Below, piece by piece: positions 1 through 59,299 of a DNA stretch of 59,299 bases. Numbering within the stretch: the first letter of the stretch is position 1; each line of letters starts with the position of its first letter. This DNA is from Candidatus Taylorbacteria bacterium RIFCSPHIGHO2_01_FULL_46_22b (GTDB lineage: Bacteria > Patescibacteriota > Minisyncoccia > Phycocordibacterales > DSPV01). Where the stretch lies: contig MHRF01000007.1 of the NCBI GenBank assembly GCA_001820875.1, positions 1 through 59,299 of the forward strand. The letters are read 5' to 3'. The translations under genes and the position numbers were made by a program. The notes beneath the pieces were generated by a model. It was not told the DNA's origin. It ran no database searches and was given only the letters and a program-made list of their open reading frames with translations.

Positions 1-1721
1 ATTTTGTCCTTGATTCGGGTCTCGTATCCGCCGAGGCGTTTTCCGCAGCGGAAAAGGAAGCTGAAACCAGCGGGCTTTCAATTGGTGAAGAATTGGTACG
101 GGAGGGGAAAATCTCCGAAGACGATTTGCGCCGTATGCAGGCGTATGTCTTAGGTATTCCTTTTGTTGATTTGCGCAACCAGAAAATTGATTTTGATTTG
201 CTTTCTTTAATCCCCGAACCCATTGCACGTACGAATAATATTGTTGCGTTCCGAAAGAGCGAAAAGGGACTTGAAGTAGCGATGCTTGATACGAGCGATT
301 TGGGAGCAATTGATTTCGTAAAGAAAAAAGTTGATCTCAAAATTTTGCCACGACTCACCAACAGTGAGTCTATCAAGAATGTGTTGGTGCAATATCAGAA
401 ATCACTGAAAGCCGAATTCGGGGACATCATCAAGAAAGAATCTTCTGCGATCAAGGCGATAAAAGAGGCAACCGATAGCACTTCGGAAAAAGATCTAAAG
501 AAAATGGCAGAGGATTTACCGGTTGTCCGCATTGTTGACACACTGTTGAAGCATGCAATTTTACAAAACGCTTCGGATATTCATATTGAGCAGATGGAAC
601 AGGAGGTGTTTGTGCGCTATCGCATTGACGGTATCTTGCATGACACGATGGTGCTCCCACATCATGTAGGACCTTCGCTTGTCGCGCGCATCAAGGTTCT
701 CTCAAATTTACGTCTTGATGAAAAGCGCCTCCCGCAGGACGGGAGATTTAAAGTTGAAACTGATGGAGAGAAAGTTTCTTTCCGCGTATCCATACTTCCG
801 ACCTATTTCGGCGAGAAGATTGTCATGCGACTTTTGAAAGAAAATTCAAAAGGGTTTACTCTCGAAGGATTGGGGTTTCATGGCAAGGCGCTTGAACATA
901 TTCACAGTTGTCTCAAACAGACCACAGGCATGATACTCTCTTCCGGTCCGACCGGTTCGGGAAAGACAACTACCTTGTATACGGTGCTTGATATTTTAAA
1001 CACACCGAACGTTAACATCTCTACTATTGAAGACCCTGTTGAGTATCAGATGCCTCGAATCAATCAGTCTCAAGTGAAACCGGAGATTGGATTTACCTTT
1101 TCATCAGGACTCCGTTCTCTCGTCCGCCAAGATCCTGACATTATTATGGTTGGTGAAATTCGTGATAATGAAACTGCCTCACTTGCCATTAATGCATCCC
1201 TCACCGGACATTTGGTGCTTTCAACTTTGCACACCAACACCGCCCCCGGCGCTATCCCACGTCTCTTGGATATGAAGGTTGAGCCGTTTCTTTTGGTGTC
1301 GACACTAAATGTGGTGATAGGACAGCGCCTAGTCCGGAGGCTTTCTGACAAGAAAGAAAAGTATTTTATGACCAAAGCTGAATTGGAGACACTGAATAAA
1401 ACTGTGGATCTCGATCGAGTTTTTGCTGCATTAGTGGAGGAACATATTGTTGAAAAGAATCAGTCATGGGAGAAAATTCCATTTTATCGCCCGATGAAGG
1501 GAGGAGGAGATGATGATGGTTTCCATGGCCGATTGGTTATCCATGAAGTGTTGCGGGTGACCTCAACTATCAAAAATTTGATTATTAAGGGAGCATCGAC
1601 TGATGAGATTGAAAAACAGGCGAAGACCGAGGGAATGATGACCATGCTTGAAGACGGTTTGTTCAAAGTGGTACAAGGGGTTACTACTTTGGAAGAGGTG
1701 TTGAGGGTTATTACTGAATAG
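1..1721 (+). CDS. pilB: Type IV pilus assembly ATPase PilB/GspE (5' truncated by window edge)
   Basis: Frame +3 is open from base 3 (FVLDSGLVSAEAFSAAEKEAETSGLSIGEELVREGK...), so the listed TTG start at 93 is probably internal. Walker A GPTGSGKTTTLY, Walker B/Asp and His boxes DPDIIMVGEIRD and TGHLVLSTLHTN. Confidence 0.95.
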   Translation, partial: FVLDSGLVSAEAFSAAEKEAETSGLSIGEELVREGKISEDDLRRMQAYVLGIPFVDLRNQKIDFDLLSLIPEPIARTNNIVAFRKSEKGLEVAMLDTSDLGAIDFVKKKVDLKILPRLTNSESIKNVLVQYQKSLKAEFGDIIKKESSAIKAIKEATDSTSEKDLKKMAEDLPVVRIVDTLLKHAILQNASDIHIEQMEQEVFVRYRIDGILHDTMVLPHHVGPSLVARIKVLSNLRLDEKRLPQDGRFKVETDGEKVSFRVSILPTYFGEKIVMRLLKENSKGFTLEGLGFHGKALEHIHSCLKQTTGMILSSGPTGSGKTTTLYTVLDILNTPNVNISTIEDPVEYQMPRINQSQVKPEIGFTFSSGLRSLVRQDPDIIMVGEIRDNETASLAINASLTGHLVLSTLHTNTAPGAIPRLLDMKVEPFLLVSTLNVVIGQRLVRRLSDKKEKYFMTKAELETLNKTVDLDRVFAALVEEHIVEKNQSWEKIPFYRPMKGGGDDDGFHGRLVIHEVLRVTSTIKNLIIKGASTDEIEKQAKTEGMMTMLEDGLFKVVQGVTTLEEVLRVITE

Positions 1722-1782
1722 AAAGGAGCGAATAGGTTAAGTAGATACAACCATGAAACAACTGTCACACAACAAAAGACCG

Positions 1783-1804
1783 CTAATCGCTAATCGCTAA
1801 TCGC
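1783..1804. repeat. Heptamer tandem repeat (CTAATCG)x3
   Basis: ctaatcg-ctaatcg-ctaatcg-c between pilB and pilC. Confidence 0.9.
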
Positions 1805-1813
1805 TTTTGCCTC

Positions 1814-3031
1814 ATGTCGCTGTTCAAATTCAAAGCAGAAAAATCTTCAGGAGAAATATACGAAGGGAAGCGCAGTGCTCCTGACAAATTTACTTTGTAT
1901 CAAGATCTCAAACGGGAAGGGGATACGGTACTTTCGACAGAAGAAGTCAGAGAAGCAAAGGGGTCAGGAACTTTTTCGCTCTCTGGGTTGATGAAGCATG
2001 TTTCACTGCGGGATCGCATCTTGCTCGCGCGGAATCTAGGTTCAATGCTTGAAGCGGGCTTGTCGCTGGCGCGAGCGCTCTCGGTTATTGAGCGACAGGC
2101 GAGAAGTAAGGCTCTGCGTGATGTGATCCAAAAAGTTTCTGCCAAAATTAATCAGGGCCAGACATTAAGTGACTCGCTGAAAGAACACCCTGCGGTCTTC
2201 TCTTCTCTTTTTGTATCGATGGTGCGCGCGGGAGAGGAAAGCGGGAGCCTTCCTAAGGCGCTTCGTTCTATTTCCGAGCAGATGTCCAATACCTATCAAC
2301 TGCAGAAAAAAATCCGAGGCGCGATGATTTATCCCATAATTATTATGGTGGTGATTGTGGTCATCACTATTCTTATGCTTATTTATGTCGTTCCGACTTT
2401 GACGGCGGTGTTTTCTGAACTACATGTGGAACTACCGTGGAATACTCGGGTTATTATCTATTTGAGCGGACTTCTTTCAGGTCACCCGTTTTTCGCGTTG
2501 TTTGTCATATTCCTTCTCGGCGCGAGCGCATATTTTTTGCGCCGTTCTCCGACAGGGAGGCGATTGTTTGACGGAATACTTCTGCGATTACCGGTAATCA
2601 AAACAATTGTACAGGAATCAAATTCAGCGCGAGTCGCGCGTACACTTTCCTCGCTTCTTTCAAGCGGGGTGGAGGTAGTGCAGTCGATTGAGATTACAGG
2701 TGATGTGGTACAAAACATTTATTTTCGCAGAGTACTTGACCAAGCACGCGAACGCATAAAAAAGGGAGAACCACTGTCAGTTGTATTTACTGAAAATACA
2801 AAATTATACCCAATCTTTGTTGGAGAAATGATTAGTATCGGCGAAGAGACAGGAAAACTTGGTGAGATGCTTTCCAACGTCGCTGATTTTTATGAAGAAG
2901 AAGTATCCCAAAAGACAAAAGATCTCTCTACGATTGTAGAACCAGTGCTGATGGTGGTTATCGGATGTGCAGTCGCGTTCTTTGCTCTTTCTATGCTTGC
3001 TCCAATGTACTCGTTGGTGGATAGCATATGA
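1814..3031 (+). CDS. pilC: Type II secretion/type IV pilus inner membrane protein PilC/GspF
   Basis: Two GspF-like repeats (LARNLGSMLEAGLSLARAL..., SARVARTLSSLLSSGVEVVQSIEIT) and GEETGKLGEML. Confidence 0.95.
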   Translation: MSLFKFKAEKSSGEIYEGKRSAPDKFTLYQDLKREGDTVLSTEEVREAKGSGTFSLSGLMKHVSLRDRILLARNLGSMLEAGLSLARALSVIERQARSKALRDVIQKVSAKINQGQTLSDSLKEHPAVFSSLFVSMVRAGEESGSLPKALRSISEQMSNTYQLQKKIRGAMIYPIIIMVVIVVITILMLIYVVPTLTAVFSELHVELPWNTRVIIYLSGLLSGHPFFALFVIFLLGASAYFLRRSPTGRRLFDGILLRLPVIKTIVQESNSARVARTLSSLLSSGVEVVQSIEITGDVVQNIYFRRVLDQARERIKKGEPLSVVFTENTKLYPIFVGEMISIGEETGKLGEMLSNVADFYEEEVSQKTKDLSTIVEPVLMVVIGCAVAFFALSMLAPMYSLVDSI

Positions 3032-4845
3032 TCAAAATGCAAACATTCACTCGGAAGAAACAAGCACAGGGATTTACTCTGGTTGAAACAGTGGTATCTG
3101 TGGCGATTTTCGTGACTGTGTTTCTTTCTTTGTATGGCGTGTACTCGCGCATTTTTACACTTATGTCCATTAGCCGATTAAAGACGGTTGCGGTGGCGCT
3201 TGCAAATGAGCAACTAGAAATTGCGCGGAACCTTCCTTATGCAAACGTTGGAACGCAAACTGGTATTCCTAATGGATCAATCCCCGCTTCACAGACACTT
3301 GCCCGCGGAAATGCGACATTTACAGTAACTACCGTAGTACGCAATATTGATGATCCGTTCGATGGGTCTATTGGAGGTGTCCCGAATGATACTGCGCCTG
3401 CTGACTACAAGTTGGTAGATATAACGGTAGTGTGTGCAACGTGCGCTAACTTTACTCCGATTGCACTTTCTACATATGTTGCCCCTAAAAATCTTGAATT
3501 TTCCTCTTCGGACAACGGTGCATTGTTCGTGCACGTATTTGATGCCAATGGTCAGCCGGTTTCTGATGCAGCAGTTCATATAGAAAATAATTCAGTAACA
3601 CCTGCTATTGTGATTGACGATGTAACCGGTGCGAACGGCACTTTGCAGCTCATTGATGTTCCACCAGGAACTGAAGTCTATGAAGTAACGGCAACGAAAA
3701 GTGCATATTCAACCGACGAAACTTATCCTGCGGGAGCTGTGGGGAATCCGAACCCAACAAAACGTCATGCAACTGTTGCTCCTGAACAAGTCACCTCTCT
3801 TTCTTTGTCTATTGATCGACTGTCAACGATCACTTTTTCCAGTGTAATCGATATCTGTGCCCCTGTGGCTGACATTGATTTTCATTTATCGGGGTCTCGA
3901 TTGATTGGTACTGAACCGGATGTGTTGAAGTCGGATGCTTCGTATGTCACCAACGCGTCGGGTATTAAAACGCTTTCAAGTGTGGAATGGGATACATACA
4001 ATTTTTCTCTGACTGACGGCGGGTATGATTTGGCAGGGTCCAATCCGCTGTTGCCTTTGGCAATTACTCCGAATTCTTCGCAAAATGTGCAACTTACCGT
4101 CATTCCAAAAGATCCACGTTCTTTGATGGTGACGGTGCGGGACGCGGCGACGGGGTTGCCCATTTCCGGAGCGTCAGTTGTTATAACAGGCGTAGCTGAT
4201 GCAACACTGATCACTGGTCGTGGTTCTATTACCCAGACTGATTGGTCAGGAGGGGATGGGCAGGCGACGTCCACCAATCCCGCTGGGGAGAACGAATATT
4301 TTAGTTCAGATGGAAATGTCGATGTTTCAAGTCCATCAGGTGAGGTCAAATTATTACTTGTGGGAAGCGAATATGTTTCTTCAGGCACGCTGGTTTCTTC
4401 CGCCTTTGATACAGGCTCTCCGAGTAATTTTCAGACTATTATTTGGCAGCCGAGCACCCAGCCGTCCGATGCAGGGGCTGATAGCGTCAGAGTTCAAGTG
4501 GCAACCAATAGTGACGCTGGGACATGGAACTTTTTAGGTCCTGATGGAACGGCAGGATCGTATTATACAATTGCTGATACCAATATTAATGCAGTGCACA
4601 ATAATAATCGCTACTTCCGATACAAGTTATTTCTTGCCACAGCCACGACCTCGGTTACTCCTTCCGTTTCAGATGTTTCATTTACATTCACTTCTGCATG
4701 CGTACCGCCCGGTCAAGTCATATTTACCGGTTTGAACGCAGGTACAGTCGACATTGCTGTTTCCAAGTCAGGATATCAGACCGCAACGTCTTCAGTATCC
4801 GTTATTAATAACTGGCAAAGCACCGATATACCACTTTCTCCTTAA
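3028..4845 (+). CDS. Large prepilin-like protein: N-terminal methylation signal plus carboxypeptidase-regulatory-like repeats
   Basis: QGFTLVETVVSVAIFVTVFLSLYGVYSR type III signal; downstream beta-rich repeats. Overlaps the pilC stop by 4 nt. Confidence 0.8.
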   Translation: MIKMQTFTRKKQAQGFTLVETVVSVAIFVTVFLSLYGVYSRIFTLMSISRLKTVAVALANEQLEIARNLPYANVGTQTGIPNGSIPASQTLARGNATFTVTTVVRNIDDPFDGSIGGVPNDTAPADYKLVDITVVCATCANFTPIALSTYVAPKNLEFSSSDNGALFVHVFDANGQPVSDAAVHIENNSVTPAIVIDDVTGANGTLQLIDVPPGTEVYEVTATKSAYSTDETYPAGAVGNPNPTKRHATVAPEQVTSLSLSIDRLSTITFSSVIDICAPVADIDFHLSGSRLIGTEPDVLKSDASYVTNASGIKTLSSVEWDTYNFSLTDGGYDLAGSNPLLPLAITPNSSQNVQLTVIPKDPRSLMVTVRDAATGLPISGASVVITGVADATLITGRGSITQTDWSGGDGQATSTNPAGENEYFSSDGNVDVSSPSGEVKLLLVGSEYVSSGTLVSSAFDTGSPSNFQTIIWQPSTQPSDAGADSVRVQVATNSDAGTWNFLGPDGTAGSYYTIADTNINAVHNNNRYFRYKLFLATATTSVTPSVSDVSFTFTSACVPPGQVIFTGLNAGTVDIAVSKSGYQTATSSVSVINNWQSTDIPLSP

Positions 4846-4849
4846 GCAT

Positions 4850-5467
4850 ATGCTTTTCCCTTTTAATAAAACACAGGGCGTGACGGTTACCGAGATAGTA
4901 GTGGTGATAGCCATTTTATCTGCGCTTGTTGCTGCATTCGGTTCGCTTCAGTCGGACACATTCTTTTTGAGCCGAGTTTTTAATCAGGGATTAACTGCTT
5001 CGTATGGTGCAACCAAAGTGCTCAAAGATATTGCGGGTATCATCCGCACTTCAGAACCTTCTGCACTCGGGGCATATCCGATTGAGCAAGCGGCAACAAG
5101 CACACTTACCTTCTACGCTGATGTCGATGCTGATGGGGTGACTGAAAGAATCCGTTATTTCATTGCGTCTTCCACTCTCTATAAAGGTGTGATAAAACCG
5201 TCGGGCAACCCATTGGCCTATAACCCTGCGAGCGAGACTCTGTCATCGCTGATTACTAATGTGATGAATGGGACATCCACAGCACTCTTTTTATATTATG
5301 ATAAAAACTATGACGGAACGTCTGCAGCTCTCCCGATTCCGGTATCTATAGCGAACATCAGACTTATCAAGGTGAGTGTGGTCATTGATCCAAATTCTGC
5401 GCAACCACTGAAGGCAATGACAATTACCACACAAGCGACTTTACGAAATCTTAAAGATAACCTCTAG
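4850..5467 (+). CDS. Pseudopilin (short prepilin-like protein)
   Basis: ATG at 4850, in frame with the listed ORF, gives MLFPFNKTQGVTVTEIVVVIAILSALVAAFG with a prepilin-like hydrophobic helix and Glu+5. Confidence 0.75.
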   Translation: MLFPFNKTQGVTVTEIVVVIAILSALVAAFGSLQSDTFFLSRVFNQGLTASYGATKVLKDIAGIIRTSEPSALGAYPIEQAATSTLTFYADVDADGVTERIRYFIASSTLYKGVIKPSGNPLAYNPASETLSSLITNVMNGTSTALFLYYDKNYDGTSAALPIPVSIANIRLIKVSVVIDPNSAQPLKAMTITTQATLRNLKDNL

Positions 5468-6943
5468 ATGAACAGATTATCTCTAAAGAAACATAAAGGA
5501 TTTATGCTCATCGGAGTGTTGGTATTCGGCACAATCGCAGTACTTTTAATTGGAAGCATTGTTGGTTTTGGCAATTCAGTTCTTCAGCTTTCTCGCCGAG
5601 TAGCTGAACGAGAAATGGCTTTTCAAATTGCGGAGGCGGGAGTTGATTATTACCGATGGCATTTAGCGCATGACTCTGACGATTATCAAGATGGGACAGG
5701 ACAGGCAGGACCATATACACATCAATTTTTTGATAAGTCAGGCGATCACATCGGTGATTTTGTATTGACTATCACTCCTCCTATAAGTGGATCGACCATT
5801 GTGACCGTTCTGTCTGAAGGTCGCCTCGCCACGACAACGGCAGGAATAGTAGTTTCTCGAAAAATAAAAACGCGTCTCGCCATACCTTCTTTTGCAAAAT
5901 ATGCGGTAGTGGTTAATGACGCTGTTCGTTTTGGGGAAGGAACAGAGGTGTTTGGTCCGATTCACTCAAATAGTGGAATACGGTTTGACGGTTTGGCGCA
6001 CAACCTCGTGACCAGTGCAGTAACAAGTTATGATGATCCCGATCACACGGGGGCTGTAGAATTTGGCGTGCATACCCACTTGAGGCCTCCGCCGCTGACC
6101 GGCAGTTATACCGGATTTGTTTCAGCTGAAGCCCCTCCAAGCACGGTGTCGACGCGATCAGATGTATTTCAGGCAGGACGATTGTTTCCGGTACCGGCAG
6201 TTGATTTTACCGGCATCACCACTGATCTGGCGAGTATAAAAGCGGATGCGCAGGCATCGGGTAGATATTTTGCCCCATCAGGGTCTTTTGGATATCATGT
6301 CGTCTTTTTCACTGATGATACGTTCAATTTATATCGGGTTACTGGACTCTCGAACATTCCCAATCAGTGCACCAATACGTCCAATCAGGAGGGGTGGGGC
6401 ACGTGGAGTATTCGTTCAGGCGGCGAGACTCTCTTGGGCAACTATGCGATTCCTGCAAATGGACTCATCTTTATTGAGGACAATGTATGGGTAAACGGGA
6501 CAATTAATACTGCCCGAGTAACACTTGCGTCAGGGCGTTTCCCAGATAATTCGACCACGAGGACTTCGATAACGGTTAATAGCGATTTACGTTATACCAA
6601 TTATGACGGGAGAGATGTTATTGCACTGATTGCCCAAAAGAATATGAACGTGGGTTTGTATAGTAGTAATATTCTCCGGATTGATGCTGCACTAATTGCC
6701 CAAAATGGCCGTGCAGGCCGGTACTATTATGAGTCGGACTGCGGATCGGAACGTATTCGCAATACGATCACTCTCTATGGCATGATCGCATCAAGCCAGC
6801 GATATGGTTTTGCCTATACAGACAACACGGGATATATTAACCGCGATATTATTTATGATAGTTTCTTGTTATATGGTCCGCCACCGTCATTTCCGCTGAC
6901 TTCAGATCAATACCAAACTATTTCGTGGGAGGAGATTCAATAA
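5468..6943 (+). CDS. PilX/GspK-like minor pilin assembly protein
   Basis: KHKGFMLIGVLVFGTIAVLLIGSIVGFGNSVLQLSRRVAEREMAFQIAEAGVDYYRW; lacks Glu+5, as in GspK-type pseudopilins. Confidence 0.75.
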   Translation: MNRLSLKKHKGFMLIGVLVFGTIAVLLIGSIVGFGNSVLQLSRRVAEREMAFQIAEAGVDYYRWHLAHDSDDYQDGTGQAGPYTHQFFDKSGDHIGDFVLTITPPISGSTIVTVLSEGRLATTTAGIVVSRKIKTRLAIPSFAKYAVVVNDAVRFGEGTEVFGPIHSNSGIRFDGLAHNLVTSAVTSYDDPDHTGAVEFGVHTHLRPPPLTGSYTGFVSAEAPPSTVSTRSDVFQAGRLFPVPAVDFTGITTDLASIKADAQASGRYFAPSGSFGYHVVFFTDDTFNLYRVTGLSNIPNQCTNTSNQEGWGTWSIRSGGETLLGNYAIPANGLIFIEDNVWVNGTINTARVTLASGRFPDNSTTRTSITVNSDLRYTNYDGRDVIALIAQKNMNVGLYSSNILRIDAALIAQNGRAGRYYYESDCGSERIRNTITLYGMIASSQRYGFAYTDNTGYINRDIIYDSFLLYGPPPSFPLTSDQYQTISWEEIQ

Positions 6944-6970
6944 CGCGGGGAGAATGCTATAATCTCTCCT

Positions 6971-7747
6971 ATGCAACGCCGCAAAAAAATTGTTGTGGGT
7001 AATTGGAAGATGAATCCAAACGCTCTGGTTGACGCAAAGTCCATTTTTTCAAAAATAAAACGTGTTGCACTCCGCGCGAAAAAGACACAAACAGTCATTT
7101 GTCCTCCGTTTGTACACGTTGCCCCACTTGTTTCCCTTGCAGGAAAAAGTAGCATAGCAGTTGGTGTGCAGGATGTGTTTTGGGAAGATCAGGGGTCGTT
7201 TACAGGCAGCATATCAGCGTCCCAAGCAAAGGGGGTGGGCGCACAGTACGCGATTGTTGGGCACTCCGAGCGGCGAAAACAAGGTGAAGACAATGAACAA
7301 GTTGCTCGAAAACTTTTTTCGGCCACCAAACAAGGACTTGTTGGCATACTTTGTGTCGGCGAATCTGCGCGTGATCGGGAAGGAAATTTTTTTGCACAAC
7401 TCAAAGATCAGATTCTTGCATCGCTTTCAAATATTGCCGGCGGGGTGCTTGCGCGTTCGGTGATTATTGCCTACGAACCTGTCTGGGAGGTTGGACGGAG
7501 TGATTTTCAAGCAATGAAACCCTCTGACATTCATGAGACGTCAATTTTCATACGTCGGGTGATTACTGATGTGTTCGGGCCAGAAGTGGCGCAGCAGGTG
7601 CCAGTCTTGTATGGAGGTTCAGTATCAGTTGAAAACGCAGTGGCTACTGTGTTTGAAGGAGAAGTTGACGGGCTTCTGATCGGCAGACAGAGTTTGATTC
7701 CGGAAAATTTTTGCCAGATTATAAAACAGATCAATGCAGGCAAATAA
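6971..7747 (+). CDS. tpiA: Triosephosphate isomerase
   Basis: VVGNWKMNP, YAIVGHSERR, IIAYEPVWEVG, VLYGGSV...DGLLIGRQSL. Confidence 0.97.
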   Translation: MQRRKKIVVGNWKMNPNALVDAKSIFSKIKRVALRAKKTQTVICPPFVHVAPLVSLAGKSSIAVGVQDVFWEDQGSFTGSISASQAKGVGAQYAIVGHSERRKQGEDNEQVARKLFSATKQGLVGILCVGESARDREGNFFAQLKDQILASLSNIAGGVLARSVIIAYEPVWEVGRSDFQAMKPSDIHETSIFIRRVITDVFGPEVAQQVPVLYGGSVSVENAVATVFEGEVDGLLIGRQSLIPENFCQIIKQINAGK

Positions 7748-8861
7748 ATTACCCTCGCTTTTAGATGCACCTCTTTCTGCAGGAACTCGCGTGTTGCTGG
7801 CACTTGATCTCAATGTTTCTTGCCAAGACGGAAAAGTGACAGACACATTTCGCATTGAGAAGGTTCTTCCGACACTTGAATATTTAAGTAAAAAAGGATG
7901 CCGAACGATGATTATCAGCCATATGGGGTCTGATGGATCGAGAACCCTTGCTCCGATCGCTGAATTTTTGAAGAAGACTTTCAAAATACTTTTTGCAAAT
8001 AGTCTTTCCGAAGCGAGGGAAATGTCCGCCACGCTCTCAAATGGTGAATTTCTTCTTTTAGAAAATATTCGGAGAGAAGCAGGAGAAATGGCAAATGATC
8101 CGGAGCTTGCAAAGCGTCTCGCTTCGCTTGCCGATATATATGTCAACGAGGCATTTTCTGTTTCTCACCGTGCGCATTCATCGGTGGTCGGAGTACCAAA
8201 ACTTCTCCCTTCATTTGCAGGATTTCAGTTTATTGAGGAAGTAGAAAAACTTTCGACCGCATTAAAACCAATACACCCCTCTTTGTTTGTGCTCGGCGGT
8301 GCGAAATTCGAGACCAAATTACCACTCTTGATGAAATTTTTGAATCGATATGATCGGGTGTTTGTCGGTGGGGCGCTGGCAAACGATTTGTTTCGTGCGA
8401 TGGGAGTTTCTGTGGGCGATTCCCTAGTGAGTGAACGCACACTTGATTTGAAAGTAGTAACTGAAAATCCGAGTGTCAGACTCCCTCTTGATTTTTTAGT
8501 GCAAAAAGGGCCGGTGACTGTGGTAACGCCGCCTGAGGCGCTTGGCAAGGGAGAGCGCGTCGTTGATTCAGGACCGAAGACCGCGGAATTTCTTGCAGAA
8601 CTTGCGGCCGAATCCAAATTTATTCTCTGGAACGGCCCTTTGGGTGAATTTGAACGTGGATTTTCCGAGCGCACACTCGCGTTTGCCCGTGCAGTTGCAG
8701 AAAGTGGAGCTCATTCAATTGTAGGAGGAGGGGACACCATTAGTGCGATTCAATCACTCAACATGCTCGAGAAATTTGATTTTGTTTCAACGGGTGGTGG
8801 CGCCATGCTTGATTTTCTCGCCAACGAAACTCTGCCGGGGATTGAAGCTTTGAAAAAATAA
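7734..8861 (+). CDS. pgk: Phosphoglycerate kinase
   Basis: LALDLNVSC, FLLLENIRREAGE, YVNEAFSVSHRAHSS, VLGGAKFETKLPLL, LWNGPLGEFE, IVGGGDT, STGGGAMLDFLA. Confidence 0.96.
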   Translation: MQANKLPSLLDAPLSAGTRVLLALDLNVSCQDGKVTDTFRIEKVLPTLEYLSKKGCRTMIISHMGSDGSRTLAPIAEFLKKTFKILFANSLSEAREMSATLSNGEFLLLENIRREAGEMANDPELAKRLASLADIYVNEAFSVSHRAHSSVVGVPKLLPSFAGFQFIEEVEKLSTALKPIHPSLFVLGGAKFETKLPLLMKFLNRYDRVFVGGALANDLFRAMGVSVGDSLVSERTLDLKVVTENPSVRLPLDFLVQKGPVTVVTPPEALGKGERVVDSGPKTAEFLAELAAESKFILWNGPLGEFERGFSERTLAFARAVAESGAHSIVGGGDTISAIQSLNMLEKFDFVSTGGGAMLDFLANETLPGIEALKK

Positions 8862-8868
8862 GAAACTT

Positions 8869-9639
8869 TTATTTATAGGGTTGGCTGATACCCCAAATTG
8901 TTTCAAACATGGCATGTATGATTTTGTATACGTCTTTGGAGATAATCACTACCCCTCCGCCATCTTCCACATAAGAGACAAAGGCAACTGAAGTATCGAA
9001 TAAAATCAACAACGAGTTGAATTTGTCCGACATGTTTTTGGGCATATATCTGGGATTCCTAGATACTCTTTCTTCTGCATTTAATTTCCGTCCCGAATAT
9101 CCTTGATCCCAGAGGGTGCGGGATTTTATACCATAATATTTCCTTGCTTTCAGATAGTATTTACCAAACTCGTCATCTATATCCCGCAGGTAGTTATTGT
9201 ACGGGGCAATGATATCCCACCGTTTATTCTTGGCGCGGAAGGCGATGTCAAAAAGTGATCTCACTCCGTTTTTTCCGGTGAATCGTTTCACATTGAAATC
9301 TTCAATTTCCATTGTTTTTACTACTCCCAGTGATCGGATGAGATCTGGAAGACCTGTCTCAAGTTTTTGTATATCATGCTTCTTTTCCTCGATGAGAGAG
9401 CCGAAGCGGTTAGGATCAACTGCTGTGTATCTTTTTATCGTATCTCCTGTTTCAGACACTAGGCCTTTTGATTCCAAAGAGAGGAGTGTGTGATATACCG
9501 TCGGCCTCTTTACATCTGAAATGAAGGAAAGCTCTTGAGCAGTAGCGTTAGGTTTTTTCACGAGGGCTAAGAACACTCCTATCTCCTTGATGGATAGGCC
9601 AAAATTAGTTAGGTATTTGATGATTTCTTTGTCCTGCAT
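8869..9639 (-). CDS. TrmB-like winged-helix transcriptional regulator
   Basis: N-terminal wHTH (LTNFGLSIKEIGVFLALVKKPNATAQELSFISDVKRPTVYHTLLSLESKGLVSE) typical of TrmB-like regulators, with an effector-like C-terminus. Confidence 0.8.
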   Translation of the reverse strand: MQDKEIIKYLTNFGLSIKEIGVFLALVKKPNATAQELSFISDVKRPTVYHTLLSLESKGLVSETGDTIKRYTAVDPNRFGSLIEEKKHDIQKLETGLPDLIRSLGVVKTMEIEDFNVKRFTGKNGVRSLFDIAFRAKNKRWDIIAPYNNYLRDIDDEFGKYYLKARKYYGIKSRTLWDQGYSGRKLNAEERVSRNPRYMPKNMSDKFNSLLILFDTSVAFVSYVEDGGGVVIISKDVYKIIHAMFETIWGISQPYK

Positions 9640-9650
9640 AATTGTTTATA

Positions 9651-9671
9651 TGTTCATATTATTTATGAACA
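9651..9671. promoter_or_regulatory. Palindromic candidate operator TGTTCAT-N7-ATGAACA
   Basis: Perfect 7+7 inverted repeat in the divergent intergenic region between the TrmB-like gene and the ferritin-like gene. Confidence 0.55.
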
Positions 9672-9725
9672 GATGTTGTTATTACCCTATCAAACAGATT
9701 AAAGTTTGTACAGAAAGGAAGAAAA

Positions 9726-10265
9726 ATGAACACAAGAAAGAAAATGAACTCCGTGGAATGGTGGGTTGCCACCAAAAGTAGCCCAACTGCACTTCTTAAG
9801 TGGTTGAAGGATCAATATCATGGCGAAGTGACGGCTGCAACAAGAATGCGGGAACTGATCTTGATCTATCCCGCTAATCCAAAGTGGAAACAGACGGTGG
9901 AGACAATCGCCCAACAAGAGGAAACACATGCACAATGGGTGGGAGCTCTTTTGACAGCAAGAGGGGTCCATCCAGAAGTTCTCCAGAAACGTGAACGCTA
10001 CTGGGAGAATACTTTAAAACAGATCACCGATTGGGATACAGGTTGCGCGGTCGCCGCTCATGCCGAGGCTATGCGGTTGGAGCGTATCCGAGCGATTTGC
10101 AATGATCCCGATGCGCCAAGTGATGTGAGAGAGGTATTTGGGAAGATTCTTCCGCAGGAGGAGTTTCACGAGAAAGCCTTCCGTTCTTTCACGACTGACG
10201 TGGCCATGAAGAGAACACTTGAGGGTCACTTGGCAGGTATGAACGAGCTCGGGCTCGTTCCATGA
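9726..10265 (+). CDS. Ferritin-like (rubrerythrin-type) four-helix diiron protein
   Basis: Helices with QYHGEVTAATRM, QQEETHAQWVGALL, AAHAEAMRLERIRAI, LPQEEFHEKAFRSF, i.e. two ExxH and two E ligand patterns. Confidence 0.7.
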   Translation: MNTRKKMNSVEWWVATKSSPTALLKWLKDQYHGEVTAATRMRELILIYPANPKWKQTVETIAQQEETHAQWVGALLTARGVHPEVLQKRERYWENTLKQITDWDTGCAVAAHAEAMRLERIRAICNDPDAPSDVREVFGKILPQEEFHEKAFRSFTTDVAMKRTLEGHLAGMNELGLVP

Positions 10266-10286
10266 CTCTAGAAATAGAGTGCTTTA

Positions 10287-10318
10287 ATCAAAGGGTTATC
10301 ACCGCAATGTGGTAACTC
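10287..10318 (+). terminator. Intrinsic terminator
   Basis: AGGGTTATCACCGCAATGTGGTAACTCTTTTCTTT hairpin and U-rich tail. Confidence 0.6.
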
Positions 10319-10324
10319 TTTTCT

Positions 10325-10687
10325 TTAACTAATCTCTGCCTTTATTTTCTCTGCGTTTTCGATCAAATTATTTTTGTCTCCTTTTACTTGGTCAGTTGGG
10401 AACACCCAGATATGCGCGTGGGGAACTTCGTCTCCAACGATTTTTGAAAGTATGAAATCGGTTTTGAATGCTTTTTTCTGCGCAAGTGCAATTTTTTTCA
10501 CTACTTCAAAGTAGTTGCCTGCGTTAGGAACATCCCAGACCCAGCGATAGTGTTTTTTGGGTATGACCTGCGTGTGGCCGGAGGATTGGGGGTGGATATC
10601 AAGGAATGCCAAGAAATTCTCATCTTCATAAACCTTGTGGTTCGGTATTTCTCCGGAAACTATTTTACAAAAGATACAATTTTCCAT
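10325..10687 (-). CDS. HIT family (histidine triad) hydrolase
   Basis: CIFCKIVSGEIPNHKVYEDENFLAFLDIHPQSSGHTQVIPKKHY...VPHAHIWVFP; degenerate triad HAHIW. Confidence 0.85.
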   Translation of the reverse strand: MENCIFCKIVSGEIPNHKVYEDENFLAFLDIHPQSSGHTQVIPKKHYRWVWDVPNAGNYFEVVKKIALAQKKAFKTDFILSKIVGDEVPHAHIWVFPTDQVKGDKNNLIENAEKIKAEIS

Positions 10688-10748
10688 AGATAAAAGTGTA
10701 TCATATCCCTTTTTCTAGCCCTATTCACCAGCGTGTTACAATGCACTT

Positions 10749-12473
10749 GTGTCATATAAAATTCGTGAAAAAATTTCTCAAGCTGAAGAAGAAAAACTTG
10801 CTGAATACCCTGAATTAGTCAGACACCTTTTGTTTCATCGGGGGGTCATCAGCAGAGAACTTGCAGATAAATTTTTGCATCCCGATTATTCCCGCGACAC
10901 ACACGACCCTTTTTTGATGAAAGGTATGGAGCGAGCAGTTTTGCGGATACTTTCTGCAATTGCCGACAATGAACGTATCGCGATTTTTAGTGATTATGAT
11001 GCTGATGGAATCCCTGGTGCAGTGATTCTCCACGATTTCTTTAAGAAAATTGGTTTTACTAATTTTGAAAATTATATTCCTCATCGACATGACGAAGGTT
11101 TTGGTCTCAACAGCACTGCACTAGATGAATTGTCACAACGGAAAGCCAACGTCCTTATCACGATTGATTGTGGTGTTGCTGACAGAAAAGAAATAGCACA
11201 CGCACAGAAACTTGGGATTGATGTCATTATCACCGATCATCATCTTCCGCCTGCGGAGGGTGTGCCGCCTGCCTACGCGATACTTGATCCCAAACAATTA
11301 GATTGTCCCTATCCTGACAAAAATCTCTGTGGTTCCGGAGTGGCATTTAAATTAATACAGGCTCTGTTGTTGCGGGCTTCTACCCTTAACCCTGTACCCT
11401 TTACCCTCCCCGCCGTTGGATGGGAAAAATGGCTTCTTGATATGGTAGGCCTTGCGACACTTTCTGATATGGTGCCGTTGGTCGGAGAAAATCGTGCGTT
11501 TGCCCGCTATGGACTTTTGGTATTGCGAAAATCCCCCCGCCCCGGATTGCAAAGACTGTTGCGAAAAATAGGGGTCAATCAGAGAACGCTTACCGAAGAT
11601 GATATTGTCTTTTCTATCACGCCCAAATTAAATGCTGCATCACGTATGGGTTCGGCGCAGTCAGCTTTTAATCTATTGTCGACTGATTCTGAAACGGAAG
11701 CTGCTACGGCTGTCGAAGAATTGTTGCGGCTCAATAATGAGCGCAAAGGAGTGGTGGGGAGTATGTTGCGGGAGATGAAGAAGATAGTTGCAGATAGATA
11801 TCAAGAGGAACCTCGTCTTATTGTGCTCGGAAATCCCTTATGGCGCCCGTCGCTTCTCGGACTAGCGGCGAACACTTTAGTCAAAGAACATGCATGCCCT
11901 GTTTTTCTTTGGGGGAGAGATGGGGAAGACCGTATTAAAGGGTCATGCCGGTCAGATGGATCGGCAGATATGTTCGAATTAATGAAAACTGCTGGAGATG
12001 TGTTTATAGAATATGGTGGACATGCGGCGTCAGGCGGTTTTTCAGTGACGCCGGAAAAAATACACTTTCTCGAGGAGGTTCTTCTTGGGGCATACACACA
12101 ACTTAACAGTGTTCCCGTGGCAACACGTTCGAATAATTTAATTATCGACCGAGAAATTTCGGTGGATGAAGTGACCCTTCCGGTATACCGGTTGCTTGAA
12201 CAGCTTTCTCCGTTTGGTATGGGGAACGCCAAACCAGTTTTTTTGTTGCGGAACGTTCCGGTGCAGTCAGCTCGTTTGTTTGGCAAAGAGAAAAATCATC
12301 TAGAAGTTTCATTCGCGCGAGCAAACGGCGGAGTTCTTAAAGCAATTAAATTTTTTGCAGAGGAAGGGGAATCTCCGAAAGCGGGGGACAAAAAAGATGC
12401 AGTGGTTTCCGTTGAGCTTTCGTCATTTGCTGGGAGAAGCGAGTTGCGGCTCCGTCTCATTGACCTTGTCTGA
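10749..12473 (+). CDS. recJ: Single-stranded-DNA-specific exonuclease RecJ
   Basis: DHH motifs: IAIFSDYDADGIPG, ITIDCGVAD, ITDHHLPP; GSCRSDGSADM; GHAASGGFSV. GTG start. Confidence 0.95.
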   Translation: MSYKIREKISQAEEEKLAEYPELVRHLLFHRGVISRELADKFLHPDYSRDTHDPFLMKGMERAVLRILSAIADNERIAIFSDYDADGIPGAVILHDFFKKIGFTNFENYIPHRHDEGFGLNSTALDELSQRKANVLITIDCGVADRKEIAHAQKLGIDVIITDHHLPPAEGVPPAYAILDPKQLDCPYPDKNLCGSGVAFKLIQALLLRASTLNPVPFTLPAVGWEKWLLDMVGLATLSDMVPLVGENRAFARYGLLVLRKSPRPGLQRLLRKIGVNQRTLTEDDIVFSITPKLNAASRMGSAQSAFNLLSTDSETEAATAVEELLRLNNERKGVVGSMLREMKKIVADRYQEEPRLIVLGNPLWRPSLLGLAANTLVKEHACPVFLWGRDGEDRIKGSCRSDGSADMFELMKTAGDVFIEYGGHAASGGFSVTPEKIHFLEEVLLGAYTQLNSVPVATRSNNLIIDREISVDEVTLPVYRLLEQLSPFGMGNAKPVFLLRNVPVQSARLFGKEKNHLEVSFARANGGVLKAIKFFAEEGESPKAGDKKDAVVSVELSSFAGRSELRLRLIDLV

Positions 12474-12531
12474 TTCCTCTGGTAGTGTTTTTTTAAACCT
12501 CTCAACCCTAACCTTTACCTACGGAGGATTT

Positions 12532-12954
12532 ATGTTCCTTGTTGGCATGCGACTTTCACGGATTGGCACAACGGTCATCTTTCTATCGGGCGTACTCATG
12601 GTTCTGTTGCTGTGTGCGCCGTACGGTTCAGTAGCCACTCTTCCACACAACCTTGCACTGGGTTCCATGGTAATCGGGTGTGTTCTTTTCCTCACCGGCC
12701 AAGGGAGTATCTATTTTAGCCGGGATGGGTTTCAGTTGGAATCCATTGCGGTTGCCTGCATCGAATGTGGCAAATATATCGGTTTAGCCACACTCATACT
12801 TGGACTATGTCTGGTCGTTGTGTATCTCACCGAAGGAGTTTGGTGGTGGCCTCCCATTTTTGCTTTTTGGGCAATGGTAGGCGGTTTGGGTCTTGCACTC
12901 GTTGCAATAACTGTCGGTTTTGTTTTGCTTGTCTTCGTGCACCCCAACGCCTGA
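12532..12954 (+). CDS. Small integral membrane protein, unknown function
   Basis: ATG preceded by CGGAGGATTT; four hydrophobic segments. The upstream part of the listed ORF overlaps recJ and is unlikely to be coding. Confidence 0.65.
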   Translation: MFLVGMRLSRIGTTVIFLSGVLMVLLLCAPYGSVATLPHNLALGSMVIGCVLFLTGQGSIYFSRDGFQLESIAVACIECGKYIGLATLILGLCLVVVYLTEGVWWWPPIFAFWAMVGGLGLALVAITVGFVLLVFVHPNA

Positions 12955-12968
12955 CAAGTATTTCTTCA

Positions 12969-13006
12969 CTCCCCGCTGGCTCGCGCCCGCGGGGAGGTCT
13001 TTTTTT
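12969..13006 (+). terminator. Intrinsic terminator
   Basis: CTCCCCGC-N12-GCGGGGAG followed by TCTTTTTTT. Confidence 0.85.
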
Positions 13007-13117
13007 ACACAAATTTTCCCCGATTCTGACTGTAGACTAATCCTGTTGTTCTCATATAAGTTTTTTGTTAGTGTGGTATCGAACCTCTCAACCTCAACCT
13101 TTACCTATGGAGGACTT

Positions 13118-13540
13118 ATGTTCGTTGTCTCGTTTCGTCTGATGCGAATCGGTGTCTGGCTGTTTGGGATTTCGTGCGTACTGCTTGCAGGGCTGTACAT
13201 TGAAAATGTCCCTACGGTGCCCTACATTCACAGCGCGTTGAGTTATGCCGCGGCCGGTGGTTTCGGCCTGATCTTGGCAGGGGTAATCGGCTGGGTATTC
13301 CTTGAACGCGATTGGACACTCGATTTGTGCGGACGATTCCTTGTGCGGTGGGCAGGAGCCGTCTTTGTTTGCTCGTTTTTTCTTGTTCTGAGTAACGTCA
13401 TTGTGCTCCTATGCCGAGGTGTTTTATGGTTTCCTCGCGAGGCGTTCACATGGACGATTGGTTTCCTCGTTGTCAGTTCAGCGTTGGTAATGATGGGGAT
13501 TCTTTTCGTCTTGATTCCCAAGATCCGAACGCTCAACTGA
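13118..13540 (+). CDS. Small integral membrane protein, probable paralogue of 12532..12954
   Basis: MFVVSFRLMRIGVWLFGISCVLLAG resembles MFLVGMRLSRIGTTVIFLSGVLMVL; same length and nearly identical leader (AACCTCTCAACC..AACCTTTACCTAYGGAGGAYTTATGTTC). Confidence 0.65.
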   Translation: MFVVSFRLMRIGVWLFGISCVLLAGLYIENVPTVPYIHSALSYAAAGGFGLILAGVIGWVFLERDWTLDLCGRFLVRWAGAVFVCSFFLVLSNVIVLLCRGVLWFPREAFTWTIGFLVVSSALVMMGILFVLIPKIRTLN

Positions 13541-13553
13541 TGTCTCCTTTTTG

Positions 13554-13590
13554 CTCCCCGCAGGGCTTTGCCCGCGGGGAGTTTCGTTTC
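13554..13590 (+). terminator. Intrinsic terminator
   Basis: CTCCCCGC-N12-GCGGGGAG followed by TTTCGTTTC. Confidence 0.75.
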
Positions 13591-13627
13591 GAGATGCTAT
13601 AATTCCTGTGTCTTCAATTCTATATTC

Positions 13628-14305
13628 ATGATTCCAAATCCCATTCTCATATTTACCGATGGTGCGTCAAAAGGAAATCCCGGATCTGGTGGATGGGGCG
13701 CAATTGTCGCGTCTGATGATTCTGTACAAGAATTCGGAGGGCGGGAGGACCATACCACTAACAATCGTATGGAGTTATCCGCAGCGATAAACGCTCTTTC
13801 CAAAATTCCAAATTCCAAATTCCAAATTCTTTTATACTCCGACTCCTCTTACGTAGTTAACGGCATTACCAAATGGGTACATGGGTGGAAGAAAAACGGT
13901 TGGCAGACCGCCACAAAAAAGCCAGTGGAGAATCAGGATCTGTGGGAACAATTGTCGGGACTGGCCGAAGGCCGTTCTATTGAATGGAAACGTATCGCAG
14001 GTCATGCGGATACTCCGGCAAATACTCGCGCGGATGAAATCGCGTCGGCGTTTGCAGATGGTGAATCTCCACAATTGTTTTCTGGTTCGCAATCAGAATA
14101 TAAAATTGACCTCTCTATTATCGGGGTGCAGAGTGGCGGACGGCGACAGTCTCCTTATGCATATGTATCGCTTGTGGACGGAAAAATTGAAACGCATCAG
14201 ACATGGGGTGAATGCGAGCGGAGGGTAAAAGGGAAAACCGCGCGATATAAAAAAGTTTTTTCAAAAGAAGAGGAAGATAGAGTGATTGCCGATTTTAAAA
14301 AGTAA
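13628..14305 (+). CDS. rnhA: Ribonuclease HI with C-terminal viroplasmin-like extension
   Basis: IFTDGASKGNPGSGGWGAI, NNRMELSAAINAL, LYSDSSYVVNGITKWVHGWKKNGW, GHADTPANTRADEIA. C-terminus YAYVSLVDGKIETHQTWGECERRVKGKTARYKKVFSKEEEDRVI resembles the viroplasmin fold. Confidence 0.92.
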   Translation: MIPNPILIFTDGASKGNPGSGGWGAIVASDDSVQEFGGREDHTTNNRMELSAAINALSKIPNSKFQILLYSDSSYVVNGITKWVHGWKKNGWQTATKKPVENQDLWEQLSGLAEGRSIEWKRIAGHADTPANTRADEIASAFADGESPQLFSGSQSEYKIDLSIIGVQSGGRRQSPYAYVSLVDGKIETHQTWGECERRVKGKTARYKKVFSKEEEDRVIADFKK

Positions 14306-14316
14306 TCGCAAGCGGT

Positions 14317-15858
14317 ATGAGACGGAACGTGTTTGAGATGATTGTCAGCGCGTTTCTCATCGGGGTCTTTCTACGTTCCTTTTTTGAGCTCTCATTTTAT
14401 ACGATTCTTTTTCTTTTTTTTCTCGCCTGTGTTTTTCTTGCGTACGGATTTTTCAGTAAGCAGGGCAGAGAGCGGAGATTATTTTTTCTGATCCCTCTTT
14501 TCTTTCTCTGCGCGCTCTTGGGAGCTATACGCTATGAACTTTCTGAACCTCATTCAAGCGTGCTTGGACAATTTATAGGCGAGACAGTTATTTTAGAAGG
14601 TACAATTTCAGGTGAACCCGACAGACGAGATACAAATACAGTGCTTGCGGTGCGAGTCGATGTGGTGCAGGTCAACCAGCAATTATTGAAAACAAGAGAA
14701 TTGATACGCATTAGTGCGCCAATCTACCCCGAGTTTCTCTATGGTGATCGGATACGTGTACGAGGAGTTGTTGAAAAGCCGGAGAATTTTGAGACTGATT
14801 CGGGGCGTATATTTGACTATCAATCATATCTGGCAAAGGAAGGCGTCTATTATCAGATTTCTCGTCCGGTTATCACATTTATTGAGCATGGGCAGGGGAA
14901 TCCTATTGCATCGTATCTCTTTCAATTTAAACATGCATTGCTTGCATCCAGCGCTCGTGTGATTCCTGACCCTGAACACGGTCTTTTAGCGGGATTGTTG
15001 TTTGGGGAGAAACATTCGATTGGCGATGATTTTTCTGAATTGTTTCGGAAATCAGGCCTAGTTCACATTGTGGTACTTTCAGGATTCAACCTTACTATCG
15101 TGGCGTACGCACTGATGTACTTGTTTTCGTTTCTGCCACGGACACTATCAGTCGGTGCCGGTGGGCTTGGAATACTTGCATTTACCATTATGACTGGTGC
15201 GTCCGCCACTGCCGTACGAGCCGCCCTTATGGCAGGAATTGCGCTCTTGGCAAAAGTAACTGCGCGCGCTTATCGTATCAAACGGGCGCTTTTTCTCGCG
15301 GCGCTTAGTATGATTCTCTACAATCCTAAGCTTTTGGTGTTTGATCCCTCGTTCCAATTAAGTTTTCTTGCCACTATCGGCTTGGTGTATTTCTCGCCAT
15401 TTGTTGAGAAGAAAATCTGTTTTGTGCCAGAACGGTTTGGGTTGCGGGAAATTGTTGCTGCCACACTTTCAACGCAACTATTTGTATTACCTCTCCTGAT
15501 TAATTTGTCGGGCACCGTATCTCTCATTGGGATATTTGCAAACATAGCTGTGTTGCCAATGATTCCGATTACTATGTTTTTCGGTGCACTGGCTAGTTTT
15601 GCAGGCTTACTACATACCGTACTTGCCACGCCCTTTGGGTACGCAGCATATTTTTTGCTCCATTACGAAATACTTGCAGCGGAATTTTTTGGAAATCTGC
15701 CACTTGCAGCGGTTTCTGTGCCGTCACTGCCCACGTGGGTGATAGTACTTTCCTATCTTGCTCTAGGAGCGTTTATTTATCGTTTATACCGAAAGAAAGA
15801 GGGCAGGTCTACTTTGCCGTTGCCCGCGAGAAATTTTTCTCAATCGCATTCCAATTGA
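14317..15858 (+). CDS. comEC: ComEC/Rec2 competence channel, membrane part only
   Basis: GLLFGEKHSIGDDFSELFRKSGLVHIVVLSGFNLTIVAYAL, TGASATAVRAALMAGIALLAK, FDPSFQLSFLATIGLVYFSP; no C-terminal metallo-beta-lactamase domain. Confidence 0.9.
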   Translation: MRRNVFEMIVSAFLIGVFLRSFFELSFYTILFLFFLACVFLAYGFFSKQGRERRLFFLIPLFFLCALLGAIRYELSEPHSSVLGQFIGETVILEGTISGEPDRRDTNTVLAVRVDVVQVNQQLLKTRELIRISAPIYPEFLYGDRIRVRGVVEKPENFETDSGRIFDYQSYLAKEGVYYQISRPVITFIEHGQGNPIASYLFQFKHALLASSARVIPDPEHGLLAGLLFGEKHSIGDDFSELFRKSGLVHIVVLSGFNLTIVAYALMYLFSFLPRTLSVGAGGLGILAFTIMTGASATAVRAALMAGIALLAKVTARAYRIKRALFLAALSMILYNPKLLVFDPSFQLSFLATIGLVYFSPFVEKKICFVPERFGLREIVAATLSTQLFVLPLLINLSGTVSLIGIFANIAVLPMIPITMFFGALASFAGLLHTVLATPFGYAAYFLLHYEILAAEFFGNLPLAAVSVPSLPTWVIVLSYLALGAFIYRLYRKKEGRSTLPLPARNFSQSHSN

Positions 15859-16408
15859 GGTTTGCAAAGAAATCTTCGACATACTGTTTTTTTCCGCTTG
15901 GTTGATAGTCGGCAACAAAGGAATGTTCCCACATATCAAGCGCAAGGATTGTCTGACAGCCATTAAGTTGGCCAAGGTGCTGTTCGTCTACCCACACATT
16001 GAGAAGCCGTTTAGTCAGAGGATCATACACAAGTAGTGCCCAGCCGATACCGCGAGTGAGTGCAATTGCTTTGAAACGATTAAGCCATGCGTTAAATGAT
16101 CCCACAGTTTCCTCAAGTGCTTTTCTAAGAGAACTGGTGGGGGCAAGTGGGGTCGAACCACTTTCGAGAGATTCAAAATAGTATTCATGATTGACCATGC
16201 CGTTGAATTCAAAGCTGAACCGGCGTTGCAATTCCCCAAGTTCGTACGCATATTTTTCGGCGTCTGTTGCAAGCTCATCAATATGTTCAAGAATTAAGTT
16301 CGCGTGTTTGACATACCCCGCATAGAGCTTGAGATGTTCTTCAATTGTTTTTTTTGAAATTCCTTTTAGATCAGGAATAGTAAATTTTGCTTCAGTAAAT
16401 TTTTTCAT
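15809..16408 (-). CDS. sodA: Fe/Mn-family superoxide dismutase
   Basis: EEHLKLYAGYVKHANLI, MVNHEYYFESL, GSFNAW..F, GIGWALLVYD, LALDMWEHSFVADYQPSGKKQYVEDFFANLNWN. Confidence 0.88.
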   Translation of the reverse strand: MKKFTEAKFTIPDLKGISKKTIEEHLKLYAGYVKHANLILEHIDELATDAEKYAYELGELQRRFSFEFNGMVNHEYYFESLESGSTPLAPTSSLRKALEETVGSFNAWLNRFKAIALTRGIGWALLVYDPLTKRLLNVWVDEQHLGQLNGCQTILALDMWEHSFVADYQPSGKKQYVEDFFANLNWNAIEKNFSRATAK

Positions 16409-16525
16409 GAAAAGGTTTTAAATAGTAAGTGATATACAGTATAGCAAATTGACATTTTCAGACTCGGGCGTACCCTGATAGGGTACTTCACTTCAACCCT
16501 TAAACTCTCGACCCAAAGGAAGACT

Positions 16526-17065
16526 ATGAGTTCTTTGAAAGAGTTAGACCTTGATCAGCCGTATGGCGATCATGAGCTTCGTTCTTTTCCCGTTCGCCGC
16601 GCGTTGACCCTCACAGACATTCTGGCGAAACCCCTGTACTGTTCCCTTTTTGCTCTCATCACACTCGGGTCTGTCACCAGTTTCATCTTTTTTGTGCGAC
16701 AGTACTTCAAGTACGATGTGCATTACACCACTGACCGGTTCTCTCTACTGTTCTGGTCTTTGGAACTCCCATTCGCAATCTCTCGTCTGTGGGATTGGTT
16801 GCTTGGACCAATCTCTATCGCACTCATTGTCTTCGTACGGACTAGGCAATTCTTTGCCGAAGAAGCCAATGAAGATTTATTCGGGTCCCTGCTTTTGACA
16901 CTACTCAACAGTAGTATCTTCTGCGGTTTTCTCGGCGGAATGATTTGGGGAGTGCCGAGTTTCTTCTCGACCCTTGCCACTACGTTCCTTGGTGCGGTTA
17001 TTGTTTGCATCGGGGGTCTGCTTGTTCTTTTCCTGCCTTCACTGCGCAGGAGACCACCAGCCTGA
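16526..17065 (+). CDS. Membrane protein, unknown function
   Basis: SD AAAGGAAGA-N-ATG; several predicted TM segments; followed by a terminator. Confidence 0.55.
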   Translation: MSSLKELDLDQPYGDHELRSFPVRRALTLTDILAKPLYCSLFALITLGSVTSFIFFVRQYFKYDVHYTTDRFSLLFWSLELPFAISRLWDWLLGPISIALIVFVRTRQFFAEEANEDLFGSLLLTLLNSSIFCGFLGGMIWGVPSFFSTLATTFLGAVIVCIGGLLVLFLPSLRRRPPA

Positions 17066-17085
17066 TGTCACTTTGTTTGCTACTG

Positions 17086-17121
17086 CCTCCGGTACCATGC
17101 GTATCGGAGGTGTTCTTTTTT
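17086..17121 (+). terminator. Intrinsic terminator
   Basis: CCTCCG-N13-CGGAGG followed by TGTTCTTTTTT. Confidence 0.7.
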
Positions 17122-17137
17122 GGAGTATACTTTTTAC

Positions 17138-18007
17138 ATGCACAAATTCAGAACACGGCTACCTCTGATACTACTCGCTCTCCTTGTAGTTATCACTATG
17201 TTTATCTGGTACGTACTTTTTAATGAAGATCGGCAGGGGATGTTGCAGGTGGCGTTTCTCAATGTCGGACAAGGCGACTCGACTTTTATTGATTCACCCG
17301 CAGGTCATCAGATGCTCATTGACGCCGGCCGAGATAACACTGTGTTACAGCGTTTAAGTAATGTTATGCCATTTTATGATCGAACGATCGATGTGGTATT
17401 GGCGACACACCCCGACCAAGATCACATTGCAGGGCTGGTGAGTGTGTTATCCCGCTATAAAGTTGCATATGTGATTATGACTGAAGCGACTGCATCTACA
17501 GCGACATTTCAGGCGCTGGTGCGTGCAGTTGAAAAGAGTGGTGCAACTCTTATTCATCCTCGGCGCGGCATGGTTATTGATCTTGGTGGCGGAGTGGGTT
17601 TCAGAATACTTTTTCCTGATCGGAGTATGGCAGGAATTACCGATACTAATCTCACTTCAATTGTCGGGAAAGTTGAATATGGAAGTGATTCTTTTCTATT
17701 GACTGGAGATTCGCCGATTGCAATTGAGCAATATGAATTGTTTCTTGATCCAGATGTACTTTCAAGCGATGTATTAAAGGCGGGACATCATGGATCTCGC
17801 ACTTCCTCCGCGCCCGAATTTGTTGCTGCTGTACAACCGGCGTTCGCAGTGATATCTGCCGGCAAGGATAATTCGTACGGCCATCCGCACAAAGAAGTTA
17901 CCGACATCTTTAATAAATTTGGCGCAAAAATTTTGCGGACTGATACCGAGGGGACGATTGTATTTAAAACAGACGGCACGAATCTCTCATTTATATTAAA
18001 AAAATGA
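17138..18007 (+). CDS. ComEC-type metallo-beta-lactamase protein (stand-alone)
   Basis: Start at 17138 (MHKFRTRLPLILLALLVV...). VAFLNVGQGDSTFIDSPAGHQMLIDAG, VVLATHPDQDHIAGLV, LLTGDSP, VLKAGHHGSRTSSAPEFV. Confidence 0.92.
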   Translation: MHKFRTRLPLILLALLVVITMFIWYVLFNEDRQGMLQVAFLNVGQGDSTFIDSPAGHQMLIDAGRDNTVLQRLSNVMPFYDRTIDVVLATHPDQDHIAGLVSVLSRYKVAYVIMTEATASTATFQALVRAVEKSGATLIHPRRGMVIDLGGGVGFRILFPDRSMAGITDTNLTSIVGKVEYGSDSFLLTGDSPIAIEQYELFLDPDVLSSDVLKAGHHGSRTSSAPEFVAAVQPAFAVISAGKDNSYGHPHKEVTDIFNKFGAKILRTDTEGTIVFKTDGTNLSFILKK

Positions 18008-18060
18008 CAAATCAAAGTTTGACATACTTAGGCAAGTGTGATAATTAATGTGAAGAATAC

Positions 18061-18681
18061 ATGCGGAAAGTCGCGTCAAACCAACCCCGAACCAGAAAGA
18101 TCCACATGAAGAGAAAGATTGAACCAACGGTGATTTGTGCCCAACCTTTACGCCGAAGCCTCCTAGTGCCTCCCTTGGCAGGCATGAAACTGAGCAGATT
18201 CAGGGGGGAGTTCAAAGACAACGTGCTTCACAGTGCCGAGTTGGATGTCTATTGTGAGGTTCCCGATCGACTGCCGAAGACACGAGCAACCCGAGTCCAA
18301 TTTTGGAAGCTCACCAATCTTTGGAGTGCCGATAAGGTGGCTGAAATGAAGGAGAAAAAGGAGAGGGTTTTGGGTGTACAGCCTACGTCCAAAGCTCTCG
18401 AGCAAAGGGTGCTCAACAGCCGCAGATATTTCACCAGTCTGGGGCAGATCAGGTCAGTAATGAGATCTTGTGAGCAGTATCGATGCAGGTTGATACGAAG
18501 CACTAAGAATCCTTCGCATTCATACGGGACCACACCTCATTTTTGTTTTTTGCGGACGGGAAGGAGGATCCGGATTGTGTGGATGCCTCCCATGAGTGGC
18601 ACGTGGAGTATGATTGTTGAGTCCCTTCGAGGGCAAAAGACTCGTTGGGGACCGACAGCTATTGCGTTTGCCCCTGTGTGA
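18061..18681 (+). CDS. Hypothetical protein (start may be the ATG at 18106)
   Basis: Open frame with an upstream TTGACA-N17-TAATTA promoter and a downstream terminator; no recognised family. Confidence 0.45.
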   Translation: MRKVASNQPRTRKIHMKRKIEPTVICAQPLRRSLLVPPLAGMKLSRFRGEFKDNVLHSAELDVYCEVPDRLPKTRATRVQFWKLTNLWSADKVAEMKEKKERVLGVQPTSKALEQRVLNSRRYFTSLGQIRSVMRSCEQYRCRLIRSTKNPSHSYGTTPHFCFLRTGRRIRIVWMPPMSGTWSMIVESLRGQKTRWGPTAIAFAPV

Positions 18682-18700
18682 AAAGAACCAATCAGATCGT

Positions 18701-18740
18701 AGGCCTATTTCCTCTCGGAAATGGGCCTGTCTCTTTTTTC
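18701..18740 (+). terminator. Intrinsic terminator
   Basis: AGGCCTATTTCC-TCTC-GGAAATGGGCCT followed by GTCTCTTTTTTCC. Confidence 0.75.
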
Positions 18741-18753
18741 CTGAGAATAAAAA

Positions 18754-18787
18754 AAGAAGTAGCCAGAGGCGAGTGCTCTGGCTACCT
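18754..18787 (-). terminator. Intrinsic terminator of the minus-strand gene at 18802
   Basis: Minus strand GTAGCCAGAG-N7-CTCTGGCTAC followed by TTCTTTTTTT. Confidence 0.8.
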
Positions 18788-18801
18788 GAAATTGTTTTCC
18801 A

Positions 18802-19224
18802 TTAGGGGTTCCGTACAATCGCGGCGTCTGCGATGCGTTGTAAATCTTGCCACGACTGTTTTCTTACGTCGCTTGGAAATTCTCGGAGGTGATCGCTCAC
18901 CACTCGTTCAAATTTGCATGCGATGTGGTGGTACTCGCTGTAGTTTCCATCGGTCAGTGTGTTGTTTGCAAGCCAGACTTGCAGGTCCTCATACATCTGG
19001 ACGCACAAACGACGTGATTTCCGTCGGGCGATGGGGGGAATGATGAAGAAATAAACAATTCCCAAACTCAAGATGGCATACCATCCGGTGCGAATGAATT
19101 CGCCGGTTGTTTTGGATAGCATTCGTGCGGCTTCTAAGGAGAATCCGTACGTGCAGACTGCAAAGAACGTTGCGAGCGCCATCATCAGAAGCGCAGTGAG
19201 TGGAGGGATAAGGTGCGTTTTCAT
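18802..19224 (-). CDS. Small membrane protein, unknown function
   Basis: Two N-terminal TM segments and a hydrophilic tail; own terminator. Confidence 0.55.
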   Translation of the reverse strand: MKTHLIPPLTALLMMALATFFAVCTYGFSLEAARMLSKTTGEFIRTGWYAILSLGIVYFFIIPPIARRKSRRLCVQMYEDLQVWLANNTLTDGNYSEYHHIACKFERVVSDHLREFPSDVRKQSWQDLQRIADAAIVRNP

Positions 19225-19263
19225 ATCTGGAGACAGAATACTCCCTGTTTTTCGTTTTGCAAC

Positions 19264-19995
19264 CTACAGAAGATTTTTGAATTTAGATTTTCTTGAGGAG
19301 ACAAAGAAAGGCCTATAGAGGTCATCCTCAAGAGGAATTACGAGTTCCATTTTGTTTATTTCTTTTTGGGAGAAAACCACAGGCGGATTTTTCATAATGG
19401 CCAGTGGTTGTTGCTCGTTTCCTTCACCCATAACCAAAACTGCAGCAGTAGCAAGTGAGTCGGCAAGGTTTGTCTGTGAAAAAATAAATTTTCGACCGAA
19501 AATGTCTGGCTTGCCGCGGTAATCTTTCAAACTTTCAAAACCTGCGTATCCAAGTGCCACACCGATTACTCCTGCTCGAAGTGGAATAGTGCGGCTATCA
19601 GTGATAATCACCCCTAGGTTTTTTATTTTGTATTTTGATTTAAGTTTTTTCCGTAAAAGTTTTGCTGTCATGAAACTGTCTTCGGGGAGTAAGATTAGTT
19701 TTCCGTTTGCATTTGATTCGTCAATTCCCGCTGAAGCCATAATCATATGATCTTTAAGTGTGAGCCATACCCACTTGGTTTTGATGGCCCACTGGCTTTC
19801 CGCGTGAATAAGTATCTCTTTTTCTTTTTCATCTCCGATAGGCGCAGTTCTATATTCAGACAAGGCAACAATTTTTGAAGTAAATACGATAATGGAATTT
19901 TCCTTCAGAGTTTTTATGTGTTGAAGGGTAAACGAAAGTAAGCTTTCTCCCTCTTTAAAGACTCGAGTTTTGATTGGTCGTATGTGCATGTTCAT
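19264..19995 (-). CDS. CofE-like gamma-glutamyl ligase (F420-0:gamma-glutamyl ligase family)
   Basis: IIVFTSKIVALSE, GIDESNANGKLILLPEDS, GVIITDSRTIPLRAGVIGVALGYAGFESLKDYRGKPDIFGR, NLADSLATAAVLVMGEGNEQQPLAI. Confidence 0.82.
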   Translation of the reverse strand: MNMHIRPIKTRVFKEGESLLSFTLQHIKTLKENSIIVFTSKIVALSEYRTAPIGDEKEKEILIHAESQWAIKTKWVWLTLKDHMIMASAGIDESNANGKLILLPEDSFMTAKLLRKKLKSKYKIKNLGVIITDSRTIPLRAGVIGVALGYAGFESLKDYRGKPDIFGRKFIFSQTNLADSLATAAVLVMGEGNEQQPLAIMKNPPVVFSQKEINKMELVIPLEDDLYRPFFVSSRKSKFKNLL

Positions 19996-20629
19996 TTGAT
20001 TTTTCTTTTAACAATTTGAGCCCAAGATACGAAAGCGGTGTGTATAACATCCCCATGGTTACTTTATATAACCACCACGATAGGGTGATGCTTATAAGCA
20101 CATTAATTGAATACACTCCTACGAATGCGATTGCGGTAAAAATTACCGTATCAAGTAATTGAGAATAGAGATTAGAGATTGTTGAACGAAGCCAAAACAA
20201 TTTCCCTTTCAGTTTTTTTCGTAGAAAGAAAAAGGAGATGACGTCTTGATATTCTGCAATCAAAAATGCAGCAAGAGACGCAATTGCTATCCGAACAGAA
20301 ATTCCAAACATCTGGTTGTATCCTTCCTGCGCCCACAGCCCATCTTGAGACCAAGGCAGTGCAAGAGAGAGGAGGGAATACCCGACAAAGAGCGCTGTGC
20401 TTATAAACCCAGTGAGTACAAATAATTTTGCGACGCGTTTCCCGTATATTTCTCCCACTACGTCTGTAGTCAGAAAGACAAAAGGGAATGAGAATACGGC
20501 GACTGAAATATGAGAGTCAAAGATGAACGGCATAAGCTTTAAACCCAATGTATTGGCAGCGAATAGAGAAGTAAGATATATCCCGAGGGCGATTAGTAGT
20601 TTTTTGAACGAACGTTCAGTGAGTTGCAT
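19955..20629 (-). CDS. YhhQ/VUT-type queuosine precursor transporter-like protein
   Basis: MQLTERSFKKLLIALGIYLTSLFAANTLGLKL..., FLTTDVVGEIYGKRVAK, AEYQDVISFFFLRKKLKGKLFWLRSTISNLYSQLLDTVIF. Confidence 0.85.
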   Translation of the reverse strand: MQLTERSFKKLLIALGIYLTSLFAANTLGLKLMPFIFDSHISVAVFSFPFVFLTTDVVGEIYGKRVAKLFVLTGFISTALFVGYSLLSLALPWSQDGLWAQEGYNQMFGISVRIAIASLAAFLIAEYQDVISFFFLRKKLKGKLFWLRSTISNLYSQLLDTVIFTAIAFVGVYSINVLISITLSWWLYKVTMGMLYTPLSYLGLKLLKEKSNEHAHTTNQNSSL

Positions 20630-20804
20630 AATGATTTTAAAGAAAAAAATTAAAAGAAAACCGCCCGAGCAGGGCGACTTTGCACTCACCGAAGTGAGCT
20701 TCCCTGTCGGTTACAGAGAATGAGAAGAAAGTTTGGAGAAACTAGACCAAGTTTTTTTGTTCTTTGTGATCAACATGGGAGTGTATTTAATTTGTGGAGA
20801 GGGA

Positions 20805-21047
20805 TTATACCAACCCTGCTTTCTTGAGGGTCGCATAGGCGCCGTTCTTCTGGATGGTTTTGAGTCCGCGAGTCGAAATTCGAACTACCACGAACTTTTT
20901 AAGCTCGGGAACGTAAATTCGCTTTTTCTGCAAATTCGCATATTTCCGCACCATGCCGGTCGGATTGTATTGGGTTGCGCGAGTGCGGTTTGAATAGCCA
21001 CCACCCATGCGTGAACCTTTTTTTGATACTGGACAGATGTAAGCCAT
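20805..21047 (-). CDS. rpmB: 50S ribosomal protein bL28
   Basis: AYICPVSKKGSRMGGGYSNRTRATQYNPTGMVRKYANLQKKRIYVPELKKFVVVRISTRGLKTIQKNG. Confidence 0.85.
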   Translation of the reverse strand: MAYICPVSKKGSRMGGGYSNRTRATQYNPTGMVRKYANLQKKRIYVPELKKFVVVRISTRGLKTIQKNGAYATLKKAGLV

Positions 21048-21084
21048 ATTGAATGAGTCACCATAGTAGCATACAATCGAGAGT

Positions 21085-21708
21085 ATGCAAGTTTTTGATC
21101 TCGTCTTTTCTATAGCTATTCTCGTTATGTCTGTAGTGGTGCACGAAGTGTCGCATGGCTATGCCGCGAGTTTGCTTGGCGATCAGACCGCTCGATACCA
21201 AGGACGGCTCACGCTCAACCCTCTTAAACATCTCGATCCCGTAGGTTCCATTATCGTGCCGATTCTAACGTCGCTGGGTGGTTTTGTATTTGGCTGGGCG
21301 AAGCCCGTTCCATTCAATCCATATAATCTCCGAAGTCAGCGTTGGGGAGAATTAATTGTTGCTATTGTTGGTCCAATATCAAATTTAGTCCTTGCGATTA
21401 TATTCGGTATCCTCATTCGATTAGTGCTCGCCTATCATTTCCTCCCGCTTTCTTTTGTACAAATTGCTGCAACCGTAGTTGCTATTAATCTGGTACTTGC
21501 AGTATTCAATCTTGTCCCGATTCCACCTCTTGATGGTTCAAAGGTTTTATTTGGTCTCCTACCTGTCCACTTGCAGTATATTCGAACGTTTCTTGAGCAA
21601 TACTCATTGATACTGATTATTATCTTTATCTTCTTTCTCTGGAAGCTATTTTTGCCTCTCGTCTCTCTTTTGTTCGGTCTTTTGACCGGATTGCCTCTGG
21701 GGCTGTAG
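21085..21708 (+). CDS. Site-2-protease-like M50 family metalloprotease
   Basis: VVVHEVSHGYAASLLGD (HExxH), WAKPVPFNPYNLR, NLVPIPPLDGSKVLFG. Confidence 0.9.
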   Translation: MQVFDLVFSIAILVMSVVVHEVSHGYAASLLGDQTARYQGRLTLNPLKHLDPVGSIIVPILTSLGGFVFGWAKPVPFNPYNLRSQRWGELIVAIVGPISNLVLAIIFGILIRLVLAYHFLPLSFVQIAATVVAINLVLAVFNLVPIPPLDGSKVLFGLLPVHLQYIRTFLEQYSLILIIIFIFFLWKLFLPLVSLLFGLLTGLPLGL

Positions 21709-21985
21709 GTCGAACCACAGGAGTATCCCTAAAGGGACTTCCCATTTTGTAAACAAAATGTAGGTCGCACCACAAGGGCACTTCCGATTTCTAATCGCTT
21801 CGCTTAAGAAATCTAGGTCGCACCACAAGAGTACTTCCCATTTTGTAAACAAAATGTAGGTCGCTTGCACCCGCCGCCTTCTGGTGCTGGGCACTGCGTT
21901 CGCCTTCGCTCATACCACAAGGGCACTTCCGATTTCATAGTCGCTTAGTCTACGACTACAGGTCGCTCTTTGAAATCTAGGTCGC
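21706..21985. repeat. Array of short hairpin repeats, consensus ACCACAAGRGYACTTCC-stem-loop-stem'-TAGGTCGC (4 units)
   Basis: Conserved flanks with stems CATTTTGT/ACAAAATG (twice), GATTTCT/AGAAATC and GATTTCA/TGAAATC. Confidence 0.85.
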
Positions 21986-22049
21986 TTGCTTTTTTGAACC
22001 GTTCGTATTACAGTAGCTGTCACCTGCCAGAGCAGGTATTTTCATTACG

Positions 22050-22481
22050 ATGCCAACAATAAACCAACTCATCAAACGCAAGCGCGAATCACTTAAGCGA
22101 AAGCCGAAGTCTGTTGCTTTGCGCCGTACTTTTAATGCTATTAAGAATCGTCCGAAGTACTTCCCGTCGCCTTTCAAACGAGGTGTGTGCATTAAGGTAA
22201 CCACCAAAACTCCTAAGAAACCAAACTCGGCCATTCGAAAGATTGCCCGCGTTCGTTTGACCAACGGCATGGAAGTGACCGCATATGTCCCAGGGATTGG
22301 ACACAATTTGCAAGAACACTCGGTGGTGATGTTGCGTGGTGGCCGTGTCAAAGACGTCGGACTCCGCTATCAGATTGTCCGCGGAAAATTTGATGCGAGT
22401 GGCGTTGAAGGACGAAAGAAGGGACGTAGCCAGTATGGCGCCAAGCGAACTAAAGGCCCTGCCGCAGCTACTGCTAAATAA
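22050..22481 (+). CDS. rpsL: 30S ribosomal protein S12
   Basis: [13 protein letters not shown]..., [59 protein letters not shown]. Confidence 0.99.
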
Positions 22482-22492
22482 TTTAAATATTC

Positions 22493-22960
22493 ATGCGACG
22501 CAAACTTAAGAAGAAGCCAATTATTGAACCCGATCTGACCTACCAGTCTGAGAAAGTTTCGAAGTTCATCAATTACACGATGGGTAGTGGTAAAAAGAGC
22601 ACCGCGCGCGCTGTGGTGTACGATGCAATGGAAGCTATTAAAGAGAAGACCAAAGGAAATCCACTTGAAGTTTTTGATGCTGCACTTCGTAATACTGCTC
22701 CGAACATGGAAGTTCGCTCTCGACGCGTAGGTGGCGCCAACTACCAAGTGCCGGTTGAAGTGAGACCTTCCCGTCGCGATGCCCTTTCAATGAAATGGAT
22801 TATTCTTGCCGCTCGCGCAAAGAAAGGAAAGCCGATGCATATCAAACTTGCTGATGAACTTATCTCCGCTTCAAAAAACGAAGGGGATGCAGTAAAAAAA
22901 CGAGAAAACGTGCATAAGATGGCTGAAGCGAACAAGGCTTTCGCCCACTTCGCCTGGTAA
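22493..22960 (+). CDS. rpsG: 30S ribosomal protein S7
   Basis: KFINYTMGSGKKSTARAVVYDAM, NTAPNMEVRSRRVGGANYQVPVEVRPSRR, MAEANKAFAHFAW. Confidence 0.98.
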   Translation: MRRKLKKKPIIEPDLTYQSEKVSKFINYTMGSGKKSTARAVVYDAMEAIKEKTKGNPLEVFDAALRNTAPNMEVRSRRVGGANYQVPVEVRPSRRDALSMKWIILAARAKKGKPMHIKLADELISASKNEGDAVKKRENVHKMAEANKAFAHFAW

Positions 22961-22988
22961 ACGCTCGGACAACTTATTTTGAAAGACC

Positions 22989-23018
22989 GGAAAAATCACC
23001 CCAGCGGGTGATTTTTCC
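22989..23018. terminator. Strong intrinsic terminator
   Basis: GGAAAAATCACCC-cagc-GGGTGATTTTTCC. Confidence 0.85.
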
Positions 23019-23120
23019 TAATCCGCTCGGTTTGCTCGCCCTCGAAGACTCGGGCACCTTGCCCGCTCACCTCCTCGCCGTCTTTCAAAAGAATTGTCCT
23101 CGCTCGAGAGTTTGGATAAG

Positions 23121-23150
23121 GAAAAACTCCACTTACAGGGAGTTTTTCTG
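23121..23150 (+). terminator. Intrinsic terminator-like hairpin
   Basis: AAAAACTCC-N7-GGGAGTTTTT. Confidence 0.65.
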
Positions 23151-23345
23151 GACTGTTTTTTTAGTCGCGATGCTCGTCGCCACCCTGAACTTCACCAAAA
23201 ATCCTCGTGGCTTGTGAGACAAGATTAATTAAAAAGGCGTGGGTCCATCATTTCTAATGTGTATGTATTAGTCAATCAAGTTTTGCATTTTTGGCAGGTT
23301 TCGTGTATTCTACGTTCAACGCCTTCGGGCTTTTTTGTTTCCTAG

Positions 23346-23373
23346 ATTCATTATTCTTAATTCATTATTCTTT
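23346..23373. repeat. Heptamer tandem repeat upstream of fusA
   Basis: ATTCATT-ATTCTTA-ATTCATT-ATTCTTT. Confidence 0.8.
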
Positions 23374-23375
23374 TT

Positions 23376-25517
23376 GTGAACCGCGACTATCCTCTCGAGA
23401 AAGTTAGAAATTTCGGCATTATTGCCCACATTGATGCGGGGAAGACCACCACGTCTGAACGCATCCTTTTCTATACCGGCATGACGCATAAAATCGGCGA
23501 AGTGCACGAAGGAGACACGGTAACCGACTGGATGGAACAGGAACGAGAACGTGGCATCACGATTACCGCTGCAGCCATCACCTGTTTTTGGAATCCGGTA
23601 TACATGGGGAAGGACACGTCGAAGAAAGTTCGTTTCAATATTATTGATACCCCCGGACACATTGATTTTACTGCAGAAGTAAAACGTTCTCTCCGAGTGC
23701 TCGATGGCGCAGTTGTCGTTTTTGATGGTGTTGCTGGAGTAGAGCCGCAATCCGAAACCAACTGGCGCTATGCAGACGAGGGGGAAGTACCGCGTCTCTG
23801 TTTCATAAATAAAATGGATCGCATGGGGGCAAGTTTTGATAACTCGTTTAAATCGATTCTTGAGCGTCTTTCAAAACAAGCGGTTCGTTTCCAGATCCCG
23901 ATTGGTCTTGAGGAAAAACATGACGGAGTCATTGATCTCTTACACATGAAGGCGTATTTCTTTGACGGAAGCATGGGTGAGAAAGTTCGCACCGAGGAGA
24001 TTCCGGCAGAATACATGGAAGAGGCAAAAAAATATCATCATGAATTGGTGGAGAAAATTGTTGAACATGATGATGTTCAAATGCAATCGTATCTTGAGGG
24101 CAAGGAAATTCCGGTTGAAGAACTCAAAAAGACGATCCGCAAAGCAGTGATTGCAAATAAGATGTTCCCAGTCTTTACCGGCTCTGCGCTTAAGAACAAA
24201 GGAGTGCAGATTGTGCTTGATGCGGTTGTTGATTATTTGCCGAGCCCGCTTGATATTCCGGCAGTCAAAGGAGTTGATCCTTCAACTGGAGAAATGGTGG
24301 TTCGCCACGCATCTGACGAAGAGCCTTTCTCGGCGCTCGTGTTCAAGCTTCAGACCGATCCGTTCGTAGGACAGCTCAACTTCTTCCGCGTGTATTCAGG
24401 ATCAGTTGAATCAGGAAGCTATGTATATAACTCAACAACAGGAAGACGTGAGCGTCTCTCGCGCATTGTTCGTTTGCAGGCAAACGAACGTGAGGAAGTG
24501 AAGCAAGTGTTTGCTGGCGAAATTGCCGCAGCCGTAGGTCTCAAAGAAGCGCGCACTTCTCACACACTTTGCGATGAGGCCAAGCCGATTATATTGGATC
24601 CGATTAAGTTCATGGAACCGGTTATCTCGCTTCGCATTGAACCGAAAACAAAAGCCGATCAGGAAAAAATGGGACTCGCACTCAAGCGCTTGTCAGACGA
24701 AGATCCAACCTTCCGGATTTCTTCGAACGCTGAAACAAATGAAACCATCATTTCCGGCATGGGCGAGTTACATCTTGAAATCATGGTTGATCGCATGAAG
24801 CGCGAATTTAATGTGCAAGCTAATGTTGGCAAGCCACAGGTTGCCTATCGAGAGACTATTCTTGGTGAGGCAGAAGCAGAGCACAAATATATCAAACAGA
24901 CTGGTGGCAAAGGTCAGTATGGCCACGTTCGACTCACTCTGCGCCCAATGCAGCCAGTGCCAGAGGGTAAGAAAATCCCGAAGAATGTTAGTCGATATGA
25001 TCACTTTGAATTTATTGATTCAATCAAAGGAGGGGTTATACCGCAGGAATTTATTCCCGCAGTTGAAAAAGGTGTGCGCGAAGCAACCGAGCGGGGAATT
25101 CTTGCCGGTTTCCCGATGGTAGATGTTTCCTGTGAACTTACCTTCGGTTCGTATCACGATGTCGACTCATCTGAAATCGCGTACAAGATTGCAGGATCGC
25201 AGGCGTTTCAAGATGCGGCAAAACGTGCAAAACCTGTGTTACTTGAACCAATCATGCGCATGGAAGTTGTCGTGCCAGAGAAATTTGTCGGTGATATCAC
25301 CGGCCACCTTTCATCAAAGCGCGCTACTATCGAAGGCGTTGATGATCGCGGTATGAATAAAGTGGTCAAAGCAAAAGTTCCACTTTCTGAAATGTTTGGG
25401 TATGCCACTGCGCTTCGCTCAATGACTGAAGGCCGGGGATCTTCAACTATGGAATTTGATCACTACGAAGCTGTTCCGAAGCATGTTGCGGATGAAATCA
25501 TCGAGACACGCAAGTAA
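23376..25517 (+). CDS. fusA: Elongation factor G
   Basis: [47 protein letters not shown] start. Confidence 0.98.
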
Positions 25518-25697
25518 TTTTCTAATTTAAAAAGACTGATTTGTCCTGCCTCGCATACTGCGGGGCAGGGCTGTTTGTTGACTTAACCCCCCGCTGTTTG
25601 CTATGATTCTTTTCACCGCTTTACGTATCTCTTTTTCCACTTTTTGTGGAGATTCGGTGCGTTTTAGGCGGCTTTAGTAGTTGGTATTATAAATCAG

Positions 25698-25757
25698 GTA
25701 ACTGTACGAGTCGGGGATTCCCAATTTCGGGATCGCGTCTCCAACTCGGTCAGTTAC
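25698..25757 (+). promoter_or_regulatory. Long structured hairpin in the tuf 5' UTR
   Basis: GTAACTG...CAGTTAC outer stem, CGAGTcGGGGA/TCTCCaACTCG middle stem, TCCC/GGGA inner stem; 20 nt upstream of the tuf ATG. Confidence 0.65.
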
Positions 25758-25777
25758 ACGTAAGTCAAATAATTATT

Positions 25778-26968
25778 ATGGCAACATTTGATCGCAGCAA
25801 GCCGCACGTCAACGTCGGGACCATTGGTCACGTTGACCACGGCAAGACAACTCTCACCGCTGCCATTCTCCACTCCCTGAAGCTTTCAGGTCAGGAAGTG
25901 AAAGAGAAAGGCGTCGACCAGATCGATTCCGCTCCCGAGGAAAAGGCGCGCGGTATTACTATTGCGCTATCGCATAACGAGTATCAGACGAATGCGCGCC
26001 ACTATGCGCACATCGACGCTCCTGGACACGCCGACTATATCAAGAACATGATCACGGGTGCCGCCCAAATGGACGGCGCGATTCTCGTGGTTGCGGCAAC
26101 TGACGGTGTGATGCCCCAGACCCGAGAACACATTCTCTTGGCTCGCCAAGTAGGTGTTCCAAAAGTCATTGTATTTCTTAACAAATGCGACATGGTCGCT
26201 GATAAGGAACTCATTGACCTTGTTGAGGAGGAAGTTCGCGATCTTCTTTCAAAGCAGGAATATGATGGAAAGAATGCTCCGATCATTCGTGGTTCTGCAC
26301 TCAAAGCACTTGAAGCAACTTCAAAAGATGACGAATGGGTGAAGAAAGTGCTCGAACTCGCTGACACGCTTGATACCTATATCCCGATTCCAGTTCGTGA
26401 AGTCGACAAACCTTTCCTCATGCCTATCGAGGACATCTTCTCAATCGAAGGCCGAGGAACTGTGGTTACCGGCCGCGTGGAACGCGGTGTGGTGAAAGTC
26501 GGTGAGGAAATTGAAATCGTTGGCATCAATGCTACTTCCAAGACAACCGTTACCGGCATCGAAATGTTCAACAAACAACTCGATGAGGGACGTGCAGGCG
26601 ACAACGCTGGTATCCTCCTCCGTGGCACCAAGAAAGACGACGTGCACCGCGGACAGGTTCTTGCTAAACCAGGGTCAGTCACTCCACACACTGATTTTGA
26701 ATCAGAAGTGTACATCTTGAAGAAAGAGGAAGGAGGACGACACACACCGTTTTTCACTGGCTACAAACCGCAATTCTATATCCGCACTACGGATGTGACC
26801 GGTGAAGTAACCCTTCCAGAAAAGACTGAAATGGTTATGCCAGGAGATACCATCAAATTCAAAGTGAAACTCGTTGCGCCAGTCGCACTTGAAGAGAAAC
26901 AGCGCTTTGCAATCCGCGAGGGAGGCAAGACTGTTGGCGCCGGCGTTGTTACTAAGATTGTTGCGTAA
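25778..26968 (+). CDS. tuf: Elongation factor Tu
   Basis: ATG at 25778: [68 protein letters not shown]. Confidence 0.99.
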
Positions 26969-26974
26969 TCAGTT

Positions 26975-27358
26975 ATGTCCGCTACCGCTACAAAGAAACC
27001 AGCAGCAAAGACTGCAACAAAAAAGCGTGCAACCGCAAAAGCACCGGACGCAATTGCAAAACTTCGTATTCGTGTCCGCGCATATGAGCATAAAGTGCTT
27101 GATGCGTCGGTAAAGCAGATTATGGATACTGCACTTCGCTATGATGCAGTGGTGCAGGGTCCGACTCCTCTTCCGACAGATATCAAGAAATACACCGTTA
27201 ATCGCTCTTCGTTCGTGCACAAGAATGCACGTGAACAATTTGAGATGCGTGTGCACAAGCGCTTGGTGGACATTCTCTCTCCGTCTCCAAAACTGATTGA
27301 AGCGCTCACCAATCTCTCGCTTCCGTCAGGAGTCAACATTGATGTAAAGATGGTGTAA
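26975..27358 (+). CDS. rpsJ: 30S ribosomal protein S10 with Ala/Lys-rich N-terminal extension
   Basis: KLRIRVRAYEHKVLDASVKQIMDTALRYDAVVQGPTPLPTDIKKYTVNRSSFVHKNAREQFEMRVHKRLVDI. Confidence 0.97.
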   Translation: MSATATKKPAAKTATKKRATAKAPDAIAKLRIRVRAYEHKVLDASVKQIMDTALRYDAVVQGPTPLPTDIKKYTVNRSSFVHKNAREQFEMRVHKRLVDILSPSPKLIEALTNLSLPSGVNIDVKMV

Positions 27359-27380
27359 AAAGCTTTCAAGGTAATAAAAA

Positions 27381-27408
27381 GTAAAACCCCCGCATGCGGG
27401 GGTTTTAC
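27381..27408. terminator. Intrinsic terminator after rpsJ
   Basis: GTAAAACCCCCGCATGCGGGGGTTTTAC perfect hairpin. Confidence 0.9.
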
Positions 27409-27442
27409 TTTGTCCATTTTTGCTTGTAGAACGCATTAAATC

Positions 27443-27470
27443 TGTAATTGTGCTGTCATGACTACGGCAT
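27443..27470 (+). promoter_or_regulatory. Candidate alternative-sigma promoter TGTAAT-N16-CGGCAT
   Basis: Same bipartite motif and spacing as sites at 54297, 54927 and 54106(-). Confidence 0.6.
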
Positions 27471-27480
27471 TTATTTGAGG

Positions 27481-27542
27481 AAGGTTGATTACCCCAAGGC
27501 TCCTAAGGCATTACGTTGTAAAAACTTATGGTAATCAACCTT
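27481..27542 (+). other. Perfect 13-bp inverted repeat with 36-nt loop in the leader of the DUF3494 gene
   Basis: AAGGTTGATTACC (27481-27493) / GGTAATCAACCTT (27530-27542). Confidence 0.75.
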
Positions 27543-27656
27543 TTGTAGGCTTTACACAAGCTTCGAATTATACAAGTAGCAAATACGTAAAGGTCGAAGA
27601 CACGCTACGCTAGTTTCAAAGTGTATTTACTAGTGATTAAAAAATTATTCTCAATT

Positions 27657-30278
27657 ATGAAAAAAAGAATTATTAAATTCCTTACCGTCAGTAGTTTTGC
27701 TTTCTCGGCAGTTGCGTTTTCATTTCTTGGTCTGGCGACGCCAATCGATGCTCGTGCAGCTGGTCCGGCGCTTGTTGACCTCTTGTCTGCAGGCAATTTC
27801 TCAATCTTGTCGTCTGCAGGAATTACGAATACAGGAAGCCATACTTCTGTTATAACAGGAAATATCGGCTCTAGTCCGATCTCTGCTTCTGCAATGGACA
27901 ACGTATTTTGTTCTGAAATAACGGGCACTATATTCGGTGTTGATGCGGCTTATGTAGGTAGCGGCAGCGTAACTTGTTTTGCAGGAAACCCGCCGTTATC
28001 TAATAAAACTCTCGTGGATACCGCAGTACTTGATATGGGGACTGCATACACTGATGCAGCCGGAAGAACCACCCCGACCGCAACTGAATTGGGAGCTGGT
28101 AATATCGGTGGCATGACACTTGCCCCTGGACTCTACAAGTGGAGTACGGATGTCACTATACCGACAGATGTTACTCTCTCTGGAAGTGCAGATGATGTGT
28201 GGATATTCCAAATTGCAGGGGATCTCACTATCGCTTCTGGTGGGAGTATCCCCGCGGGTATCAAGGTTGTACTTGCAGGTGGCGCTCAATCCTCGAATAT
28301 TTTCTGGCAGGTTGGCGGTGTAACTGGCGCCACGCTCGGGACATACGCGACGTTCAATGGAAACATATTGAGTGCAAAACAAGTGATCATTCAAACTGGC
28401 GCAGTGCTCAATGGCAGAGCGCTTGCACAAACTCAAGTGACACTGGATGCAAATACCATTTCGTCTCCTCCACTCCCTGATGTCAAAGTAACTATTGCTA
28501 AATATATTGATGGCGTTCCGGCTCTTGCCTCAACAACAAACAGTGCTTCATTTCCGATGAGTGCGACATGGAATGCTACCAATATTGGTGCAGGAACAGG
28601 AGGGTTTGCTATTGGCCCTGTTGGATTCAACAGTCCAAATCCCTATGAAGCAGTCACTGCCGATATGACTTCTGGGGCGAGTTACAGTACGAATGAAATT
28701 GTTGACGGTATCACTGTCGGTACCGCATGTGCTTCAGGAACTCCCTACACGCTGATTGGATATTCAACTGGCGACACTCTGCTTGCGGCCTCACTTGCAG
28801 TAGCAACGACCACCATACCGAACTTCACGAATATCACGAGCGACAAATATGTCATTGTACAAAATCATGTTTGCCCACCACCTGTCGCACCCACATTCGC
28901 AAAAGTCCATATTCTTAAATACCTTGATGGCGCGGTAGCAACGGCATCATCATCTAACAGCTACTTATTCCCCATGACCGCAACATGGTCAGCTCTCAAT
29001 CTTAGCGGCGGAGCAACCTCGACGGGGTCATATGTTCTCGGTACTAATTTCGGTGGGGCGATTGATCTCTACGGCGCAGACACAACAGATATGCAAACTC
29101 CTGCATATTACGCCACGTCAGAAGTAACCGACGATACAAGCTCTGTGCTGCCGATTGACGCTGTCTGTAGCACCGGCAAGTATCGCTTGAACGGATACCA
29201 GATGAGTACCACGAGTTTCGCTCATGCGCTCAAACAGGCAACGACCACTGATGCGATATTGCCCAACATAACTTCTGATAGTTACGTACTGGTGTTGAAC
29301 GAATCATGTCCTACACCTGAAGTTCCAGTTGCAACTGGCGGAATTGTGTTCACCAAGTATAGCGTGGGGGACAATGGAACGTTTTCGTTCACAGGTACCG
29401 GAGGTATTGGCGCGTTTACACTCACCACTGCGACAGGTAGCAGCAGTCAGGCATTCAGCAATCTTGTTCCAGGAACGTATCAGATTACTGAAGGAACATT
29501 GCCGATTGATTGGACACAGACGACAACTACCTGTTCAAGTATTACCGTAACTTCAAACGCAACGTCTACGTGCTCGATAACCAACACGAAAAGTGTACCC
29601 ACTCCAGTTTTGGGAGAAATCAGCGGTATAAAATTCGAGGATTGGGATGCGGACGGTAGTCCGTTCGAGAAAAAGTGGGAAGATCCGCTTTCTGGGTGGA
29701 CCATTTACCTCGACACAAACAACAACAGCGTGCTTGATCTCGGTGAACTTTCGACGACCACCAACAAGAAAGGAGCCTATAGCTTCAAAAATCTTCCTGC
29801 GGGCACATACTCTGTGCGCGAAGTGAATAAAACTGGTTGGATCACCATAACTCCAGTTAGTGGTGTCCACACCATCACGCTTCTTGCAGGAGAGGTAGTG
29901 AAGAATAAAAACTTTGGGAACTTCAAGCTCGGATCAATCTCCGGCATGAAGTACAACGACAAGAATGCCAATGGCAAGAAGGGTGGCAATGAAGCAGGTC
30001 TTGCTGGTTGGACCATTGTGCTCAAGAAGATAGGAGGTGCGACTGCAACGACTACAACTAACGCAAGTGGTAACTACACCTTCAGCAATCTTGGTCCGGG
30101 GACGTACAAACTTTCAGAAGTGATGCAGACTGGATGGACCCAGACTGAAAAACCAAATCCAGTTCGTATCTATTCAGAGACATCTTCTACGCATGAGAAC
30201 TTTGGTAATACCCAAAAGACTATTGTGCCAAGAGGGAATGGGTATGGCAAAGACAAAGATAACGATCGAGACTATTAG
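27657..30278 (+). CDS. Secreted DUF3494 (ice-binding-like) protein with two internal repeats, prealbumin-like and SdrD-B-like domains
   Basis: Signal peptide MKKRIIKFLTVSSFAFSAVAFSFLGLATPIDARAA; LLSAGNFSILSSAGITNTGSHTSVITGNIGSSP, TELGAGNIGGMTLAPGLYKWSTDVTIPTDVTLSGSADDVWIFQIAGDLTIASG, GGAQSSNIFWQVGG, VLNGRALAQTQVTLDANTI; C-terminal GSISGMKYNDKNANGKKGGNEAGLAGWTI repeats. Confidence 0.88.
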   Translation: MKKRIIKFLTVSSFAFSAVAFSFLGLATPIDARAAGPALVDLLSAGNFSILSSAGITNTGSHTSVITGNIGSSPISASAMDNVFCSEITGTIFGVDAAYVGSGSVTCFAGNPPLSNKTLVDTAVLDMGTAYTDAAGRTTPTATELGAGNIGGMTLAPGLYKWSTDVTIPTDVTLSGSADDVWIFQIAGDLTIASGGSIPAGIKVVLAGGAQSSNIFWQVGGVTGATLGTYATFNGNILSAKQVIIQTGAVLNGRALAQTQVTLDANTISSPPLPDVKVTIAKYIDGVPALASTTNSASFPMSATWNATNIGAGTGGFAIGPVGFNSPNPYEAVTADMTSGASYSTNEIVDGITVGTACASGTPYTLIGYSTGDTLLAASLAVATTTIPNFTNITSDKYVIVQNHVCPPPVAPTFAKVHILKYLDGAVATASSSNSYLFPMTATWSALNLSGGATSTGSYVLGTNFGGAIDLYGADTTDMQTPAYYATSEVTDDTSSVLPIDAVCSTGKYRLNGYQMSTTSFAHALKQATTTDAILPNITSDSYVLVLNESCPTPEVPVATGGIVFTKYSVGDNGTFSFTGTGGIGAFTLTTATGSSSQAFSNLVPGTYQITEGTLPIDWTQTTTTCSSITVTSNATSTCSITNTKSVPTPVLGEISGIKFEDWDADGSPFEKKWEDPLSGWTIYLDTNNNSVLDLGELSTTTNKKGAYSFKNLPAGTYSVREVNKTGWITITPVSGVHTITLLAGEVVKNKNFGNFKLGSISGMKYNDKNANGKKGGNEAGLAGWTIVLKKIGGATATTTTNASGNYTFSNLGPGTYKLSEVMQTGWTQTEKPNPVRIYSETSSTHENFGNTQKTIVPRGNGYGKDKDNDRDY

Positions 30279-30302
30279 TCTAGTTGAAGTATAAAGGTCG
30301 AC

Positions 30303-30333
30303 ACAAAGCCCTAGGCATCTAGGGCTTTGTTGT
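30303..30333 (+). terminator. Intrinsic terminator after the DUF3494 gene
   Basis: ACAAAGCCCTAG-gcat-CTAGGGCTTTGT followed by TGT. Confidence 0.75.
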
Positions 30334-30410
30334 ATTTGCTAGATGTGAGAATACAAATCAACAGAAAGTAGTGCGCGGTTTTCCTTTGGGTGATAAATTT
30401 TAGACAACCC

Positions 30411-30476
30411 TTTACATTTTCCTCTGTATTTGTTACCTTACTTGAATCACGAATGAGTCTTCAGGACTCATTTTTA
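30411..30476 (+). promoter_or_regulatory. rplC promoter and attenuator-like hairpin
   Basis: TTTACA-N17-TACCTT, then ATGAGTC-TTCAG-GACTCAT-TTTT ending about 13 nt before the rplC ATG. Confidence 0.6.
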
Positions 30477-30488
30477 ATCGGGTTTTCA

Positions 30489-31091
30489 ATGAAATTCATT
30501 CTCGGCAAAAAGGTGAATATGACACAGGTGTTTCAAGATGACGGAACGGTTGAACCCGTGACGATCATTCAGGCTGGACCAGTTACGGTAACCCAAACTA
30601 AGAATAAAGAGAGTGATGGCTATAGCGCCGTGCAAGTTGGATTTGTTCCGCAGCCGAAAAACGAAACCGAGAAGGCAGCTCACAAGCGCTATACGCATGT
30701 CAAAGAATTCAGAACAGAAAAAGCGTCAGTTGACCTCAAGGTTGGTGACAGTATCGATGTCTCAAGCTTTGCGGTTAATGACACAGTCGAAGTTTCAGCT
30801 ATCTCAAAAGGAAAAGGATTTCAAGGAGTCGTGAAGCGTCATGGATTCGGTGGAGGACGCCGCACACACGGTCAGAAACATTCAGAACGTGAACCAGGAG
30901 CGATTGGTGGACGCGGACGTGCGGGAGGCCGAGTTTCCTTGGGTATGCGTATGGCCGGACGTATGGGTGCAGATCGGATTACCATCAAGAACCTTAAGAT
31001 TATTCAGGTTGATGCGGCAGGACACACACTACTTGTCAGCGGTGCGATTCCGGGACGGCGCGGCACTATTGTAGAAATCATCAGCAGATAA
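30489..31091 (+). CDS. rplC: 50S ribosomal protein L3
   Basis: MKFILGKKVNMTQVFQDDGTVEPVTIIQAGP, GFQGVVKRHGFGGGRRTHGQKHSEREPGAIG, GRMGADRITIKNLKI. Confidence 0.97.
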   Translation: MKFILGKKVNMTQVFQDDGTVEPVTIIQAGPVTVTQTKNKESDGYSAVQVGFVPQPKNETEKAAHKRYTHVKEFRTEKASVDLKVGDSIDVSSFAVNDTVEVSAISKGKGFQGVVKRHGFGGGRRTHGQKHSEREPGAIGGRGRAGGRVSLGMRMAGRMGADRITIKNLKIIQVDAAGHTLLVSGAIPGRRGTIVEIISR

Positions 31092-31099
31092 ATACTCAC

Positions 31100-31777
31100 A
31101 TGGAAGCCACTGTGTACAACACAAAAGGAAAAGAGACAGGGAAGGTAACACTCCCCGAGAAAGTCTTTGGCGCAAAATGGAATGGAGATCTCGTGCACCA
31201 AGTCATGGTTTCTATGCAGGCGAACGAGCGCGAACACGTTGCACATGTCAAAGATCGTGGACAGGTTGCCGGTGGTGGCAAAAAGCCATGGCAACAGAAA
31301 GGAACCGGTCGCGCGCGCCATGGATCAATCCGATCCCCGATCTGGGTAGGAGGAGGTGTTGCCCACGGACCAAACCCGAACAAAGTGTATGCGCGCAAGG
31401 TAAATCAAAAGATGCGTGTCGGTGCACTTTATGCGATTTTGTCCAAGAAATATAAAGATGGTGAGATGCTTTTTGTCGATACGATGGCAGTTGAGAGTGG
31501 AAAGACCAAAGATGCAAAAGTAGTCATTAATGCGCTTGCGGGAGTCAAAGGGTATGAAAAGCTTGCAACCAAGCCAGTAAATGCTGCTTTGATTGCTGTT
31601 GCGAAGAAAGACAATAAGACTGGACGCAGTTTGCGGAATTTCTCGAATGTTCTTGTGGAGGAAGTTCGCAACCTCAATCCGATGACCGCGCTTTCATATA
31701 AATATATTGTTATCAGCGATCCGGAGATTGCATGTAAGGGACTTGCTGCGCGAATGCCAGATAAAAAACGCTCATAA
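31100..31777 (+). CDS. rplD: 50S ribosomal protein L4
   Basis: GQVAGGGKKPWQQKGTGRARHGSIRSPIWVGGGVAHGP. Confidence 0.97.
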   Translation: MEATVYNTKGKETGKVTLPEKVFGAKWNGDLVHQVMVSMQANEREHVAHVKDRGQVAGGGKKPWQQKGTGRARHGSIRSPIWVGGGVAHGPNPNKVYARKVNQKMRVGALYAILSKKYKDGEMLFVDTMAVESGKTKDAKVVINALAGVKGYEKLATKPVNAALIAVAKKDNKTGRSLRNFSNVLVEEVRNLNPMTALSYKYIVISDPEIACKGLAARMPDKKRS

Positions 31778-31782
31778 ATATC

Positions 31783-32163
31783 ATGGGATTGTTTAATTTC
31801 AAAAAAGAAGAGAAAAAGAATTCAGCGCCCGCAGTGCGTAAAGTCGCCGTGAAGGAAGCTGCGGTTTTGACTGCAACCGGAGTCGCTGATCGAGGACGGA
31901 TTCTTCAGAACCCACGCGTTACTGAAAAGGTTACGTTTCTTGCAGAGAAAGATAATGTGTACACATTCAATGTAACCGCAGATGCAACCAAACAAACTGT
32001 TTCCGAATTAATTACGCGTTTATACAAAGTACACCCAACAAAAGTGCACATCCTACCGGTTCCCTCAAAGCGCGTGTTTGTTCGTGGAAAGCGCGGAGTG
32101 AAGCGCGGAGGACGAAAAGCATATGTGTTTCTTAAGAAAGGCGAAAAAATTGAACTTGTATAA
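31783..32163 (+). CDS. rplW: 50S ribosomal protein L23
   Basis: ILQNPRVTEKVTFLAEKDNVYTFNVTADATKQTVSELITRLYKVHPTKVHIL. Confidence 0.93.
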   Translation: MGLFNFKKEEKKNSAPAVRKVAVKEAAVLTATGVADRGRILQNPRVTEKVTFLAEKDNVYTFNVTADATKQTVSELITRLYKVHPTKVHILPVPSKRVFVRGKRGVKRGGRKAYVFLKKGEKIELV

Positions 32164-32168
32164 TCACC

Positions 32169-33023
32169 ATGAAATTCTATAAACCTACCAGCAAATCGCG
32201 CCGCCATCTCTCCACCGTTTCGTACCGTGGGGTGATTACTGAAAATGAGCCGCATAAGGCTCTCACGAGCGGTTTTAAGCGCGACATGGGGCGAAATAAC
32301 CGTGGGCGTATTACAGTTCAACACAAAGGAGGTGGTAACAAACATTTGTACCGAATGGTTGATTTTAAATACGACAAGTATGATATGCCAGCACGCATTG
32401 AGACTGTTGAATATGATCCAAACCGCACCGGTTTTATCGGACGCGTGATTTATCCTGATGGCGAGCGCCGTTACGTGCTTTTGCCGAAAGAAATGACTGT
32501 TGGCGCAGTGTTCTCTGTTTCTGCTTCAGCACCGCTTACCGTGGGCAATCGACTTCCGCTTAAAAAGATTCCTGTCGGCACATTTATTTACAATGTTGAG
32601 ATTAAACCAAATGGCGGCGCGATACTCGCTCGTTCAGCCGGAAACTTTGCCCAGTTAGTTGCTCTCGAAGGGGGACATGCACAAATTAAATTACCGTCAA
32701 CCGAAGTTCGAAAGGTAAGTGCAGAAGCGTGGGCATGCATCGGTTCAGTTTCAAACGAAGAAAATCACTTAGTGAACTTGGGCAAGGCAGGACGCTCACG
32801 TTGGCTTGGAATTCGCCCGACTGTCCGCGGTACAGCGAAAAATCCAGTAGATCATCCCTATGGAGGGGGAGAAGGAAGACAGGGTCGCGGACGCCGACGT
32901 GCAATTACTCGCACCGGTAAGCCAGTTGGAAAAGGACAGAAGTCACGACGCGCAAAGAAATACTCGAATGTCTTCATTGTTTCTCGCCGAAAAGTGGGGA
33001 AGAATCGAAAAGCGTCCCTCTAA
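32169..33023 (+). CDS. rplB: 50S ribosomal protein L2
   Basis: GRNNRGRITVQHKGGGNKHLYRMVDF, RPTVRGTAKNPVDHPYGGGEGRQGRGRR. Confidence 0.98.
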   Translation: MKFYKPTSKSRRHLSTVSYRGVITENEPHKALTSGFKRDMGRNNRGRITVQHKGGGNKHLYRMVDFKYDKYDMPARIETVEYDPNRTGFIGRVIYPDGERRYVLLPKEMTVGAVFSVSASAPLTVGNRLPLKKIPVGTFIYNVEIKPNGGAILARSAGNFAQLVALEGGHAQIKLPSTEVRKVSAEAWACIGSVSNEENHLVNLGKAGRSRWLGIRPTVRGTAKNPVDHPYGGGEGRQGRGRRRAITRTGKPVGKGQKSRRAKKYSNVFIVSRRKVGKNRKASL

Positions 33024-33048
33024 ACAACAGATTTTAAGAAAAATACCA

Positions 33049-33076
33049 AAACCCGCCCTCTCGAGGGCGGGTTTTT
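33049..33076 (+). terminator. Intrinsic terminator after rplB
   Basis: AAACCCGCCCTC-TCGAGGGCGGGTTTTT. Confidence 0.9.
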
Positions 33077-33218
33077 GCGAATCTAAAGGGAAATTAGCTA
33101 TCCACACGTCTTCCACAGGGTTATGAACATATGAACAAAGCAGTGTTTGACAGGAACTAGTGCCCTTGTTAGTATGCACCAACGCTCTGAAAGGAGCTTA
33201 TTTATTTTCTTTTGCCAA

Positions 33219-33569
33219 ATGTCACGATCGCTTTCAAAAGGGCCATATATTGACCAGAGACTTCTCAAGAAGATTACTGGGAAAAAACCGGAACAAGCCG
33301 GTGTGGTTAAGACGTGGTCTCGCGCTTGTGTCATTAGTCCCGAAATGGTTGGTTTTTCTTTTGGGGTTCACAATGGAAGAGAACATTTGCCAGTTTTAGT
33401 TACCGAAGAAATGGTTGGACACCGCCTCGGTGAATTCTCGCCTACGCGCAAGTTCACTAAACATGGCGGCAAGATGCAGAAGGAACTCGAAGCTAAGAAG
33501 AAAGAGTCTGAAATTGCAGCAGCACAGGCAGCAAAAGCTCCTGCAGCAGGCGCAACCCCAGCAAAATAA
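33219..33569 (+). CDS. rpsS: 30S ribosomal protein S19 with Ala-rich C-terminal extension
   Basis: [67 protein letters not shown]. Confidence 0.97.
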
Positions 33570-33572
33570 TTT

Positions 33573-33989
33573 ATGATTGAAGCAACACTCAAAAACTATC
33601 GTCAGTCTCCCCGCAAAGTTCGTTTGGTCGCTGATTTAGTGCGCGGAAAGAAAGTTAGTCATGCGCTTGTGATGCTTGATGTACTTAACAAAAAGGCGTC
33701 AGGTCCGATTCGCGGAGCTATCCAGACTGCCGTTGCGAATGCAGCGCATAATTTTAAAATCAGCGCAGATCGTCTGTATGTAAAGGACATCCGAGTAGAC
33801 GAAGGGGTTACGATGAAGCGTTTTCGTCCCCGCGCACGAGGTTCAGCCTTTGAAATAAAGAAGCGTAATAGTCATATTTTTGTTGCTTTGGATACTAAGG
33901 GGGATTCCGTACTTGCAACTCCGAAACGACAAGTAGCTGATGCAAATACACATGATCATGATCGTGTGGAAGAAGCAACCGAAGCATAA
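33573..33989 (+). CDS. rplV: 50S ribosomal protein L22
   Basis: ATLKNYRQSPRKVRLVADLVRGKKVSHAL. Confidence 0.96.
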   Translation: MIEATLKNYRQSPRKVRLVADLVRGKKVSHALVMLDVLNKKASGPIRGAIQTAVANAAHNFKISADRLYVKDIRVDEGVTMKRFRPRARGSAFEIKKRNSHIFVALDTKGDSVLATPKRQVADANTHDHDRVEEATEA

Positions 33990-33993
33990 TTTT

Positions 33994-34662
33994 ATGTCAC
34001 ACTCCGTACACCCATATTCACACCGACTTGGCATCATCAGAGACTGGAAGTCCCGCTGGTTCGGTATGAAAGACAAATACCGCCAAAATCTCAAGAGCGA
34101 TATTCTCCTGCGAGAGTTTCTGACGAAGCGCTTGCGGGATTTTTATGTCAGCATCATCGAAATCGAGAGAAACGAGAAGATGTTTCGCGTATTGATCAAG
34201 ACTTCGCGCCCAGGCATGTTGCTTGGAAAAAATGGAGAGGGTATCACTGTGCTTCGGACTGATTTGATGAAAATGTTCCATCGCGCAAAGATCGTGATCT
34301 CGCAGGATATCAAAATTGATGTGGAGGAAATCCGTTCACCTGAATCTAGCGCTGCAATTTTGGCCCACATGGTTGCTGAATCTCTTGAAAAGCGACTCCC
34401 ATTCCGCCGCGTTATGAAGCAGATTATTGAAAAGGCGATGGCGAACCGCGACGTGAAAGGAGTGAAAATTTACTGTGGTGGGCGTTTGGGTGGAGCGGAC
34501 ATGGCTCGATCAGAAGAATTGAAGCGCGGCCGGATTCCTTTGCAGACACTTCGCGCTGATGTTGATTTTGCGCGTGAAAAGGCTCATATGACTTACGGTG
34601 ATATTGGTATCAAAGTATGGGTGTATCGCGGCGAAGTATTTGCTAAGAAACAGAACGCATAA
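33994..34662 (+). CDS. rpsC: 30S ribosomal protein S3
   Basis: [68 protein letters not shown]. Confidence 0.97.
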
Positions 34663-34672
34663 ACATACTTTT

Positions 34673-35104
34673 ATGTTGCTACCGAAAAAAGTAAAATTCA
34701 GAAAATGGCAGACAGGGCGTTCAAATCCGAAACGCGGCCGCATTGATATTCGTGGAGCAAAAATTTCTTTTGGTTCTTTCGGTCTTAAAGCAATGGCAGG
34801 AGGACGTTTGCGTTCGCAACAGATTGAAGCAGCCCGTAAGGCGATGTCTCACATGATTGGAAAGACAGGAAAGATTTGGATTAGAATATTTCCTGATCGG
34901 CCGTACACCGCAAAAGCCGCTGAAGTGGGCATGGGTTCTGGAAAAGGGGATCCGCAGGGATATTGCGTAGAGATTAATCCCGGCCGAGTAATTTTTGAAA
35001 TTGACGGATTGTCGGATGCCGATGCGCACGAAGCGCTTCGCAAAGCAGGCACGAAACTTCCGGTCAAGACGAAGATTGTCAGCCGAGCTATTTCACTGAC
35101 ATGA
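34673..35104 (+). CDS. rplP: 50S ribosomal protein L16
   Basis: [27 protein letters not shown]-like segment, [31 protein letters not shown]. Confidence 0.97.
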
Positions 35105-35307
35105 CCGACGCAAGCACATTAAAACAGAAGAACGAAAAGGAATTGGGACAATTGCTCGAGGAAAAACGACAGCAACTATGGAACTTCCGATTCGGTGCCT
35201 CTGGTGGAAAAACACGCAATGTAAAAGAAGGAAGAACGCTCCGCCGCGAAATCGCCCGAATCTTGACGATACTTGCTGACATGCGACGATCTGAAAAACA
35301 AAAATAA
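35101..35307 (+). CDS. rpmC: 50S ribosomal protein L29
   Basis: Position between L16 and S17; [41 protein letters not shown]. Confidence 0.93.
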
Positions 35308-35309
35308 TC

Positions 35310-35591
35310 ATGGAACAACACACACAAAAAAAAGAACGACTCGTCACCGGTAAGGTTGTTTCGACTGCTATGAAAGACACGGTGGTTGTGCTCGTGGAGA
35401 GATACATCAAACACCCCAAATATGGTAAGTATCTTTTGCGCACCAAACGCCTGAAGGCGCATGATGCAGGGAATACGTGCGCAATGGGTGACGTTGTTTT
35501 TCTCAAAGAGACCGCCCCGATTTCAAAAGACAAGCATTTTAAGGTGGTCGGCAAACAAGTAGCCGCCGTAGCCGCGGAGATTTCAGCATAA
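35310..35591 (+). CDS. rpsQ: 30S ribosomal protein S17
   Basis: LVTGKVVSTAMKDTVVVLVERYIKHPKYGKYLLRTKRLKAHDAGN. Confidence 0.96.
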   Translation: MEQHTQKKERLVTGKVVSTAMKDTVVVLVERYIKHPKYGKYLLRTKRLKAHDAGNTCAMGDVVFLKETAPISKDKHFKVVGKQVAAVAAEISA

Positions 35592-35600
35592 AACACTCTC

Positions 35601-35972
35601 ATGATTCAACCACGATCAATTGTTGTTATCGCAGATAATTCAGGAGGCAAAATCGGCCGCATTTTCAAAGTGCTTGGTGGTTCACGTAAACGCTATGCAA
35701 CAATTGGCGATAAAGTGGTTCTTTCAGTGCAAAAAGCAGAACCGCGGAAAGGGGTAAAGAAGAAAGATGTCTTGCAAGGAGTAGTGGTACGACAACGAAA
35801 TGCAATTCGTCGCAAAGATGGTTCGTATATCCGTTTTGATGAGAATGCGGTGGTGATTCTTGAAAAAGGTAAGATGGAACCGATTGCGGGACGTGTATTC
35901 GGTCCGATTCCTCGCGAGATTGCAGAATTGGGATATCAGAAAATCGCGTCACTTGCGCCGGAAATAATTTAA
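35601..35972 (+). CDS. rplN: 50S ribosomal protein L14
   Basis: MIQPRSIVVIADNSGGKIGRIFKVLGGSRKRYATIGDKVVLSV, FGPIPREI. Confidence 0.98.
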   Translation: MIQPRSIVVIADNSGGKIGRIFKVLGGSRKRYATIGDKVVLSVQKAEPRKGVKKKDVLQGVVVRQRNAIRRKDGSYIRFDENAVVILEKGKMEPIAGRVFGPIPREIAELGYQKIASLAPEII

Positions 35973-35977
35973 CTATC

Positions 35978-36283
35978 ATGAAAATCAAGAAAGGAGACAA
36001 CGTCATACTTATTTCAGGAGCCGACAAAGGCAAGACCGGCAAGGTAGTAGCTTCTTTTCCGACTGATCAGAAAGTGGTGATTGAAGGGCTAAATATGCGC
36101 AAGAAACATCAGCGGGCGAGCCGCTCTGATCAGAAAGGGCAGGTGATAGAAAAAGCGATGCCGATACATGTTTCGAACGTCGCGATTGTGGATCCGTCAA
36201 ACGGGAAAGCAAGTCGCGTGGGCAAGAAATTGGTAGGAGAGAAATTTGTACGTATCAGCAAGAAAAGTGGTTCGACACTCTAA
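35978..36283 (+). CDS. rplX: 50S ribosomal protein L24
   Basis: MKIKKGDNVILISGADKGKTGKVVASFPTDQKVVIEGLNMRKKHQR. Confidence 0.97.
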   Translation: MKIKKGDNVILISGADKGKTGKVVASFPTDQKVVIEGLNMRKKHQRASRSDQKGQVIEKAMPIHVSNVAIVDPSNGKASRVGKKLVGEKFVRISKKSGSTL

Positions 36284-36292
36284 AAAGTAATC

Positions 36293-36832
36293 ATGGAAAC
36301 GACACAGAAAAAACAAAGCGCAGCCTTCGGGGTATTGCAAAAGAAATTAGGGATTACCAATCCTATGCAGTCGCCGCGTCTCGTAAAAGTCGTGGTAAAT
36401 GCAGGCACCGGATCATTTAAAGATAAAAAGAAGAACGAGATTGTTATTGATCGTCTTTTGAAGATTACTGGACAGAAGCCGGCAGTGCGCGGTGCGAAGA
36501 AATCAATAGCGTCCTTTAAATTGCGACAGGGTGACCCTGTTGGGTATCAAATTACCTTGCGAGGCAGACGCATGATGGATTTTCTCGATCGTCTGCTCAA
36601 TATTGCATTTCCCAGAACTAAAGACTTCAAAGGAATTTCTACCACAGGTATTGATGAAATGGGGAATCTCACTGTCGGTATAAAAGAGCACATCATTTTC
36701 CCTGAAACGGTGGATGAAGAGCTCAAGGATATCTTCGGTATTGCGGTTACAGTGGTGACGACTGCGAAAGATCGCAAAACTGCGAAAGAGTTTTTCACGT
36801 ATCTCGGGTTTCCGTTCAAAAAGGAAGCATAG
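36293..36832 (+). CDS. rplE: 50S ribosomal protein L5
   Basis: NPMQSPRLVKVVVNAGTG, LRGRRMMDFLDRLLNIAFPRTKDFKGI, IKEHIIFPE. Confidence 0.96.
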   Translation: METTQKKQSAAFGVLQKKLGITNPMQSPRLVKVVVNAGTGSFKDKKKNEIVIDRLLKITGQKPAVRGAKKSIASFKLRQGDPVGYQITLRGRRMMDFLDRLLNIAFPRTKDFKGISTTGIDEMGNLTVGIKEHIIFPETVDEELKDIFGIAVTVVTTAKDRKTAKEFFTYLGFPFKKEA

Positions 36833-36842
36833 TGGATTTGGT

Positions 36843-36996
36843 TTGACATTCCCGAGGCTTCTCTGCTAGTATAGCGAAGCGCTCAATTGAGTGCAGAGTT
36901 TAAATAGTTGGCACTGTTGGAATCACCGCCTTGGTACACGAAAGTTTCTGGATAAGGCATGTTGATACCCAACGAACCAGCTATCATTTTAATTAA
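36843..36996 (+). promoter_or_regulatory. Internal promoter and long structured leader between rplE and rpsN
   Basis: TTGACA-N18-TAGTAT, then about 125 nt with GCGCTCAATTGAGTGC palindrome, GTTGG/CCAAC and GCCTT/AAGGC pairings. Confidence 0.55.
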
Positions 36997-37182
36997 ATGG
37001 CAAAGACATCAACATACGTACGATCCCTCAAGAAACCGAAATATAAAAGTCGCGTGGTGCGGCGCTGTTTCCGTTGCGGTCGCAAGCGTGGGTATATTCG
37101 CGATTTCGGTCTGTGCCGAATTTGTTTCCGTGAGTATGCAAACGAGGGAATGATCCCCGGTATTAGAAAATCATCATGGTAA
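36997..37182 (+). CDS. rpsN: 30S ribosomal protein S14, zinc-binding type
   Basis: [39 protein letters not shown]. Confidence 0.98.
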
Positions 37183-37571
37183 AAGATCCAATTTCAAATT
37201 TTATCGTTAAGTTGCTTAATGCGGGAAAAGCCGGCAAGCCGACTGTCTTGATGAGTTATTCCAAGCATGTTGCCGCAATTGCAGAAGTGCTCCAGAAGGA
37301 AGGATTTCTTGCGAGCGTGGAGCGCAAAGGCAAGAAGCCGGCAAAACATCTTGAAGTGGTGATCGCATTTAATGAACAGAAACAGTCGAAGATAAATGGC
37401 GTTGATCGAATTTCAAAACCGTCCCGCCGCGTGTATGAACAATCCAAACATTTGCACCCAGTGATGAATGGTCTCGGCCGACTTATTTTGTCTACTCCGA
37501 GAGGAATCATGACCGACCGCACTGCACGCAAAGAGAGAGTCGGAGGGGAGTTACTATTCAAAATTTGGTAA
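37176..37571 (+). CDS. rpsH: 30S ribosomal protein S8
   Basis: [46 protein letters not shown]-like segment, [26 protein letters not shown]. Confidence 0.95.
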
Positions 37572-37576
37572 TTACT

Positions 37577-38125
37577 ATGTCACGCCTTGGAAAAAAACCT
37601 ATTATGATTCCCGCAAACACGCAAGTTACTTGTGTGAATGGTGAGATGCGCGTGAAAGGCCCTCTGGGAGAATTGACCCGCATGATTCGTCCGGTGATTA
37701 ATGTTTCTATTGAAGGAAGCGCAGTTACCTTGAGCCCGAACGCCACTTCCAAAGAAGCAAAAGCGCTCTGGGGCACTTATGCGTCAGAGCTCCGATCAAT
37801 GATTGCTGGTGTAAATAAACCGTTTGAAAAGAAATTGCTTATCGAAGGTATTGGATACAAAGCAGATGCAAAAGGTTCGGACATCAATATGTCGCTTGGC
37901 TTCTCTCATCCGGTAAAAGTGGCAATTCCCGCAGGCATTAAAGTGGTTACTGAAAAAGCGGCAATTATGATATCAGGCATTGATAAAGAATTGGTAGGCC
38001 GATTTGCTTCAGAAATTCGTGCATTGAAAAAGCCTGAACCATATAAAGGGAAAGGAATTCGTTATGAGGGCGAAGTGGTGCATTTGAAGCAGGGTAAGAA
38101 AGCCGGCGCAACCACTGCAGGATAA
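37577..38125 (+). CDS. rplF: 50S ribosomal protein L6
   Basis: MSRLGKKPIMIPANTQVTCVNGEMRVKGPLGELTR, LIEGIGYKADAKGSDINMSLGFSHPV, EPYKGKGIRYEGE. Confidence 0.96.
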   Translation: MSRLGKKPIMIPANTQVTCVNGEMRVKGPLGELTRMIRPVINVSIEGSAVTLSPNATSKEAKALWGTYASELRSMIAGVNKPFEKKLLIEGIGYKADAKGSDINMSLGFSHPVKVAIPAGIKVVTEKAAIMISGIDKELVGRFASEIRALKKPEPYKGKGIRYEGEVVHLKQGKKAGATTAG

Positions 38126-38131
38126 ACACAT

Positions 38132-38488
38132 ATGGCTATTACACGAAACAACACAGCAGGTTTGAAACGAGAGCGTCGCCACCGCCGCGTGCGTTCCCGC
38201 GTATCGGGAATTGCAGAACGGCCACGCATGGCAGTATTCAAATCCAATAGATACTTGTATGTCCAATTGATTGATGATACTCGAGGAGTAACGCTTGCTG
38301 CCGCAACGACCAAGGGGATGACCAAAGGTTCTATGCTTGAAAAAGCATCAGAGCTCGGAAAAACGATTGCTGAACTCGGACAGAAGCAGAAAATCACTAA
38401 AGTAGTATTTGACCGAGGCGGATATTTATACACCGGCAAGATAAAGGCGGTTGCAGATGGCGCGCGCGCCGCAGGGTTAGTATTTTAA
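38132..38488 (+). CDS. rplR: 50S ribosomal protein L18
   Basis: RERRHRRVRSRVSGIAERPRMAVFKSNRYLYVQLIDDTRGVTLAAA, FDRGGYLYTGKIKAVADGARAAGLVF. Confidence 0.97.
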   Translation: MAITRNNTAGLKRERRHRRVRSRVSGIAERPRMAVFKSNRYLYVQLIDDTRGVTLAAATTKGMTKGSMLEKASELGKTIAELGQKQKITKVVFDRGGYLYTGKIKAVADGARAAGLVF

Positions 38489-38496
38489 ATTCATCT

Positions 38497-39153
38497 ATGA
38501 CTGATGCAGAACAACCAAAAGTAGTGCAGGGAACACAACAGACAGCAACTCCCGCTGTCGCGGCTCCTTCGTCTGCTCAAGCTTCCCCTCGACAGGGAGA
38601 TACGCGCGATCGTATGCCGTTCCGCCGAAAGAATGTGCGCCGACAAGGTCGCGATGGCAAGATGCGTCAGGAATATGATCAGAAACTCCTCAATATCCGC
38701 CGTGTAGCCCGCGTTTCAACCGGTGGTCGCCGATTTAGTTTCAGTGTTGCCATGATTTTGGGCAATCGAAAGGGACTTGTTGGGGTAGGTACGGGAAAGG
38801 GGACTGATACCGCAATTGCAATTGAAAAAGCGATGCGAAGTGCAAAGAAAAACATGGTCAAGATCCTCCTAACTTCGTCTGGCTCTATTCCTCATTATGT
38901 AGAAGCAAAGTATTCAAGCGCACGTATTATGCTTATTCCTGCTCGCGGACGAGGAGTAGTTGCAGGCGGCGCGGTGCGCAACATCATTGAACTTGCAGGC
39001 ATCAAAGACGTTACGGCAAAGATTCTTTCGCCGAGCAAAAACAGTTTGAACAATGCGCGCGCGACCATGTTGGCGCTTTCTCGTTTGACTAACCGCGGTT
39101 CAGGTATGTCTGTCAAAACTGTCGAAAATAAAACAGAAGTAACAGAGAAATAA
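38497..39153 (+). CDS. rpsE: 30S ribosomal protein S5 with N-terminal extension
   Basis: KLLNIRRVARVSTGGRRFSFSVAMILGNRKGLVGVGTGKGTDTAIAIEKA. Confidence 0.97.
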   Translation: MTDAEQPKVVQGTQQTATPAVAAPSSAQASPRQGDTRDRMPFRRKNVRRQGRDGKMRQEYDQKLLNIRRVARVSTGGRRFSFSVAMILGNRKGLVGVGTGKGTDTAIAIEKAMRSAKKNMVKILLTSSGSIPHYVEAKYSSARIMLIPARGRGVVAGGAVRNIIELAGIKDVTAKILSPSKNSLNNARATMLALSRLTNRGSGMSVKTVENKTEVTEK

Positions 39154-39161
39154 TTTTTATC

Positions 39162-39605
39162 ATGCAAGTGCACAATGTAAAAAGAAATACCAAGCGCAAA
39201 TACTCACAATCGGTGGGACGTGGAGGCAAGCGCGGTAAAACTTCAGGGCGTGGCACTAAAGGTCAGAAAGCTCGTTCAGGACGCAAGATCCGCCCTGAAA
39301 TCCGAGATGTGATTATGCGTATTCCCAAATTGCGCGGTCATGGCAAAAACAGCAATTTCAGCATTCAAACCAAACCAACTATGGTGAATCTTTCTAGTAT
39401 CGAAAAACATTTTTCAGCAGGAGACACGATTAATCCGACCACTCTTGTTGAAAAAGGGTTGGTGAATCTCATTGAAGGAAAACTTCCGGTAGTGAAAATC
39501 CTTGCAGATGGCGATCTAGGGAAGAAAGTGATGGTAGAAGGTTGCCGCATTTCAGTTTCAGCAAAAGCTAAGATCGAGAAAGCGGGTGGCGCAGTAAAGA
39601 ACTAA
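39162..39605 (+). CDS. rplO: 50S ribosomal protein L15
   Basis: RNTKRKYSQSVGRGGKRGKTSGRGTKGQKARSGRK; follows S5 directly, no L30. Confidence 0.95.
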   Translation: MQVHNVKRNTKRKYSQSVGRGGKRGKTSGRGTKGQKARSGRKIRPEIRDVIMRIPKLRGHGKNSNFSIQTKPTMVNLSSIEKHFSAGDTINPTTLVEKGLVNLIEGKLPVVKILADGDLGKKVMVEGCRISVSAKAKIEKAGGAVKN

Positions 39606-39612
39606 TCTCTAT

Positions 39613-40884
39613 ATGAATAACTTTTTTATAAAATTGGGATTGATATTCAAGGATCCTCTCTTGCGTCGCCGCGCGCTTTTTACCGTAGGTCTTTTGGTGG
39701 TGTTTCGTCTTTTGGCGACCATCCCAATCCCTGGAGTTGATTTAGTTCAGCTTCAGCAATTGTTTGCAAATAACCAATTCTTGGGCCTCGTTGATATATT
39801 TTCAGGAGGCGGATTTTCCAATCTCTCAATCATGATGCTTGGAGTGAGTCCGTTTATCACTGCAACTATCATCATGCAGTTGCTGACAATGGTCTTTCCC
39901 AAGTTGAAAGCGATGTATCAGGAAGAGGGGGAATCTGGACGAATGAAATTTTCACAATATTCAAGACTTCTGACCATTCCTCTCGGATTGATTCAAGGAT
40001 ACGGTTTTATGGCCCTTCTTGCCCGCCAACAGGTGCTCGGTGCTATAGGGTCTTTCGACATCCTCATTAACGTGATTATTATCACTGCCGGATCGATTCT
40101 CTTGATGTGGATCGGCGAACTGATCACTGAATTCGGAATTGGAAACGGTGTGTCTCTGATTATCTTTGCAGGTATTATCGCTGGACTGCCTTCAGTGATC
40201 AGCCAGCAATTGTTTACATTTGATCCGTCACAGATTCCGTTGTACGCAGGATTTTTGATAGCAGGACTAGCAGTGGTCTTGGGAGTTGTTGTGGTCACCG
40301 AAGCTGAACGTCCAATTCCTGTGACATATGCCCGTCGTGTACGAGGCATGAAGGTCTATGGCGGGGTTTCCACCTACTTGCCTTTACGTCTCAATCAGGC
40401 AGGGGTGATTCCAATTATCTTCGCTCTTTCCATCCTCCTGTTTCCTCAAATGATTGTGAACTTCCTCGCGACATTCGATAACGGAGTAGTGCAGGCCGCG
40501 GTTTCTTTGTTGAATGCGTTCCTCACGAACGTGTGGCTGTATTCGATCTTCTATTTCCTTCTGGTGGTGATATTTACCTACTTCTATACTGCAGTTACTT
40601 TTGACCCGCATACACTTTCAACAAACCTGCAGAAGAACGGGGCATTTGTCCCTGGAGTGCGCCCAGGCCAATCAACCGCCGATTTCATCTCTCGAATTTT
40701 GACTCGTATCACATTGGTGGGAGCTGTCTTTCTGGGTGTGGTAGCGATTCTCCCTCTGATCGTTCAGAATCTCACGGGTATTTCAGCTTTGGCAATCGGA
40801 GGCACCGCGCTTCTTATCGTGGTGTCAGTGGTGCTTGACCTGATGAAGAAAATTGATGCGCAGGTTTCGATGCGTGAATACTAG
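39613..40884 (+). CDS. secY: Preprotein translocase subunit SecY
   Basis: RLLATIPIPGVDL, LGVSPFITATIIMQLL, YPMP-like regions, LRLNQAGVIPIIFALSILLFP, GVRPGQSTADFI. Confidence 0.98.
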   Translation: MNNFFIKLGLIFKDPLLRRRALFTVGLLVVFRLLATIPIPGVDLVQLQQLFANNQFLGLVDIFSGGGFSNLSIMMLGVSPFITATIIMQLLTMVFPKLKAMYQEEGESGRMKFSQYSRLLTIPLGLIQGYGFMALLARQQVLGAIGSFDILINVIIITAGSILLMWIGELITEFGIGNGVSLIIFAGIIAGLPSVISQQLFTFDPSQIPLYAGFLIAGLAVVLGVVVVTEAERPIPVTYARRVRGMKVYGGVSTYLPLRLNQAGVIPIIFALSILLFPQMIVNFLATFDNGVVQAAVSLLNAFLTNVWLYSIFYFLLVVIFTYFYTAVTFDPHTLSTNLQKNGAFVPGVRPGQSTADFISRILTRITLVGAVFLGVVAILPLIVQNLTGISALAIGGTALLIVVSVVLDLMKKIDAQVSMREY

Positions 40885-40907
40885 TTTTTTTGTATACTAA
40901 CTACTAT

Positions 40908-41510
40908 ATGACACAGACGCCGAAGACGTTTATTTTTATTGGACGGTCAGGATGCGGGAAAGGGACGCAGGCAGATTTGCTCATCGATTATTTAAAGAAA
41001 AATGATCCTGCCCGTGAGGTAGTGTATCTTGAAATCGGAAAATTATTTCGAGATTTTTGGAAAGGCGAAGGGTATACCCAAGAGTTATCAAAGAATATAT
41101 ATGCTGAAGGGGGATTGCAGCCCGAGTTTCTAGCGATTTCCACATGGTCTCAATTTCTTATCAACCACATGAAATCTAATGTACACGTGGTGATTGACGG
41201 TGTTCCGAGGAGTTTGACGCAAGCTCTCGCACTTGATTCGGTGGCGAAGTTTTATAGCTGGGATTGCCCCAACATACTTCTTCTGAACATATCTCGGGAG
41301 ATGGCTAAATCCCGCCTTTTGGCGCGCAAGCGAGCAGACGACAGCGAAAAGGGTATTGACGCGCGACTTGATTGGTTTGATACAGACGTGGCTAAAGCTA
41401 TTACCTTCTATGAAGATAGCCAAAACTATGCTTTTCACGATATAAATGGCGATCAGAGCGTAGAGGCGATACATCAGGAAATCTTGCAGAAAACAGGCCT
41501 CCTAGGGTAA
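40908..41510 (+). CDS. adk: Adenylate kinase-like nucleotide kinase
   Basis: FIFIGRSGCGKGTQADLLIDYL, VVIDGVPRSLTQALALD; canonical position after secY but divergent. Confidence 0.82.
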   Translation: MTQTPKTFIFIGRSGCGKGTQADLLIDYLKKNDPAREVVYLEIGKLFRDFWKGEGYTQELSKNIYAEGGLQPEFLAISTWSQFLINHMKSNVHVVIDGVPRSLTQALALDSVAKFYSWDCPNILLLNISREMAKSRLLARKRADDSEKGIDARLDWFDTDVAKAITFYEDSQNYAFHDINGDQSVEAIHQEILQKTGLLG

Positions 41511-41519
41511 TCTAGCACT

Positions 41520-42287
41520 ATGGTGACGATAAAGAATGAAAAAGAGATCGCCTTGCTTCGTGAGGGCGGCCGCCGTTTGGCGCAAGTCATTTCAGGGTTG
41601 GTTTTGGCTGCGATCCCTGGTGTTTCTGGTAAAGAATTAGACGAACTTGCAGAAAAATTGGTGAGAGAGAAAGGCGATATTCCATCGTTTTTACACTACA
41701 AAGCTGGCAAAGGAGGGAAGGAGTATCCTGCGAGCTTATGTCTTTCAATCAATGATGAAGTGGTGCATGGACTTCCGGCAAAGAAAGGAAAGAGTATAAA
41801 AGAAGGGGATTTGGTCTCCATCGACATGGGTTTAATACACGAGGGTATGTTTCTTGATTCTGCAGTGACCATTGGAATTGGAAAAATTGATCCGATTGCA
41901 AAGAAGTTAATCAGTGTTACCAAGCAAGCGCTCGAGATTGGTATCGCGGCGGCGCGGGCAGGAAATCATGTGGGAGATATTGGATATGCAATAGAGACAT
42001 TTATTACACCGAACAAGTTTGGTATTGTGCGTGAACTTGCAGGACACGGAGTTGGATACGCGGTGCATGAAGATCCTTACGTTCCTAATTACGGAAAGCA
42101 GGGGCAGGGTGAGAAATTGCTTGCGGGGATGGTGATTGCAATCGAGCCTATGGTGAATGAAGGAAGTGCAAAAATTGTTTTGGATAAAGACGGGCATACA
42201 TTCCGAACGGCTGACGGCAAACGCAGTGCCCATTTTGAGCACACAGTGCTTATCACAGATGGCACAGCAGAGGTGCTGACCCAATAA
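41520..42287 (+). CDS. map: Methionine aminopeptidase type I
   Basis: ASLCLSINDEVVHGLP, GDLVSIDMGLIHEGMFLDSAVTIGIG, GHGVGYAVHEDPYVPNYG, MVIAIEPMV, FEHTVLITDG. Confidence 0.97.
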   Translation: MVTIKNEKEIALLREGGRRLAQVISGLVLAAIPGVSGKELDELAEKLVREKGDIPSFLHYKAGKGGKEYPASLCLSINDEVVHGLPAKKGKSIKEGDLVSIDMGLIHEGMFLDSAVTIGIGKIDPIAKKLISVTKQALEIGIAAARAGNHVGDIGYAIETFITPNKFGIVRELAGHGVGYAVHEDPYVPNYGKQGQGEKLLAGMVIAIEPMVNEGSAKIVLDKDGHTFRTADGKRSAHFEHTVLITDGTAEVLTQ

Positions 42288-42305
42288 TGTTGTATACTCA
42301 TGTCT

Positions 42306-42923
42306 ATGCAAAAAACGCCTGAACTGATCATAGAAAATGAACAAGAAGTTCCCCAATCACTAGAATTAGTGCGTGAGCTTGAGGTTGTTGAAAATCAAGA
42401 TGATGTTAAACTTCGCTTGGGGGAAATGCTCGACCGTATTTCTTCAGACGTAGGGGCTTTATATGAAGGAATGCGGGTTGAGCAGTGTCTTGCTCGGGTG
42501 GAACAGCTCTCCCGAGTTCTTGAGACTATTGAACTTGGCAAGCCTCTGCATATTTCTGATGAAACTGACTCTCATTATGCAAATGCAGTGATTCCCGCAC
42601 CAGAAGGAATAAAGATTGCATTGAGCGAAGGTGAGGCGCCAGGTTCTGTGCGTGCGGTTGTGGGTTTTGGAAAAACTCTCATCGGTTTTAAGACAGATCA
42701 CCTCTCTGTTTCCGAGATTGATTTTGCCGAGAGCGAAATTCGTGACGCTAATGAGCGTAAGTATTTATGTCGACATGTGAGCGGAGATCTACTCAAAGAT
42801 GATATACACTATCTAATATTACGCATACCCTATGAACTTATGCCTGCCGAACGTCTCACTGTTGAAGAAAAGAAGAAATCTCGCCCATTTGTGTTCCGTG
42901 GGATGCGGCTCGGTTCTCAATAG
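42306..42923 (+). CDS. Hypothetical protein
   Basis: Frame conserved in length; ATG 42306 sits 7 nt after TATACT; upstream of the ATPase gene. Confidence 0.55.
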   Translation: MQKTPELIIENEQEVPQSLELVRELEVVENQDDVKLRLGEMLDRISSDVGALYEGMRVEQCLARVEQLSRVLETIELGKPLHISDETDSHYANAVIPAPEGIKIALSEGEAPGSVRAVVGFGKTLIGFKTDHLSVSEIDFAESEIRDANERKYLCRHVSGDLLKDDIHYLILRIPYELMPAERLTVEEKKKSRPFVFRGMRLGSQ

Positions 42924-42964
42924 CCCATCTGTTTAGATTTCTTTCTAGGGGCTATAATATCTGG

Positions 42965-45751
42965 ATGGAATCTGGCTACAAAGCTCCCGAGCGTACATTT
43001 AATTCTCCTGAAGAGGAGCTGGCTTTTTTGCGCGAGCGAATTGCGCAGAAAGAGCGTGAATTGTCCGGCAAAGAGCCGGAACATGCCGTGCAAGAAACTA
43101 TCAATGAATACAAGCAGGTTCCGAAAGAAACAGTCCTTGCTCCTGCTATGCAGATTCATGAGACGGAGCTTTCGGAGTATCACCTCAAGCTTTCTCCTGA
43201 ACCGCATGATGCGCAAGTTGCCCAGCTAGTGCATTTGGTAGTGGAGAAGGGGATCAAGAACGCCCTATCAGTAGTAGATAAACTGAACGATCCGCACCTT
43301 GCTGACGATTTTGAACGGTTTTTGGTGCAGTATGTGAAGGCAGGTAAGGAAACAGGTTTTGGCTCGCGCAACCCCCTGTTTCGGGCATTACAGATGACCT
43401 TATACGAGATCACGCTTCCCGAACGTGATCCCAAAGCCCCTGATAAACCCCTTAAAGAACTTCTCTCATCAATGGAGCAGTTTTATGCGGGGATGATGGC
43501 CGTACGCGAGAAAGATATTGTAGGCCCAAATTATTTTACGCTAGAACTTTCTGTTGCTAATCACAGTGAGGAATTTGTCTTTTATGCGGCAGTTCCCAAC
43601 AGCAAGTGTGATCTCTTTGAAAAACACATCCGTGCGGTGTTCCATGATGCGAAAATTTCTGAACGCACCGATGACTATAATATTTTCAATGAAGGAGGAG
43701 CTTCAGTTGGATCAGTGGCGCGTCTGACGACCGATCACGCGTTCCCGATTCGCACCTACGAATCGTTTGATCACGACCCGTTGCATGCCCTGCTTTCAAG
43801 TTTTGGAAAGATTGATAAGGATGGAGAGGGGGCGGCGGTGCAGATTGTATTTACTCCTGCAAGCAGTGCTCGTACCGATCGGTATAAAGCGATTATTCGC
43901 GATTTGGCGGCGGGAAAGAAACTGAAGGATGCACTTGATAAGCCGGAAACGGTTGGGGGTCACGTGTGGAGTTTTACCAAGGATATTGCCAAGGAGTTGT
44001 TTGGAGGATCGGACTCTGCTAAGAAAGATGAGGAAAAAACAAAAGAACCGCCCAAAGTTGATGATATTTCACTTGAACAAGTTAAACACAAAAGTGAGAG
44101 TCCAGTTGCTGATATTACCCTCCGGTTAGTTGCATCTTCGCGTTCTGATCGGGAAGCGACCGATATACTTTCTGATCTCGAGTCGGCGTTTAACCAGTTT
44201 GATAATCCGCACGGCAACAATGTTAGGTTTAAACGTTTTTCCGGAGGGCGTCTAGAGGAACTTCTTCGTAACTTTTCTTTTCGTCTTGCCGATAGTCACC
44301 ACGTGATGCCTTTGAGTTTACGTGAATTGACCACTGTATTCCATCTGCCCTCCACCATCACTCGTGCAGCGCCTGAACTGAAAGTTGCAAAGGCGGGGAC
44401 TTCTGCTGTTCCTGTCGGTTTGCCTGACACAGGTTTGACATTGGGGGTTAATCGAGAAGGGGGACGTGAGGCAGTGGTCTATATGCAGAAAGAGGATCGT
44501 CTGCGTCATTTCTACTGCATTGGTCAGACTGGAACAGGAAAGACTACGTTGCTGAAAAATATGATTGTGCAGGATATTTTGGCTGGGGAAGGAGTTTGTT
44601 TCATCGATCCTCATGGTTCTGATGTAGAAGATTTGCTCGCCTGTATTCCACCCGAGCGTTATAACGATGTCGTGTATTTTGATCCGGGGGCAGTTGCGCA
44701 TCCGATGGGGCTTAACATGCTTGAATTCGATCCACAATACCCCGAACAGAAGACATTTGTCGTTAATGAAATGCTTTCCATATTCAATAAACTGTTTGAT
44801 ATGAAAACGGCGGGCGGGCCGATGTTCGAGCAATATTTCCGAAACGCCGCGCTTTTGGTACTTGAAGATCCGGAGTCTGGCACTACGCTCGTTGATTTGT
44901 CTCGCACGCTTTCCGACAAAACCTATCGTGCCGCAAAGCTTGCCCGATGCAAGAACCCTATTATTGTTTCATTCTGGCGCGAGGTTGCGGAAAAAGCGGG
45001 TGGGGAAGCGGCACTGCAGAATATTGTGCCGTACATCACCTCGAAGTTTGACGGGTTTCTTTCAAACGATATTATGCGTCCAATTATCGCGCAGGAAAAA
45101 TCAGCATTTAATTTCCGCGAGATCATGGATTCCAAGAAGATTCTTCTTGTCAATCTTTCAAAAGGACGATTGGGTGATATCAATTCGCATTTATTAGGAT
45201 TGATATTGGTTGGCAAGATTTTGATGGCGGCGCTCTCGCGGGTTGATTCAAAATCGCAAAATCTCCCCCCATTTTATCTTTACGTCGATGAATTTCAGAA
45301 TGTGACCACCGATTCAATCGCGGTGATTCTCTCTGAAGCGCGCAAGTACAAACTCGGACTTTCAATTGCGCATCAATTTATCAAACAGTTGGATGATAAG
45401 ATTAAAGATGCGGTGTTTGGCAACGTCGGATCGATTGCAACATTTCGCGTCGGTGCCGAGGATGCCGAGTTTTTGGTGAAACAGTACGAACCGGTATTTT
45501 CCGCCCGCGATATTATCAATCTCGACAATCGCCACGCGTATTTGAAACTTTTGGTAAACGGCCGCCCGATTAAGCCGTTTAATATCGAAACCCTCGCACC
45601 GTCTAAAGGGAATCCTGCGCAGTCGGAGAAACTCAAGGAACTTTCGTATCTGACGTACGGTCGTCCACGTCAAGAAGTTGAAGCCGAGATTATACAGCGG
45701 TATGCTAAGCCGAATGTTTCGGTTCAGCCTGATGCGGCAAAAAGTGTATAA
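42965..45751 (+). CDS. TraG/VirD4-like type IV secretion/DNA-binding ATPase
   Basis: FYCIGQTGTGKTTLLKNMIVQDILAGEGVCFIDPHGSDVEDLL, MRPIIAQEKSAFNFREIMDSKKILLVNLSKGRLG, FYLYVDEFQNVTTDSIAVILSEARKYKLGLSIAHQFIKQL. Confidence 0.88.
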   Translation: MESGYKAPERTFNSPEEELAFLRERIAQKERELSGKEPEHAVQETINEYKQVPKETVLAPAMQIHETELSEYHLKLSPEPHDAQVAQLVHLVVEKGIKNALSVVDKLNDPHLADDFERFLVQYVKAGKETGFGSRNPLFRALQMTLYEITLPERDPKAPDKPLKELLSSMEQFYAGMMAVREKDIVGPNYFTLELSVANHSEEFVFYAAVPNSKCDLFEKHIRAVFHDAKISERTDDYNIFNEGGASVGSVARLTTDHAFPIRTYESFDHDPLHALLSSFGKIDKDGEGAAVQIVFTPASSARTDRYKAIIRDLAAGKKLKDALDKPETVGGHVWSFTKDIAKELFGGSDSAKKDEEKTKEPPKVDDISLEQVKHKSESPVADITLRLVASSRSDREATDILSDLESAFNQFDNPHGNNVRFKRFSGGRLEELLRNFSFRLADSHHVMPLSLRELTTVFHLPSTITRAAPELKVAKAGTSAVPVGLPDTGLTLGVNREGGREAVVYMQKEDRLRHFYCIGQTGTGKTTLLKNMIVQDILAGEGVCFIDPHGSDVEDLLACIPPERYNDVVYFDPGAVAHPMGLNMLEFDPQYPEQKTFVVNEMLSIFNKLFDMKTAGGPMFEQYFRNAALLVLEDPESGTTLVDLSRTLSDKTYRAAKLARCKNPIIVSFWREVAEKAGGEAALQNIVPYITSKFDGFLSNDIMRPIIAQEKSAFNFREIMDSKKILLVNLSKGRLGDINSHLLGLILVGKILMAALSRVDSKSQNLPPFYLYVDEFQNVTTDSIAVILSEARKYKLGLSIAHQFIKQLDDKIKDAVFGNVGSIATFRVGAEDAEFLVKQYEPVFSARDIINLDNRHAYLKLLVNGRPIKPFNIETLAPSKGNPAQSEKLKELSYLTYGRPRQEVEAEIIQRYAKPNVSVQPDAAKSV

Positions 45752-45753
45752 AC

Positions 45754-46059
45754 ATGAGTTTAGATAACGAACCAAAACTTCCTGACAATCCCGTAGTAGA
45801 TTATAAAGAAGAATTTCGGAGAAATCGCGCCTTTCTGCAGGTTGCTCTGCTTCAGCGATATGCAGAAAGAAAGGGATTTAAATCTGGAGATGATGTAGGG
45901 GAGGAGTGGGTGAATGAGAAACAGTATTCAGAGAAATTTGCGAAAATAATAAATGAACGTCCCGATCTCGTTTTTGAGTACACGGTAAGTCCGGAGGAGA
46001 CCCTACAGAAAGTGGAAGCACTGTTGTATGGAACTGAAGATTTGTCGCAAGCAGCATAA
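45754..46059 (+). CDS. Small hypothetical protein, probably co-transcribed with the upstream ATPase
   Basis: ATG 2 nt after the upstream stop; charged sequence. Confidence 0.6.
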   Translation: MSLDNEPKLPDNPVVDYKEEFRRNRAFLQVALLQRYAERKGFKSGDDVGEEWVNEKQYSEKFAKIINERPDLVFEYTVSPEETLQKVEALLYGTEDLSQAA

Positions 46060-46099
46060 GTTGCTTATCACCCCACCCATCTGATACTATAGGTATTCT

Positions 46100-46711
46100 A
46101 TGACAGAAAAACATCCTAAATTTGAACGAACTTTCGTGATTATCAAGCCGGACGGGGTTCAACGATCTTTGGTCGGCGAAATTATCAAGCGTTTTGAGCA
46201 AGTTGGCTTGAAACTTGCTGCGATGAAGATGTTGGTGCCTACACCTGAACAAATTGAGAAACACTATACTCTTGATCCAGAGTGGCGCCGCGTAACCGGA
46301 GAAAAAACTATCAAAGGATATCTATCGAAAGGTCTTAAACCGCCGTCGGAAGATCCGCTTGAGATTACTGCAAAGATTTTAGCGAACCTAAAAAAATATC
46401 TCGCGTCTGGTCCAGTGGTAGCGATGGTCCTGCAAGGTGCGCATGCAGTTCAGATTGTACGTAAACTTGTCGGGGGGACAGAACCGCTGACTTCAGACGT
46501 TGGATCAATCCGAGGCGATTTCGTTTTGGATTCATATCAGATGTCCGATCCTGACAATCGCGCAGTACGCAATTTGATACATGCGTCAGGTTCTCCTAAA
46601 GAAGCAAATGATGAAATTTCACACTGGTTCTCAAAAGTGGATTTGGTTGATTACAAATTGGTCCAAGATCATATTCTCTACGACGTGAATCTTGACGGAC
46701 TCCTTGAATAA
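46100..46711 (+). CDS. ndk: Nucleoside diphosphate kinase, extended form
   Basis: ERTFVIIKPDGVQRSLVGEIIKRFEQVGLKLAAMKM, YLASGPVVAMVLQGAHAVQIVRKLVGGTEP, GSIRGDF, NLIHASGSPKEANDEI. Confidence 0.93.
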   Translation: MTEKHPKFERTFVIIKPDGVQRSLVGEIIKRFEQVGLKLAAMKMLVPTPEQIEKHYTLDPEWRRVTGEKTIKGYLSKGLKPPSEDPLEITAKILANLKKYLASGPVVAMVLQGAHAVQIVRKLVGGTEPLTSDVGSIRGDFVLDSYQMSDPDNRAVRNLIHASGSPKEANDEISHWFSKVDLVDYKLVQDHILYDVNLDGLLE

Positions 46712-46723
46712 TATGGGTATTTC

Positions 46724-46760
46724 AACAAAACACCGTCCTTACCGGACGGTGTTTTGTTTT
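46724..46760 (+). terminator. Intrinsic terminator after ndk
   Basis: ACAAAACACCGTCC-ttacc-GGACGGTGTTTTGTTTT. Confidence 0.9.
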
Positions 46761-46833
46761 ACACAAAGGTATCTTTCGTGTCGGAGTACAAAAAGGCGTA
46801 TTGTTTTGTCGAGGGAGAGGGTTATACTTATTG

Positions 46834-46985
46834 CAGGGTTATTTGGAGTATAAACTCTATAACAAAAATCAGGGAGTCCAATAATCATCGTAACTCGTAG
46901 AGTCGCTTCGGCAGTTCTCTTGCTTACGATTTAGGACACCCACCTAGCTTTTCGCTAGGGTAAATACTCTCAAGTGACCCTGAAC
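46834..46985 (+). ncRNA. ssrS: 6S-RNA-like noncoding RNA candidate
   Basis: TATACT -10 at 46823; closing stem CAGGGT(T)ATTTG-GAGTAT / ATACTCTCAAGTG-ACCCTG, large central bubble with CCTAGC-TTTT-GCTAGG hairpin on the 3' side, upper stems GGGaGTCC/GGACaCCC and ATCGTAA/TTACGAT, apical GCTTCGGC; terminator follows. Confidence 0.62.
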
Positions 46986-46988
46986 AAG

Positions 46989-47019
46989 AATTCTCCGTAC
47001 CGTGGAGAATTTTTGTTTT
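46989..47019 (+). terminator. Terminator of the 6S-like RNA
   Basis: ATTCTCC-GTACCGT-GGAGAAT-TTTTGTTTTT. Confidence 0.85.
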
Positions 47020-47066
47020 TCTCATTATTTAGAATGGAAATAAAGGGTATTACACCCTTTGTTACC

Positions 47067-47222
47067 GTCGCACCACAAGAGTACTTCCGATTTCTACACT
47101 TGCTACGCTTGTGAGAAATCTAGGTCGCTCGTTCGGGAGAAAAAAAGAGGATACTTTTTCTCTCCACACCACAAGAGTGCTCCCAATTTCATAGTCGCTG
47201 TGCTTCTTGAAATTTAGGTCGC
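47067..47222. repeat. Second locus of the ACCACAAG...TAGGTCGC hairpin repeat (2 units)
   Basis: GTCGCACCACAAGAGTACTTCC-GATTTCT...AGAAATC-TAGGTCGC and ACACCACAAGAGTGCTCCC-AATTTCA...TGAAATT-TAGGTCGC. Confidence 0.85.
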
Positions 47223-47305
47223 TCACTCGCTAGGAAATAACAAAGCGGTCGCGTTATTAAATCAATGGCGGGTTAGATATGCAAAGGATATAATGAAACA
47301 ACCAT

Positions 47306-47707
47306 ATGTTTTTAAAAACACTTGTTTGGTCTCTTAGTGTTGCACTACTAGTATTACTGCTCAATCTTGTTGGATTGCGATACGAATTGTATTGGTATTT
47401 ATGGTGGTATGACATTGTTCTACATTTCTTGGGCGGGCTGGTGCTTGGCCTTGCCGCTACATGGTTTTTTGGTACGGTACACCACCGTTTTGGTCATATA
47501 CGCACGGGGCTTTTAATATCGCTTATACTCTCGTTTGTATTATTTGGAGGGATTGTATGGGAATGGTTTGAATATATTTCGGGCATTACTTTAATCTCTG
47601 TTGCATGGTACCAACTCGATGTATTGATGGATGTACTTATGGATATGTTGGGAGGCATGTGCGCATTTTGGATATGGAAAAAACAAATCAGCAAAAAATA
47701 TGAATGA
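47306..47707 (+). CDS. Small membrane protein, unknown function
   Basis: Four hydrophobic segments; WYDIVLHFLGGLVLG and WEWFEYISG; overlaps the next ATG. Confidence 0.65.
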   Translation: MFLKTLVWSLSVALLVLLLNLVGLRYELYWYLWWYDIVLHFLGGLVLGLAATWFFGTVHHRFGHIRTGLLISLILSFVLFGGIVWEWFEYISGITLISVAWYQLDVLMDVLMDMLGGMCAFWIWKKQISKKYE

Positions 47708-49079
47708 AAAGCCCACAATAACTTTTTTAGGAGGTGTGGGAAGTGCAACGGGCGCAAATTTCCTTCTGAAGTTTCCGGAAAGTCCACGGCCACTTTCCAT
47801 CCTAGTCGATTGCGGGATGTTTCAAGGAGATCGATATGCAACCGAAGAGAATCAGAAACCGTTCGCCTTTGATCCTGCAGCGATAGACTTTCTATTTATC
47901 ACTCACGCACACGCCGATCATATCGGCCGAGTTCCCAAATTGATTAAAGATGGTTTTAGAGGGCCTATATACTCTACGCCGGAGACAAAGATAATTTCTG
48001 AAATTATGTTTGATGACATGGCTACCATTCTCGAGCGGGAGGCGGCTGATAGGGGAGTGACGCCGCTTTATAGTAGGTCAGAAACAGCACAAGCATTGAG
48101 ACAATGGGACGTGATTCCCTACCACAACTCATTTTCACTACCGAATGGGGTTACGGTCACTCCGAAAGATGCAGGGCATATACTCGGGTCTGCGTATTTT
48201 GAGTTCGCACGAAACGGCCAGAAACTTGTTTTTTCCGGCGATCTTGGTAATACTCCTTCGCCTTTGGTTAAGGACACTGAACCGCTTGTAGGCGCGAAAT
48301 ATCTTTTGGTAGAGAGTGTATATGGAGATCGCAATCATGAAGATCGGGAACATCGTGTGGAGAAATTGCGCAACGTGGTGCTCGACTCGATTAAACGAAA
48401 TGGTGTGTTGATTATCCCTGCTTTTTCGCTTGAACGCAGTCAAGTAATTCTCTATGAACTCAATAATTTGGTAGAGGAGGGGAAAATCCCGTCAATTCCG
48501 GTATTTCTTGATTCGCCACTTGCTATAAAATTGACTGCGGTATACAAACGGCTCAAACATGATTTTAAACCTTCAGTACAGCAGGAAATCGCTTCAGGAG
48601 ACGACATATTCAAATTTCCTCGTTTGCAATTTACGCAGACCTCGCAGCAATCTCATCATATTGATTTTGTGCAGAATCCGAAAATCATTATCGCTGGCGG
48701 CGGTATGTCTACAGGCGGGCGAGTAATCGGACATGAAAAAAATTATTTGCCGGACGCTCGCAATACAATTTTACTTGTTGGGTATCAAGCGGTAGGCACA
48801 CTTGGACGTGCGCTCTTTGAAGGATCAAAGACCGTTTCAATTAATGGTGAGGAGGTACCGGTGCGTGCGCACATCGATATGATTAATGGGTATTCATCCC
48901 ACAAAGACTCCGATCACTTAGTCGAATTTATTGCGGGATCTCGAGAAACTTTAAAGCAAGTCTTTACCGTAATGGGCGAACCGAAATCATCTTTATTTCT
49001 GGCGCAACGTATTCGTGACGAGCTTGAAATAGAAGCAATTTATCCGGAACAGGGTAGCACATATACACTGGATTTTTAA
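47700..49079 (+). CDS. Beta-CASP metallo-beta-lactamase RNase (CPSF/RNase J-type superfamily)
   Basis: FLGGVGSATGANFLL, LFITHAHADHIGRVPKLIKDGF, LVFSGDLGNTPSPLV, IIIAGGGMSTGGRVIGHEKNYLPD, INGYSSHKDSDHLVEFI. Confidence 0.92.
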   Translation: MNEKPTITFLGGVGSATGANFLLKFPESPRPLSILVDCGMFQGDRYATEENQKPFAFDPAAIDFLFITHAHADHIGRVPKLIKDGFRGPIYSTPETKIISEIMFDDMATILEREAADRGVTPLYSRSETAQALRQWDVIPYHNSFSLPNGVTVTPKDAGHILGSAYFEFARNGQKLVFSGDLGNTPSPLVKDTEPLVGAKYLLVESVYGDRNHEDREHRVEKLRNVVLDSIKRNGVLIIPAFSLERSQVILYELNNLVEEGKIPSIPVFLDSPLAIKLTAVYKRLKHDFKPSVQQEIASGDDIFKFPRLQFTQTSQQSHHIDFVQNPKIIIAGGGMSTGGRVIGHEKNYLPDARNTILLVGYQAVGTLGRALFEGSKTVSINGEEVPVRAHIDMINGYSSHKDSDHLVEFIAGSRETLKQVFTVMGEPKSSLFLAQRIRDELEIEAIYPEQGSTYTLDF

Positions 49080-49219
49080 TTTGACAGTGCAGGATTTCTC
49101 CATTAATGTTGCGCAGGATTGCCAACAGTGGTTGGTATGTCCTTTCCCAAACAAAAACCGGATAGGCCTTAGGTTCGCGAAAGCGGATAAGAGGTAATCC
49201 ACTGCACAGAGGAAATGCA

Positions 49220-49939
49220 ATGAGTACTACAACAGAGATGGAGTTCCTAAAGGGCGGAGGCAAAACCTTTGAGTTTGTCCGCATAATCGCAAACCTTGTC
49301 CTTGCGCGTGGCGGGACAGAGGAGCACATGCTTAAGATATTGAGGCCCCACGGGCTCGTTTTGGCCAGTGAGGTGGCCGACCTTTTGGTGGGTCGCTCGG
49401 TTTCGGTAGGGCGACCGCTCAAGGATATTGTGCTGGACAATGCGGTGCCAAAAAAATCTCGAGCGGATGCGCTTATGACGATATGTGACCCCAGTCTCGC
49501 CCTTCGAATACTCAAAGATTCAGACGAAAGCGAGTCAGTGCTTACACGCCAAGCAGTTTTCTCGATTGTTGGCATGGGTGATTTAGCCAGACGAGATGAA
49601 TTGTTGCGGGAGGTAGCATTGCTTCCTCGTCGTCACGATGCGAAATTCGCACTGTCTTTCATGAGGAAACAGGAGCACATACTTGAAGTTGTGCTTAAGG
49701 CTGTTTATCAAGAGACATGTCTTGCTGCAGTTAAGAAATTGGATGAAGAGCGTCTCACGCTTGCAGCGAGATGTACAGAGTCAGAAGTCCGGTTTCTTGT
49801 CGCAACCCTTGCACGCGACCCAGATACCCTCCGTTTTTTGGCCGAGGAAGACGAGGTTAACACTCCAGCGATTCGTGCTCAAGCACGAGAACGGATGGAA
49901 ACTTTTGGCCTCATTGTTAGGCACCGTTTGAAGGTTTGA
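49220..49939 (+). CDS. Hypothetical helical protein
   Basis: SD GAGGAA before ATG; TTGACA-N17-TAATGT about 115 nt upstream; terminator downstream. Confidence 0.6.
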   Translation: MSTTTEMEFLKGGGKTFEFVRIIANLVLARGGTEEHMLKILRPHGLVLASEVADLLVGRSVSVGRPLKDIVLDNAVPKKSRADALMTICDPSLALRILKDSDESESVLTRQAVFSIVGMGDLARRDELLREVALLPRRHDAKFALSFMRKQEHILEVVLKAVYQETCLAAVKKLDEERLTLAARCTESEVRFLVATLARDPDTLRFLAEEDEVNTPAIRAQARERMETFGLIVRHRLKV

Positions 49940-49949
49940 GTTACAACGA

Positions 49950-49986
49950 AAGCGCCCCGCATCCTGCGGGGCGCCCTCTTTTTATT
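49950..49986. terminator. Bidirectional terminator between convergent genes
   Basis: GCGCCCCGCA-tcc-TGCGGGGCGC followed by CCTCTTTTTATTT. Confidence 0.85.
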
Positions 49987-50330
49987 TACTTGACTGAAGC
50001 GACAATGCGCTTGAATGATTCAGGCTTATTTTCGGCAAGCGTTGCGAGAATTTTCCGGTCCACCAAGATGCCTTTTTTCTTAAGTGCTCCTATAAAGGTG
50101 TTGTAAGAAAAATTAGAGGAGGCGAGTGCCGCATTGATGCGGACATTCCACAGGCGGCGATACGAACCTTTCTTGTCGCGTCGGTGTGCAAATGCCGAGC
50201 TTCCCGCATGAACAATGGCTTCATACGCCTGTCGCTCTTTTTTTGAACGTCCATGGCGATAGCCTTTCACTCGTCGCAAAACATTGCGGCGGGTTTTTAA
50301 TGCATTTACTCCTTTTTTTACTCTAGTCAT
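49986..50330 (-). CDS. rplT: 50S ribosomal protein L20
   Basis: VKKGVNALKTRRNVLRRVKGYRHGRSKKERQAYEAIVHAGSSAFAHRRDKKGSYRRLWNVRINAA. Confidence 0.96.
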   Translation of the reverse strand: MTRVKKGVNALKTRRNVLRRVKGYRHGRSKKERQAYEAIVHAGSSAFAHRRDKKGSYRRLWNVRINAALASSNFSYNTFIGALKKKGILVDRKILATLAENKPESFKRIVASVK

Positions 50331-50363
50331 GAAAAATAATTACCGATTGATTGTGTAACTTTA

Positions 50364-50546
50364 TTAAGTGGTGATGAAGCGACTTGATGATTTCTGTGTG
50401 ATGACGAAACTTGTCATGCGTTTCTTGGCAAGCTGGTGTCGGCGTCCTTCTTTTGCATTGAAATGGTTATGACCTTTCGCGCGCATTTTTATTTTGCCGT
50501 TTTTGGTCACGCGCAAGCGTTTCATAAATGTTTTGTTTGTTTTCAT
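50364..50546 (-). CDS. rpmI: 50S ribosomal protein L35
   Basis: TNKTFMKRLRVTKNGKIKMRAKGHNHFNAKEGRRHQLAKKRM; between infC and rplT. Confidence 0.9.
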   Translation of the reverse strand: MKTNKTFMKRLRVTKNGKIKMRAKGHNHFNAKEGRRHQLAKKRMTSFVITQKSSSRFITT

Positions 50547-50586
50547 CGCTGTTGTATTACGTGTTTCTACTGTCTTTCTTGTCTAA

Positions 50587-50628
50587 ATTCATTATTCTTC
50601 ATTCTATATTCCATCTTCCTATTCAATT
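50587..50628. repeat. Degenerate heptamer tandem repeat between infC and rpmI
   Basis: ATTCATT-ATTCTTC-ATTCTAT-ATTCCAT, then more degenerate units. Confidence 0.7.
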
Positions 50629-51137
50629 TACACTTTCTCTATAACCAAACTCAACCCCTTCGGGCTCTTTTGAGCGGGTTCCGCAATCTTGTGGCTCTCG
50701 GGAATAAGCTTGAGGATTCGTTCCAAACGTTCTTTGAGGAACTTCTGGTCCATATATTTTGCTCGTCCTCGCAAGAACAAATCAACTTTGATTCGATGTC
50801 CTTCCTTGAGCCACTCTCCCGCTTTCTTTGCTTTAAGAGTCAAATCGTGCTCTCCGGTGCCGATAGTCAGCTGGATGGCCTTGGTTTCTACGTTGTGAAT
50901 CTTGGATTTTGCCTCCTTTTGCTTTTTGTTTTCCGAATACTGGAATTTACCATAATCCATGATTTTTGCAACCGGTGGGTCTGCAAAAGGGGAAATTTCA
51001 ATCAAATCAAGCTCTGCAGCCTGTGCGCGGAGAAGTGCTTCGGCAAGGGTAAGTACCCCAAAATTTTCTCCTTCTTCACCTACCACCCGTAGAGAGGGTG
51101 CGGTGATCGCTTTATTGATTCTATTTTTCGGCTGCAC
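50628..51137 (-). CDS. infC: Translation initiation factor IF-3
   Basis: NKAITAPSLRVVGEEGENFGVLTLAEALLRAQAAELDLIEISPFADPPVAKIMDYGKFQYSENKKQKEAKSK. Confidence 0.96.
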   Translation of the reverse strand: MQPKNRINKAITAPSLRVVGEEGENFGVLTLAEALLRAQAAELDLIEISPFADPPVAKIMDYGKFQYSENKKQKEAKSKIHNVETKAIQLTIGTGEHDLTLKAKKAGEWLKEGHRIKVDLFLRGRAKYMDQKFLKERLERILKLIPESHKIAEPAQKSPKGLSLVIEKV

Positions 51138-51210
51138 TCGGTGTGTGATTAAGAAGGGTTTTAGACATCCTTTATATCATATATTCGTGATAATACAAGG
51201 GCTTTTAGGA

Positions 51211-51590
51211 CAAAAAGAAATGGCCCACAGTGCGCGTGGCGAGACAACGCACTGTGGGCCTACCATTTGCTCTTGGGCCCTGTGGGGTTGAGGTCGGCTC
51301 AACCCTAAAGGAAGTCGACCACAAGGCCGCGCACACAATTGAAGAGGAGCGAAAAACCTCTCCTTCTTTGTACGCGTACTACGCTCGGGCCTACATACGG
51401 GTTGGGATCCCTCTTCCACTCGGAAGCAGTTGTCGGTCCCAACGTTCGGAGGCAATCTCAAGCCCCGTACCGTTTTTCTGGCGTCTCTGATTTCTCGGAG
51501 AATTTATCCAAGAGCGCAGACCCCGCCAGCGGGTTCGAGAAATACATTGAAAGCCGCCCCCATATTCCCTTTTAGGCACTACTCTGTCAA
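51211..51590 (-). promoter_or_regulatory. Long structured infC leader or ncRNA with terminator/attenuator hairpin
   Basis: Minus strand: TTGACA (51590-51585)-N17-GAATAT promoter, multiple hairpins, then GGCCCACAGTGCG...CGCACTGTGGGCC (51260-51222) with ATTTCTTTTTG tail, 74 nt before the infC start. Confidence 0.6.
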
Positions 51591-51593
51591 GTT

Positions 51594-52202
51594 TTAGGCG
51601 ATACGAGGACGCAAGAGACCAAAGCAAATTAAAGTGACACCTGTTCCCAAGAGGAGCCCTCCTAGTATGTCTATGAACGAATGTGCGCCAAGTAGGAGTC
51701 TGCTGGTACCAACAAGGAGAGGTACGAGAATACAGATACTTGTGAAAATAATTTTTCGGGAGCCAGAGTATTTTGACAATGAGATCAGTAGGATTAATAC
51801 ACACAGGGAGGTTGCTGTTGCCGTGTGGCCACTCGGGTAAGAGAATCCAACGGTTTCAACCAAGAGAGATAATGGGCGGGGGATGTGAAAAAGAATTTTG
51901 AGGATGGGTATGGAAATTCCTACGATACCTATCGACAATATCCATGTCGCCAGATTGCGCCATTGCATGGTAAGCGCGAGTGCGATAATCGCCCAAAGCG
52001 AGATAATAATAGCCAACCATCCGCTCCCAAGTTGAGTGAAAACAATCGCCAATATTAAGAGTACTTGGCTAGAGGTTACAGAGAGAGACAGGTCGGTGGG
52101 GATAGGAGTCTTCAGTTCACCCAAAAGTACCCCTATGACGATCACGGCAAGTAGGGACAGTATTCCAGCAAGAATGGTTAGAGATGAAGTGCGACTTGGC
52201 AT
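51594..52202 (-). CDS. PAP2-superfamily membrane phosphatase
   Basis: KILFHIPRPLSLL, SYPSGHTATATSL, GTSRLLLGAHSFIDILGGLLLG. ATG 6 nt after TATAAT. Confidence 0.85.
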   Translation of the reverse strand: MPSRTSSLTILAGILSLLAVIVIGVLLGELKTPIPTDLSLSVTSSQVLLILAIVFTQLGSGWLAIIISLWAIIALALTMQWRNLATWILSIGIVGISIPILKILFHIPRPLSLLVETVGFSYPSGHTATATSLCVLILLISLSKYSGSRKIIFTSICILVPLLVGTSRLLLGAHSFIDILGGLLLGTGVTLICFGLLRPRIA

Positions 52203-52209
52203 GAGTGTA

Positions 52210-52437
52210 TTATAGCGCCAAAAGGAAAGGGCTGCTCTGCGACTTTGTCGCAGAGCAGCCCGCTCTTCTTTTGCGTTTTCTCCTTCTCTTTTTTCTGCCA
52301 GACTTTTTCCCGTGATGGCTTTGGAAATCAGTGTCCTCCTCATCATGGCAGCTGCAACTACAGCGTTCACCGGCTCCATCGTTGGTTTTGTTGCAGAGAT
52401 AATGCTGCCCATTTTCGCACGCAGAAAATTTAGGCAT
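52210..52437 (-). CDS. Small Cys/His-rich, basic-tailed protein
   Basis: MPKFSACENGQHYLCNKTNDGAGERCSCSCHDEEDT... then KKSGRKKRRRKRKRRAG. Confidence 0.5.
   Translation of the reverse strand: MPKFSACENGQHYLCNKTNDGAGERCSCSCHDEEDTDFQSHHGKKSGRKKRRRKRKRRAGCSATKSQSSPFLLAL
52229..52261. terminator. Perfect 15-bp terminator hairpin
   Basis: GGGCTGCTCTGCGAC-ttt-GTCGCAGAGCAGCCC with T-rich tail on the minus strand (CCCTTTCCTTTT). Confidence 0.8.
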
Positions 52438-52579
52438 TACGATTTCCTCCTTTCTGGGGTTCGCCCAACTGCATTCTAACTACTGGCTTCTTTTTGTCCA
52501 CTTAGAAAAAAATCAAGCTTTTCTTTATAGAAAATGAAACCGCGCCCCGCCAAAGACGGGGCGCGCGCGATGAGGAGAG

Positions 52580-52804
52580 TTACACAGCAAGCCCGTGCTC
52601 CCTACTTCTTCGTTCCACCTCTCCGCAGTCGATGAGGTGTTGGACACAGAAGTTTCGCCCTTCTCTTGATTGTTCGGGGTTGGGATCAATCTTGAACTGT
52701 TCTCCCGTACCCCAGACATTGAGGGCGTCAAACGCCTGTGCGACGAGACGTGCATTGTGTGTCAGCAATCCAACTTTTGGTTTCGGTTGATCGGTGGTAT
52801 TCAT
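52580..52804 (-). CDS. Small hypothetical protein
   Basis: Isolated ORF MNTTDQPKPKVGLLTHNARLVAQAF...; GC-rich terminator-like hairpin downstream (about 52540-52570). Confidence 0.45.
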   Translation of the reverse strand: MNTTDQPKPKVGLLTHNARLVAQAFDALNVWGTGEQFKIDPNPEQSREGRNFCVQHLIDCGEVERRSREHGLAV

Positions 52805-52929
52805 GATCGGTAGGGGGTTGCACCTAACGTCGATTTTATACCTCCGCTTTACAAGCGCAAGTAACGGAAGTGCATAAGTTTTCTAGCGAATCTACCGAAA
52901 CTATTTCTGATATATAGTATGATGTAGAT

Positions 52930-53358
52930 ATGTTGTACCAAGATTTTCTCAAAGAAATGAAAGTGTGCCCGTTCTGTGCGGGCAAAGATCGTATTATTGC
53001 TGAGACAGATCGTGCGTTTTTGACCTATGCACTCGCACCGTATTACCAACATCATTTATTGGTAATCCCCAAACGCCACGTGCATTCAAGAGATGAACTT
53101 ACCGCAGAGGAGAAAGCTGATATTGACGCGCTTCAGTTGCAAGGTCTTAAGGCACTCAAAAATCTTGGACACGAAAACGTCACTTTTTTAGAACGCGATG
53201 GGAATACAAAGAATAAATCAGTTGAACATATGCACTTTCACCTTATCCCCGAGATTTTGATTGGAGATCTAGATCATGTCGGAGAGCCGCGGAAAGTGTT
53301 AACTCAAATTCAAATAGATGAGACTGTTGCCGAGGTATCAAGAGCGCTAGGGAAGTAA
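52930..53358 (+). CDS. HIT family hydrolase
   Basis: CPFCAGKDRIIAETDRAFLTYALAPYYQHHLLVIPKRHV...KSVEHMHFHLIPE. Confidence 0.9.
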   Translation: MLYQDFLKEMKVCPFCAGKDRIIAETDRAFLTYALAPYYQHHLLVIPKRHVHSRDELTAEEKADIDALQLQGLKALKNLGHENVTFLERDGNTKNKSVEHMHFHLIPEILIGDLDHVGEPRKVLTQIQIDETVAEVSRALGK

Positions 53359-53442
53359 GAAGTCGTTACCACCACCATCAGATTTTTCTTAGAAAGGGTT
53401 TTTCGGGCTGTGTAAAGTGTCTCCAAAGAACTCGGTAATTTG

Positions 53443-53574
53443 TTACAACAGAGATTTCACTATAAATACAACGAGAGCAATAACGAGGAGCGTGTGAATT
53501 AAGTTTCCTCCTACTTTGAAGCTAAATCCCAAAACCCAGAGGATGAGCAAAACAATAATAATTGTATAAAACAT
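53443..53574 (-). CDS. Small membrane protein, lmo0937-like (below the ORF track cutoff)
   Basis: Translation MFYTIIIVLLILWVLGFSFKVGGNLIHTLLVIALVVFIVKSLL*; starts 5 nt downstream of the sigma gene stop. Confidence 0.75.
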   Translation of the reverse strand: MFYTIIIVLLILWVLGFSFKVGGNLIHTLLVIALVVFIVKSLL

Positions 53575-53578
53575 GTTT

Positions 53579-54100
53579 TTAGTAAGTGAATTTGTAGAGG
53601 AGTTTAAGCTTTTCAAGTCCTCGATGTGCCTGTACTGCTATCGTGTTGCGGGATTTTCCCGTAATCAGAGACATTTCCTTTAAGGAGAGATCCTGCACAT
53701 AGCGCATGCGCATTACTTTCTGGTATGCGAGCGGGAGTCTTGCAATCAAAAGGAATGCTGCCTTCCCGTCCAATACGTTTAACAGGGTCTCTGATTCGTC
53801 CGGCGCATGTGGATCAAACCCTTCTTCAAGAAGTGAATCAAGTGACGTAGTCTTTCGTTTTCTGTATTCATCCACAATGAGGTGGTTGAGTATGTGAAAG
53901 AGAAAAGCTCTCATCATCTCGATCTTTCCGCCTCTCACCAGATATTTCCACGTTTTCATAAAAGTTTCTTGCACCAAGTCTTGCCCGCGTTCGTGATCAC
54001 GCATTTTGAAAAACGCATGTGCATTAAGCCCTCGCTCAAAATTGTAGTGAGCGAGAGTCAATTGAGATTTTCTCTCGGTATCTTGTGCGTAAGTCATCAT
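53579..54100 (-). CDS. ECF-type RNA polymerase sigma factor (copy 1)
   Basis: HAFFKMRDHERGQDLVQETFMKTWKYL, FLFHILNHLIVDEYRKRK, LPLAYQKVMRMRYVQDLSLKEMSLITGKSRNTIAVQAHRGLEKL. Start reassigned to the ATG at 54100 (54097 possible) because the promoter motif overlaps the longer ORF. Confidence 0.88.
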   Translation of the reverse strand: MMTYAQDTERKSQLTLAHYNFERGLNAHAFFKMRDHERGQDLVQETFMKTWKYLVRGGKIEMMRAFLFHILNHLIVDEYRKRKTTSLDSLLEEGFDPHAPDESETLLNVLDGKAAFLLIARLPLAYQKVMRMRYVQDLSLKEMSLITGKSRNTIAVQAHRGLEKLKLLYKFTY

Positions 54101-54105
54101 ATATT

Positions 54106-54133
54106 GAGCCGTTCCCATTCGAGTTTTATTACA
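54106..54133 (-). promoter_or_regulatory. Candidate alternative-sigma promoter TGTAAT-N16-CGGCTC (autoregulatory)
   Basis: Minus strand TGTAATAAAACTCGAATGGGAACGGCTC. Confidence 0.6.
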
Positions 54134-54296
54134 GGGGTATTACAGAGAGGTGTCCCTCATAGGAAAATAGCCTTATCCTTACACCTTTAATACATGCCGT
54201 ACCCGTTTCTTCATTGCACTGGTATTACAGTTGGATTGCCAAGGAATGAGTTGTTTTCGTACTATCATATGACACTCCCGAATCTCTTTTGTGAGC

Positions 54297-54324
54297 TGTA
54301 ACAATCTAGGCTATTTAACGGCTT
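54297..54324 (+). promoter_or_regulatory. Candidate alternative-sigma promoter TGTAAC-N16-CGGCTT
   Basis: TGTAACAATCTAGGCTATTTAACGGCTT, directly before the PAS gene. Confidence 0.6.
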
Positions 54325-54330
54325 ATGGGT

Positions 54331-54915
54331 ATGGAAAAAACCAATGTAGGCGAGGGGGGAGTTATCAAACCGATGGGGTCTGATTTTGTGAAGCGTGTGT
54401 GGGAAGAAAGCTGGACGTATATAAAGACAGTCGTAGATATCGTACGCGAACCAGTTTTGATTCTCGACAAAGATTTTCGAGTAATGGCGGCCAATGAGTC
54501 TTTCTATAGGACATTTCAGGTTGAACAGAAGGATACCGAGAAGCAGATTGTGTATAAACTTGGAAATGGGCAGTGGGACATTCCAGCGCTTCGAAAACTA
54601 CTTGAAAATATCCTGCCTAAAAATACCTTTTTCAAGGGGTTTGAGGTAACGCATGAATTTCCAGTCATCGGGCGCAAGGTTATGATTTTAAATGCACGTC
54701 AAATCCATCATTTTAAAGAAGGCGCATCCTCGGAGCATTTCCCCCCCATTATTTTGCTTGCTATGGAAGATGTGACGGACATGATGGTGGTTGCCGAGAC
54801 ATTGGCGAGTCATGCAAAACAGATTGAAAAGAGACTAACCGAACAAACAAAGAAGCTCGAGCTTCATATTGGAAAACTTGAGAAGGAGATTACTGAATTG
54901 AAGCAAAAAGCGTAA
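54331..54915 (+). CDS. PAS-domain protein with C-terminal coiled coil, no kinase domain
   Basis: DIVREPVLILDKDFRVMAANESFYRTFQVEQKDTEKQIVYKLGNGQWDIPALRKLLENILP; C-terminal heptad-like KKLELHIGKLEKEITELKQKA. ATG 54325 is also possible. Confidence 0.75.
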   Translation: MEKTNVGEGGVIKPMGSDFVKRVWEESWTYIKTVVDIVREPVLILDKDFRVMAANESFYRTFQVEQKDTEKQIVYKLGNGQWDIPALRKLLENILPKNTFFKGFEVTHEFPVIGRKVMILNARQIHHFKEGASSEHFPPIILLAMEDVTDMMVVAETLASHAKQIEKRLTEQTKKLELHIGKLEKEITELKQKA

Positions 54916-54926
54916 TTTTGATCGAT

Positions 54927-54954
54927 TGTAATGCTTAGAACCTTCAGACGGCTT
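54927..54954 (+). promoter_or_regulatory. Candidate alternative-sigma promoter TGTAAT-N16-CGGCTT
   Basis: TGTAATGCTTAGAACCTTCAGACGGCTT upstream of 55029. Confidence 0.6.
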
Positions 54955-55028
54955 CACAGGTGACAGTATACATACGGGGGTCGACTATATAAGTCTCTAG
55001 TTACTCAATACATTAAACAAAATATATT

Positions 55029-55700
55029 ATGAATAAAACAGCATATTTCTCGGTATCAGTACGTCAATTTCTTTTTGGCGTAGGAATCATCGCAGCGGCA
55101 CTGTTGGTTATGGGCGTGCCATCTTCTGCACAAGCTGCAACACTTAATCGTCAGTTAGAAATCGGAATGAGCGGATCCGATGTGACTGCGCTCCAAACCT
55201 TCCTTGCGCAGGACAATACAATCTATCCTCAAGGTTTGGTGACCGGATACTTCGGTCCCCTTACTCAATCAGCAGTCTCCAACTTCCAGAGCCGAAATGG
55301 CATAGATACTGTCGGCCGTGTTGGACCCATCACGCTTGCCGCTCTCAACATCCAGATGGATAACGGCAGTGTAGGTTTCGACAAGAGCGCACCCATGATA
55401 GGTCCCTTGAATGTGAACTTCACGAATACGACTGTTGCAATTAATTGGACTACGAATGAAAATGCATCTGCGATTCTCTACTACAGCACGTCTCCGCTTT
55501 CTATGAGTGAGGCAGGACCGAATACGGGAGTTACGATTTCCGGTTCAAGTCTACTCGTTCATACCGATCTTCGCTCATCACACTCTGCTAGCCTGACTGG
55601 ATTACAACCAAACACGACGTATTTCTACGTGGTGTATGTCAGAGATGGCGCAGGTAATGAAAGTATCACGTGGCCGTCAACTTTCCGAACTAATCAGTAG
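55029..55700 (+). CDS. Secreted peptidoglycan-binding-domain plus fibronectin-III-like protein
   Basis: Signal peptide ending SSAQAA; LEIGMSGSDVTALQTFLAQDNTIYPQGLVTGYFGPLTQSAVSNFQSRNGI; FnIII-like SASLTGLQPNTTYFYVVYVRDGAGN. Confidence 0.85.
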   Translation: MNKTAYFSVSVRQFLFGVGIIAAALLVMGVPSSAQAATLNRQLEIGMSGSDVTALQTFLAQDNTIYPQGLVTGYFGPLTQSAVSNFQSRNGIDTVGRVGPITLAALNIQMDNGSVGFDKSAPMIGPLNVNFTNTTVAINWTTNENASAILYYSTSPLSMSEAGPNTGVTISGSSLLVHTDLRSSHSASLTGLQPNTTYFYVVYVRDGAGNESITWPSTFRTNQ

Positions 55701-55723
55701 ATGAGGATGCTCGAAAGAGCCGG

Positions 55724-55758
55724 AAAAAATCACCCTGCCAGACGGCAGGGTGATTTTT
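55724..55758. terminator. Intrinsic terminator
   Basis: AAAAATCACCCTGCC-N4-GGCAGGGTGATTTTT. Confidence 0.85.
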
Positions 55759-55797
55759 GGTGCTCAAGATGTAAACAGGGGACGAGTCAAACAATGA

Positions 55798-56334
55798 TCA
55801 CTGGGGTGTGGATGTGGTAAATTGCGTACGAGTGTATAAGAGTTTCAATTTCTCAAGCCCCCGATGCAACTGTACGGCAATAGAATTTTTTGACTGTCCG
55901 GTGATGAGAGACATCTCTTGGAGCGAGAGGCCTTGCACATATCTCATATGAGTCACTTTTTTATAGTTGGGAGGCAAAAGCTCAATTAACAAAAATGCTG
56001 CTTGCCCATCCAACACATTAAAGAGACGTTCAGAATTATCAACCCATGGTTCGAAACCTTCTTCGAGGAGTACCTCCAGAGAGGATACCTTTCGTTTCCG
56101 ATACTCATCAATGATCAAATGATTAAGCACATGAAACAGGAATGCTTTCATGGTGTCTATCCTTCCTCCTCTGACTAGGTAATGCCACGTCTTTATAAAA
56201 GTATCTTGTACTAAGTCTTGGCTGGTTAATTGATCACGCACCTTGAAAAATGCGTGAGCACCAAGCTCTCTTCTGTAATCGTTATATGCTGCGGTGAGTA
56301 TTAAGTTTGATTCGAGTACTTGGTAAGGTGGCAT
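55798..56334 (-). CDS. ECF-type RNA polymerase sigma factor (copy 2, paralogue)
   Basis: HAFFKVRDQLTSQDLVQDTFIKTWHYLVRGGRIDTMKAFLFHVLNHLIIDEYRKRKVSSLEVLLEEGFEP; closely similar to the 53579 product. Confidence 0.9.
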   Translation of the reverse strand: MPPYQVLESNLILTAAYNDYRRELGAHAFFKVRDQLTSQDLVQDTFIKTWHYLVRGGRIDTMKAFLFHVLNHLIIDEYRKRKVSSLEVLLEEGFEPWVDNSERLFNVLDGQAAFLLIELLPPNYKKVTHMRYVQGLSLQEMSLITGQSKNSIAVQLHRGLEKLKLLYTRTQFTTSTPQ

Positions 56335-56504
56335 ACAATTTTAATGTAAATTTAATATGAGATATTGATAATATTGTGATATATAGCTAATGTCAATCCT
56401 GTATAAGTGTTTAGTGAGTGAATAAGGTGTGTGTAACGTTAATATAACCTTAATAACAAGACTATTGTGAATTTTAATAATAGGTGCTATAAGTAAGTAA
56501 CCAT

Positions 56505-57194
56505 ATGCCTATCTTAGTTGTTGAAGACGAAAAGAAATTATCTGACATATTAAAGCGTGCCCTAAAGGGTGAGCGCTATTCAATTGATCTGGCGTTTAAC
56601 GGGGAGGAGGGTTTAGAGAAGGCCAAGCGCAATAATTATTCCTTGATTCTTTTGGATATACGACTTCCCCAAAAAGACGGTTTTACGGTTTGTAGGGAAT
56701 TGAGGCAACGACAAATTCACACCCCCATCATCATGCTTACCGCGATGGGAGAAGTTACCGACCGTATATTGGGGTTGGATGCTGGTGCTGATGACTATTT
56801 AATCAAGCCATTTAGCCTCGATGAATTGTTTGCGAGAATTAGAGCCGTGATGAGACGAAGGAGGAGCACGGAATCAGATATCATAAAAGTTTCTGATCTG
56901 GTTATGGACAGAAAGAGGCATGAGGTCACGCGTGCTGGTAAACTAATCCCGCTTACTCCTAAGGAATATAAACTTCTTGATACGCTACTTTCTCACCATG
57001 GAGAGGCGCTCACGAGAGAAAAACTTCTTAACTACGCATGGGGACCTGAATTTGTAGAGAAGGGAAACGAATTAAATGTGCATATTAAATATCTGCGTAC
57101 AAAAATAGATATCGGAAGTAAAAATCCACTGGTACACACCATACGGGGTGTCGGGTTTGTCCTAAAAGAATCGTGGCTCATTAACAGCGTGTAA
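56505..57194 (+). CDS. OmpR-family response regulator
   Basis: ILVVEDEKKLSDILKRAL, LILLDIRLPQKDGFTV, TAMGEVTDRILGLDAGADDYLIKPFSLDEL, C-terminal wHTH NELNVHIKYLRTKID...VHTIRGVGFVL. Confidence 0.96.
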   Translation: MPILVVEDEKKLSDILKRALKGERYSIDLAFNGEEGLEKAKRNNYSLILLDIRLPQKDGFTVCRELRQRQIHTPIIMLTAMGEVTDRILGLDAGADDYLIKPFSLDELFARIRAVMRRRRSTESDIIKVSDLVMDRKRHEVTRAGKLIPLTPKEYKLLDTLLSHHGEALTREKLLNYAWGPEFVEKGNELNVHIKYLRTKIDIGSKNPLVHTIRGVGFVLKESWLINSV

Positions 57195-58324
57195 TGAGAA
57201 AAAAAACACGTAACAAAAAAATCGAAGACGCATTGAAAGAGTCGGAAACGAGGTATCGCCGTCTTTTTGAAACTGCACATGACGGCATACTCATACTTGA
57301 TTCAGAAGACGGTCAAGTTACAGACGTCAATCCTTTTTTGATTAATTTACTGGGATTTTCTAAGGAAGAATTCTTAAACAAAAAATTATGGGAACTGGGG
57401 GCGGTTAAGAATTTGAAGGCAGCCAAAGATACTTTTAAAATCTTGCAGAAAGACGGCTATGTGCGCTACGAAGATCTTCCTTTGGAAACAAAAGAGGGAA
57501 AATTTATTGATGTTGAGTTTGTTAGTAATTCGTATATGGCTGGGGGAAAACTAGTGATTCAATGCAACGTACGCGACATAACTGAACGCAAAAGGATTGA
57601 TTTGATAAAAGAGTCAAAAAGGCTTCTTGAGGAAGAGCGGTCAAGAGTAGCATCCATTGCCGATACGGCACATGAACTACGTACACCCCTTGCGATCATA
57701 AAAGGTAACGTGGATCTCGCCATGCGGAGTTCGACCAAGAACTTAAAATCACCACGAAGCGTCCTCCGGTCTATAAATCATGAGATTAACCACCTCTCAA
57801 GCCTGCTTTCAGATTTGACATTAATCACTTCCAAAGCGTGGGAATTGAAAAACAGGATTACGTATAAACAAGTAGACGTCAGATCTTTGATAGCAACTGC
57901 TCTTAAAAGATGCAAGGTCATTGCATATGATAAAAATATTTCGATAACTGCGAAGAATATACCAAAGATCACTATTTTAGGGGATAAGATGTATTTGGAA
58001 AAGATGCTCCTTAATCTCATTAGGAACTCTATTATTTATGGTAATAAGAATGGTCGTACTATTATTGAGGCTAAACAATCTAAAGGTGTTTTGGTTATTC
58101 ATATAACTGATAACGGAATCGGTATTTCTAAAGACGATTTACCTCATGTGTTCGAGAGGTTTTATAGAGCAGAAAAATATCATAACTCTGGTGGAAATAG
58201 CATCGGTCTCGGGTTGTCTATCGTGAAATGGGTTGCAGAACTACATGGGGGGGAGGTAAGTGTAAAAAGTATAAAAGATAAAGGCAGTGTTTTCAGTATT
58301 TCTTTGCCAATAAAGAGTGTGTAA
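57194..58324 (+). CDS. PAS-domain sensor histidine kinase
   Basis: RRLFETAHDGILILDSEDGQVTDVNPFLINLLG; H-box IADTAHELRTPLAIIKGNVDLA; N/G boxes LLNLIRNSIIYGNK, ITDNGIGISKDDLPHVFERFYRAEK, GLGLSIVKWVAELHGG. Confidence 0.95.
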   Translation: MRKKTRNKKIEDALKESETRYRRLFETAHDGILILDSEDGQVTDVNPFLINLLGFSKEEFLNKKLWELGAVKNLKAAKDTFKILQKDGYVRYEDLPLETKEGKFIDVEFVSNSYMAGGKLVIQCNVRDITERKRIDLIKESKRLLEEERSRVASIADTAHELRTPLAIIKGNVDLAMRSSTKNLKSPRSVLRSINHEINHLSSLLSDLTLITSKAWELKNRITYKQVDVRSLIATALKRCKVIAYDKNISITAKNIPKITILGDKMYLEKMLLNLIRNSIIYGNKNGRTIIEAKQSKGVLVIHITDNGIGISKDDLPHVFERFYRAEKYHNSGGNSIGLGLSIVKWVAELHGGEVSVKSIKDKGSVFSISLPIKSV

Positions 58325-58564
58325 CCAAGCTTTTTGACTTTGTGGACTGATAATATGAAGTAGCAAATAAACAGCTATTAAGTTCACATTAAATTTATAA
58401 ACAGTTTGTAAACATCTTATGCCCTAAAAAGGGCTTTTTTTGCGTTGACTTAAGGAATTCTGTAGAGTAAATTAAATTGAGATTAAATTCTAAATTTAAT
58501 TTATTCGCGAGACAAGAAGGAAATAAATAAAGTTGGGGTGTCTTTATTAAGTAATATTTAATTT

Positions 58565-58828
58565 ATGTTAAAAAAAATCTTTTCAGATGAAAAGGGAGGG
58601 GTAGTGCTTCATAGTAAAAGCTTGGCGAGAGTCTATGGACTAGAAAGGACCACTATGTGTAAAAAATGTTATGCGTTCTACTATAAAAACTCATGGCATT
58701 TTGAAAGGCCGGAATTATTAGATGAGGAGGTTGGCGAAGTCTTGATTCACTTTACCCAGTGTACCGACTGTTTAGAGCAAGAGAATGTGTTTTTTGAGAC
58801 AGAGTCCAATTTAGCTTTAAGTCGATAA
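58565..58828 (+). CDS. Small zinc-ribbon-like protein
   Basis: CxxC...CxxC: TTMCKKCYAFYYKNSWHFER...HFTQCTDCLEQENVFFE. Confidence 0.6.
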   Translation: MLKKIFSDEKGGVVLHSKSLARVYGLERTTMCKKCYAFYYKNSWHFERPELLDEEVGEVLIHFTQCTDCLEQENVFFETESNLALSR

Positions 58829-58941
58829 GTTTTTCTTTAAGTCCTTATTCACTCGGTGTCCAGGGTCGATGACAGAAAAAAGCAAAGTAACAACCCGTTT
58901 TAGCTCGGTCTGCACAGAATGTTAATCGTTAGCAAAAAATC

Positions 58942-59055
58942 ATGGAAAAAGAGAAAAAGACCTGTGCTATGTGTAAACACGATCATACAAAAGAGGATGG
59001 AAGTTGCACGTGTGGTTGCAAGGAAGGAGTAACTAGTGGATCAGAAAAGAAATAG
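58942..59055 (+). CDS. 37-aa Cys-rich small protein
   Basis: Translation MEKEKKTCAMCKHDHTKEDGSCTCGCKEGVTSGSEKK*; below the ORF track cutoff. Confidence 0.5.
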   Translation: MEKEKKTCAMCKHDHTKEDGSCTCGCKEGVTSGSEKK

Positions 59056-59094
59056 GTTGGACAAGTTAAATTATTATTTAAACTAAAAATTTCT

Positions 59095-59289
59095 ATGTCA
59101 TTGATTTCAACACGCAATAAAGGAGCTGCCTTAGAGGAGAATTGGGTGATGTATGGCAAAGGAGGTACGCTAAGTTCTATCGAAACACATCTGGATATTC
59201 AACACTATCTAAAGAAAGCCGCACATCGTCTGAAGCAACAGCTTGCCTTGGGTAAGTACGCGCACCCTGAATTACGGGCAAAGGAATAA
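59095..59289 (+). CDS. Small hypothetical protein
   Basis: Complete 64-aa ORF at the window end; no recognised family. Confidence 0.4.
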   Translation: MSLISTRNKGAALEENWVMYGKGGTLSSIETHLDIQHYLKKAAHRLKQQLALGKYAHPELRAKE

Positions 59290-59299
59290 CCATTCCCCC

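Follow-up and report, generated by a model that had tools for sequence, protein, structure and literature searches.

Four genes in the window (the whole 59,299-nucleotide stretch of the Candidatus Taylorbacteria contig analyzed here) are each preceded by TGTAAY, 16 intervening bases, and CGGC, and one of the four encodes an ECF sigma factor. Are these sites the promoters of a regulon that this sigma factor directs, its own gene included? We think it very likely that the sites serve an ECF sigma of the copy 1 family as promoters and that they drive an autoregulated envelope regulon, a reading that rests on sequence comparison. The genes and predicted promoters at issue are the following.

27443 to 27470, plus strand: ECF-type promoter of the DUF3494 protein, TGTAAT-N16-CGGCAT
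27657 to 30278, plus strand: DUF3494/Ice_binding plus SpaA/SdrD surface protein, likely starting at ATG 27657
53443 to 53574, minus strand: lmo0937-family membrane peptide (DUF5670), in a probable operon with the sigma gene
53579 to 54097, minus strand: ECF sigma factor copy 1, 172 aa (identified by Pfam Sigma70_r2 and Sigma70_r4_2, TIGR02937, and PDB matches)
54106 to 54133, minus strand: ECF-type promoter of sigma copy 1, TGTAAT-N16-CGGCTC, predicted to be autoregulatory (a matrix built from non-sigma sites gives it 25.0)
54297 to 54324, plus strand: ECF-type promoter of the PAS gene, TGTAAC-N16-CGGCTT (exact motif match)
54331 to 54915, plus strand: solo cytoplasmic PAS protein with a long C-terminal helix, probably leaderless, divergent from copy 1
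54927 to 54954, plus strand: ECF-type promoter of the secreted PG-binding protein, TGTAAT-N16-CGGCTT
55029 to 55700, plus strand: secreted PG_binding_1 and FnIII-like protein, the commonest target class in relatives

Exact matching finds all four sites at these coordinates and on these strands, as the original prediction had claimed, and bears out their invariant spacing and the orientation of each toward a gene start. The window contains four exact matches to TGTAAY-N15-ACGGC against 0.03 expected, and none of 100 dinucleotide shuffles reached four. Because the pattern was derived from the same four sites on which this chance test rests, independent tests outside the window weigh more. Across the genome (921 kb in 13 contigs), the pattern has seven matches and its backwards control none. 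All seven precede and point at a gene, so that the random scatter that would have refuted the prediction is not seen. The three matches outside the window are intergenic and aimed at gene starts, and an eighth site departs from the pattern at one position.

C4:41536: promoter-like site from the genome-wide motif scan, facing the gene for a 43-aa protein
C7:117464: promoter-like site from the same scan, facing the gene for a secreted or anchored protein
C13:118804: promoter-like site from the same scan, facing the gene for a secreted protein
C4:41496 to 41523, minus strand: eighth site, with C instead of A before CGGC, facing the gene for an 84-aa membrane protein

The A before CGGC had been described as invariant. 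This holds for the four window sites; elsewhere it is a preference only, found at 37 of the 56 non-sigma, non-PAS sites in relatives and missing from the eighth site of this genome. A loose match at 17322–17349 (minus strand), recorded earlier as lacking the conserved A, is present and does lack it (...GGCCGGC). When one mismatch is allowed genome-wide, 21 matches are obtained compared with 22 in the control; as this relaxed scan adds nothing over the control, the regulon of this genome appears to be small, about eight promoters. Two divergent promoter copies stand back-to-back at C4:41496–41561, with their −35 boxes 12 bp apart, between the genes for the 84-aa membrane protein and the 43-aa protein.

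Of 59 sampled relatives (Paceibacteria), 12 have an orthologue of copy 1 with at least 48% identity. TGTAAY-N16-CGGCWY occurs 35 times against 4 backwards in the 13 orthologue-bearing genomes (these 12 and our own) and 20 times against 13 backwards in the other 47. With our own genome excluded, the comparison is 28 versus 4 with the sigma gene and 20 versus 13 without it (Fisher p = 0.0135), a contrast that by itself carries only modest weight. Scanning GTDB genomes gave 80 named Paceibacteria loci with copy 1 orthologues of 56–73% identity, under labels that include Nomura-, Taylor-, Kaiser-, Zambryski-, Campbell-, Vogel-, and Liptonbacteria. These loci (1.006 Mb) contain 136 TGTAAY-N16-CGGC sites, whereas 1 is found backwards and about 3.8 are expected. 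The density applies to the neighbourhood of the sigma gene, which is over-sampled because the loci were chosen for that gene, and the invariant letters of the matrix are partly a matter of construction because the sites were collected with the pattern. The sites in relatives precede orthologues of the same genes. A 37% identical ECF gene (G016:C1) is preceded by TGTAAT-N16-CGTC, in which the geometry is kept and the −10 is different. One record labelled Draconibacterium orientale (a Bacteroidota MAG) bears a typical Paceibacteria sigma locus and is probably a misbinned contig.

Copy 1 has the ECF architecture, containing only sigma2 and sigma4 domains (Sigma70_r2 and Sigma70_r4_2). It scores above the cut-off of TIGR02937 (sigma70-ECF), and its best PDB match is SigW. 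None of the curated NCBIfam ECF subfamily models reaches its cut-off, the best being NF058625 (64.7 versus 130) and TIGR02950 (57.4 versus 148). Its conserved start codon is the one at 54097 (ATGAC), and another ATG follows in frame at 54100. When a matrix trained without sigma-gene sites was applied with a threshold above the 95th percentile of background (1.4), a promoter was predicted before about 61 of 79 sigma orthologues, and it is for genes of the copy 1 type that the proposed autoregulated class of ECF promoter is borne out. The distance from CGGC to the ATG of sigma genes is variable, typically 8 to 17 nt, and some orthologues are preceded by CGTC or CGAC instead of CGGC.

The membrane peptide gene starts 4 nt after copy 1, and DUF5670 is also encoded downstream of sigma in relatives, which agrees with the co-operonic arrangement suggested earlier. 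The namesake of the family, lmo0937, is listed in a Listeria sigma-B table (PMC2813243). The conserved neighbours of the sigma gene are of the DUF5670, PAS, PG-binding, kinase, receiver, YGGT, and GlsB types. None of these neighbours was recognized as an anti-sigma, and a divergent one could be missed. Nor do these conserved neighbours include the PhyR sigma-like receiver or the NepR anti-sigma that mark the PhyR-NepR-EcfG general stress response. A phage origin of the sigma factor was rejected, with only three weak matches of at most 28.5% identity.

The divergent PAS gene and the sigma gene occur together: a solo PAS gene is present in 10 of the 13 genomes with a sigma orthologue and in 0 of the 47 without one (p = 3.8e-9, with no correction for relatedness). 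The best Pfam evidence for the domain, PAS_8 (E 0.00057), falls just below its cut-off. An AlphaFold2 model (pLDDT 81.8) has a PAS core, an N-terminal helix, and a 45-residue C-terminal helix, and its Foldseek matches to PAS structures of NifL, short LOV proteins, and BvgS assign it to the PAS fold. This protein is the best candidate for sensing or for antagonism of the sigma factor; that it is a sensor which modulates the sigma factor is plausible, a role that is inferred without binding data. Both the PAS and the sigma gene had been proposed to be leaderless. The distances do agree with transcription starting at the ATG or close to it, and the PAS offset is fixed; the PAS start itself is more likely 54331 than 54325 because 26 aligned PAS orthologues share it and, of 25 PAS genes of relatives, 16 have their ATG 10 nt beyond CGGC. 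The two genes are apparently leaderless, with start sites that remain predictions.

Sites in the 80 loci precede the sigma gene in 41 cases, the divergent PAS gene in 25 to 26, and other genes in 56. The other targets amount to 63 proteins, among them 22 with PG_binding_1 (and 20 with an FnIII-like Pur_ac_phosph_N domain) and 11 with Ice_binding/DUF3494; also found are Response_reg (6), Transgly_assoc of the GlsB type (4), YGGT (3), DUF5670 (1), and S30AE, a ribosome-hibernation family (1). Because the same families recur in relatives, the set found in the window (PAS, PG-binding/FnIII, DUF3494, and the operonic DUF5670) represents a conserved core. The cell-surface programme envisaged in the original prediction is upheld by this comparison, as its PAS, PG-binding, and DUF3494 targets are conserved.

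A further element, GGTCGA, is found in the leaders of 22 of 55 target genes (0.27 expected), mostly 12–40 nt after CGGC. It is strand-specific, with 22 occurrences on the coding strand and 0 of TCGACC before genes with the sigma motif. Among 544 other genes, 17 also have GGTCGA in front of them; many of these belong to the same families, and some are HU-like. In the window, it is present in two leaders.

27592 to 27597, plus strand: GGTCGA leader element in the DUF3494 leader
54979 to 54984, plus strand: GGTCGA within the 5′ leader of the PG-binding gene

Another GGTCGA lies at 30296–30301, in the gap that separates the DUF3494 gene from the one that follows, and one is found upstream of another sigma-70-family gene of this genome (G000:C4). 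The DUF3494 leader (27474–27660) is long and contains a strong hairpin, AAGGTTGATTACC...GGTAATCAACCTT, followed by TTTTG (folding z −2.28 versus shuffles).

Is copy 1 the driver of these promoters or only one of their targets? The window encodes a second ECF sigma factor, next to a two-component system.

55798 to 56334, minus strand: ECF sigma copy 2, which has a class B promoter and shares about 68% identity with copy 1
56341 to 56355, minus strand: TTAA-N7-TTAA 11-bp direct repeat before copy 2
56368 to 56396, minus strand: putative sigma-70-like promoter of copy 2, TTGACA-N17-TATTAT
56439 to 56453, plus strand: TTAA-N7-TTAA 11-bp direct repeat before the OmpR-type regulator
56505 to 57194, plus strand: OmpR-type response regulator, which likely controls copy 2
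57194 to 58324, plus strand: PAS histidine kinase, partner of the OmpR-type regulator

Copy 2 or another ECF paralogue could be the main recognizer of the sites, since close paralogues (copy 2 and C10, the latter 44% identical to copy 1) could share specificity. A tree of 82 sigmas does not decide the matter; it is poorly resolved and does not split copy 1 from copy 2, so promoter class cannot be tied to clade. Some class B sigma loci also contain CGGC sites, but it is mostly at class A loci that autoregulation, the divergent PAS gene, and receiver genes are seen, and C10 has no such promoter in the upstream region examined. Moreover, two genomes in which the sigma orthologues lack the promoter (G048 and G026) contain 0 motif matches. 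Autoregulation by a CGGC promoter was not found for copy 2 or for class B genes. The sigma orthologues without a matrix-predicted promoter include the 14 of class B, copy 2 of the window among them, which have TTAA-N7-TTAA repeats, mostly with a sigma-70-like promoter. A gene for an OmpR-type regulator lies nearby at 11 of the 14 class B loci, compared with 0 of 60 class A loci; the window region 55798–58324 has the same layout. On balance, we consider it unlikely that a paralogue is the main recognizer and copy 1 merely a target, without setting the idea aside.

Additional TTAA-N7-TTAA repeats are present after the kinase gene, at 58378–58392, 58472–58486, and 58547–58561. The repeats around copy 2, the regulator, and the post-kinase region are possibly sites of the OmpR-type regulator, for which there are no binding data. 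No other Trans_reg_C protein was found in this genome.

The promoter of sigma copy 1 is accompanied by repeats of a different kind, built from the −35 hexamer itself.

54128 to 54144, minus strand: proximal tandem box TGTAAT-N5-TGTAAT, the downstream half of which is the −35 element
54213 to 54229, minus strand: distal tandem box TGTAATACCAGTGCAAT, which lies 85 bp further upstream than the proximal one and is not followed by a −10

A second TGTAAT, with at most one mismatch, lies exactly 11 bp upstream of the −35 at 37 of 41 sigma sites, compared with 0 of 25 PAS sites and 1 of 56 others. TGTAAT pairs at a distance of 11 number 49, and every other distance up to 40 has at most 4. In 247 genomes of the order, the composite TGTAAY-N5-TGTAAY-N16-CGGC is found 11 times versus 0 in the control: nine elements precede a sigma orthologue, one precedes a PG-binding gene, and one has no assigned gene. 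A distal copy of the pair is present in 35 of 55 loci (40 matches versus 0.9 in shuffles). Its distance is 85–89 bp in 29 cases and 54, 65, 74, 75, 76, or 97 bp in the rest, in phase with 86 bp at about 10.75 bp per turn (p ~0.0003, with the period left free). Some of the 11-bp shifts could be register shifts within the repeat, an explanation that does not easily extend to 54 and 65 bp. A second promoter at the distal box can be ruled out, as no conserved −10 lies downstream. The second TGTAAT and the distal pair at the sigma gene are new, in that they are not described in the searchable open-licence literature.

What binds these boxes? Pho boxes and other OmpR/PhoB sites are direct repeats of 7 + 4 bp (11 bp) that overlap the −35, and the TGTAAT tandem shares this geometry. 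The boxes could thus be OmpR/PhoB sites (CTGTAAT-N4-CTGTAAT, 11-bp direct repeats overlapping the −35) that activate ordinary promoters without any alternative sigma factor, and an OmpR-type regulator is indeed encoded about 2.3 kb away. That regulator type, however, accompanies class B genes, which bear TTAA boxes instead. The tandem is nearly restricted to sigma-gene promoters, where it has a second copy eight turns upstream, whereas 80 of the 81 other sites have a single TGTAAY and a fixed CGGC. Neither a Trans_reg_C protein nor a GerE match above cut-off is present in six composite-bearing genomes (G020, G039, G082, G108, G136, and G183; G108 is a single contig), so that the boxes are unlikely to be bound in general by a regulator of the PhoB or NarL type. 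We regard Pho-box-like activation of ordinary promoters as quite improbable.

As the box hexamer is the −35 of the regulon, the sigma factor itself or a sigma4-like protein is a candidate binder, which we put forward as a hypothesis. An ECF sigma or sigma4-type protein may act like a classical transcription factor, binding both the tandem and the distal boxes and looping its own promoter, a reading suggested by the identity of the hexamer, the lack of a −10 at the distal box, and the retention of the boxes in genomes without OmpR- or NarL-type regulators. There are no binding data, and we hold this proposal only tentatively, as something that may well prove wrong. If it is true, one −35-type hexamer doubles as promoter element and operator. 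The looping operators of gal and ara consist of two like sites on one helix face at whole-turn spacings. The sigma-gene boxes share this spacing, although looping is here an inference and the repeated unit is the −35 hexamer of the sigma factor's own regulon.

The possibility that the sites merely match by chance ahead of A+T-rich gene starts draws on the pattern having been built from four sites on which it is tested, and it is refuted by the backwards controls (0 in this genome, 1 versus 136 in the 80 loci) and by orthologous placement across many lineages, which leave it next to no credence.

The preferred reading, an ECF regulon under a sigma factor of the copy 1 family, builds on what can be read from the DNA: the sites, their spacing, orientation, conservation, and co-occurrence, the tandem boxes, and their phasing. 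The promoter code would consist of a −35 TGTAAY, a 16-bp spacer, and a −10 CGGC (CGTC or CGAC in some genomes). By inferred binding at these sites, and from inferred start points, the sigma factor would direct RNA polymerase to its own gene and the co-transcribed lmo0937-type membrane peptide, to the divergent gene for the PAS sensor, and to a few genes for secreted or membrane proteins of the envelope. Its level may be under layered control, as the −35 is half of a tandem box with a second box about 86 bp, or eight helical turns, upstream. With the boxes so phased, a binder would probably contact both on one face of the helix, and a box-binding protein could gate the autoregulatory promoter by looping, itself inferred, or by cooperative binding. 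Copy 2-type genes would instead be driven by a sigma-70-like promoter beside an OmpR-type two-component system.

In having sigma2 and sigma4 domains, a rigid bipartite promoter, autoregulation, and targets of the envelope-stress type, the system resembles ECFs of the SigW, SigM, and SigE kind (PMC8103513); its role in envelope stress is an inference. It differs from them in its predicted leaderless targets, its tandem and distal boxes, the lack of a recognizable operonic anti-sigma gene, and the lack of a curated subfamily model above cut-off. The letters differ as well. ECF promoters were originally defined by an AAC −35 and a CGT −10 (PMC8103513). Here, the bipartite N16 geometry is present, but the −35 ends in AAT (AAC in a minority) and the −10 is CGG, with CGTC or CGAC before some orthologues. 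The general stress regulon of Listeria sigma-B contains lmo0937, of the family encoded after copy 1 (PMC2813243); sigma-B, however, is not an ECF, whereas control here would be by one.

Overall, the data support, within the limits of sequence evidence, a real, autoregulated, and partly leaderless ECF regulon in which the control region at the sigma gene is unusual and helically phased. No description of an ECF regulon in Patescibacteria was found in the full text of open-licence papers, subscription papers being outside the scope of the search. To our knowledge, how genes are regulated in this group, the Candidate Phyla Radiation, is almost unexplored, as few of these organisms can be grown. 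What the analysis yields is a promoter code together with a list of targets, a candidate for the sensor, and an autoregulatory architecture in helical phase that recurs in dozens of lineages of uncultured Paceibacteria. With a purified sigma factor and a few promoters, surface and stress responses of these small-genome bacteria become testable. The PG-binding and DUF3494 targets suggest control of the cell surface, which would matter if attachment to a host is regulated, a step that is inferred.
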